Positions 1-37,822 of a stretch of DNA of 37,822 nt are shown piece by piece; within the stretch, counting starts at the first letter, position 1, and the number at the start of each line of letters is the position of its first letter. The DNA lies in assembly GCA_023248215.1 (NCBI GenBank), contig JAHFEW010000043.1, positions 1 to 37,822 of the forward strand, given 5' to 3'. The notes below the pieces were generated by a model that was not told where the DNA came from, made no database searches, and was given only the letters and a program-made list of their open reading frames with translations. A program made the translations under genes and the position numbers. This stretch comes from Nitrospira sp. GTDB lineage: Bacteria > Nitrospirota > Nitrospiria > Nitrospirales > Nitrospiraceae.

Positions 1-654
1 TAGGTCGTGACAAAAAGATTCGCAACTCTTGTGCCCCTTCCCATATTGATGCCTCGGAGCGGTTGGTGCTCAACGCAAGATAAGGCAGCTTCAGGAGAAA
101 TCCGGAATGAGCGGACGAACATCTCGCCTACGCGAACAAATGCCAGTATTCATTCTGTATCTGGCGAGATACGTGAGGAGTATCTCATCCGATTCAGTGC
201 AGAGATGACAAGGATCGTCGGCTGTATCAGCGCACGACTATGCAAATCAGCAGGAAGGTAAAGACTGAGCGAGCAGCTCACCGGACAGAATCAGATTACA
301 CATCGACGTAGCGGGATTGGGACGGAATCAGAGGGGTCTATAGGTCTAGCGACCACTGGCGGGCGGGCTATTTCTTTTCCCTTACTGAATTCTGTGGGGC
401 TTGTTTTCCGAGGAGGCGTCGGAAGCTTTGTAGAGACCAAAGCGCGGAGGACAAAGCTGGCGACCCCGGCAGAGGACTGGCAAGGGGTCGAGTCTATGCG
501 GCAGATGCGAGGGGACGTGCAACTGACGATCTGGCTGAGAAGGTGGCCGGTGCGAGGGCTGATGATAAAGGCTCCCGAGCCCGTTTCTCAGATTCGGGAA
601 AACGGTCCCCGCAAAGTGCCGCGTGCGACGAATCAACATCATGGCTCAGCCTTA
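1..654. other. No recognisable gene; intergenic or decayed accessory DNA
   Basis: Open frames in this stretch (for example 7-261 on plus) lack a convincing ribosome binding site and resemble no family I know. Their composition (rich in Arg, Ser, Pro) is typical of shadow translation. The only structure I can support is the left copy of a diverged repeat at 446-580, described separately. The low coding density contrasts with the packed genes after 4.8 kb. Confidence 0.5.
446..580 (+). repeat. Diverged direct repeat, copy A (~135 bp)
   Basis: This segment matches 1942-2078 in the same orientation at roughly 80% identity by eye. Shared blocks include GGACAAAGCTGG, TCTATG.CGGCAGATG, ATCTGGCT.AGA and GGCTG.TGATAAAG.CTCCCGA. 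Copy A lacks the T-rich tandem array that follows copy B. No protein is evident in either copy, so this looks like the non-coding end or scar of an old mobile element. I cannot name the element. Confidence 0.7.
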
Positions 655-909
655 CTACCAGGCGATACATTCCGTAGCGACTTCAGAATCAGTAAGCTCG
701 GTCGTCTGCATATTGTCCATGGCCGCCACGATCCCGGCGTACACTTTTGCCGCGGCTGCAGACCAAGCTGGGTTGAATGACTCGCCCCGAAATGCCGCTT
801 CGGCGGCTTTCTTTTCATCATAGGTCAGGGCGCGTGGTTGGTCCGCGTCTGGGTCCTTCGATTCTACAATGTCTCGCCTGCATTCATCTTCCATCATATC
901 CTGTCGCAT
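655..909 (-). CDS. Small acidic hypothetical protein (84 aa)
   Basis: The ATG at 909 is preceded by a perfect AGGAGG with five-base spacing, which makes this a credible gene despite its size. The product begins with an acidic stretch (MEDECRRDIVE, then DPDAD). It continues with a helical, Ala-rich part containing LTYDEKKAAEAAFRGE and FNPAWSAAAAKVYAGI. There is no signal peptide, membrane segment or cysteine motif. I do not recognise the family and assign no function. It stands alone: no other supported gene lies within 600 bases on either side, and the surroundings hold mobile-element remnants. It is probably cytoplasmic. The reading frame is supported by the ribosome binding site and by its non-shadow composition. 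Confidence 0.6.
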   Translation of the reverse strand: MRQDMMEDECRRDIVESKDPDADQPRALTYDEKKAAEAAFRGESFNPAWSAAAAKVYAGIVAAMDNMQTTELTDSEVATECIAW

Positions 910-2035
910 GGGGTCCTCCTTTACGAGTCGACGTTCAAGGCTGACTAGTCGGATGATAGAGCAAGCTTAGTGCCAGTCAGATCGTCTATCGCAGGTGTTC
1001 CACTACAACATATCGCACGAGACACTCCGGTGAATAGTCCAATATGGCGGCTCGTTCTTTCATAAAACATTTTCATAGAGTTACACACTGCATGCCTCTC
1101 GTGATACCCCTAGGGGCGGCATATTTATACCCTGGTAATTCCTGAAAAAACCCGATCTTGGATCGGGGTAGCGGAGTGGTTCCTGTGACAGGAATCCCAT
1201 GAATGTGACAGTCGGACTCATCATGGGCATTGGCGAAGGGTAAAGGGGAGATATAAGAGGTGGCCGCCCGAACCCAAACGTGTTTGGAGAACGTCTTCCC
1301 AAGAGCATTCGTTCCTATCGCCACCCGGAGTATCTACTTCGATACAGTCCGGTATCTCTTCAGATGCGATGCTCACTGCACAAGGGCACGCGACTCCTCG
1401 AATATCAGGCAAAACGTCATAGTGGGCCGGTAGAGAGGTAGGCGCATTCTTTGCTGTTCAGTGAGTGAAGGGCTTAGGCGTTCGTGAGACGAGAGCCTGT
1501 ATCTGAGCAATTGGGAATGGAGGGGACGAGATGACGCAATCGACCAGCGCACGAGGGGTTCGAGGGCGGCCAACCATAGGTGTGAATTGGAGATGACGAG
1601 CGCGAGATCCAACAACACCTGGCGCGCTACCGGACCGCTGCGCTTAGTGGACTGGGAATGGTCAGAATGCATACCGCTGGACTGGAACCGTTCGCGCGAG
1701 ACGTCGAGAATCCTGCGCAGGGCGCGGCGCAGGAAGCCATCAAGGCCATCGGGGAGCGAAGCAAGACCAGGTGAGTGTGAACGAAGAGCGCGTCAAGGAA
1801 GCGGAAGGCTTGTGGTGAGCACCTCAAGGGCTGGGCAAATGATAGGACTCGCGGAGAGGCATTACTTGACGGTGAAGTTCACCACCATTCCTTTCACGAC
1901 GTCGCTTCCTTCCGACAAGGAGTCTTTCCTTTGGCCTCTGTGCAGCGGACAAAGCTGGAGACCCGAGCGGACGACTGGCCATGGTCGCGTCTATGGCGGC
2001 AGATGCCGAGGGATGTATTACTGACAATCTGGCTC
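910..2035. other. 1.1-kb stretch without a convincing gene
   Basis: Several short frames exist on both strands (for example 1587-2024 plus and 1373-1672 minus), but none has a good ribosome binding site together with a protein-like composition. A short plus frame from 1658 reads as a plausible helical peptide (DVENPAQGAAQEAIKAIGE), stops at about 1768, and has possible continuation in another frame. It may be a decayed gene fragment, but I cannot name it. The stretch holds a minus-strand terminator (1145-1167), a CCCCTAGGGG palindrome (1107-1116) and the start of repeat copy B (1942). Confidence 0.4.
1145..1167 (-). terminator. Intrinsic terminator, minus strand, with no assigned gene
   Basis: Read on the minus strand, a 7-bp perfect stem (CCCGATC / GATCGGG, 3-base loop) is followed at once by six T residues (1150-1145). 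This is a textbook rho-independent terminator shape. About 13 bases upstream of it on the same strand is a second hairpin (TTCCTG / CAGGAA, 1180-1194). No convincing protein gene ends here. It may serve a small RNA, a small unrecognised gene or relic transcription. Confidence 0.6.
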
Positions 2036-2078
2036 AGAGGTGGCCGGAGTAAGGGCTGCTGATAAAGACTCCCGACCC
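1942..2078 (+). repeat. Diverged direct repeat, copy B (~135 bp)
   Basis: Partner of 446-580, same orientation, about 80% identical by eye. Copy B runs directly into a T-rich tandem array and then the IS256-type transposase remnant, so the repeat is plausibly part of, or a preferred neighbour of, a mobile element. The 1.36 kb between the copies holds no intact gene. Confidence 0.7.
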
Positions 2079-2138
2079 CTTTTTATTTTCTCGACCCCTT
2101 TTTATTTTCTTTTTATTTTGCGACCCCTTTTTATTTTG
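2073..2138 (+). repeat. Short tandem repeat, unit CGACCCCTTTTTATTTT
   Basis: Three full copies of a 17-base unit start at 2073, 2092 and 2121, with a truncated copy (TTTTTATTTT) before the third. The array sits between repeat copy B and the transposase remnant and ends in an inverted repeat. In reverse it would encode Lys-rich nonsense, which explains the odd minus-strand frames here. Confidence 0.8.
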
Positions 2139-2170
2139 TCCGGCGTGAGGTGGCGGCCGGCGCCGGACAA
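2136..2170. repeat. Perfect 10-bp inverted repeat at the edge of the IS remnant
   Basis: TTGTCCGGCG (2136-2145) is exactly mirrored by CGCCGGACAA (2161-2170), with 15 bases between. It overlaps the last T-rich repeat unit on the left and the first recognisable transposase codons on the right. It may mark a recombination junction or be a stem formed in the element. Confidence 0.6.
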
Positions 2171-2540
2171 GGTAGAGGCCAAGCGACCGCTGGCCGAGTT
2201 CGTCGCGCGCTTCGGCAGGTCCGCACCGGAAGCCGTCGCCTGCCTGGAAGACGGGTTCGAGGACGCGATGGCGGTGATGGCGCTGCCGGAGAAATACCGG
2301 CGACGGACAAGAACGACAACTAGGCGGGAGCGACTCAACGTGGAGATACGGCGCCTGGAGCGGGTCATCCGCATCTTCCCCAACGACGACTCGGCACGGC
2401 GCCTGATCGGCCGCGGCTGGCTGAATGGAACGATCTCTGGCGGGAACGCCGTTCCCTCGACATGGATGAATTCGCGGAATGGGCTGCTGCACGCGCCGCC
2501 GCCAATGACAACCACGTCGTGACCATTGCCGGGTCGGCGG
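2158..2540 (+). pseudogene. IS256-family transposase, 3' fragment, frameshifted
   Basis: The plus frame from about 2158 gives the C-terminal third of a Mutator/IS256-type transposase: LAEFVARFGRSAPEA, then DAMAVMALPEKYRRR, then the family block around ERLNVEIRRLERVIRIFP. At about 2405-2412 the match leaves this frame and resumes in the next (LAEWNDLWRERRSLDMDEF, then EWAAARAAANDN), so an indel broke the gene. The N-terminal two-thirds, including the first catalytic acids, are absent. In the conserved RTTN-type motif just before ERLN the Asn appears as Thr. Intact members are about 400 aa. The fragment abuts the 3' end of the radical SAM gene and is clearly inactive. It signals past insertion and rearrangement here. 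Confidence 0.8.
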
Positions 2541-2576
2541 CGGAGGAGATCATGGTTTCCCACTCCCTTGTTGTCT

Positions 2577-4049
2577 TCAACAAGAATGAGGGGCTTGATC
2601 CGGCTTGCCCACAGCAGCCAGTTTTGAAATGAGTCCGATGAGCAAGTTATCCTTGAGCAATTCTCGTGTTATATGACACCGTTCCGTATACCCCGCAGCT
2701 GCCGGATCGCCACTCGAGGATACCGAAGCACTCTTGGCATAGCAGTCTCCTGCACAGTTATACTTCGCGATGCACCCCTGGCACTTCGGCATTTCGTGGA
2801 CATTGAGTCTCCCTAGCCGATCAATCGCCTCCTGATCCACGATGAATTCCCCAGCCTCCTGATTCCACTCGCCATACTGAAACAACTTGGCTCTCGGATC
2901 CGAAGGTTGGAGGACTTCGTTGCACGATGTCACAATTCCACGTGAGGTGACCAAGAAGGTGCTCGCATTACTGGCTCCACAAAAGGTCTCCCGGTGTTTC
3001 GTGGCGGCACCGGAGTAATACAGCTCGATCCCAAATCCTGCCGCCACTCTCCTTGCCTCACGGAAGTGATCCACGAACGTCTGCGCATCGATACGGTCAA
3101 TCTGCCCCTGAAGGTTCGTGACCCCTGTCACATCGAAGACCGGCTCAAAGTGGATACTTTTGCACTGCAAGTTCTCCCCGACGAACAGCACAAACTCGGC
3201 CAGCGTTGAACTGCCTGCTGCGGTTACCGTCGATCTGATATCGTACGTCTTCCCACGCTCCTCCAGCCCTTTCATGGTGGCGATAATGCGATCGAAGGAC
3301 CCACCCCCATTCGGCAGCACCCGATTCTCATTGTGCACGTCCCGCACACCGTCCAACGAGAAGGTCAGATGGGTGCAGTTCTCTGCAATATAATCCAGCC
3401 TTGTTGGGGAGAACACACCATTGGTGCTTAAGGATACGGTGGGCGTCAAACTATGCAGGCTGCACTGCTCCTTAAAGTATTCGATGATCTTCTGAAACAC
3501 GCTCCAACTTGCCGTGGCTTCGCCTTCTCCCAAGAAACTGATGGACGGATTCACCTGTTGAACTGTGGCATTCTTCACAATCAAATCGATTGCCGCTTTC
3601 GCCACCGTCCAGGGTATATCCAAGTCTTCCAACCTTCCCCCTTCGGCATAACAATACTTGCATCGCAAGGTACATTTCTGAGTATTTGAAAAGGTCGCGC
3701 TGGTTGGTGCCCATCGGGTACTGGGATTGGGGAACGTCTCTTGCCGTCCCTCGGTAATCTGGAACACGCCCTGGCTGGCTAGGTGATCGACCAGAGATTG
3801 TTCGTTGGGTAACAATGCCTCCTTACGGAAGTATTTCCTGACCGTAGACGCACCAAATTCGTTCAGAATCATGCTGACATTCGCACGGGGACTGTAAAAC
3901 AAGTACCCGTCTAGAAACGAGACAAGGAAAGTATCTCCTGCTCCTTCGATCCGCTCTTCAACGAAGTTCTCCGAAGTATGAATGGCACTGCGGCTTCGTT
4001 TTTGTGGCATGAGTAAGGTGTTTGGCATAGGAGATCCCTTCTCAGGCAT
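2577..4049 (-). CDS. Radical SAM/SPASM peptide maturase
   Basis: The 490-aa product is a radical SAM enzyme. The cluster-binding CxxxCxxC is C126, C130, C133 (KCTLRCKYCYAEGG), a GEGEAT segment at 174-179 fits the SAM-binding glycine motif, and SLDG lies at 231-234. The C-terminal part has SPASM-type auxiliary-cluster cysteines: C357, C376, C423, C426, C432, C436 and C458. Residues about 30-100 may be a PqqD-like recognition domain (YLFYSPRANVSMILNEFG); this is inferred. Enzymes of this architecture crosslink ribosomal peptides. The upstream Cys-repeat gene ends in a TAATG overlap with this start, suggesting translational coupling. The internal ATG at 4028 has a better ribosome binding site (AGAAGGGA, 6-base spacing) and could be the true start, giving 483 aa. 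GC is visibly lower than in the housekeeping genes. The substrate is inferred from context only. Confidence 0.9.
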   Translation of the reverse strand: MPEKGSPMPNTLLMPQKRSRSAIHTSENFVEERIEGAGDTFLVSFLDGYLFYSPRANVSMILNEFGASTVRKYFRKEALLPNEQSLVDHLASQGVFQITEGRQETFPNPSTRWAPTSATFSNTQKCTLRCKYCYAEGGRLEDLDIPWTVAKAAIDLIVKNATVQQVNPSISFLGEGEATASWSVFQKIIEYFKEQCSLHSLTPTVSLSTNGVFSPTRLDYIAENCTHLTFSLDGVRDVHNENRVLPNGGGSFDRIIATMKGLEERGKTYDIRSTVTAAGSSTLAEFVLFVGENLQCKSIHFEPVFDVTGVTNLQGQIDRIDAQTFVDHFREARRVAAGFGIELYYSGAATKHRETFCGASNASTFLVTSRGIVTSCNEVLQPSDPRAKLFQYGEWNQEAGEFIVDQEAIDRLGRLNVHEMPKCQGCIAKYNCAGDCYAKSASVSSSGDPAAAGYTERCHITRELLKDNLLIGLISKLAAVGKPDQAPHSC

Positions 4050-4381
4050 TAGGGTTGATTGGTGTCCGCGGAGCGAGACGGGGGCCTGGCCGCATTCATT
4101 TTCGTACGTATTTCGTCCACAATAGCGAGAAAATCATCGATGCTCTTCATCCTGTTGACGTCCAATCCTTGCACAACCTCTCGAAAAATTGGATTGGACA
4201 ACAGGTCGAGTATATTGGTTCCATCCTTTAGGTCACACACACACTTCAATTCACATGAGCACTTTCCATCACAGACACACTTCAATTCACATGAACAGTC
4301 CGGGTTCTCATGGAATCGGAGTACGTTGGCAAGAGCAATAAGACCGACGGGATCAATAGTACGAACCGGTTTATCAGGCAT
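4049..4381 (-). CDS. Cys-repeat protein, candidate RiPP precursor (110 aa)
   Basis: The ATG at 4381 follows a strong AGGAGG with six-base spacing and a clear promoter. Residues 1-28 form a leader-like segment (IDPVGLIALANVLRF). Residues 29-52 are two copies of a 12-residue unit, CSCELKCVCDGK and CSCELKCVCDLK, which hold all eight cysteines (29, 31, 35, 37, 41, 43, 47, 49). Residues 53-110 form a helical tail (NILDLLSNPIF, then SIDDFLAIVDEIRTKM) that ends in a polar stretch. The gene overlaps the radical SAM maturase by one base. The simplest reading is a precursor whose cysteines are modified by that enzyme. The repeat lies in the middle rather than at the C-terminus, which is unusual: the tail could carry the recognition site or be removed. 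An alternative is a small metal-binding protein. There is no signal peptide and no double-Gly site. I know of no named family. Confidence 0.8.
   Translation of the reverse strand: MPDKPVRTIDPVGLIALANVLRFHENPDCSCELKCVCDGKCSCELKCVCDLKDGTNILDLLSNPIFREVVQGLDVNRMKSIDDFLAIVDEIRTKMNAARPPSRSADTNQP
4226..4297 (-). repeat. 36-bp in-frame tandem duplication encoding the Cys repeat
   Basis: Two 36-base units (4262-4297 and 4226-4261) encode residues 29-40 and 41-52 of the precursor-like protein. The 20-base core ACACACTTCAATTCACATGA (plus strand) is identical at 4239-4258 and 4275-4294. Near-identity at the DNA level points to recent duplication, so copy number may vary between strains. Confidence 0.85.
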
Positions 4382-4453
4382 AAATACCTCCTATGGAAAT
4401 TTGAAGGTCGCCCTGTCTCGCTCATTGTCCATGTGGTGATTTTTCCGATGCGT

Positions 4454-4481
4454 AGTGTAAGAAACTGGTCATTAATGTCAA
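4454..4481 (-). promoter_or_regulatory. Sigma70-type promoter for the Cys-repeat/maturase operon
   Basis: On the minus strand a perfect TTGACA (4481-4476) is separated by 16 bases from TACACT (4459-4454). Expected initiation near 4447 gives a leader of about 65 bases before the ATG at 4381. No operator is obvious. Confidence 0.65.
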
Positions 4482-4798
4482 GCGGGATAAAGGAAAGAAT
4501 AGAAAAAACGCGTCTGTCTGGATTGTCACGCCGCGGCAGCGACCGCAAGTCGCCACGGGCACTGCTGTTTCATCATGGCATTATGAATCGTCAGCAACTT
4601 CTGCATGTCTGAGCCTTTGGTGTCAGGTCGTGCATTCACGCATCGGTCAGAGGAACGGTCTGCGGAGACATGCTAGCGCTCGCCTCCTGCCGGCAGACCG
4701 CCGGTTGCCAGTCACACTCGCCCGATCCCCCGGCAACAGAACCAACTCGACCGAATCGCGCGCCGTTCGTCAGCCGAGGCGTTCGCAAGCAGGTCTGT
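4482..4798. other. Intergenic region between the peptide operon and fdhD; no gene seen
   Basis: Frames here are short and have no ribosome binding site. A GC-rich stem (CCGGC / GCCGG, around 4689-4713) downstream of fdhD on the minus strand has no T-tract, so I do not call it a terminator. By eye, GC rises from here toward the housekeeping block, so this may be the island border. Confidence 0.4.
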
Positions 4799-5704
4799 TC
4801 ACCGGCCTGAAGTAGAACCGAGCCGCACGCGGTCATCCCCCGTATAGATCACAAACCGTTTGCCGCGGAGAAAGCCGACGAGCGTCAAGTTGAATTCCCA
4901 GGCGAGCTGGGCAGCCAGGCTGGAAGGCGCCGAGACGCAGGCTACGATGGGAACGCCGGCGACCAGGGCCTTCTGGATGATTTCGAAACTCCCTCGGCCA
5001 CTCACGAGCAATATCGATTCCTTCAGCGGAAGCCGTTTCTCCAGCAGGGCCCAGCCGATCAGCTTATCCACCGCATTGTGGCGGCCCACGTCCTCCCGCA
5101 GCACAATCAGCTTGCCGGTCGTATCAAACAAACCAGCCGCATGGAGCCCGCCGGTGCGGCTGAATAGGGGCTGGGCAGATCGCAGAGCGTCAGGGAGAAG
5201 GCAGAGGACCTCCGGTGAGACTCGAAGATCCGGATTCGGACGTGTGATGCCGCGCACCCGTACTGTATCGATCGAGGCTTTCCCACAGAGTCCGCAACTC
5301 GACGACGCCATAAAATTGCGTCGCAGCAGGGCCGGCTTGATCGCGACTCCAGGAACGAGATCTACACGGACCACATTGCGTTTGCGACCCCTGGTGACGA
5401 CTTGTCGAAGGCCGGTTATCTGTTCGACCTCCTTGATCACGCCTTCGGTCAGCAGAAATCCAGAAGCCAATTCGAGATCATGTCCCGGCGTGCGCATCGT
5501 CACGCTGATCGGACGGGTACCGATGCGAATCTCAAGCGGTTCCTCTCCGACCAGGTAGTCCTCAAACCGGGAGACCGTGCCATCCTGCCATTCGGTCACC
5601 CCGGTTATCTCTACCGGACGTGCAGGCATGGAGAGAGGTTGGGTGTTGCCCTTTGGGCGAGCGGCCGGACGTTGTTTGTTCGAACGCTGTTCAGCCATTC
5701 CCAT
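4799..5704 (-). CDS. fdhD: Formate dehydrogenase sulfurtransferase FdhD
   Basis: FdhD passes sulfur from a cysteine desulfurase to the bis-MGD cofactor of formate dehydrogenase-type enzymes and is needed for their activity. The 301-aa product is of usual length. It has the family's redox CxxC (SSCGLCGK, near residue 137), an N-terminal EEPLEIRI block, the TPGHDLELASGFLLTEG segment, and the FSRTGGLHAAGLF and REDVGRHNAVDKLIG blocks that line the binding cavity. The first ATG is used; two codons in is a second ATG, and neither has a strong ribosome binding site. It lies 47 bases downstream of the molybdopterin oxidoreductase gene on the same strand, so the two are probably co-transcribed, with FdhD activating its neighbour. 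Cytoplasmic. Confidence 0.95.
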   Translation of the reverse strand: MGMAEQRSNKQRPAARPKGNTQPLSMPARPVEITGVTEWQDGTVSRFEDYLVGEEPLEIRIGTRPISVTMRTPGHDLELASGFLLTEGVIKEVEQITGLRQVVTRGRKRNVVRVDLVPGVAIKPALLRRNFMASSSCGLCGKASIDTVRVRGITRPNPDLRVSPEVLCLLPDALRSAQPLFSRTGGLHAAGLFDTTGKLIVLREDVGRHNAVDKLIGWALLEKRLPLKESILLVSGRGSFEIIQKALVAGVPIVACVSAPSSLAAQLAWEFNLTLVGFLRGKRFVIYTGDDRVRLGSTSGR

Positions 5705-5751
5705 TGTTTCTGGTTGTCGCCTTATCCCTTGGCCTCACGCGCTACGTCTCA

Positions 5752-7992
5752 TCAACCGCAGACCGGAATAATCTCAACCGTGGCGTTGTAATCCGGGATG
5801 CCGCAGGGGTCGAGGCGCCCGGCCGGAATGATTGCGTTCGCTTCAGGCCAATAGACTTGCACGGACCCGGGCTTCACACGTTCAACGACGACCCGCCCGC
5901 GATATTCGCCTTGTTCGTTGCGCAAGACGACGAGATCCCCTCCAACGACCTTCAGGCGGGCTGCATCCTCCGCTGCCATCAGGATCGAATCTCGGGTTGC
6001 GCCGATCAAGGGGTCCACGTCGGCCCCGACCATACTGTTGAACTGCTTGCCACGCCTAGTGGTGAGAAAGAAGCGACCGGCCGGTGTTGTCTCTTCCGGC
6101 AGATCGATCGGGGTGAACCGGCCTTTGCCGTCGGGCGTCCCGAACCGGCCCGCCAGCAGGAGCGGTCCCCCATACTGGACCTGATCCCCCTTTTTATAGA
6201 GGCTGCCGATTCCCCTGTATGTGGGGCAGACCCGCTCTATCTCAAGTCGGATGTCGTGCGTGTCGCGCCAGGGGAAGATTTTTGCGGCGCGCGCCGGATC
6301 GAGCCGGCGCGCGACCTGTACGGGAATTTCCCATTCGTCTCTCGCTTCGCCGGGCCGGGGCCCCGGTATTTCCGGGCTATAGATGATCCGTCGCTCCGTG
6401 CTCGTCTCGGTGCCGCCGCCTCGTTGCTCGTAGCGCGTGCGCGAGGGCAGCAAGATGACGAGGTCCGCCGGATCCTCCAGCATGGTGGAACTTACGACGA
6501 TGTCCTGATGGACACGAAGACCGATTTTGCTCAAGGCTCGCCGCACCCGATCCGGTTCAGGCAACGTTTCCAAGAAATTGCCGCCGCTCTGCCAAAGGAC
6601 ATCCATCTCGCTCCGTTCTGCCGCCAGGATCATGTGGGCTGCCCCCAGGCCTTTCCACGAGGGCGGACGAAAACTCCAGAATTCCGGCATGGCGAACAAC
6701 GCCGCGTTCACGTCGTTGACCGGGTAGTCCATTGAATAGGCGCTCGGCATCGCGCCCATCTCGGCGCCGCCCTGTACGCCGCTGTGTCCGCGGATCGGCA
6801 TGAGGCCTGTGTGAGGCCGACCCACATTGCCGCGTGCCAGCTGGAGGTTCACGATTGCCTTGACGTTGTCGGTCCCATAGCGATGTTGGGTCACCCCCAT
6901 GCTCCAGACGACGATCGCGTGACGGGCTTTCCCAAACGTCTCCGCGAAGCGGTACATGTCGGCGCGCGTCACGCCCGCGCCCCGTTCGAGGCTCTCCCAG
7001 GACATGGCGCGCGCTTTCGATTCAAGCTCATCCCAGCCGGCGGTCCGGGCGGCGATGAAGGCGCGATCGACCCAGCCTTTCTCGACAAGATGTTTGAGCA
7101 CGCCGTAGAAGAACGGAATGTCGCCGCCGACATGGATGTGAAAGAAGGCATCGGCCAGCTTCGTGCCGAACAAGGCGCTCTCCGCCACCGAGGGAATCCA
7201 ATAACGTTCCATGCCCGGTTCGACAAAGGGATTCACCACGAAGATCTTGGTGCCGGCTTTTTTCGCATAGTAGAGGTATTTCAATGTCACCGGCTGATTG
7301 TTGGCGGTGTTGGCGCCGACAAAGACTAGGAGATCGGTCCCGATCCAATCTTTGTAGGAACAGGTGGTGGCCGAACAGCCGACCGTTTCCTTGAGCGCCG
7401 CGGTGCTCGGCGCATGACAGACCCGCGCGCTGGTGTCCACGTGATTGGTGCCGATGAAGCGGGCTACTTTTTGATGGGCGTAGTAGGCTTCGTTGGTCAC
7501 GCCGCGAGCGGTCAAGAACCAACCGACGCGATGGGGATCGATAACATGCAGCCGCTCGGCAATCAGACGGATGGCCTCCTCCCAGGAGACGCGCCGGAAG
7601 CCTTGGTCCCCGCGATGCCGGATCATCGGGACGGACAAACGCCCCAGTTTCCTTAGTGCCTTACCTTTCATGGAGCGCAGCGGAGCTACATCTTCGAGCC
7701 GGTGCCAGTCCATCGCCGGCATCGTGTTGAGCCGCAGGAGCTGCAGCCGGACCCAGCAGAGGTGCAGGTCCTTCATGGTCCAGTCATGCAGGCCGGTCGT
7801 GCCGAGCGAGCACCCGTCACAACAGCCGTCACGCAGGATGCGGTAGGCGTAGCCGAGGCTGTCGCGGTTTTCCCAGGCCGCGTCGAGAATGTCTTTGTAA
7901 TTGTTGGGATGCTGTTGATGGAGCCCGAAGGGGATCAGGCTGACCCAATTTCTCTGACCTGACCGTTTCCCTGAAACATGCTCGTCGGCCAT
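5752..7992 (-). CDS. FdhF/YdeP-family molybdopterin oxidoreductase
   Basis: The 746-aa product is a soluble bis-MGD enzyme of the FdhF/YdeP family, related to formate dehydrogenase alpha subunits. N-terminal cysteines C57, C58, C61 and C79 (RDGCCDGCSLG and LCWVR) could hold an iron-sulfur cluster. The molybdenum-ligand position is a normal cysteine, C192 (ARVCHAPST), where some formate dehydrogenases use selenocysteine. Conserved cofactor segments follow: GANTANNQPVT, MGVTQHRYGTDNVK, and RGNVGRPHTGLMPIRGHSGVQGG split by a short gap in similarity. A C-terminal molydop-binding domain lies at about 625-740. There is no Tat signal, so it is cytoplasmic. An AAGGA box nine bases before the ATG supports the start. 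The adjacent fdhD supports a formate dehydrogenase-like role, but the substrate is not proven: YdeP itself is linked to acid resistance. Confidence 0.85.
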   Translation of the reverse strand: MADEHVSGKRSGQRNWVSLIPFGLHQQHPNNYKDILDAAWENRDSLGYAYRILRDGCCDGCSLGTTGLHDWTMKDLHLCWVRLQLLRLNTMPAMDWHRLEDVAPLRSMKGKALRKLGRLSVPMIRHRGDQGFRRVSWEEAIRLIAERLHVIDPHRVGWFLTARGVTNEAYYAHQKVARFIGTNHVDTSARVCHAPSTAALKETVGCSATTCSYKDWIGTDLLVFVGANTANNQPVTLKYLYYAKKAGTKIFVVNPFVEPGMERYWIPSVAESALFGTKLADAFFHIHVGGDIPFFYGVLKHLVEKGWVDRAFIAARTAGWDELESKARAMSWESLERGAGVTRADMYRFAETFGKARHAIVVWSMGVTQHRYGTDNVKAIVNLQLARGNVGRPHTGLMPIRGHSGVQGGAEMGAMPSAYSMDYPVNDVNAALFAMPEFWSFRPPSWKGLGAAHMILAAERSEMDVLWQSGGNFLETLPEPDRVRRALSKIGLRVHQDIVVSSTMLEDPADLVILLPSRTRYEQRGGGTETSTERRIIYSPEIPGPRPGEARDEWEIPVQVARRLDPARAAKIFPWRDTHDIRLEIERVCPTYRGIGSLYKKGDQVQYGGPLLLAGRFGTPDGKGRFTPIDLPEETTPAGRFFLTTRRGKQFNSMVGADVDPLIGATRDSILMAAEDAARLKVVGGDLVVLRNEQGEYRGRVVVERVKPGSVQVYWPEANAIIPAGRLDPCGIPDYNATVEIIPVCG

Positions 7993-8040
7993 GACTCAGG
8001 TTCCTTACTCGCAGGGGGTTATTGTACCACTCCCTTTCTC

Positions 8041-8076
8041 GCGGGATACTCAAAAAGGCTGCGTTAATGATCCCGC
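8041..8076. promoter_or_regulatory. Inverted repeat in the fdh-recA divergent region
   Basis: GCGGGAT (8041-8047) and ATCCCGC (8070-8076) are perfect inverse copies 22 bases apart. They lie 49 bases upstream of the oxidoreductase start in the divergent intergenic region. This could be an operator, but there is no matching known consensus, and chance is possible at 7 bp. Confidence 0.25.
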
Positions 8077-8143
8077 CACAGTATTGTTTGCGGAGGTTTT
8101 CAACGTGCTGCCGGCGGGCTAGGTTTCTCCCTTCTGACTCCGG

Positions 8144-8149
8144 TATAAT
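8144..8149 (+). promoter_or_regulatory. Candidate -10 box for recA
   Basis: A perfect TATAAT stands 138 bases before the recA ATG, in the only suitable non-coding stretch. The -35 region at matching distance (around 8121-8126) is poor. I see no clear LexA-type palindrome, so SOS control is not visible from this sequence. Confidence 0.35.
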
Positions 8150-8287
8150 CTCACGTTCTGCCCGATCCCATGGTCTGAGTCTGGTCCAGTTCACGCTCGG
8201 TCAACTCATGGTCGGCTGGTGCGTTGTCTCCCACGGCGTTCGATACGAGAGACGCTTCACGAGTTACGCTTCTATAAGGAGTCTGGA

Positions 8288-9400
<1,113 letters not shown>

Positions 9401-9898
9401 GTGGCGTCAGTGCCGACAGGAACCAGCACCAGACGGCGTGCGGAGTCGACGCCGGATTATCTTGACCTGGCAATTCGCTATCTCGCGCGAACCGACAGGA
9501 CCAAGGCCCAGGTCGAGCGTTATGTGCAGGAAAAGGGCGCGAGCCAGACGCAGGGACGTGCGGTCGTCCGTGAGTTGGAGCGGCGGGGTTATCTGAACGA
9601 CCAGGCCTATGCGACGCGATGGGCGGAGACCAGGCTGTCGCGACATCCGATGGGCCGTGAGCGGCTCAAGGCCGAACTGCTCCTGCGCGGGTTTGAGGAA
9701 AGCGTGACGGAGCGGGCCTTGCGGAAGGCCTTCCATTCGATCTCCGAGCAAGAGCTGGCCTGTCAGGCGCTCGAAGGACGCGCGAGTCGCACGCGTCCCA
9801 TGCAATGGGTTCGGTTCCTGCGGCAGCGCGGGTTCGATGACGACACAATTCAGCAAGTCACTCAAGTGAATTTGGGGACGGGGTTGGACGAGTTATGA
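9401..9898 (+). CDS. recX: RecA regulator RecX
   Basis: RecX binds RecA filaments and limits their activity. The 165-aa product has the three-helix repeats typical of the family: DLAIRYLARTDRTKAQVERY, then VVRELERRGYLNDQAYA, and HPMGRERLKAELLLRG with the conserved Arg/Gly spacing. The GTG start follows directly on the recA stop codon (TAG then GTG), and its end overlaps alaS by four bases (ATGA), so all three genes are probably on one transcript. The first 15 or so residues are basic and less conserved, so an internal start is possible. Confidence 0.92.
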   Translation: MASVPTGTSTRRRAESTPDYLDLAIRYLARTDRTKAQVERYVQEKGASQTQGRAVVRELERRGYLNDQAYATRWAETRLSRHPMGRERLKAELLLRGFEESVTERALRKAFHSISEQELACQALEGRASRTRPMQWVRFLRQRGFDDDTIQQVTQVNLGTGLDEL

Positions 9899-12525
9899 GC
9901 CAGAACGTGAATGATCTGCGGCGGGCCTTCATTCAGTACTTTGAACAGCAGGGCCATCGGGCCGTGCCGAGCGCTCCGTTGATTCCTCAGGCCGATCCGA
10001 CGCTGCTCTTTACGAATGCCGGCATGAATCAGTTCAAGAGGGTATTCCTGGGCGAGGAGACCCGTGCGTACAACCGCGCCGTGTCGGTACAGAAGTGCCT
10101 GCGGGCCGGCGGCAAGCATAACGATCTGGAAAATGTGGGGTACACGAGACGGCACCACACCTTTTTCGAAATGCTCGGCAACTTCTCCTTCGGCGATTAT
10201 TTCAAGGAAGAGGCCATCCGGTTTGGCTGGGAATTTCTGACGTCCGTCGTCGGCCTGACCAAAGAGCGGATGTGGATCACCATCTTCCGCGAGGATGACG
10301 AGGCCGATCGCCTCTGGAGAAAGATCGGCGTGTCACCGAGCCGCATTGTGCGTTGTGGCGAGAAGGATAACTTTTGGCAGATGGCGGATACGGGCCCTTG
10401 TGGTCCCTGCTCCGAACTCCATTTCGATCAAGGCCCGTCGGTGCCGGGCGATGCGACACCGAATGGAGAGGGAGACCGGGTCATCGAGATCTGGAACCTG
10501 GTCTTCATGCAGTTCAATCGTGACGGTGCAGGCACCCTGAATCCGCTGCCCAAGCCGAGCATCGACACCGGCATGGGACTGGAACGATTGACAGCGGTGG
10601 CGCAGGGGAAACTCAGCAACTACGACAGCGATTTGTTCGCTCCCTTGCTGGCGGCGATCGGAACGCGGGCCGGTGCGCAGTACGGTGCGAAGGAGCAGGC
10701 GGACCGGTCCATGCGGGTGATTGCGGATCATCTGCGGGCGATCACCTTCCTGATGGCCGATGGGGTGTTGCCGTCGAACGAAGGCCGCGGGTATGTGCTG
10801 CGCCGGATTCTTCGTCGGGCTGCCCGCCATGGCCGCTTGTTAGGGATCACTGAGCCCTTTCTCCATGGCCTGACGGCGACGGTCGTGGAACAAATGGGCG
10901 AGGCCTATCACGAGTTGCGCACGGCAGCCGGCACGGTGGCGGAGGCGACCCGCGGCGAAGAAGAGCGGTTCATTGCGACGCTCGATCAAGGACTGCCGAT
11001 TCTCACCGACATGCTGACCAAGGTGCGAGCGGCCGGACTCAATACTCTCTCAGGCACGGACATCTTTAAATTGTATGACACCTACGGCTTCCCAATGGAT
11101 CTGATTGCGGAAGCCTGTCGTGAGCAAGACATCCGGCTCGACGAGACCGGCTTTGAGGCGGCGATTGAAGAGCAACGGACCCGCGCCAGGAAGACGGGCG
11201 GCTTCGAGACCGAAACCGCCCGCCCGGCCTTACGTGAGCTGGCGGCTCGTGTGGGGACCACCTCATTCGTCGGGTATGACCAGCTGAATTCCGAAGGGGT
11301 CGTGCAGGCTCTTCTCAAGGGTGAGCACCTGGTTAAGGAAGCTCGCGAAGGTGATGAGATCGAAGTGGTGCTCGATGTCACGCCCTTCTACGCGGAGGGC
11401 GGCGGACAGGCCGGTGATCAAGGTATCTTGACCGGCACCGACGGGAGCGTGGAGATTCGTGAAACGACGAGGCCGGTGCCGACGTTGATCGTCCACAAAG
11501 GCGCGGTCCGTTCCGGCTCGGTTCGCGAAGGGGAACGGCTACAACTTTCGGTGAACCGTCGCACCAGGCAGGATGCGGCCCGCAACCATACGGCAACCCA
11601 TTTGGTCCATGCCGCGCTACGTGATCTTCTGGGTCCGCACGTCAAACAATACGGTTCTCTGGTGGCGCCGAATCGGCTGCGATTCGACTTTGCTCATTTC
11701 CGACCACTGGCCTCACGCGACATCGACGAGATCGAGTCCATCGTGAACGAGCAGGTTCGTTATGACCAGGCGGTGCAGACGGATGTGATGGGTGTCCAGG
11801 AAGCCGTGGCCGGCGGGGCGCTGGCCTTTTTCGGCGACAAGTATGGCGATCAGGTGCGGGTCGTTCACATCGATACGTTCAGCAAGGAATTGTGCGGCGG
11901 GACACATTGCCGGCGCACTGGAGAGATCGGCCTGTTCCGGATCGTCTCGGAATCAGGAGTGGCCGCCGGCGTCCGCCGGATCGAGTGTTTGACCGGCAGC
12001 GGAGCATCGGATTCGGTCAAACGCTTGGAAGCGGATGTCCGTGAACTATCCGACCTCCTGAAGGTCGCCCCGGCTGAGGTCGTCTCACGCGCGCGCAAGT
12101 TGACCGAGCAGTTGAAGGAAAAAGAGCGGGAACTGGCGGACGTGAAGTTGAAGATGGCGAGCACCTCGTCAGGCGATGCGCAGGCTCGCGAGATCAACGG
12201 GGTGCAGGTCCATGCGCAGCGCACGGATGGACTCGATGTCAACGGCATGCGGGCGCTGGCTGATCAACTGCGCGACAAACTCCGCAGCGGAGTGGTGGCG
12301 CTGGGCGCAGCGAATGATGGCAAGGTGTCATTGCTCGTCGTGGTGACCAAAGATCTCGTGGGTCGTCTCAAGGCCGGCGAGCTCATCAAGGAGATGGCGA
12401 TCGACGTCGGTGGAACCGGAGGCGGACGTCCAGAGATGGCTCAGGCAGGCGGAAAAAATCCCGAAGGGCTTGGCACCGCGTTGGAAAAAGTTTTTGGGTT
12501 GGTCCAGAAGGCCTTGGAGAGGTAA
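9895..12525 (+). CDS. alaS: Alanine-tRNA ligase
   Basis: Charges tRNA-Ala and edits mischarged Ser and Gly. The 876-aa length is normal. The class II catalytic domain runs from the N-terminus (FEQQGHRAVPSAPLIP, then FTNAGMNQFK) to about residue 450. The editing domain shows its zinc motif as HTATH and CGGTHC with the further RRTGEIGLF block. A coiled segment at about 710-760 leads to the C-terminal C-Ala/DHHA1 domain (GGTGGGRPEMAQAGG). The ATG overlaps the recX stop as ATGA. The recX-alaS link is common in bacteria. Confidence 0.98.
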   Translation: MSQNVNDLRRAFIQYFEQQGHRAVPSAPLIPQADPTLLFTNAGMNQFKRVFLGEETRAYNRAVSVQKCLRAGGKHNDLENVGYTRRHHTFFEMLGNFSFGDYFKEEAIRFGWEFLTSVVGLTKERMWITIFREDDEADRLWRKIGVSPSRIVRCGEKDNFWQMADTGPCGPCSELHFDQGPSVPGDATPNGEGDRVIEIWNLVFMQFNRDGAGTLNPLPKPSIDTGMGLERLTAVAQGKLSNYDSDLFAPLLAAIGTRAGAQYGAKEQADRSMRVIADHLRAITFLMADGVLPSNEGRGYVLRRILRRAARHGRLLGITEPFLHGLTATVVEQMGEAYHELRTAAGTVAEATRGEEERFIATLDQGLPILTDMLTKVRAAGLNTLSGTDIFKLYDTYGFPMDLIAEACREQDIRLDETGFEAAIEEQRTRARKTGGFETETARPALRELAARVGTTSFVGYDQLNSEGVVQALLKGEHLVKEAREGDEIEVVLDVTPFYAEGGGQAGDQGILTGTDGSVEIRETTRPVPTLIVHKGAVRSGSVREGERLQLSVNRRTRQDAARNHTATHLVHAALRDLLGPHVKQYGSLVAPNRLRFDFAHFRPLASRDIDEIESIVNEQVRYDQAVQTDVMGVQEAVAGGALAFFGDKYGDQVRVVHIDTFSKELCGGTHCRRTGEIGLFRIVSESGVAAGVRRIECLTGSGASDSVKRLEADVRELSDLLKVAPAEVVSRARKLTEQLKEKERELADVKLKMASTSSGDAQAREINGVQVHAQRTDGLDVNGMRALADQLRDKLRSGVVALGAANDGKVSLLVVVTKDLVGRLKAGELIKEMAIDVGGTGGGRPEMAQAGGKNPEGLGTALEKVFGLVQKALER

Positions 12526-12529
12526 ACTG

Positions 12530-13132
12530 ATGAAAGGCCAACGGATTCTTGCCATCGACCATGGCTCCAAGCGGATCGGGTTCGCCCTGAGCGATGAACT
12601 GGGGTGGACGGCTCAGCCGCTGGAAACCTTTCATCGGCGGAATCCGGATGCCGACATCCGGCATATCCAGGACTTGGTTCGTGAGCACGAGGTCGGCCAA
12701 GTTCTCATCGGGATGCCACTGCGACTGGATGGAGAAATTGGCCCGGCGGCCAAAGTCGTCGAGGCGTTTATTCAGCTGCTGGAGCCGGCCCTGTCGGTCC
12801 CGGTGATCACCTGGGACGAGCGGATGACAACCTGCGCGGCAGAGGACTTGCTGATCGCGGCTGATGTCGGCCGCCGGAAACGGAAGGGCATTGTCGACCG
12901 CATCGCGGCGGCGATTCTGTTGCAGAGTTATTTGGCGAGCTTGGAGAAGCCGGCCGCTGCTCCTGCGGGAGACGAACTGAACGAATTGGAGACTTCCGAT
13001 CCCTGGTCCTTGAGTGAAGCACGAGTCAATGAGACAAATGAGATCGATCAAAGGGCTGATCCTGGTGGCGGTGATTCTCGCGGGGATCGCGGGGTATCAG
13101 ATCCTGCGCTGGGCTCAAAGTCCCGTCGCTAG
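12530..13132 (+). CDS. ruvX: Putative pre-16S rRNA nuclease (YqgF/RuvX)
   Basis: An RNase H-fold nuclease linked to 16S rRNA 5'-end maturation and once proposed as a Holliday junction resolvase. Visible motifs are ILAIDHGSKRIGFALSD with the first catalytic Asp, LIGMPLRLDGEIGPAA, WDERMTTCAAEDLL with the second acid, and IVDRIAAAILLQSYL with the third. The ATG at 12530 has GGAGAGG at good spacing, four bases after the alaS stop. The family core is about 140 residues and ends near residue 145, but this frame runs to 200. The extra tail is rich in Gly, Asp, Arg and Ser and its last ~34 codons overlap the start of mltG in another frame, so the tail probably arose by loss of an earlier stop codon. 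Confidence 0.92.
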   Translation: MKGQRILAIDHGSKRIGFALSDELGWTAQPLETFHRRNPDADIRHIQDLVREHEVGQVLIGMPLRLDGEIGPAAKVVEAFIQLLEPALSVPVITWDERMTTCAAEDLLIAADVGRRKRKGIVDRIAAAILLQSYLASLEKPAAAPAGDELNELETSDPWSLSEARVNETNEIDQRADPGGGDSRGDRGVSDPALGSKSRR

Positions 13133-14081
13133 CGGGCAACCCAAGCCTCCTTCCCACATTGTCCTCATTCCCGAAGGCAGTACCTTCCAACAGGTCGCGA
13201 ATATTTTGAAAGGTGAGCAGCTGATCCGCAGCCGCTGGGCCTTCCTGCTGCTCGGCAAAACGCGTGAGATCGATCGAAAAATCCATCCTGGGGAATATGA
13301 TCTGGACGGGAGCATGTCGCCGAAGGAGATCCTCGCCAAGCTGCTGGCCGGTCGGGTCGTCCTGCATCCTGTGACCATTCCAGAGGGTTATACACTTGCA
13401 CAAATTGCCGATGTTCTGGCGGCACAGGACGTCACGGACTCGAAAGAATTCACGAAGCTGGTTCGCGACCGCCCCTTTATCACGACCCTCGGTATCGAAG
13501 CCGATTCGCTGGAAGGTTATCTCTTTCCCGAGACCTATTCTTTTGCTCGTGGAACGAAGGCGAAGGAGGTCATCAAGACGATGGTGGACGGCCTCAACCG
13601 TGTGTGGGGGACCGACCTGCAGGAGCAGGCGGCTCGCATGAAGCTGTCCCTCCACCAAGTGTTGACGCTGGCTTCGGTGATCGAGAAGGAAACCGGGGCT
13701 AAGGACGAGCGTGAACTCATTGCTGCGGTCTTTCACAATCGATTGCGGAAAAAGATCCCGCTGCAGAGTGATCCGACCGTCATTTACGGTTTGCCTGCCT
13801 TCGACGGGAACATTCATAAGCGCGATCTCTCCAGCCTGAGTCCGTACAATACCTACCGTGTGCAGGGCCTCCCGCCAGGACCGATCGGTAGCCCTGGTGC
13901 CCATTCGCTTCACGCGGCGCTGTTTCCCGCCCAGGCGCCCTACCTCTATTTCGTGTCGCGTAACGATGGGACCCATCACTTTTCCTCCACCCTGGCCGAG
14001 CATAATCAAGCCGTGGAGAAGTATCAGAAGCAGCCGTTCCGTAAGCGTGCCAGGGGGAGTCTCGTGGCCCACGGCGCCTAA
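13029..14081 (+). CDS. mltG: Endolytic murein transglycosylase MltG
   Basis: MltG cleaves nascent peptidoglycan at the inner membrane and sets glycan strand length. The product (350 aa) has one N-terminal membrane anchor (IKGLILVAVILAGIAGYQIL), a LysM-like segment (IPEGSTFQQVANIL), and the YceG catalytic domain with its Glu in ASVIEKETG. The family blocks FHNRLRKKIPLQSDPTVIYG and PYNTYRVQGLPPGPIGSPG are present. The start is uncertain: a GTG at 13014 and ATGs at 13029 and 13038 are in frame, and none has a strong ribosome binding site. All would put it inside the tail of ruvX, which suggests translational coupling. Confidence 0.95.
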   Translation: MRQMRSIKGLILVAVILAGIAGYQILRWAQSPVASGQPKPPSHIVLIPEGSTFQQVANILKGEQLIRSRWAFLLLGKTREIDRKIHPGEYDLDGSMSPKEILAKLLAGRVVLHPVTIPEGYTLAQIADVLAAQDVTDSKEFTKLVRDRPFITTLGIEADSLEGYLFPETYSFARGTKAKEVIKTMVDGLNRVWGTDLQEQAARMKLSLHQVLTLASVIEKETGAKDERELIAAVFHNRLRKKIPLQSDPTVIYGLPAFDGNIHKRDLSSLSPYNTYRVQGLPPGPIGSPGAHSLHAALFPAQAPYLYFVSRNDGTHHFSSTLAEHNQAVEKYQKQPFRKRARGSLVAHGA

Positions 14082-14156
14082 ACGCTTATTCAGCACCTCA
14101 CCGCAGGCCGGTCACAATCTCAGCTATTGATCGTAGAACGTGAAAGGGACATTCGT

Positions 14157-14846
14157 ATGGGTGATATGCCGTGGAATGAGACGTTACCGCGTTATCTTGA
14201 TCACACCGTGCTGCGCCCGGAAGCCACGAAGGCTGATGTGTTGCGGCTCTGCGCGGAGGCCAAGGAGCAGGGGTTCGTCGTCATTTTTGTTCCTCCCTGT
14301 TATGTGGATGAGGCGGTCGAAGCCGTCGCGGGGACGGAGGTCCAGGTCGGGATTCCGATCGGGTTTCCTCTCGGCGGGCACTCGACCCACGCGAAGGTGA
14401 CGGAAGCCATCGAGGCGGTCGCGCATGGCGCCAGGGTGCTGGACATGGTCATCAATGTCAGCCGTCTAAAATCCGGCGACTACGACTTGGTGCGGAGCGA
14501 TATGGCCGCCGTCGTCCAGGCGACGCCGGGGGTGAACCATAAGGTGATTTTGGAAACCTGCCTGTTGACACGCGAGGAGAAAATCACGGCCTGCCACTTG
14601 GCCGTCGAAGCGGGCATGGACTATGTGAAGACCTCGACAGGATTCAACCAGGCTGGTGCCACAGTGGAGGACGTCCGTTTGATGAAAGAGGCGGTCGCCG
14701 GTCGCGCGAAGGTCAAGGCGTCGGGTGGAATCAGAGATTGGAAGGCGACGCGTGACTTGCTGGAGGCAGGCGCCGACCGGATCGGCACCAGCGCAAGCCT
14801 GAAGATTCTGGACGAGTGGCGTGCGCAGCGCGTCGTCGGGCGCTGA
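14157..14846 (+). CDS. deoC: Deoxyribose-phosphate aldolase
   Basis: Cleaves 2-deoxyribose 5-phosphate to glyceraldehyde 3-phosphate and acetaldehyde in nucleoside catabolism. The 229-aa product is a class I aldolase TIM barrel with the Schiff-base lysine in DYVKTSTGF, the second active-site lysine in KVKASGGIRD, and the phosphate-binding end ADRIGTSAS. LDHTVLRPEAT is the typical N-terminus. The frame is open to a TTG at 14127, but the ATG at 14157 has an AAAGGGA site and fits the family start. deoB follows 126 bases downstream with its own promoter, so the pair serves one pathway without being strictly co-transcribed. Confidence 0.96.
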   Translation: MGDMPWNETLPRYLDHTVLRPEATKADVLRLCAEAKEQGFVVIFVPPCYVDEAVEAVAGTEVQVGIPIGFPLGGHSTHAKVTEAIEAVAHGARVLDMVINVSRLKSGDYDLVRSDMAAVVQATPGVNHKVILETCLLTREEKITACHLAVEAGMDYVKTSTGFNQAGATVEDVRLMKEAVAGRAKVKASGGIRDWKATRDLLEAGADRIGTSASLKILDEWRAQRVVGR

Positions 14847-14938
14847 CCGACTATGCAGATATGGAATGTCGTCGTGGGTGGTAGAGCGCGTTGTCTTTGT
14901 CCCAGCGCTCGTTCTCACGGCGGTGCCGCGTGAATGTC

Positions 14939-14966
14939 TTGCTCGTTTCAGCGAATTTGATATAGT
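14939..14966 (+). promoter_or_regulatory. Promoter predicting a leaderless deoB transcript
   Basis: TTGCTC (14939-14944), a 16-base spacer, then TATAGT (14961-14966). Initiation seven bases beyond the -10 box falls on the A of the deoB ATG at 14973. There is no Shine-Dalgarno sequence before that ATG, which is consistent with leaderless translation. Confidence 0.5.
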
Positions 14967-14972
14967 GCGCTC

Positions 14973-16127
14973 ATGATGACTCGTATCGTCCTGCTGGTCT
15001 TGGATGGGTTCGGCATCGGTGCTTTGCCCGATGCGGATTCCTATGGCGATGGCGGCTGCAACACCCTCCAGCGGTTGGCGGCCATTTCCAAAGGACTGGC
15101 CCTGCCGAATCTCGAACAACTCGGCCTCGGGCACCTGGGACAATTTCAAGGCATCCGACCGATGGTTCAGCCGGAAGGTTGCTTCGGGGTTCTCGGCTTT
15201 ACCACAAAGGGGAAGAATTCACTCTCCGGGCATTGGGAGTTGGCCGGCTACCTGATCGAAGCAGGCGAGCGTCCTTGCGAGACGTTCACGGGCGAGTTGG
15301 CGACGGCACTGGAAGCCGCGTTGGGCCAGAAGACCCTGGGCAACTGCAGGGCGGTGAGCCTCGAGCCGATCGCCGAGTTCGGTGGGCAGCATCAGAAATC
15401 TGGCACGCCGATCGCCTGGATCGATACGACGGGCACCATTTTTCTGGCGGCGCATGAGCAGGTGGTTCCGGTGGAAGAACTGTATCGCTTGGCACGTGAA
15501 GCCAGGAAGTTGCTGAAGCAGCTCCTGCCCATCGTGCGAGTCGTGGCCTGTCCTTTCGTCGGACAGCCGGGCAGATTGACGGTGACGGAGCGGCGGCGGG
15601 ATTTTGCGGTGGAACCGCCTGGTCTCACGCTGCTTGATCACTTGAGCCGGGCCAGCCAGCTCGTGATCGGGGTGGGAAAGGTCGGCGACCTGTTTAGCGG
15701 ACGCGGGGTGACCAGGTCTGTTCCCCTGTTTCAGCCGGAAGCGGTCATGGATGAAGTTGTGGGAATGTTCAGCAAGGTGCCCCGTGGGTTGATCTACGCC
15801 AACCTCCCGGTGATCAGCCCCGATCTCCACACCACGGTGTCGATGTTGCAACAATTCGATCGCCGGCTCCGCGACCTTCAAGAATGCCTCAAGATCGGCG
15901 ATGTCTTGATCATCACCGGTGATCATGGCTTCGATTGCGCCAGACCAACACCGGGACATTCGCGAGAGTATGTGCCCTGTCTTGTGACCGGCCCTCGCCT
16001 CGCGCGCGGCGTGGATCTGGGGACCAGGACGACGGCAGCAGACCTTGGCCAGACGATCGGAGAAGCGCTCGGAGCGACCAGGCTACCCTGGGGCGACAGT
16101 TTCCTCGATGCCCTGAGGTCCCGTTAG
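14973..16127 (+). CDS. deoB: Phosphopentomutase-like protein (DeoB family, divergent)
   Basis: DeoB interconverts ribose or deoxyribose 1- and 5-phosphates, feeding DeoC encoded just upstream. The 384-aa product has the alkaline phosphatase-superfamily core: VLDGFGIGALPDA with D11, TGDHGFD with D317 and H318, and GHSREYVP with H329. The order around the nucleophile differs: the usual Asp-Thr before the (x-x)-Gly-His is here N82-S83 in GKNSLSGHWEL. The metal-ligand stretch usually written DxxYGH is replaced by ISPDLH (D284, H286). The protein is also a little shorter than E. coli DeoB (407 aa). These changes may alter metal use or substrate, so the exact activity is less certain than the family. 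No ribosome binding site precedes the ATG; MetMet gives two possible starts. Confidence 0.85.
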   Translation: MMTRIVLLVLDGFGIGALPDADSYGDGGCNTLQRLAAISKGLALPNLEQLGLGHLGQFQGIRPMVQPEGCFGVLGFTTKGKNSLSGHWELAGYLIEAGERPCETFTGELATALEAALGQKTLGNCRAVSLEPIAEFGGQHQKSGTPIAWIDTTGTIFLAAHEQVVPVEELYRLAREARKLLKQLLPIVRVVACPFVGQPGRLTVTERRRDFAVEPPGLTLLDHLSRASQLVIGVGKVGDLFSGRGVTRSVPLFQPEAVMDEVVGMFSKVPRGLIYANLPVISPDLHTTVSMLQQFDRRLRDLQECLKIGDVLIITGDHGFDCARPTPGHSREYVPCLVTGPRLARGVDLGTRTTAADLGQTIGEALGATRLPWGDSFLDALRSR

Positions 16128-16150
16128 AGACGTGAGGGAAAGGATTAATT

Positions 16151-16615
16151 GTGTCGTTTGACGCCACGCTGAAAACACTCGGCATCGAGTTGCCGACTCC
16201 TCCCAAACCAGTGGCCAGTTATGTGCCGGCAGTCCTCGTTGGTGATCTGCTCTATCTCAGTGGGATGTTGCCGTTTCGCGATGGTCAGGTGGTCATCACG
16301 GGGAAGCTCGGCCAAGATGTCACGGTGGAGCGCGGAGCCGAGGCGGCCAGACTTGCGCTGCTCAATGCCCTGGCGGTGGTGAAGCACGAACTGGGTTCAT
16401 TGGATCGCGTGCAGCGGATCGTGCGTGTGGTGGGCCATGTCGCGTCTGCCGCAGGGTTTGCGCAGCAGCCTGCGGTGATCAACGGGGCGTCAGATTTGCT
16501 GGTGCAGATTTTCGGTGAGAGTGGTCGCCATGCCAGAGTCGCGCTCGGTGCGGCGGAGTTGCCGTTGCATGCGGCGATTGAACTCGAATTGTTGGTCCAG
16601 GTCAAAAAATCCTAG
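16151..16615 (+). CDS. RidA/YjgF/YER057c/UK114-family protein
   Basis: The 154-aa product belongs to the Rid superfamily, whose RidA members deaminate reactive enamine/imine intermediates made by PLP enzymes. The sequence YVPAVLVGDLLYLSGMLP followed by GQDVTVERGAEAARLALLNAL and the long spacing to VRVVGHVASAAGF match the longer, Atu1774-like branch rather than classical RidA. The C-terminal GRHARVALGAAELPLHAAIELELL block lies where RidA carries its substrate Arg and Glu, in part conserved (R after GRHA). The GTG start has AAAGGA upstream and lies 23 bases after deoB, so co-transcription is likely. Function in this branch is not established; imine hydrolysis is inferred. Confidence 0.85.
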   Translation: MSFDATLKTLGIELPTPPKPVASYVPAVLVGDLLYLSGMLPFRDGQVVITGKLGQDVTVERGAEAARLALLNALAVVKHELGSLDRVQRIVRVVGHVASAAGFAQQPAVINGASDLLVQIFGESGRHARVALGAAELPLHAAIELELLVQVKKS

Positions 16616-16656
16616 ACGTTTCTTGCCCGTTCCTTTCTCGAGTCCCTCCACTCGCC

Positions 16657-16686
16657 TTGACATCAAAAAAATCCGCTTGTTATAGT
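16657..16686 (+). promoter_or_regulatory. Sigma70-type promoter for the IPT/TIG operon
   Basis: A perfect TTGACA (16657-16662), an 18-base spacer containing seven consecutive A residues, then TATAGT (16681-16686). Initiation near 16693 would give an untranslated leader of about 160 bases before the ATG at 16856. The rest of the 240-base gap holds no gene. Confidence 0.6.
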
Positions 16687-16855
16687 CCGTGAGTTCCTTG
16701 GCTTGACGCCGCACCCCCCATCCGGCCCTTCTGCCTCAGTTGCGTGGGGTTTCCGTGCCACGTGCGGGGCGCTTGTCTGACATGCACTCGTGTAGGCCGC
16801 GTTCAGGTCTCCTGGCCTGGCTCACTCGCAGGTTGTTGCTAGGGAGTACCATCCC

Positions 16856-18532
16856 ATGAAATCCATTGCTCGCGTGATCGTCGGCTTCGCGTTTCTCGCG
16901 GGGCCGTATTTTTCTGGAGTGGCCCAAGCGGAGGTGCCGGCGCTCCATCCCAATGCCGCGGTGCCGGGAGCGACGCTCTCGATCACCGGGAAGGGATTCG
17001 GCCCCTTTAAATCGACGCGTTACAATCAGGTGACCTTCCAGGGAGCGCCCGCCCTCATCCAACGCTGGGAACCCGATATCATCGAGGTCCGAGTGCCGTC
17101 CCAGGCCACCAATGGCCCGGTGGATGTCATCATCGGCAAGAAGCACCTGAAAACAGGGGCGTTCACTCGCCTGCAGCCGACGATTCAATCCTTGGCGCCG
17201 GCGGAGGCCGAGCCGGGGACGATTCTGGAAATCACCGGCGAACATTTCGGCAATACCGCCGGGCCGCGCGATCCAAACACGATCTTTGGCGTCAATAGCG
17301 TGGTGGTCGGCGACGTGACCGTGCGCGTGCGCAAATGGCGGGACGACAAAATCGAGGTCGAACTACCGGCCAATGTCCAGACCGGCGAAGTCGTCATTCG
17401 AATGGCCTCGTCCGACCCGCTCGCTGATGGATCCTGCTGCGCGCCGGTTCGGCAGGTGGTGAGCAATGCGATGCCGGTGAAGGTTCTGGCCTCGGTGCGT
17501 GTGGATCCGGTGAGCGGTCCAGTGGGAACCAAGGTCGTGTTATTCGGAAAGGGATTTGGCACGACGAGAAGCCCCGAGGACGGGGTCACGTTCGGCGGTC
17601 GCCCCGCGACGGTGTCCCAGTGGAGCGATACCGCCATTGTGGTGCATGTGCCGTTGGATGCGCAGAGCGGTCCTGTCGTCATGAAACGAAACGGCCAGGA
17701 GCGCACCGTCGGAACCTATACGGTGCAGATCCCCCGCGGAGGGGGCCTCACGCCGTCTCAGGCCCCGATCGGGACGTTGTTGAAGATTATCGGGGAAAAT
17801 TTCGGGTTTTACTCCGAGGCCGGAGCGACTCCTTATAATTATTTGGATTTTTCGCTGAGTGAAAATACCGTGGAAATCGGCGGCGTGCCAGCCATTGTCT
17901 ACAGGTGGGGCAACGACCGAATTGATGTTTGGGTACCCTACAGCGCAAAAAGCGGTCCGGTGGTGGTGAAACGCGCCGCTAATACTCCCAAACCTGACGG
18001 CACCTGCTGCGCCGAGCACAAATTGCTGGAGATTGAGGTCGGTCTGTTCACATTGGTCACCCCGAAAATCGATTCCTATAATCCGACCTCAGGAGGATTG
18101 GATGACGTGGTGACGATTACGGGAAGCGGGTTCGGGAAGTTTCTCAAAACTGCGGAGCCGAGCAAGGTGATCACAGACAGCGTCTATGCGAGGACGGCTC
18201 CGGAGTTGGGGGAGAACGTGTCGCGCACCGAGGTATTGTTCAACGGGGTGGGAGCGATTGTGCTGTCCTGGACGGATAGCGAGATTAAGGTCCGCATCCC
18301 TCACCGCAATGTTTATGGAGTCGGCAAGGCGGGCGAGTTCAATCCCGATCTTTCGTCGGGGCCGTTGGTGGTCCGTCGCGGATCCTGGGATCTCTTGCCG
18401 GACGGATCGTGCTGCACGCCGAAAAAATGGGTGACGCTGGAGGCAGGGACGTTTACGATTCAATCCACGGGGTTGCCCGATGCGAGCTACTGGCGCAATC
18501 CTAGCACTGAGAATACTCACCACCAACAATGA
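16856..18532 (+). CDS. Exported IPT/TIG-repeat protein
   Basis: The 558-aa product starts with a Sec signal peptide and likely cleavage after VAQA (residue 25). Five IPT/TIG immunoglobulin-like repeats follow, at about 27-108, 109-212, 213-290, 296-402 and 404-536. Each shows the pattern P...G...I.G..FG...., then VRIP-type strands, then SGPVVV. A short motif recurs at the ends of repeats 2, 4 and 5: DGSCCAP (C194-C195), DGTCCAE (C384-C385) and DGSCCTP (C519-C520), with no other cysteines in the mature protein. The likely site is periplasm or cell surface; the ligand is unknown. AGGGAG before the ATG supports the start. It ends in an ATGA overlap with a YCF48-like gene, so the two products probably act together. 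Confidence 0.85.
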   Translation: MKSIARVIVGFAFLAGPYFSGVAQAEVPALHPNAAVPGATLSITGKGFGPFKSTRYNQVTFQGAPALIQRWEPDIIEVRVPSQATNGPVDVIIGKKHLKTGAFTRLQPTIQSLAPAEAEPGTILEITGEHFGNTAGPRDPNTIFGVNSVVVGDVTVRVRKWRDDKIEVELPANVQTGEVVIRMASSDPLADGSCCAPVRQVVSNAMPVKVLASVRVDPVSGPVGTKVVLFGKGFGTTRSPEDGVTFGGRPATVSQWSDTAIVVHVPLDAQSGPVVMKRNGQERTVGTYTVQIPRGGGLTPSQAPIGTLLKIIGENFGFYSEAGATPYNYLDFSLSENTVEIGGVPAIVYRWGNDRIDVWVPYSAKSGPVVVKRAANTPKPDGTCCAEHKLLEIEVGLFTLVTPKIDSYNPTSGGLDDVVTITGSGFGKFLKTAEPSKVITDSVYARTAPELGENVSRTEVLFNGVGAIVLSWTDSEIKVRIPHRNVYGVGKAGEFNPDLSSGPLVVRRGSWDLLPDGSCCTPKKWVTLEAGTFTIQSTGLPDASYWRNPSTENTHHQQ

Positions 18533-19512
18533 GGCGTGGGACATTGCCCACTTTGGCGTTTGCATTCTGCCTGTTTGTCGCCCTACTGGTTTCCGGTACG
18601 GTTGAGGCCGTTTCTCCGGAAGCGAAGGTCACCGTGGCCATGCAGAAAAGCGGTTCTGAGGCCACGCTTCTGGGGATGTTCTTCCACGATCCTCAACTCG
18701 GCTGGGCGGTCGGCTCGGGCGGGACGATCCTCAAAACGACCGACGGCGGCCGTAAATGGAAGAAAGTGTCCAGCGGAACCACGGCGCTGCTGACGGCCGT
18801 GTATTTCCGTGATGCCCGTCGCGGCTGGGTTGTGGGTGCCAATGGAACGGTGCGGTCGAGTCAGGACGGCGGAGAGACCTGGAGCGTCATGGTGGTGTCT
18901 ACCCAGGCGCCGTTGTATGGGATTGCGTTCGTGTCGCCTCTAAAGGGCTGGTTGGTCGGCGGCAATGGCACGATTCTTCAGACGACGGATGGGGGAGAGA
19001 ACTGGACGGATCAAGCCAGCGGCACGAGCGCGGCGCTGCACTCCATCGCCTTGACGAACGAGCAACATGGGACGATTGTCGGTGCGTTGGGAACGATCCT
19101 CACGACGTCTGACGGCGGCGGGACCTGGTCCCCACAAATCAGTCAGAGCTCCGCGACTTTTTTTGATGTGGCCTTTGCAGACGAGGCGAACGGCTGGGCG
19201 GTCGGGAATGCCGGCGCGTTGTTTCAAACGACCGACGGCGGAACCCATTGGATCGATCGCACGCTACCCTGCGGACGAACCTGCAACAAGCTCACAGATC
19301 TGATCCGTGTGCGCTTCACCGATGCTCAGCAAGGCTGGATCGTGGGAGAACATGGCCAGATTCTGAGAACGAGCGATGCGGGGTTTAATTGGGTTGAAGA
19401 AGCCAGCCCTGTGAAACGCTCCCTCATGGCCCTGAGTTTTCCACGCACGACCGCCGGGTGGGCGGCAGGCGAGGGGGGAACCATCATCTCGATCAGCTCC
19501 GGCCGACGGTAG
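18529..19512 (+). CDS. Exported YCF48-like beta-propeller protein
   Basis: The 327-aa product has an N-terminal hydrophobic segment (LAFAFCLFVALLVSG), then about six BNR/YCF48-type repeats. Examples are GWAVGSGGTILKTTDGG, GWVVGANGTVRSSQDGG, GWLVGGNGTILQTTDGG, GWAVGNAGALFQTTDGG and GWIVGEHGQILRTSDAG. Such repeats form a seven-bladed propeller in the photosystem II assembly factor YCF48. In non-phototrophs related proteins are exported and of unknown role, often encoded beside other secreted scaffolds. A CGRTC pair near residue 250 may form a disulfide. Its ATG overlaps the stop of the IPT/TIG gene, so translation is coupled. Photosynthesis is not implied. Confidence 0.85.
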   Translation: MRRGTLPTLAFAFCLFVALLVSGTVEAVSPEAKVTVAMQKSGSEATLLGMFFHDPQLGWAVGSGGTILKTTDGGRKWKKVSSGTTALLTAVYFRDARRGWVVGANGTVRSSQDGGETWSVMVVSTQAPLYGIAFVSPLKGWLVGGNGTILQTTDGGENWTDQASGTSAALHSIALTNEQHGTIVGALGTILTTSDGGGTWSPQISQSSATFFDVAFADEANGWAVGNAGALFQTTDGGTHWIDRTLPCGRTCNKLTDLIRVRFTDAQQGWIVGEHGQILRTSDAGFNWVEEASPVKRSLMALSFPRTTAGWAAGEGGTIISISSGRR

Positions 19513-19536
19513 CCTCCTCGGTTCGGCCTCGCGCGT

Positions 19537-20274
19537 TTATCCCAATCGTCCCAACCGACTCTGCACAATACTGAGCGCAGTAACCGCCGCGGTGTCCGCA
19601 CGGAGAATGTGCGTGCCCAGACTGACGGCGTGACATCCCTGCATGAGGGCCAGTGAGAGTTCTTCCTCGGCCCATCCCCCTTCAGGGCCAATGACCAGGG
19701 CCAGGCTTTCTGTGAGGAGGGCGGGCAGGGGCACTCTCGACAAAGCCAATGCCTCTCGGCGTTCTGCCAAGATCAGTGAACAGGTGGCTGTGGAGGTTGA
19801 AAAGAACCGCCGCGAATCCAGTGGTTCCAACACATGTGGGGGCTGCCACTGTTCGGATTGTTGCGCCGCCTCGGTGGCGATACGCTGCCAGCGGGACACC
19901 TGAGTTGCAATCCGTCCGGATTGCGGTCGCACGACGCCATGTTGTGAGACCAGAGGAAGAATCGTCCGGACCCCCAACTCGCTCGCTTTCTGCACGACCC
20001 AATCCATGTGGTCGCCCTTGAGTAGGGCCTGCGCAAGCAGCAGGGGCGGACCGGTCTCAATCGGACCATGCAGTTGGTCGAGAATCTGGACCGTCAAGCC
20101 CTGTTGTGCCAGCTCCGTCACCCGCACACGATACCGCCGTCGATGCTCATCGGTGAGCCAGAGGAACTCCCCCGGTTTCACACGTAAACTGGCCCGCAGA
20201 TGATGGCAGAGATCGCCGGTGAGCGTGATCTCGGTTCCATGAATGTCAGAGGAGGGGATGAAAAATGCCGGCAT
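19537..20274 (-). CDS. rsmE: 16S rRNA m3U1498 methyltransferase RsmE
   Basis: A SPOUT methyltransferase that modifies U1498 of 16S rRNA. The 245-aa product has the N-terminal PUA-like domain (LTGDLCHHLRASLRVKPGEFL), the family block LLLAQALLKGDHMDWVVQKASELGV, then LPLVSQHGVV. The trefoil-knot SAM site is VIGPEGGWAEEEL with LGTHILRADTAAVTAL. It lies 35 bases after dnaJ on the same strand, a common arrangement, and is likely the last gene of the grpE-dnaK-dnaJ unit. It converges on the YCF48-like gene with a 24-base gap. Confidence 0.96.
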   Translation of the reverse strand: MPAFFIPSSDIHGTEITLTGDLCHHLRASLRVKPGEFLWLTDEHRRRYRVRVTELAQQGLTVQILDQLHGPIETGPPLLLAQALLKGDHMDWVVQKASELGVRTILPLVSQHGVVRPQSGRIATQVSRWQRIATEAAQQSEQWQPPHVLEPLDSRRFFSTSTATCSLILAERREALALSRVPLPALLTESLALVIGPEGGWAEEELSLALMQGCHAVSLGTHILRADTAAVTALSIVQSRLGRLG

Positions 20275-20309
20275 GGTGGTCGGCGGATTCAGGCGGGCAA
20301 TGTGTCGGT

Positions 20310-21422
20310 CTACTCGAAGAAGGTTTTCATTTTGTCCAGGAATCCTTCGCCCTCGGTGTCCTTCGTATAGCCACTTTCCTTGGCGAATTCTTCGAGCAAT
20401 TCTTTTTGTCGCGAACTGAGCTTCGTCGGAATGTCGATTTTGACGTTGAACATTTGGTCTCCGGTATGACCGCCTTTGAGACTCGGAAATCCGAGTCCCT
20501 TCAGCCGGAGGACTTTGTCCGGTTGCGTGCCGGCAGGAATCTTCATGAAGGTGTTCCCTTTGAGGGTCGGCACCTCCACCCGTCCGCCCAGGATTGCAGT
20601 GACCAGATTCACGGGAAGATCGCAGGCGATATCCTGGCCTTCGCGGCGAAAGAGAGGATGGGGTTTGACAGTCACGGCGACATACAGGTCTCCCTGCGGG
20701 CCGCCTTGGACTCCATGCTCGCCTTCATTCGCCAGGCGTAGTCTCATGCCCGATTCGATACCGCCGGGAATCTGCACGGAAAGCACGCGTTCCTTGCGGA
20801 GACGCTGCCGCCCACCGCAGACCGGGCAAGGCTCGGTAATGATTTGTCCCACCCCTTCGCACTGGCCGCAGGGGCGGCTGACGCTGAAAAAACCCTGCTG
20901 GAACCGCAACTGGCCTTGCCCTTTGCAGGCCGGGCACATCTTGATGGCGGTGGCTGACCGCGCGCCGGTGCCTTTACAGTCGGAGCAGGTTTCCCATCGG
21001 GGGATTTTGAGTTTCGCTTCCTTCCCGAATACGGACTCTTCGAACGTGAGATCGAGGTTGTACTGCAGATCGTTGCCGCGTTCGGCCCGTGCGCGGCCGC
21101 GTGGCTGGCCGAAGAAATCCTCGAAAATGTCGTTGAAGATATCGCCGAACCCACCCTGTCCGCCGAAGTCGAAGCCCTCCGCCCCTTGCGGCCCACCCGC
21201 ATGGCCGAAGGTGTCGTACCGCCGCCGTTTGTCCTGGTCGCTGATGACTTCGTAGGCTTCGTTGATTTCTTTGAACTTTTCTTCCGCTGTTTTTTTGTGT
21301 TCGGGGGACGCGTGGAGATCCGGATGGTGCTGGCGGGCGAGTTTGCGGAATGCCTTTTTGATCTCGTCGTCGGAGGCGGTCCGTTCAATACCGAGAGTTT
21401 CGTAGTAGTCGCGCTTGGCCAC
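20310..21422 (-). CDS. dnaJ: Chaperone DnaJ
   Basis: Co-chaperone that delivers unfolded clients to DnaK and stimulates its ATPase. The 370-aa product has a full type I layout: J domain with the HPD motif (RQHHPDLHA), a Gly/Phe-rich linker (GGPQGAEGFDFGGQGGFGD), four zinc-finger repeats (CSDCKGTG, CPACKGQG, CGQCEGVG, CPVCGGRQ) and the C-terminal substrate-binding domains. The last CxxC repeat lacks the usual final Gly spacing. The GTG start at 21422 has no strong ribosome binding site; the first ATG-like position fits the family N-terminus MAKRDYYE. A strong hairpin lies between dnaK and this gene. Confidence 0.97.
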   Translation of the reverse strand: MAKRDYYETLGIERTASDDEIKKAFRKLARQHHPDLHASPEHKKTAEEKFKEINEAYEVISDQDKRRRYDTFGHAGGPQGAEGFDFGGQGGFGDIFNDIFEDFFGQPRGRARAERGNDLQYNLDLTFEESVFGKEAKLKIPRWETCSDCKGTGARSATAIKMCPACKGQGQLRFQQGFFSVSRPCGQCEGVGQIITEPCPVCGGRQRLRKERVLSVQIPGGIESGMRLRLANEGEHGVQGGPQGDLYVAVTVKPHPLFRREGQDIACDLPVNLVTAILGGRVEVPTLKGNTFMKIPAGTQPDKVLRLKGLGFPSLKGGHTGDQMFNVKIDIPTKLSSRQKELLEEFAKESGYTKDTEGEGFLDKMKTFFE

Positions 21423-21431
21423 GTGGAATTG

Positions 21432-21496
21432 TTGTCCGGTCTACTGTGCGGCACGACCGAGTTCCACGCAGTGGTGAAACCCGGTCGTGCGGACAA
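21432..21496 (-). other. Large hairpin in the dnaK-dnaJ intergenic mRNA
   Basis: GCACGACCG (21451-21459) pairs with CGGTCGTGC (21482-21490) without mismatch. The stem extends through one wobble pair into GTT/AAC and then, past a three-base bulge, into an inner CCAC/GTGG hairpin. An outer arm (TTGTCC 21432-21437 with GGACAA 21491-21496) may close it. There is no T-tract after it on the minus strand, so it is more likely an mRNA stabiliser or processing site than a terminator. It lies just upstream of the weak dnaJ start. Confidence 0.75.
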
Positions 21497-21507
21497 TTAC
21501 GAGTGAG

Positions 21508-23436
21508 TTACTTCTTGTCCTTATCTACTTCTTCGAACTCCGCATCCACGACCTTCTCGTCGGTCTTGGTCTGCGAGCCGCCGCCGTCTCCGGCAGAAGC
21601 GCCGGCATCTGCGCCGGTACCTGCCCCCGCTGAGGCTTTCTTGTACATTTCTTCGGCGAGCTTGTGAGAGGCCGCCGTCAGCGTTTGTGTCGCGGATTCG
21701 ATGGCTCCTGGATCGTCGCCTTCCATAGCCTTGCGCAGTCCGGCGATGGCTTCGGTGATCTTGGCTTTGTCGTCTTCACCAATCTTATCACCGTGCTCGC
21801 TGAGGTTTTTCTCGGTCGTATACAGCAGAGAGTCGGCCTGGTTGCGGGCTTCGGCCACGCGGCGACGTTTCTTGTCGTCTTCCGTATGGGCCTGGGCGTC
21901 CCTGACGAGCTTATCGACTTCATCCTTGCTGAGCCCGCTGGAGGCCGTAATTTTAATGGACTGTTCCTTCTGCGTGGCCAGATCTTTGGCCGCGACATGG
22001 ACGATACCGTTGGCATCGATGTCGAAGGAGACTTCGACCTGCGGCATCCCGCGCGGGGCGGGCGGAATTCCGACGAGATCGAATTGCCCCAGCAGCTTAT
22101 TGTCGTTCGCCATTTCACGCTCGCCCTGGAAGACCCGAATGGTCACGGCGGTCTGATTGTCGGCGGCGGTGGAGAACACTTGGCTCTTCTTCGTCGGAAT
22201 CGTGGTGTTCCGCTCGATCAGTTTCGTAAAGACGCCGCCGAGCGTTTCAATGCCGAGTGACAACGGCGTGACGTCCAACAACAGCACGTCTTTCACTTCG
22301 CCCTTTAACACACCGCCTTGCACGCCGGCCCCGATGGCGACCACTTCATCCGGGTTCACGCCGCGATGCGGCTCTTTCCCGAAGAAGTCTTTGACAACCT
22401 GGATGACTTTCGGCATCCGGGTCATGCCGCCGACCAGGACCACCTCTTGAATATCCTTAGCGCTCACGGCTGCGTCGGCCAACGCCTTCCGGCAGGGCTC
22501 GATGGTCCGCTGAATGAGGTCGTCGACGAGTTGCTCCAGCTTGGCACGGGTCAGCTTGAGCACCATATGCTTGGGACCGCTGGCATCCGCCGTAATGAAA
22601 GGCAGATTAATTTCGCTTTCCTGCGAAGAGGAGAGCTCAATCTTCGCCCGCTCAGCCGCTTCCTTGAGCCGCTGCAGCGCCATGCGGTCTTTGCGCAGGT
22701 CGATGCCTTGATCCTTCTTAAACTCCTCAACGAGCCAATCCATCACGCGCTGATCGAAATCATCACCGCCGAGATAGGTGTCGCCGTTCGTGGACTTCAC
22801 CTCAAACACGCCTTCGCCGATCTCGAGGACGGAGACGTCGAAGGTGCCTCCGCCGAGGTCGTACACGGCAATGCGTTCATCTTTCTTCTTGTCGAGACCA
22901 TAGGCGAGCGAGGCCGCCGTCGGTTCGTTGATGATACGGAGCACGTTCAAACCGGCGATCTGCCCGGCATCCTTGGTGGCTTGGCGTTGACTGTCGTCGA
23001 AGTAGGCCGGAACCGTGACCACCGCTTCGGTGACCTTTTCGCCGAGGTAATCCTCGGCGGTCTGCCGCATTTTCTGCAGAATCATCGCCGAGACTTCCGG
23101 TGGGCTGTAACGCTTCCCGCGCAACTCGACGTGCGCATCCCCGTTATCCGCCTCCACCACTTTGTAGGGGAGCCGCTTCATGGCTTCCTGCACCTCGCGA
23201 CTGCGGAACTTGCGTCCCATGAGTCGTTTCACAGAGAAGATGGTGTTTTCGGGATTGGTGATGGCTTGCCGCTTGGCAATTTGTCCCACCAAGCGCTCGT
23301 TCTTGTCGGTGATGCCCACCACCGACGGGGTCGTGCGACTTCCTTCCGCATTGGCGATGACGACCGGGTCTCCACCGCTCATGATGGCGACGCAGGAGTT
23401 CGTCGTGCCGAGGTCGATTCCGATGACTTTGCCCAT
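21508..23436 (-). CDS. dnaK: Chaperone DnaK (Hsp70)
   Basis: ATP-driven chaperone working with DnaJ and GrpE. The 642-aa product begins [15 protein letters not shown], with the phosphate-1 loop. It continues with [30 protein letters not shown] in two adjacent blocks, phosphate-2 [10 protein letters not shown], the linker [15 protein letters not shown], and the substrate domain with [14 protein letters not shown]. The tail ends in [12 protein letters not shown]. The frame is open six codons further upstream, but AAGGAG lies eight bases before the ATG at 23436, so I use it. Transcribed after grpE with an 86-base gap. Confidence 0.98.
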
Positions 23437-23522
23437 GGGTTGGCTCCTTCGCAAAAGATATCAGTATGTGAACGTGTCAGCTGTTTTCGTGACGGCTGTT
23501 CGGCTTGCCTGCGGCTCGGTCC

Positions 23523-24068
23523 CTAATTCGGCGCTCCAGTTGAAACAGTCACCATCGCGGCTCTGAGGATACGATCTTGGAGGAGATATCCTTTTTGATA
23601 CTCTTCTACCACGTGGTTCTCGGGGATGGTGTTCGACGGTACCTGGGCGACCGCCTGCTGAGTAGCCGGATCAAAGGCCAGTCCGACACTCTCGACGGCT
23701 GTGACGCCAAATTTGGTGAGTGCGCCAACGAGTTGTTTGAGCGTCAATTCCACTCCCTGCGTCAGCGCATCGACAGAATTCGCCCCCTTGGACGAATTGA
23801 TGGCCCTCTCCAGGTTGTCCACCACCGGCAAGAGCTCCTTGAGGATCTGTTCATTACCAAATTTGATCTGATCCCGTTGGTCCCGCTGCGCCAGCCGTTT
23901 ATAGTTGTCGAATTCCGCTGCCAGCCGTAAATACTTCTCATTGAGAGCTTTGCACTCGTCGGTCTTGGCTTCCAGCGCTTGCTGGAGCTCAGAGGTTCCT
24001 TCAATGGATCCCTCGACAGAACCGTCTAAGTTATCGATACTCTGTGTCTTCTGGTCGTCTTCAGTCAT
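23523..24068 (-). CDS. grpE: Nucleotide exchange factor GrpE
   Basis: Releases ADP from DnaK and acts as a thermosensor in the Hsp70 cycle. The 181-aa product has an acidic N-terminus, a long coiled-coil helix (LQQALEAKTDECKALNEKYLR), the family segment AAEFDNYKRLAQRD, the LLPVVDNLERAI block and the C-terminal beta domain (AFDPATQQAV, then VVEEYQKGYLLQDRILRAAMV). A GTG three codons upstream is in frame; the ATG at 24068 has AGGTG at better spacing. No hrcA precedes it: the upstream gene is coaX. No CIRCE element is visible in the 135-base gap. Confidence 0.95.
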   Translation of the reverse strand: MTEDDQKTQSIDNLDGSVEGSIEGTSELQQALEAKTDECKALNEKYLRLAAEFDNYKRLAQRDQRDQIKFGNEQILKELLPVVDNLERAINSSKGANSVDALTQGVELTLKQLVGALTKFGVTAVESVGLAFDPATQQAVAQVPSNTIPENHVVEEYQKGYLLQDRILRAAMVTVSTGAPN

Positions 24069-24091
24069 AGTCTGCACCTACACTGGGGAGT

Positions 24092-24119
24092 GAGATAGCC
24101 ACCCGAGAACCGAAGTCAA
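24092..24119 (-). promoter_or_regulatory. Candidate promoter of grpE-dnaK-dnaJ-rsmE
   Basis: On the minus strand TTGACT (24119-24114), a 16-base spacer, then TATCTC (24097-24092), which would give a very short leader before the ATG at 24068. It fits sigma70 better than the sigma32 consensus. No CIRCE inverted repeat is present. Confidence 0.35.
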
Positions 24120-24203
24120 CGGGGAATGAGAAGAAATCATCGTTTTTTCCGATCGGTACATGCATTCGTGAGAGGATGAAGAGCGAAAGGAGGCGATGAG
24201 GAC

Positions 24204-24974
24204 CTACGTCAGGCAGTTCCGATGGTACAACAACTCCAATCCTTCAAGCGTCAGGAAGGGGCGGACTTCTCGGATGGATTCAGTTTCTTTGGCGATGATC
24301 GATGCGAGCCCGCCCGTGGCAATGACGGTGGTGGAATGTCCCAGTTCCCGTTCCATGCGTCGGACGATGCCATCGACCAGACCCACGTACCCGAAGAGGA
24401 GGCCGCTCTGAATGCCCCCGATCGTATCGGTGCCGATCACGGTCTTGGGTCGGATGATTTCCACTTTGGGCAGTTTTGCAGTACGGGAAAATAGGGCATC
24501 CGCTGAAATGCCGAGGCCGGGTGCGATCACGCCGCCGAGATATTCGGCCGACTTCGTCACGGCGCAGAAGGTCGTGGCTGTTCCGAAGTCGACGATGATC
24601 AGGTCGCAATGGTAACGCGCATAGGCGGCGGCGGCGTTGACGATGCGGTCGCTGCCGATTTCTTTCGGGTTGGCATAGCGCATGATCAGCCCGGAGTCGG
24701 TCTCGGGGCCGACGATGACGGGGGTGTGATGAAAATAGGTCTGCACCATCGACTCGAAGGTCCCGGTGAGCGCCGGCACCACGCTGGAAAGAATGCAGCC
24801 GGTAATCTGGGCCGGGGTGAGTCCTTCATTCTGGAGCAAATTGAGCAACAGAATGCCGTACTCATTATCGGTTCGCCGGGATTCAGTGGCCAGGCGCCAA
24901 TGACCGCGCAAGGTGGAGCCTTCGAACAGGCCCCAGACCACGTTGGTATTACCAATGTCGATCGCCAGCAGCAT
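24204..24974 (-). CDS. coaX: Type III pantothenate kinase
   Basis: Phosphorylates pantothenate in the first committed step of coenzyme A synthesis; unlike CoaA it is insensitive to CoA feedback. The 256-aa product has the ASKHA-fold phosphate loop LAIDIGNTNVVWG, the PANTO site region IGSDRIVNAAAAYARY with the catalytic Asp, DFGTATTF, and the C-terminal GYVGLVDGIV and VIATGGLA segments. It follows birA by 35 bases on the minus strand, so it is probably part of the valS-nadC-birA-coaX unit; birA-coaX neighbourhood is common. Confidence 0.97.
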   Translation of the reverse strand: MLLAIDIGNTNVVWGLFEGSTLRGHWRLATESRRTDNEYGILLLNLLQNEGLTPAQITGCILSSVVPALTGTFESMVQTYFHHTPVIVGPETDSGLIMRYANPKEIGSDRIVNAAAAYARYHCDLIIVDFGTATTFCAVTKSAEYLGGVIAPGLGISADALFSRTAKLPKVEIIRPKTVIGTDTIGGIQSGLLFGYVGLVDGIVRRMERELGHSTTVIATGGLASIIAKETESIREVRPFLTLEGLELLYHRNCLT

Positions 24975-25009
24975 CGTTATTCTACTCTAGCGCAATCGGG
25001 TGCGCAATT

Positions 25010-25888
25010 TCACCCTCGCAGGTGCACGACCTCCGCACTTCTGATTTCTAGAAGCGAGGGAGGGAACGCGGGGCCGGCATTCGGCGTGAGACGCAGACAG
25101 AGACAGCCGTCCGAGCCGATCGATTCGGCGATGCCCTGCACCACGCCCTGTTCCTCCAACGTCACACGGACTCTTTTGCCGAGCGTGGAACAGCGTTGCG
25201 TGAATTCGCCGATCATCCCAGTCGGGCCGTCGAGGAAGAGACGATCCATGCGTTGTTCAAGCCGGAGGAAGAGGTCGGCGAGGATCGCCACGCGGTCGAG
25301 TGACCGGCCACATTCTGCGGCGAGCGAGGTGGCGCCGGCTTTGAGTTCCTCGGGAAAACTGTCGAGATTGGCATTGATGTTCAAGCCGATTCCAATGACG
25401 ATGGCCATGGTCTTGTCGGGGGCGGACGTCTGTTCGCAGAGGATGCCGCCGAGCTTCCTCTCGCCGATTAACAGATCGTTCGGCCATTTCACGGAAACGA
25501 CGAGACCCGTGTGACTTGAAAGACAATCGGCCACTGCGAGCGCGGAGAACAGAGGAATCCAAGAAAGCCAGGGGCCTGCGCGTTTGGCTCCCGGCTCCGG
25601 CACCACGATCACCGAGCTATAGATATTGCCTTGGGCCGGCGAGTGCCAGGTCCGTCCCCGTCGTCCACGGCCGGCCGTTTGGCATTCGGCGATCATTGCC
25701 ATTCCATGAGGAATGGATTGACCGGCAAGTTGCTGCAGGTATGCCAGCGCGTCGGCGTTGGTCGACGCCGTCGACGGCATGTAACGCAGCATCCTTCCGA
25801 AAGAGTGGGTCAGCAGGGAGGCTCGAAGACGGTCTATGTCCAGCCGATCGGCGGGTGCCAGGGGGGGACCGTTAGCGGGTTCGCCCAC
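25010..25888 (-). CDS. birA: Biotin-[acetyl-CoA-carboxylase] ligase
   Basis: Attaches biotin to the carrier protein of biotin-dependent carboxylases. The 292-aa product has the biotinyl-AMP site AGRGRRGRTWHSP, the KWPNDLLIGERKLGGILCE block with the catalytic Lys, IGIGLNIN, and a short C-terminal SH3-like domain (LGKRVRVTLEEQGVVQGIAESI). The ~40 residues before the catalytic domain are too short for the winged-helix repressor domain of E. coli BirA, so this is a group I, enzyme-only ligase. It begins at a GTG and overlaps nadC by 17 bases. Confidence 0.94.
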   Translation of the reverse strand: MGEPANGPPLAPADRLDIDRLRASLLTHSFGRMLRYMPSTASTNADALAYLQQLAGQSIPHGMAMIAECQTAGRGRRGRTWHSPAQGNIYSSVIVVPEPGAKRAGPWLSWIPLFSALAVADCLSSHTGLVVSVKWPNDLLIGERKLGGILCEQTSAPDKTMAIVIGIGLNINANLDSFPEELKAGATSLAAECGRSLDRVAILADLFLRLEQRMDRLFLDGPTGMIGEFTQRCSTLGKRVRVTLEEQGVVQGIAESIGSDGCLCLRLTPNAGPAFPPSLLEIRSAEVVHLRG

Positions 25889-26768
25889 GGCGTCCTCGTC
25901 GTGCGGAGAGATCCATGCTGAGGTTGGCTGCGGGAGCGGAGTGCGTGAGGGCCCCCACTGAAATGAAATCTGCGCCGACCCGGGCCATGTCTTCGACGGT
26001 CTGCAGCGTCATTCCTCCCGAGACCTCGACCAGGGCGCGCCTCTTGATGAGATCGACGGCCTTCCGCACGAGGGCAGGGGACATATTGTCGAGCAAAATG
26101 ATGTCGGCTTCGCCCGCCAGCGCTTCCTTCACTTCTTGCAAGCTCTTGGCTTCCACCTCGATGCGCAGACCGTGCGGTGCGCCGGCGCGAGCCAGTCGGC
26201 AAGCTCCAGCCACATCGACGCCTGTCGAGCGCAAGACTGCGAGATGGTTATCCTTGATGAGCACGCCATCGCCGAGAGAAAAGCGGTGGTTCTTGCCGCC
26301 GCCCAGGTGAACGGCCCATTTTTCAAGCGCCCGGAGTCCGGGCGTCGTTTTGCGCGTATCAAGAATCTTGGTCGGATAGCCGCGAACGGCGGCACAAAAC
26401 TGCGCGGTGAGCGTGGCGATGCCGGAGAGCCGCTGTAGGAAATTCACGGCGACACGTTCTGCCATCAGCAGCGATCGTACATCGCCCTGCACCGTCATGA
26501 CAGGAGTCTCCGCCGAGACGGTGATTCCGTCCTGGATGTTCTTAGTGATGTGCAGCGAAGGGTCTACGGTCAGGAAGACCTCCCGCGCGACGGCTAGGCC
26601 GGCAACAGTCATGCGGTGATGGGCGACGATCGTGGCCCGTGCTGAAATGGCACGGGGAAACAGGGCGTTGGTGGTGACGTCGCCGTGGGCCAGGTCTTCG
26701 TCGAGCGCCTGCTGCACTGCGTTTCGAATGGTCTGGGTATTAAGAGGGCTGAGTGCGTTTTCGCTCAA
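25872..26768 (-). CDS. nadC: Nicotinate-nucleotide pyrophosphorylase (quinolinate phosphoribosyltransferase)
   Basis: Converts quinolinate and PRPP to nicotinate mononucleotide in de novo NAD synthesis. The 298-aa product shows DEDLAHGDVTTNAL, the AERVAVNFLQRLSGIAT block, the active-site segment ILDTRKTTPGLRALEKWAV, GGGKNHRFSLGDGVLIKDNH, EVEAKSLQEV, LLDNMSP and EVSGGM, all expected in the family. A basic tail (RRGRRGRTR) is extra. It overlaps valS by 29 bases upstream and birA by 17 downstream. No nadA or nadB is present here. Confidence 0.97.
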   Translation of the reverse strand: MSENALSPLNTQTIRNAVQQALDEDLAHGDVTTNALFPRAISARATIVAHHRMTVAGLAVAREVFLTVDPSLHITKNIQDGITVSAETPVMTVQGDVRSLLMAERVAVNFLQRLSGIATLTAQFCAAVRGYPTKILDTRKTTPGLRALEKWAVHLGGGKNHRFSLGDGVLIKDNHLAVLRSTGVDVAGACRLARAGAPHGLRIEVEAKSLQEVKEALAGEADIILLDNMSPALVRKAVDLIKRRALVEVSGGMTLQTVEDMARVGADFISVGALTHSAPAANLSMDLSARRGRRGRTR

Positions 26769-29499
26769 GGATATAAAGACCTATCTGGCCCAGCGCCTGC
26801 TGAAGTAACTGAGTCATTCGAGATTCGCGCTCGAGGCGATCACGGTGCTCGGTCAGCACATCAGGCGGAGCCTTGGCGACAAACTCGGGATTGCCGAGTT
26901 TCTGGTTTGTGCGAGTAGCTTCTTTTTCGAGCAACGCAATCTGCTTAAGGACGTTCTCTTTAACCTTCTCAAGATCGGCATCTTCCATGGAAGTCGCCAA
27001 TTCGACCAATCCGCGCGTCAAGGTAAGGAGATGAGGCATAGATATTTGGGTAGTGCTTCCGACCCACAGATCATTCACGTTCTCCATATGGTCGATGAGT
27101 TCTTTATGTTTCTTGAAGGTCGCATAGGCTTGATCCGTTTTCCCGTGAACCCTAAAATGGAGGCGTTTTCCGGCCGGATAACCGAGGATCGCACGCTCCT
27201 GATTCATCAGGCCTCTGCATTCTTCCAGCAGAGAGAATTCTTGCTCCGCTTCTTTGGAATCCCAGTCGGGCTGCATGACCGGGTAGGGTTGACGGACAAT
27301 GCTGGCTCCCTCATGCGGCAGGGTTTGCCAGATCTCCTCCGTGATGAACGGCATAAATGGATGGAGGAGGCGCATCATGGTTTCAAAGGTCTCGGCCAGT
27401 GTATGCCTGGTCGCCTTCGCGCTCTCGGAGGCATTGTCCTTGAGAGCAGGCTTGATCATCTCAATGTATTTGTCGCAGTACTCGTGCCAGATGAATTGAT
27501 AGAGCGCGCTTGAGGCCCGATCAAACCGATACTGCTCCAACTCCTGAGTGACCGTGTGAATAGTGGCGTTCAGACGGCTGAGGATCCAGCGATCAGGAAA
27601 GGACCGCTGAGCTGGCGGGACCTCGACTCGTTCGCCGTCCAGATGCATGAGAAGGAAGCGGGCCGCATTCCAGATCTTGTTGGTAAAATTGCGATAGCCC
27701 TCGATGCGTTCTTCAGCCAGCTTGACGTCGCGGCCTGGTGACGCCATCGCGGCCATGGTAAACCGCAAGGCATCGGTGCCGTACTGTTCCATGACATGCA
27801 AGGGATCGATGACGTTGCCCTTGGACTTGCTCATCTTCTGCCCTTCGGCATCGCGGACCAGCGCATGGATGTACACGTCGCGAAACGGCACCTCGCCCAT
27901 GAATTTCAGGCCCATCATGATCATGCGCGCGACCCAGAAAAAAAGAATGTCGAGCCCGGTCACTAGGGTTGAAGTGGGGTAGAAGGTCTTCAGTTCAGGC
28001 GTCTGGCGAGGCCAGCCCAAGGTTGAAAAGGGCCAGAGGGCAGATGAGAACCAGGTGTCCAGCACGTCGGGGTCCTGTACCAACGCATCTGAATGGCCCT
28101 TGGCGCAGGCGGCCGGTTTGGTTTTCGCGACAATCACGGACGCGTCGGACGGAATTAAGGGAGCCCCATCGGATAACCGACGCAGAAACGGGCTTCCATA
28201 ACAGGTTTCGCAATACCAGGCGGGGATCTGATGGCCCCACCAAATCTGCCGTGAGACACACCAGTCCTTGATGTCCCGCATCCAGCCGAGATAGTTGTTC
28301 TTCCAGGCTTCTGGAATGATCCTGACCCGACCGTCCTCGACCGCTTGAATCGCCGGTTCGGCCAGCGGCTTAATTTTGACGAACCACTGATCCGACAGGA
28401 GTGGCTCAACCACCGTCTTGCAGCGATAACATTTGCCGAGCGCCATTTTGTGGGGTTCAGATTTCTCTAGCAGGCCTTGATCGGTCAGCAGCTGTTCGAT
28501 CCTGGGCCTGGCTTTGGCGACGGGAAGTCCCTCGACCGCTTGGATTACGTTGGGATCCGCCAGCGCGCCTTCCACATGAAGGTTGGCATGGATATCCATG
28601 ATTTTGATGCGAGGCAACCCCTGCCGTTCTCCCGCTTCAAAGTCATTGAAGTCGTGTGCCGGCGTGATCTTGACTGCTCCGGTGCCGAATTCACGGTCCA
28701 CCAGGATCGAATCACCCACAATGGGGATCGTTCGTGTGGTCAGGGGAAGTTGAACTCGTTTGCCGATGAGATGGCGATAGCGCTCGTCTTCGGGATGCAC
28801 GGCAACGGCGGAGTCGCCGAGCAGGGTTTCGGGGCGTGTGGTCGCGATCAGGAGATATTGCGACGGGTCATCAGCGAGGGGATAGCGAATCGTATAGAGC
28901 TTGCCGGTGATCTCTTCGTGCTCGACCTCAATGTCGGACAACGCGGTCAGGCAACGTGGGCACCAGTTGATCAGTCGTTCGCCGCGATACAAGAGGCCAT
29001 CTTCGTGAAGTCGGACAAACACCTCTCTGACCGCTTCCGAGAGCCCCTCGTCCATGGTGAAGCGCTCGCGCTCCCAATCGCATGAGGCGCCCAACCGTTT
29101 GAGCTGGGAAATAATGGTCCCCCCAGACTTCTCTTTCCATTGCCACACGCGCTTGAGAAACGCGTCCCGTCCGAGCGCCTCCCGCGAGGTGCCTTCCGCC
29201 TGCAGTTGCCGTTCGACCACATTTTGGGTAGCAATACCCGCATGGTCCATGCCTGGCATCCAGAGCGTATTGCGTCCCTGCATGCGACGCCAGCGGATCA
29301 AAATATCCTGAAGGGTGTTATTCAGCGCATGGCCGACATGGAGCGAACCCGTCACGTTCGGGGGAGGGATCACGATGGAATAGGGCTGTCCGGGATCGGT
29401 CGGACTGGCGTGAAACATGCCGGCGTCAATCCAGCGCTGGTACCAGCGATTTTCGACGTCGTGCGGACTGTAGGTCTTGTCGAGTTGTGAGGTGGACAT
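26740..29499 (-). CDS. valS: Valine-tRNA ligase
   Basis: Charges tRNA-Val and edits threonine. The product (919 aa from this start) has the class I HIGH motif in PPPNVTGSLHVGHALN, the editing (CP1) domain with TTRPETLLGD and its conserved DFND segment, the KMSKS motif in GQKMSKSKGNVIDP, an anticodon-binding domain and the C-terminal coiled-coil arm (about residues 850-915) typical of ValRS. An ATG at 29544 gives 15 more residues, but MSTSQLDKTYSPHDVE fits the usual N-terminus better. Neither start has a strong ribosome binding site. It is the first gene of a four-gene minus-strand unit. Confidence 0.97.
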   Translation of the reverse strand: MSTSQLDKTYSPHDVENRWYQRWIDAGMFHASPTDPGQPYSIVIPPPNVTGSLHVGHALNNTLQDILIRWRRMQGRNTLWMPGMDHAGIATQNVVERQLQAEGTSREALGRDAFLKRVWQWKEKSGGTIISQLKRLGASCDWERERFTMDEGLSEAVREVFVRLHEDGLLYRGERLINWCPRCLTALSDIEVEHEEITGKLYTIRYPLADDPSQYLLIATTRPETLLGDSAVAVHPEDERYRHLIGKRVQLPLTTRTIPIVGDSILVDREFGTGAVKITPAHDFNDFEAGERQGLPRIKIMDIHANLHVEGALADPNVIQAVEGLPVAKARPRIEQLLTDQGLLEKSEPHKMALGKCYRCKTVVEPLLSDQWFVKIKPLAEPAIQAVEDGRVRIIPEAWKNNYLGWMRDIKDWCVSRQIWWGHQIPAWYCETCYGSPFLRRLSDGAPLIPSDASVIVAKTKPAACAKGHSDALVQDPDVLDTWFSSALWPFSTLGWPRQTPELKTFYPTSTLVTGLDILFFWVARMIMMGLKFMGEVPFRDVYIHALVRDAEGQKMSKSKGNVIDPLHVMEQYGTDALRFTMAAMASPGRDVKLAEERIEGYRNFTNKIWNAARFLLMHLDGERVEVPPAQRSFPDRWILSRLNATIHTVTQELEQYRFDRASSALYQFIWHEYCDKYIEMIKPALKDNASESAKATRHTLAETFETMMRLLHPFMPFITEEIWQTLPHEGASIVRQPYPVMQPDWDSKEAEQEFSLLEECRGLMNQERAILGYPAGKRLHFRVHGKTDQAYATFKKHKELIDHMENVNDLWVGSTTQISMPHLLTLTRGLVELATSMEDADLEKVKENVLKQIALLEKEATRTNQKLGNPEFVAKAPPDVLTEHRDRLERESRMTQLLQQALGQIGLYILERKRTQPS

Positions 29500-29597
29500 A
29501 AGTCTTGGACGCGTCTGAGCCGCGACGCGGGCGCATCTTAACATGCGCTGCCTGGGCTCACAAGATAACGGCGACTCGTCTGAAACGGTTCAAAAGG

Positions 29598-29627
29598 TTG
29601 TGGCGGACTGAAGCCCTGTGTTATACA
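29598..29627 (+). promoter_or_regulatory. Candidate promoter for the small basic protein gene
   Basis: TTGTGG (29598-29603), an 18-base spacer, then TATACA (29622-29627), 66 bases before the ATG at 29694. The -10 box is good and the -35 moderate. Confidence 0.35.
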
Positions 29628-29693
29628 TCCCGCGGTTCAGTAGGGTGACCGACATCGCCAGTCCGAGAGTCCATAACCGTTGGAGGAGACATT

Positions 29694-29813
29694 ATGCCGA
29701 GGGGACGAGAGAAGGATCGGAAGGTTCGCAAGAAGCATCGGAAGAACGTGGCGCGTGTGAAGGGGCTGGCCAAGACCCGTCGTGCGGCGGCGAAGAAAGT
29801 GAAGCGAGGATAG
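29694..29813 (+). CDS. 39-aa highly basic small protein
   Basis: A clear GGAGGAG lies about five bases before the ATG. The product, starting MPRGREKDRKVRKKHRKN and ending AAAKKVKRG, has 19 Lys or Arg in 39 residues and one His, with no acidic residues beyond one Glu and one Asp near the N-terminus. Such composition fits RNA or ribosome binding, like very small ribosomal or ribosome-associated proteins. I recall similar unnamed small proteins in delta-proteobacteria and Nitrospirota, but I cannot confirm that here. It is divergent from valS and ends 12 bases from the convergent response regulator gene. Short enough to be missed by many gene finders. Confidence 0.75.
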   Translation: MPRGREKDRKVRKKHRKNVARVKGLAKTRRAAAKKVKRG

Positions 29814-29825
29814 GCGAACGAGACG

Positions 29826-30995
29826 TTAGTCGGGAGAGCTCAACCGCTTGATCTCTGCCCGTACCTGAGTTTCCGCCATCTCCGGAACGATCCGCTGGAC
29901 CGCTTGCTGGATCGGATCCTTTGCCATTTCGTGCACAATTTCATCGGCCGCCTGCCGCGCACAGTTCGCGGCGACGCGCTCGACTTCCTTCTGCACCAGC
30001 TGGTCGATTATTCCAAGGTGTGTTTGCAGGGCCTCTGGCAGGTGTTTCTTTACCCCGGTTTCCGTGAGGTCACCCAGCAGTTTCCCCGCAGACTGCTCCA
30101 CCAATGTAGGTGCCAGGTCTGAGACGGCCTGGCGAACCGTTGTCTCGACGCCGGCGAGATGGGTCGGGATCTGACGGCGCAATTCCTCTTGAATCAGGTC
30201 GCGCATGGCGGTCCGCAAACGTTCCGGGGCGAGCGCCTCTGCGAGCTGTCTTGTCACTTCTGTCTGCACGGCCGATCGCACGGCGATGCCCACTTGTCCG
30301 GCGACTTCCCGGGCAATGGCCGGCGGCAGTAGTTCGTTGATCTTCCGGTCGGCTTGTAGCGCGACCGATTGCAACAAATGATCGAACAGTCCCTTCATCA
30401 TCGCGTCCCCGTCGGCCCCGGCCGAGGCCGACGCAGCACTGGAAGGGGAGGGGGTGGCAGCTTGAGAGGGTAATGGGGACATGGGCGTCGGCTCCTTCTC
30501 CGTCTCATTGTGGGTGGCGTCATCGGCGGAGGCATTCCGCGGCGAATCGTCATCTTCATCGTCGGTGGCCATGGAGACGGGTGGCCAGGTGCGTGCCTTC
30601 GCAGGTTTTCCGCTGCCCTGTTTTCCCGCGCCGTTCAGTATGCCGTTGATCGTGTCGAGGAGCTGTTCACTCTGGAAGGGCTTCTTGAGGAAGGCCCGGA
30701 CACCGAGGGTGCGCAGCTTGCTCTCGTCCACCCGGTCGGATGCATCCACGATAGAGACGATCAGCGTTTCAGCCAAATTGTCTTGTCGGCCGATCTCTTT
30801 GCAGAAACCGGAGAAGGTCATGTTCTCGAGATGAAAGTCCGCGATGACGAGAGCGGGGCTCAGCTTGCGGGCCGCCTCCAGGGCTGTCGGGCCATCGTGA
30901 AATCCGATGACCCTGTAGCCTTCGGGGGCGGAAATTTGTTCCACCATGCGACGCACGGCGGGACTGCTGTCGATCACAAAGATGGTGGATCCCAT
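29826..30995 (-). CDS. Response regulator with REC domain and long helical C-terminal region
   Basis: The 389-aa product has a CheY-like receiver domain at about 1-120: D9, phospho-acceptor D53 (VIADFHLE), S81 in place of the switch Thr/Ser, and K105 in FLKKPF. A Ser/Pro/Ala-rich acidic linker at about 125-200 follows. Then comes a ~190-residue amphipathic helical region with repeated motifs, the last being VPEMAETQVRAEIKRL. There is no DNA-binding or enzymatic output domain, so it may signal through protein contacts. A TTG and a GTG lie upstream in frame (31007, 31004); I use the ATG at 30995 with GGTGA before it. No histidine kinase is nearby. Confidence 0.85.
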   Translation of the reverse strand: MGSTIFVIDSSPAVRRMVEQISAPEGYRVIGFHDGPTALEAARKLSPALVIADFHLENMTFSGFCKEIGRQDNLAETLIVSIVDASDRVDESKLRTLGVRAFLKKPFQSEQLLDTINGILNGAGKQGSGKPAKARTWPPVSMATDDEDDDSPRNASADDATHNETEKEPTPMSPLPSQAATPSPSSAASASAGADGDAMMKGLFDHLLQSVALQADRKINELLPPAIAREVAGQVGIAVRSAVQTEVTRQLAEALAPERLRTAMRDLIQEELRRQIPTHLAGVETTVRQAVSDLAPTLVEQSAGKLLGDLTETGVKKHLPEALQTHLGIIDQLVQKEVERVAANCARQAADEIVHEMAKDPIQQAVQRIVPEMAETQVRAEIKRLSSPD

Positions 30996-31007
30996 CTCAT
31001 TCACCAA

Positions 31008-31530
31008 GGTTTCACCGCTAGTGCGACGCTAACAAAGGCCTTTCGACCTGTCAAAGAAAACGCCGAAATCAACTGACCTTTGAGTTGGCCGTCCTGGTCA
31101 CTCGTCGTTCGTCTCTCCTATGAAGCACGAGCAAATGGCGTATAGCCAATGGCACATAGTCCGGAACGGAGTCAGGCCCTGGGGTCTGACCTCAACGATA
31201 ACCAGTCTCCATCGGCCATAACCTCAGATCCCTGACGAGATACACTTCACGGCGGTTGAACAGAGCGCTGGCGGACTTTTTCAACATCCTGCTAGAATCC
31301 AATCGCCATGCCAGAAGGATCCATGACTGAGGCCTGCCGCAAGTCGTCGAATTGGCACGACATGACTCGTCGCACTTGGGGCGAGGTTGGTTTGGATGGG
31401 CATGGAGTAGACCACGAATGTCCTCGAGGTCGGCAAGGGCGGACATTCTTGCGCGCAGGTTCGGCGAGCGCCTGTCGATGCCTCGCAATTTCTGTTCAAT
31501 CACCCGTAGCCTGAGGAGCCACACGTCACG
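31008..31530. other. Intergenic region, no gene seen
   Basis: Short frames on both strands (for example 31192-31635 minus) have no ribosome binding site and no family likeness. The region holds a near-perfect 20-bp palindrome (31171-31190) and, around 31270-31300, a segment (GGCGGACTTTTTCAACATCCTGC) that looks like interspersed intergenic repeat sequence; I cannot confirm other copies from this window. Confidence 0.45.
31171..31190. repeat. 20-bp near-perfect palindrome
   Basis: GTCAGGCCCTGGGGTCTGAC folds on itself with nine base pairs, including one G-T wobble, around a minimal loop. There is no T-tract. The GGGGTCTGAC end resembles motifs found in REP-type intergenic repeats; that comparison is from memory only. 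Confidence 0.45.
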
Positions 31531-32256
31531 ATGACCCAGAGTCGAATTCAAGTCGTTTTTTTTGATGCCGCCGACACCTTGTTCCACATCCACGGGTCCG
31601 TTGCGGACGTCTACCTGCAGTACGCGGAGAAACACGGGTTCAAGAAGACAGGGGAATCGTTAGGAGCGATCAAGTCGGCATTTGGGCGTGCATTTCGCGA
31701 GGCGCCGCCGCCGGTGTTTGCCGCCACGGAGCCCGCGGCAATCAAACAATCGGAACGTTTGTGGTGGTTCGACATCGTGCACAATGTGTTCTATCGCGTC
31801 GGGATGTTCGAGGCCTTCGACGAGTTTTTTGAAGAGGTGTTTGCGGTGTTTGAACGGCCGGATTCGTGGCGGCTGTTTCCGGAGACCCTGGATGTGCTCA
31901 AGACGCTGAAAGCTCAAGGATTCGAGCTGGGTATCATTTCCAATTTTGACTCACGGTTGTTTTCTGTCTTGCGTGGGTTAGAGATCGCCGAGCTCTTCGA
32001 TACGATCACCATTTCGAGTCTGGCCCATGCCGCCAAACCGTCCGCACGTATTTTTCAGCAGGCCTTGGACAAGCACGCGGTCGATCCGGCGGATGCGCTC
32101 CATGTCGGCGATAGCGAGCGGGATGATGTGAAGGGCGCGCAGAGTGTTGGGCTGACCGGGGTGCTGTTGGCGCGCGGGGAGCCATCGCGTCCTTCGAACG
32201 GGACCACAATTGCCAGTCTCAACGACCTGCTGCCTCTCCTCTCACGTCTGCAGTAA
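31531..32256 (+). CDS. HAD-superfamily hydrolase (REG-2/HDHD3-like)
   Basis: The 241-aa product is a subfamily IA HAD phosphatase-like enzyme. Motif I is FFDAADTLF with nucleophile D12. Motif II is ISNFDSR, motif III the Lys in AHAAKPSARIF, and motif IV HVGDSERDDVKGA. The usual acid/base Asp two residues after the nucleophile is Ala14, as in several REG-2/HDHD3-like proteins, with D15 beside it. This weakens a standard phosphatase assignment. A helical cap lies at about 20-120. GAGGAG precedes the ATG with rather long spacing. Its 3' end overlaps the convergent sirtuin gene by 15 bases. Substrate unknown. Confidence 0.85.
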   Translation: MTQSRIQVVFFDAADTLFHIHGSVADVYLQYAEKHGFKKTGESLGAIKSAFGRAFREAPPPVFAATEPAAIKQSERLWWFDIVHNVFYRVGMFEAFDEFFEEVFAVFERPDSWRLFPETLDVLKTLKAQGFELGIISNFDSRLFSVLRGLEIAELFDTITISSLAHAAKPSARIFQQALDKHAVDPADALHVGDSERDDVKGAQSVGLTGVLLARGEPSRPSNGTTIASLNDLLPLLSRLQ

Positions 32257-32973
32257 CAATGGGACAAGATCTTTTGCGCGGCCCTGAAGCGCCGCGTCGA
32301 CGATTCCGGAATGGGGGGTGGGGTCGAGGTTGATCTCCACGACGAAGGCGCCGGCCTGTTTGGCGATCGAGGCAAACCCTGCCGCCGGATACACCAGGCC
32401 GGACGTGCCGATGATGAGGCACAGGTCGCTGGTCTGCAGCGCGGCGTCGCTCCGTTGAAGATCTTCCGCGGCGAGTGATTCTCCAAACCAGACAATGTGA
32501 GGGCGGAGAAGTTCGCCGCAACTTGCGCACGAGGGAAGAATAGCGATCGGCACGTCTCGATTCTCAGCAACGCGTCCGCACTGGGTACAGCGAACCATCC
32601 AGATGTTGCCATGAATCTCGGAAAGTTTGCGCGAGCCCGCATCGCGGTGCAGTCCATCCACATTCTGCGTGATCAACCAGAAGCGGTCGAACCGCTGTTC
32701 CATCTGTGCCAGGGCATCGTGTGCGGGGTTGGGCCGTTTGGTGGCGATCAGTTCCCGCCGCCAGTTGTACCATTCCCACACGAGGCGGGGATCACGTTCA
32801 AACGCCTCCGGCGTGGCCAGGTCTTCCGCGCGAAAATTTCGCCAGAGTCCGTCGGTTCCGCGAAAGGTCGGCACGCCACTGTCGGCGGAAATGCCGGCGC
32901 CGGTGAGCACCGTGACGGATCGTGCCAAGGAGAGTTTGGTTCGGATGATGTCGAGGGTGGATCCGCTTCCCAT
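32242..32973 (-). CDS. cobB: NAD-dependent protein deacylase, SIRT5/CobB type
   Basis: Sir2-family enzyme removing acyl groups from protein lysines with NAD. The product (243 aa) has GAGISADSGVPTFRG for NAD, the catalytic His in TQNVDGLH followed by SEIHGN, and a zinc site of CTQC and CASC. The segment VWEWYNWRREL carries the Tyr-x-x-Arg pair that in SIRT5 and CobB binds succinyl or malonyl groups, so desuccinylase activity is likely (inferred). The frame is open to 33213, but MGSGSTLDIIR at 32973 fits the family start and avoids overlap with the divergent panE-like gene. No clear ribosome binding site. Confidence 0.93.
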   Translation of the reverse strand: MGSGSTLDIIRTKLSLARSVTVLTGAGISADSGVPTFRGTDGLWRNFRAEDLATPEAFERDPRLVWEWYNWRRELIATKRPNPAHDALAQMEQRFDRFWLITQNVDGLHRDAGSRKLSEIHGNIWMVRCTQCGRVAENRDVPIAILPSCASCGELLRPHIVWFGESLAAEDLQRSDAALQTSDLCLIIGTSGLVYPAAGFASIAKQAGAFVVEINLDPTPHSGIVDAALQGRAKDLVPLLLQT

Positions 32974-33021
32974 GGTCGTCTGGTGAGAGAGGGTGGTCAC
33001 TGTTTCTGACGCGCGGCTGCA

Positions 33022-33030
33022 TGCTATAGT
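33022..33030 (+). promoter_or_regulatory. Extended -10 element upstream of the panE-like gene
   Basis: TGCTATAGT is an extended -10 box 34 bases before the ATG at 33065. The -35 region is weak, as usual for extended -10 promoters. It lies in the 91-base divergent gap with the sirtuin gene. Confidence 0.4.
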
Positions 33031-33064
33031 ACGCGCCGTTCGAACGCAACGAGTGAGGAGTCTC

Positions 33065-34432
33065 ATGAAGCAGATCATGATGGTCGGGGCTGGTTCGGTC
33101 GGCGGCTTCTTTGGAGCCCATCTTGCCAAGAATAATCCCAATGTATCGTTTCTTCTCAGGCCCAGGACCCTGGAAGCCGTAAAGCGACAGGGTCTGACCA
33201 TTAAGAGCGCCAAGGGGAATTTTACGGTTCATCCCCCGGCTGCGTCCGATCCACGACAGCTGGCGATACCGGATCTCATCATTCTGGGCGTGAAGGCCTA
33301 CGATCTTGATGAGGTGATGACACAGCTGGAGCCGGTGCTGACCGAGCGGACGGTCATTCTCACGCTTCAGAACGGCATCGATACGGAAGATCGAATTATT
33401 GCTCGTGTGCATCGCGACTGCGTCGTCGGCGGTGTCGCCTTCATCTATTCGAAGATCGTCGAACCCGGTGTGATCGAACATTACAAGCGCGGCGGTGTGG
33501 CGATCGGCGAACTCATGGGCCACAAGAGCGAGCGTCTGCTGCAGATCGCGGAGATCTTCAAGCAGGCAGGCATTTCCTGCCAACTCAGCGACGATATCCG
33601 CAAGAGCAAATGGGAGAAGATGTGTTGGAACTGTGTATTTAATCCCGTCACGGTGTTGATCGATGACAAGGTCGCGAAGGCGCTGGACCATCCGGAGATG
33701 ATGGGTGTGATCCGGCAGATTGTGGGCGAGGTTGCTGCCGTGTCCGCGGCGTTGAAGGTCCCGCTTGCGCCGGACATGGCCGAGAAGGTCGTCAAGTGGA
33801 CGCAGGAGCTCCGCGACATCCATACCTCGATGTTCGATGACTGGAAAGCCAAACGTCCGACCGAGATCGACTATTTGAACGGCTACATCGTGCGCATGGG
33901 GCGGGAATTGGGGATTCCCACACCGGTGAACGAAGCGCTGACGGCAATGGTCAAGACCATCACAGAGAGAGAACCGGCGGGTCCAGGCATTGTCCGCATT
34001 GAGGGCGCCGTCGTCCAGCCGGTGTCGTTCACCCGTGCGGCGCTGGCGCAGCTCCAGCAAGAACATCATGTCGAGGATGTCAGCCAGCTGATGCCGTCGA
34101 TGCGGGGCCGGGCGATCCGTGTGAGAGGCCTGTTGGAGATCCCAGCCCTTAATGTGGATGCAGACCATGTCACGTTTCATTCTGTCGACGGCAAGTATGC
34201 TGCGACCCTCACGCTGCAACAGGCGCGAGACTTCGGGTTGTTGCTCTACGAGCTCGACGGTCAGCCGCTCCCTGACGCCAAAGGTGGCCCCTATCGCTTG
34301 GTCACGCCGGGGCTGGGCGATCTCTGCGCCAATGTGAAAGGTGTGGGACGGATCGAAGTGCGGGCGGGATCGGGGAAGGATACGCGGCCATCTGTCAGGC
34401 CTCCGGAATGCACGGCCGACGGGCAAAGCTAA
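33065..34432 (+). CDS. Ketopantoate reductase-like protein fused to a sulfite oxidase-like domain
   Basis: Residues 1-302 are a PanE/ApbA-type NADPH oxidoreductase: GAGSVGGFFG for the nucleotide, LQNGIDTED, the catalytic Lys in RKSKWEKMCWNCVFNP (K183) and the conserved Glu in RPTEIDYLNG (E267). Typical PanE is about 300 aa. Here a further 150 residues follow. Residues about 348-433 (RGLLEIPALNV, then TFHSVDGKYAATLTL, LLLYELDGQPLP, GGPYRLVTPGLGDL) resemble the C-terminal part of sulfite oxidase/YedY-type molybdopterin domains, without a molybdenum-ligand Cys. GAGGAG five bases before the ATG sets the start; the frame is open upstream. The enzyme may reduce ketopantoate for CoA synthesis, as coaX is also in this window, but the fusion leaves the substrate open. 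Confidence 0.85.
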   Translation: MKQIMMVGAGSVGGFFGAHLAKNNPNVSFLLRPRTLEAVKRQGLTIKSAKGNFTVHPPAASDPRQLAIPDLIILGVKAYDLDEVMTQLEPVLTERTVILTLQNGIDTEDRIIARVHRDCVVGGVAFIYSKIVEPGVIEHYKRGGVAIGELMGHKSERLLQIAEIFKQAGISCQLSDDIRKSKWEKMCWNCVFNPVTVLIDDKVAKALDHPEMMGVIRQIVGEVAAVSAALKVPLAPDMAEKVVKWTQELRDIHTSMFDDWKAKRPTEIDYLNGYIVRMGRELGIPTPVNEALTAMVKTITEREPAGPGIVRIEGAVVQPVSFTRAALAQLQQEHHVEDVSQLMPSMRGRAIRVRGLLEIPALNVDADHVTFHSVDGKYAATLTLQQARDFGLLLYELDGQPLPDAKGGPYRLVTPGLGDLCANVKGVGRIEVRAGSGKDTRPSVRPPECTADGQS

Positions 34433-34438
34433 GCCCGT

Positions 34439-35776
34439 TCACGTCGTCGATGAACGGAACACCTGAATAGATTTCCATCGCTCCGATCGATAACGCCAGA
34501 GCATCAGAGCCATCCGCACAGTCCAGTCCGCAATCATCGCCAGCCACACATAAAACACGCCCATCGTCAGCCAATAGCCCGTGACGAATGCGATGGGGAT
34601 ACGCACGCCCCACATGCCGATCATCGTGGCGATCATGATGAAGCGCGTGTCGCCGGCGCCTCTCAGCGAGCCGGCCAACACCATCGTCAGCGCCAACGGC
34701 ACTTGCAGCAGCGCCACGATTTTTAGAAACACCGTGCCCAAGTCGATGACGGCGTCGTCGCTGGTGAATGCGCGGAGCAGAGCGTAGGGAAAAAAGAAGA
34801 AGACGATCCCCATCGCGGACATGATGAAGGTGGCCATCCGGTTCGCTTCCCAGTTTTCGAGTTTGGCTCTCGTGTATTTGCCGGCGCCGATGCTTTGCCC
34901 CACCATGGTAGCTGCGGCGATGGCGAAGCCGTAGCCGGGCAAGAACGAGAGCGATTCGATTGACAATCCGACCTGATGGGCGGCGTAGGAGACCGTGCCG
35001 TAGATCAGCACGATCTTGGTATAGAGCAGAATGCCGGCTTGCTGCACGATTCGCTCGCCCGAGACCGGAGCACCCACCTTCCAGATGGTGCGAACCAGAT
35101 CGAGCCGAAGCCGTTTCGACGGTCGAAGGATCGGCCGGCAGCGGGAGAACAGATACAGCGCCCCGGCTGCCTCGGCGATCCCGACGGCGACGGCCGCTCC
35201 CTTCACGCCGAACGCCGGGAATCCCCATCGGCCATAGATCAGCGGATAGGCAATGGCGATGTGAAGGATGTTGACCATGATCATGGCGTACATCGGTGTC
35301 TTGGTGTCACCGGTTCCCTGAAGGATCGACGAGAGAACCGCGAGGAGAACCGTGAAGGGGATGACCAAAAAGATAAGGGTTGAATAGGGCAGCGCGAGTG
35401 CGAGGACCTCGGGCTCTGCGCCGAGCAACTCCATGATCAGTCTGTTCGCCGAGAGGCCGAGTACGGCCAGCGCGAGGGACACCAGCACTGACAGCCCCAG
35501 AAAGTGGCGAGCGGCCTGGCCTGCATCTTCATAACGACGGGCGCCCCACTGTTGTGCGATGATGACGTTCGTTCCTACCGAGAGGCCTGAGACCAGTGTC
35601 GTCGCGATAAATGCGAGCAGCTGGCCCAAGCCGACGGCGGCGATGGGAATAGCGCCCAACCCTCCCACGAGAAAGACCGCGACGATGCCTTCGGTCCGTT
35701 GCAGCAAGCTGCTGACTGTCACGGGAAGGGCCAGCGTCATCACTGACCGTCTGATTTGTGCGACGCCGTTGGCCAT
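34439..35776 (-). CDS. MATE-family efflux transporter
   Basis: The 445-aa product has about 12 membrane segments in two halves, each opening in the MATE style (LALPVTVSSLLQRTEGIVAVFLVG and GAPVSGERIVQQAGILLYTKIVL split in the second half). Family features include VGLGQLLAFIATTL, GTNVIIAQQWGA and, in the second half, ATMVGQSIGAGK and AGSLRGAGDTRF. MATE proteins export drugs or metabolites using Na+ or H+ gradients; the substrate is not readable. The gene converges on the panE-like gene with six bases between stop codons. Confidence 0.93.
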   Translation of the reverse strand: MANGVAQIRRSVMTLALPVTVSSLLQRTEGIVAVFLVGGLGAIPIAAVGLGQLLAFIATTLVSGLSVGTNVIIAQQWGARRYEDAGQAARHFLGLSVLVSLALAVLGLSANRLIMELLGAEPEVLALALPYSTLIFLVIPFTVLLAVLSSILQGTGDTKTPMYAMIMVNILHIAIAYPLIYGRWGFPAFGVKGAAVAVGIAEAAGALYLFSRCRPILRPSKRLRLDLVRTIWKVGAPVSGERIVQQAGILLYTKIVLIYGTVSYAAHQVGLSIESLSFLPGYGFAIAAATMVGQSIGAGKYTRAKLENWEANRMATFIMSAMGIVFFFFPYALLRAFTSDDAVIDLGTVFLKIVALLQVPLALTMVLAGSLRGAGDTRFIMIATMIGMWGVRIPIAFVTGYWLTMGVFYVWLAMIADWTVRMALMLWRYRSERWKSIQVFRSSTT

Positions 35777-35878
35777 GGGGCGTCATCCTACCAGAACTCA
35801 GTGGCGTGCGTGGACGTCCCCCTGCCCAGCGATGGGGCTGGACAATCTGATCACTGCTTCGGTAGCCTGCAACATCCT

Positions 35879-37384
35879 ATGTTGATATTGCCCGAGCCTG
35901 CCGCTCGTTCTTCCTACCGGCTGTCAAAATCGCGATACCTCTCCGGCCTGCAGTGCCACAAGCGTCTGTACCTGGAAATTCATGCCCCGGCTTTGGCCAC
36001 GAAACCAGATGCGGCCACGCAGGCGATTCTCGCAATGGGCACGGATCTCGGGGAACTTGCGCGGCAACGGTTCCCAGGGGGCCGCTTGGTCACAGCCGGA
36101 TACCGCCAGTCCCAGGAAGCCTTGGAGCAGACGGCAGAACTCCTTCTGGATCCTACCGTGCCGGCCCTGTTCGAGGCTGCGTTTCAGTTCAATCAGGTCT
36201 TGATCCGCGTCGATGTCCTGGAACGTGTCGGGGTGAATGAGCTAGGGCAACCGACATGGCGCCTTGTGGAAGTGAAATCATCTACCAAGTTGAAGCCCAC
36301 GCATCTGGATGATCTGACCATCCAAAGCTACGTCCTGGAAGGGGTCGGCCTGGCGCTCGTGGATATCTGCCTGATGCATGTGAACACGCAGTATGTCTTC
36401 GACGGTCGACAACTCGATCTTGCCCAACTCTTTGGGCTACGCTCCTTGAGCGAGACGGTGCGCCCACGATTGCCGGAGGTTCCATCGCGTCTGGCCGCGA
36501 TGCACGCGATGCTGGCGGAGATGTCCGCGCCGGCCATTGCACCGGATGAGCATTGCCAAAGTCCCTACGAATGTCCGTTCTGGGCCCATTGTACGCAGGA
36601 GAAGCCGCCCCGTTGGATCTACCACCTGCCTGGGAGCGGCAAGACAGTTACCCTCCTTCGGGAGCTTGGAGTCGAGACCATCGATGACATTCCCGACCAT
36701 GTGACGCTGACGCCGGTGCAGCGTCGCGTGAAGGACAATCGGGAATGGATCGGCGATGGTTTGCGGGCGGCGTTGGCAAACATCCGGTATCCCGTTCACC
36801 ATCTGGATTTTGAAACCTTCATGCCGGCGGTACCGAAATTTATCGAGACGAGACCCTACCAGGTGATTCCGACTCAGTGGTCCAATCACATTGAACAGAG
36901 TGATTGGACCTTGAGCCATACTGAGTATCTCTGTCGGGATGGACGTGACCCACGCGAAGAGTTGACGGTGAGCTTGTTGGATTCGCTGGGGCAGGAGGGG
37001 AGTATCTGTGTGTATTCGAGTTATGAACGCTCGATCCTTGAACGGCTCGCCGAGGAGTTCCCGTCACTCCGGAAGGACCTCAAGCGCGTCATCGCGAGAT
37101 TGTGGGATCTCCACGTGGTCATCAGGGACCATTATTACCATCCCGCCTTCGACGGCAGCTACTCGATCAAGGCCGTCTTGCCGGCTGTGGTGCCGTCGTT
37201 GAGTTATGGGGATCTTGCCATTCGCGACGGGGGAGTGGCGGCCTGCGAATACTCTCGTATGATCTTTGCCGTCAGTGATTGGATCGAGAAGGCACAGATC
37301 GAAGAAGCCTTACTGCGGTACTGCGAACGGGATACCCTGGCGATGGTCGAGCTGCGGAGGGAGTTGAAGAAACGAGCCGGTTAA
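35879..37384 (+). CDS. DUF2779-type protein: Cas4-like nuclease fused to DEDD exonuclease-like domain
   Basis: The 501-aa product has an N-terminal PD-(D/E)XK domain of RecB/Cas4 type. D112 and the ExK of LVEVKSS (E131, K133) form the metal site, followed by a Gln/Tyr helix (TIQSYVLEG). Four cysteines (C26 in GLQCHKRL, and C226, C232, C238 in CQSPYECPFWAHC) fit a Cas4-like iron-sulfur cluster. The C-terminal domain (about 305-495) matches DUF2779: HHLDFETFMPA with D310 and E312, RPYQVIPTQWSNH, VYSSYERSIL, LWDLH with D410, GSYSIKAVLPA and YCERDTLAMV with D485, a DEDD exonuclease pattern. Likely DNA repair or defence, but unproven. The frame is open from 35756; MLILPEP at 35879 is the best ATG, though with a weak ribosome binding site. 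No cas genes or CRISPR array are nearby. Confidence 0.85.
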   Translation: MLILPEPAARSSYRLSKSRYLSGLQCHKRLYLEIHAPALATKPDAATQAILAMGTDLGELARQRFPGGRLVTAGYRQSQEALEQTAELLLDPTVPALFEAAFQFNQVLIRVDVLERVGVNELGQPTWRLVEVKSSTKLKPTHLDDLTIQSYVLEGVGLALVDICLMHVNTQYVFDGRQLDLAQLFGLRSLSETVRPRLPEVPSRLAAMHAMLAEMSAPAIAPDEHCQSPYECPFWAHCTQEKPPRWIYHLPGSGKTVTLLRELGVETIDDIPDHVTLTPVQRRVKDNREWIGDGLRAALANIRYPVHHLDFETFMPAVPKFIETRPYQVIPTQWSNHIEQSDWTLSHTEYLCRDGRDPREELTVSLLDSLGQEGSICVYSSYERSILERLAEEFPSLRKDLKRVIARLWDLHVVIRDHYYHPAFDGSYSIKAVLPAVVPSLSYGDLAIRDGGVAACEYSRMIFAVSDWIEKAQIEEALLRYCERDTLAMVELRRELKKRAG

Positions 37385-37515
37385 CGCCTGCCCCTGGTCC
37401 TGATCCATTTCACCATCTGCGCGCACGTCGTTTCAATTTTCTCGTCCGCCATCAGCGCGACGCCACCGAGGGCCAAGAGCGTCATCACCAGTGCGAATTC
37501 AGTTTGTTCAAACAT
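37381..37515 (-). CDS. 44-aa single-pass membrane protein
   Basis: GGAGG lies five bases before the ATG at 37515. The product starts MFEQTEFALVM and has one hydrophobic helix (about residues 7-22, LVMTLLALGGVALM). After it come DEKIETTCAQMVKW and a basic end, RTRGRR. The layout suggests a small inner-membrane protein with the basic tail in the cytoplasm. A longer in-frame start at 37572 has no good ribosome binding site. The stop overlaps that of the convergent nuclease gene by four bases. No family recognised. Confidence 0.65.
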   Translation of the reverse strand: MFEQTEFALVMTLLALGGVALMADEKIETTCAQMVKWIRTRGRR

Positions 37516-37822
37516 GTGGCCCTCCGGTGTGGACCAGAGACTAGCCTGGACCAGCAGAAGCGAACAGACCACTAGAGGTGGGGGCTGTCCCTGCCCTCTG
37601 TAGGTGCTGATGCTATAGGGAGCCGGGGCGGAGGGGATGTTGAAGGAGATTCGTCAGGCCGAGCGCAGCTTTCTGCCCGCCACAACCACAAATAGGCGCG
37701 ATACGAGATATAGTCAGAAGTTGTGGAACGGGGTGAGTTAGGTGGCGTACCTTTCCGGGTGAACAACATCCGAACACACCGGCTGGCAGGCCGGGGAAAG
37801 GCACGCCGGTGATGACGATAGT
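37516..37822. other. Terminal stretch, no gene seen
   Basis: Two overlapping minus-strand frames (37572-37769 and 37613-37804) are short, have no ribosome binding site and look like shadow translation. I see no terminator, tRNA or repeat of note before the window ends. Confidence 0.4.

Follow-up and report, generated by a model that had tools for sequence, protein, structure and literature searches.

A probable two-gene RiPP-type cassette of the Nitrospirales pairing a radical SAM/SPASM enzyme with a protein of repeated C-x-C-acid/amide units

We propose that two adjoining genes on the minus strand of a 37,822-nucleotide stretch of Nitrospira DNA, here called the window and part of a genome of 4.69 Mb, probably make up a ranthipeptide-like, RiPP-type cassette of the Nitrospirales, in which an enzyme with a putative RRE links a cysteine to the acid or amide residue of each unit of a small repeat protein. 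The parts of this proposal differ in strength. Judged from sequence, it is highly probable that the small protein (the precursor) is the substrate of the adjoining radical SAM/SPASM enzyme (the maturase), and the case for non-alpha thioether chemistry of the maturase is evenly poised; our suggestions on the register of the rings and the cellular role of the product are weak ones.

The precursor gene (4049-4381, minus strand) encodes 110 amino acids, including eight cysteines that all fall within residues 29-49. This agrees with a preliminary description of the DNA, which had reported a 110-residue gene coupled to a radical SAM/SPASM gene and had seen no cysteine outside the repeats. The cysteine-bearing core (4226-4297) is encoded by two 36-nucleotide repeats, 4226-4261 and 4262-4297, which are 86% identical. 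The two 12-residue units described earlier are indeed there; however, when eight distinct precursors are aligned, the true repeat proves to be a hexamer, C-x-C-[E/D/Q/N]-x-K, and each 12-mer thus consists of two hexamers (CSCELK and CVCDGK, then CSCELK and CVCDLK), which gives the window precursor four units. Position 4 is E, D, Q or N in all 28 units of the eight precursors (E 17, D 4, Q 4, N 3), and position 6 is Lys in 22 of them. When only distinct units are counted, 21 of 21 have D, E, N or Q at position 4, compared with 21% of such residues outside the core (p ~5e-15, for units that are not fully independent).

The core is bordered on each side by a conserved flank. The N-terminal flank (residues 1-28; 4298-4381, minus strand) carries the conserved sequence MPDKPVRxIDPxGxxALAxVL, is modelled with a helix at residues 11-23 and is a candidate leader. 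The C-terminal flank (residues 53-110; 4052-4225, minus strand) carries SNPxFREVVxGLDxxRxKSIxDF and is modelled with helices at 57-61, 64-71 and 81-98, its last part being variable. A model of the precursor by itself, of low confidence (pLDDT 65.5), has a helix, a pair of strands over the core and then three helices, and its comparison with PDB structures gave nothing better than E 0.2. Searches of Pfam, NCBIfam and the PDB returned no match for the precursor. Both genes are under purifying selection, with dN/dS in the five pairs compared of 0.06-0.39 for the precursor and 0.09-0.18 for the maturase and, since homologues also occur in 10 genomes, neither is a chance open reading frame. Upstream of the precursor lies a promoter-like site, TTGACA-16-TACACT (4481-4454, minus strand), found by a consensus scan that is not evidence of function; it is the best of three such sites, but they are no more numerous than in shuffled sequence.

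The maturase gene probably spans 2577-4028 (minus strand; 483 amino acids), although a longer open reading frame of 490 amino acids begins at 4049. The homologues start at the residue that corresponds to Met8 of the longer frame, where the LLMP context is conserved, and in the window GAAGGGA stands shortly upstream of the ATG at 4028. This start would lie about 20 nucleotides past the precursor stop, a spacing that is still operon-like. The translational overlap (TAATG) reported previously is not conserved, the ATG being out of frame with the maturase at two homologous loci (L027 and L059), and it is probably incidental.

The enzyme has the radical SAM cluster motif CTLRCKYC (3651-3674, minus strand; PF04055 above cut-off) and a seven-cysteine SPASM region from C357 to C458 (2676-2981, minus strand) with the pattern C-x13-G-x4-C ... 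C-x2-C-x5-C-x3-C ... C; the CxxxCxxC cysteines and all seven of the SPASM region are invariant in the alignment. At the N-terminus, a putative RRE-like domain covers approximately residues 41-92 of the long frame (3774-3929, minus strand) and has no Pfam match. A model of the L027 precursor and maturase, fused by reading through the stop codon, is confident for the core of the enzyme (mean pLDDT over the entire fusion 70.4) and places three strands and two helices ahead of it. Of the solved structures, CteB, a SCIFF maturase, comes closest (Z 29.1 over 388 residues) and aligns from its residue 1; the sulfatase maturase anSME is also a close fold match and aligns only from the core onwards. The modelled elements ahead of the core and the alignment with CteB from its first residue would fit the layout of an RRE-bearing maturase, with a PqqD-like domain followed by a radical SAM/SPASM enzyme. 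Among NCBIfam profiles, the nearest are those of the thioether-forming PapB and SCIFF maturases: the enzyme scores 115.5 bits with PapB (NF047865; cut-off 340) and 111.5 bits with SCIFF (TIGR03974; cut-off 425), and because both scores are under the curated cut-offs it belongs to neither family, nor does it reach another curated one. The C-termini of the window maturase (2580-2600) and its homologues are short tails with a conserved Cys, often within HxC (PHSC, HHC, HHHEC, QHAC).

Among 236 genomes of the order, 10 were matched by the precursor profile; the maturase profile picked out the same 10 and, in addition, one distant enzyme in G397. In every neighbourhood read, the precursor comes first and adjoins the maturase. 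The naive probability of two identical sets of ten genomes is ~8e-18, but the counts are not phylogenetically independent and, given shared ancestry, the true figure is larger. Unit number and spacing differ between the precursor homologues, and two genomes have tandem precursors (L028 and G322), with two copies ahead of one maturase. Thus the enzyme and substrate pairing of the preliminary description is supported, including the variable number of units beside one maturase clade that it had named as support, and neither of the outcomes that it held against the pairing was seen: every precursor homologue found was accompanied by this maturase, and no profile of a subunit-maturing family was reached by the enzyme. 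More generally, a conserved recognition part and a variable core encoded with a probable modifying enzyme, which is what is looked for in a RiPP pair, are all present here. Across the lineages only these two genes are common to the flanks of eleven loci and the window, among the rows listed, where no further shared gene, and specifically no protease or exporter, was seen; a wider operon with such genes was therefore discarded. Genes of these two kinds often accompany RiPP pairs but are not a requirement.

In the proposed mechanism, the maturase would bind the precursor via its N-terminal RRE-like domain, and its radical SAM cluster with the SPASM auxiliary clusters would place a single thioether in each C-x-C-[E/D/Q/N]-x-K unit. 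The link would run from a Cys to the acid or amide at position 4, at its beta or gamma carbon, and leave one Cys per unit free. The predicted mass change is -2 Da per unit, and the four-unit product of the window would be about 8 Da lighter with four thiols kept. A non-alpha thioether from Cys to position 4 is the most economical chemistry because D, E, N or Q is invariant after each CxC and the enzyme is nearest to PapB and SCIFF. Known acceptors of Cys thioethers include Asp and Glu with QhpD and Asn with NxxcA, and freyrasin has Cys-Asp links (PMC8326336); PapB can link Cys to either Asp or Glu and accepts Cys-Xn-Asp spacings for n = 0 to 6 (PMC9413430). Gln is not documented as an acceptor in the literature examined. 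Against this reading stand the Cys-to-acid spacing, which is x2 or x0 here and CX3D for PapB, and the conserved Lys at position 6, for which it gives no reason. The product may remain a small intracellular protein, since no protease or exporter is conserved beside the pair and the partners of distant maturases, considered below, are whole proteins.

It is less probable, although a serious contender, that the maturase acts on the precursor with another outcome, such as alpha-carbon thioethers as in sactipeptides, a bond with the conserved Lys, or some other radical modification of Cys or Lys. The presence of Lys6 in 22 of 28 units would be consistent with this, as would the sactipeptide and cyclophane maturases, which share the fold and also score; however, they score more weakly than PapB and SCIFF, which give the highest profile scores, and the residues that are invariant at position 4 are those that enzymes forming non-alpha thioethers use as acceptors.

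Alternatively, the precursor could bind metal, in the manner of a metallothionein or otherwise, and need no radical modification, with the maturase serving another substrate or cofactor. CxC motifs are common metal ligands, and a metal-binding protein would agree with the lack of a neighbouring protease or exporter gene among the rows listed. We nevertheless regard this as very unlikely: plain metal sites would need no acid or amide after every CxC, the two genes strictly co-occur in 10 genomes at unrelated places, and distant maturases adjoin the CxC motif on other scaffolds. Least probable of all is that the maturase, in the style of QhpD or anSME, matures an enzyme subunit encoded elsewhere, with the small protein in an accessory part, carrying or activating it. 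This would account for the similarity to the QhpD (TIGR03906) and sulfatase-maturase profiles and for the close fold match to anSME, but the scores fall well short of the cut-offs (77.9 bits against 453 and 60.1 bits against 349, respectively), the repeat number of the small protein varies as it does in multi-unit substrates, and no other common gene was seen beside the pair among the rows listed for the eleven loci and the window.

Returning to the maturase as a probable modifier of CxC units, five distant relatives of the enzyme (~28-33% identity) adjoin unrelated proteins that carry a CxC[D/E/N/Q] motif, and several of these partners are Tat-signal WD40 proteins; position 4 is D, E, N or Q in 22 of the 26 units of the partners. 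In G397 and G310 the partners belong to the WD40 proteins, begin with a twin-arginine-type N-terminus and have tails of the kind CTCN...CTCD...CTCN...CTCQ, and a plasmid of Ca. Chlorohelix encodes two proteins with CxC[D/E/N/Q] tails, one of them a WD40 protein. These three maturases, beside Tat-signal WD40 proteins with CTC[D/N/Q] tails, resemble that of the window at the same level of identity and in having a partner with the motif, whereas the partners are unlike the precursor, being large, probably exported beta-propeller or other proteins with homology limited to the motif. On a plasmid of Methylocystis iwaonis (L073:5137-5535, NZ_CP143316.1), an unannotated open reading frame directly 3' of the radical SAM gene has seven CxC units, six of which are followed by Asp or Glu (CECD, CSCE, CHCE, CVCE, CDCD, CHCD). 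A Caballeronia plasmid is a weaker case, with CSCN and two exceptions. The pairing does not appear to be general background, because beside seven more distant maturases of the phylum no open reading frame with two or more CxC[D/E/N/Q] units was found within several kilobases.

Other plasmid matches, distant ones from Salmonella and Edwardsiella, were set aside as having a different layout with an ABC transporter and an S8 peptidase; the Salmonella stretch has no CxC-repeat open reading frame, and the Edwardsiella layout was judged from annotation. In G310 (L058:14843-18999) and on the Ca. Chlorohelix plasmid (L071:1-5780), several different radical SAM genes cluster near CxC-tailed proteins of the twin-arginine type.

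A wider interpretation, which we put forward tentatively and would not yet favour, is that one radical SAM/SPASM clade acts on a C-x-C-[D/E/N/Q] motif that is portable among unrelated scaffolds, including the small Nitrospirales proteins, the Cys-acid repeat protein of Methylocystis and the tails of Tat-signal WD40 proteins, and that the product is a cross-link or metal site kept on the finished protein. If so, the modification would be a general builder of protein cross-links or metal sites and not a step towards a secreted peptide, and it would be predicted that enzymes of this class recognise a short motif transferable between proteins. The recurrence of the motif across scaffolds is the most interesting feature of the system.

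Comparison with known systems shows where the cassette stands apart. PapA/PapB, which makes the ranthipeptide freyrasin, likewise combines an enzyme of the radical SAM/SPASM type with a core built from several units of Cys and Asp or Glu, and its profile is the best-scoring in NCBIfam, yet the maturase score is well short of the family cut-off, the unit is CxC[E/D/Q/N]xK in place of CX3D (CX3[D/E] for the family), and the core lies centrally, followed by a conserved C-terminal flank. The SCIFF pair CteA/CteB shares the radical SAM and SPASM layout, which here follows a putative RRE, and provides the closest solved structure, but its profile cut-off is likewise far above the score obtained; SCIFF peptides are ~45 residues long, with six Cys and a Cys-Thr link, and come from Clostridia (PMC8326336). 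QhpD, the quinohemoprotein amine dehydrogenase maturase, makes Cys-Asp and Cys-Glu links in a small substrate that is kept as a protein (PMC8326336), but the profile score is low, and the repeat protein that is the probable substrate in the present pair is unrelated.

Neither the precursor nor its CxC motif was found in the literature searched, and searches for Nitrospira, or for WD40 or Tat proteins, with radical SAM peptide maturation gave nothing relevant. At the level of sequence, these data point to an undescribed, portable kind of protein modification. The precursor adds, from Nitrospira-type bacteria, a family with no Pfam, NCBIfam or PDB match, and its natural variants in unit number could be used for substrate-scope work.

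Most of the named relatives in which the pair occurs belong to Nitrospira and the Nitrospirales, and of the listed genomes of the window's own genus only two have it. The pair is also present in a Ca. Scalindua (anammox) MAG (L025:5643-7518, JALDRB010000002.1), on a contig of 318 kb in which the pair has a GC content of 46-47% and the flanks 37-38%. This difference suggests horizontal transfer between phyla, and the GC of the flanks makes mis-binning of the contig unlikely. In the window, the pair adjoins a remnant of an IS256/Mutator-family transposase (2163-2411, plus strand; PF00872, E 4.6e-14, with DNA similarity to IS256 transposases) and, taken with the GC contrast in Ca. Scalindua, this makes the precursor and maturase look like a mobile two-gene cassette. 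A viral or plasmid origin was rejected, as no close relative was found in IMG/VR, phage records or plasmids, as was a role in anti-phage defence, for which there were only weak viperin-fold matches via the radical SAM core. In a low-coverage MAG (L023:5646-5700, WHTE01000038.1) the precursor frame is broken near its start, possibly by a sequencing error, and in G442 (L026:597-725, G442:C262) a second, apparently decayed copy of the precursor lies between the intact precursor and the maturase.
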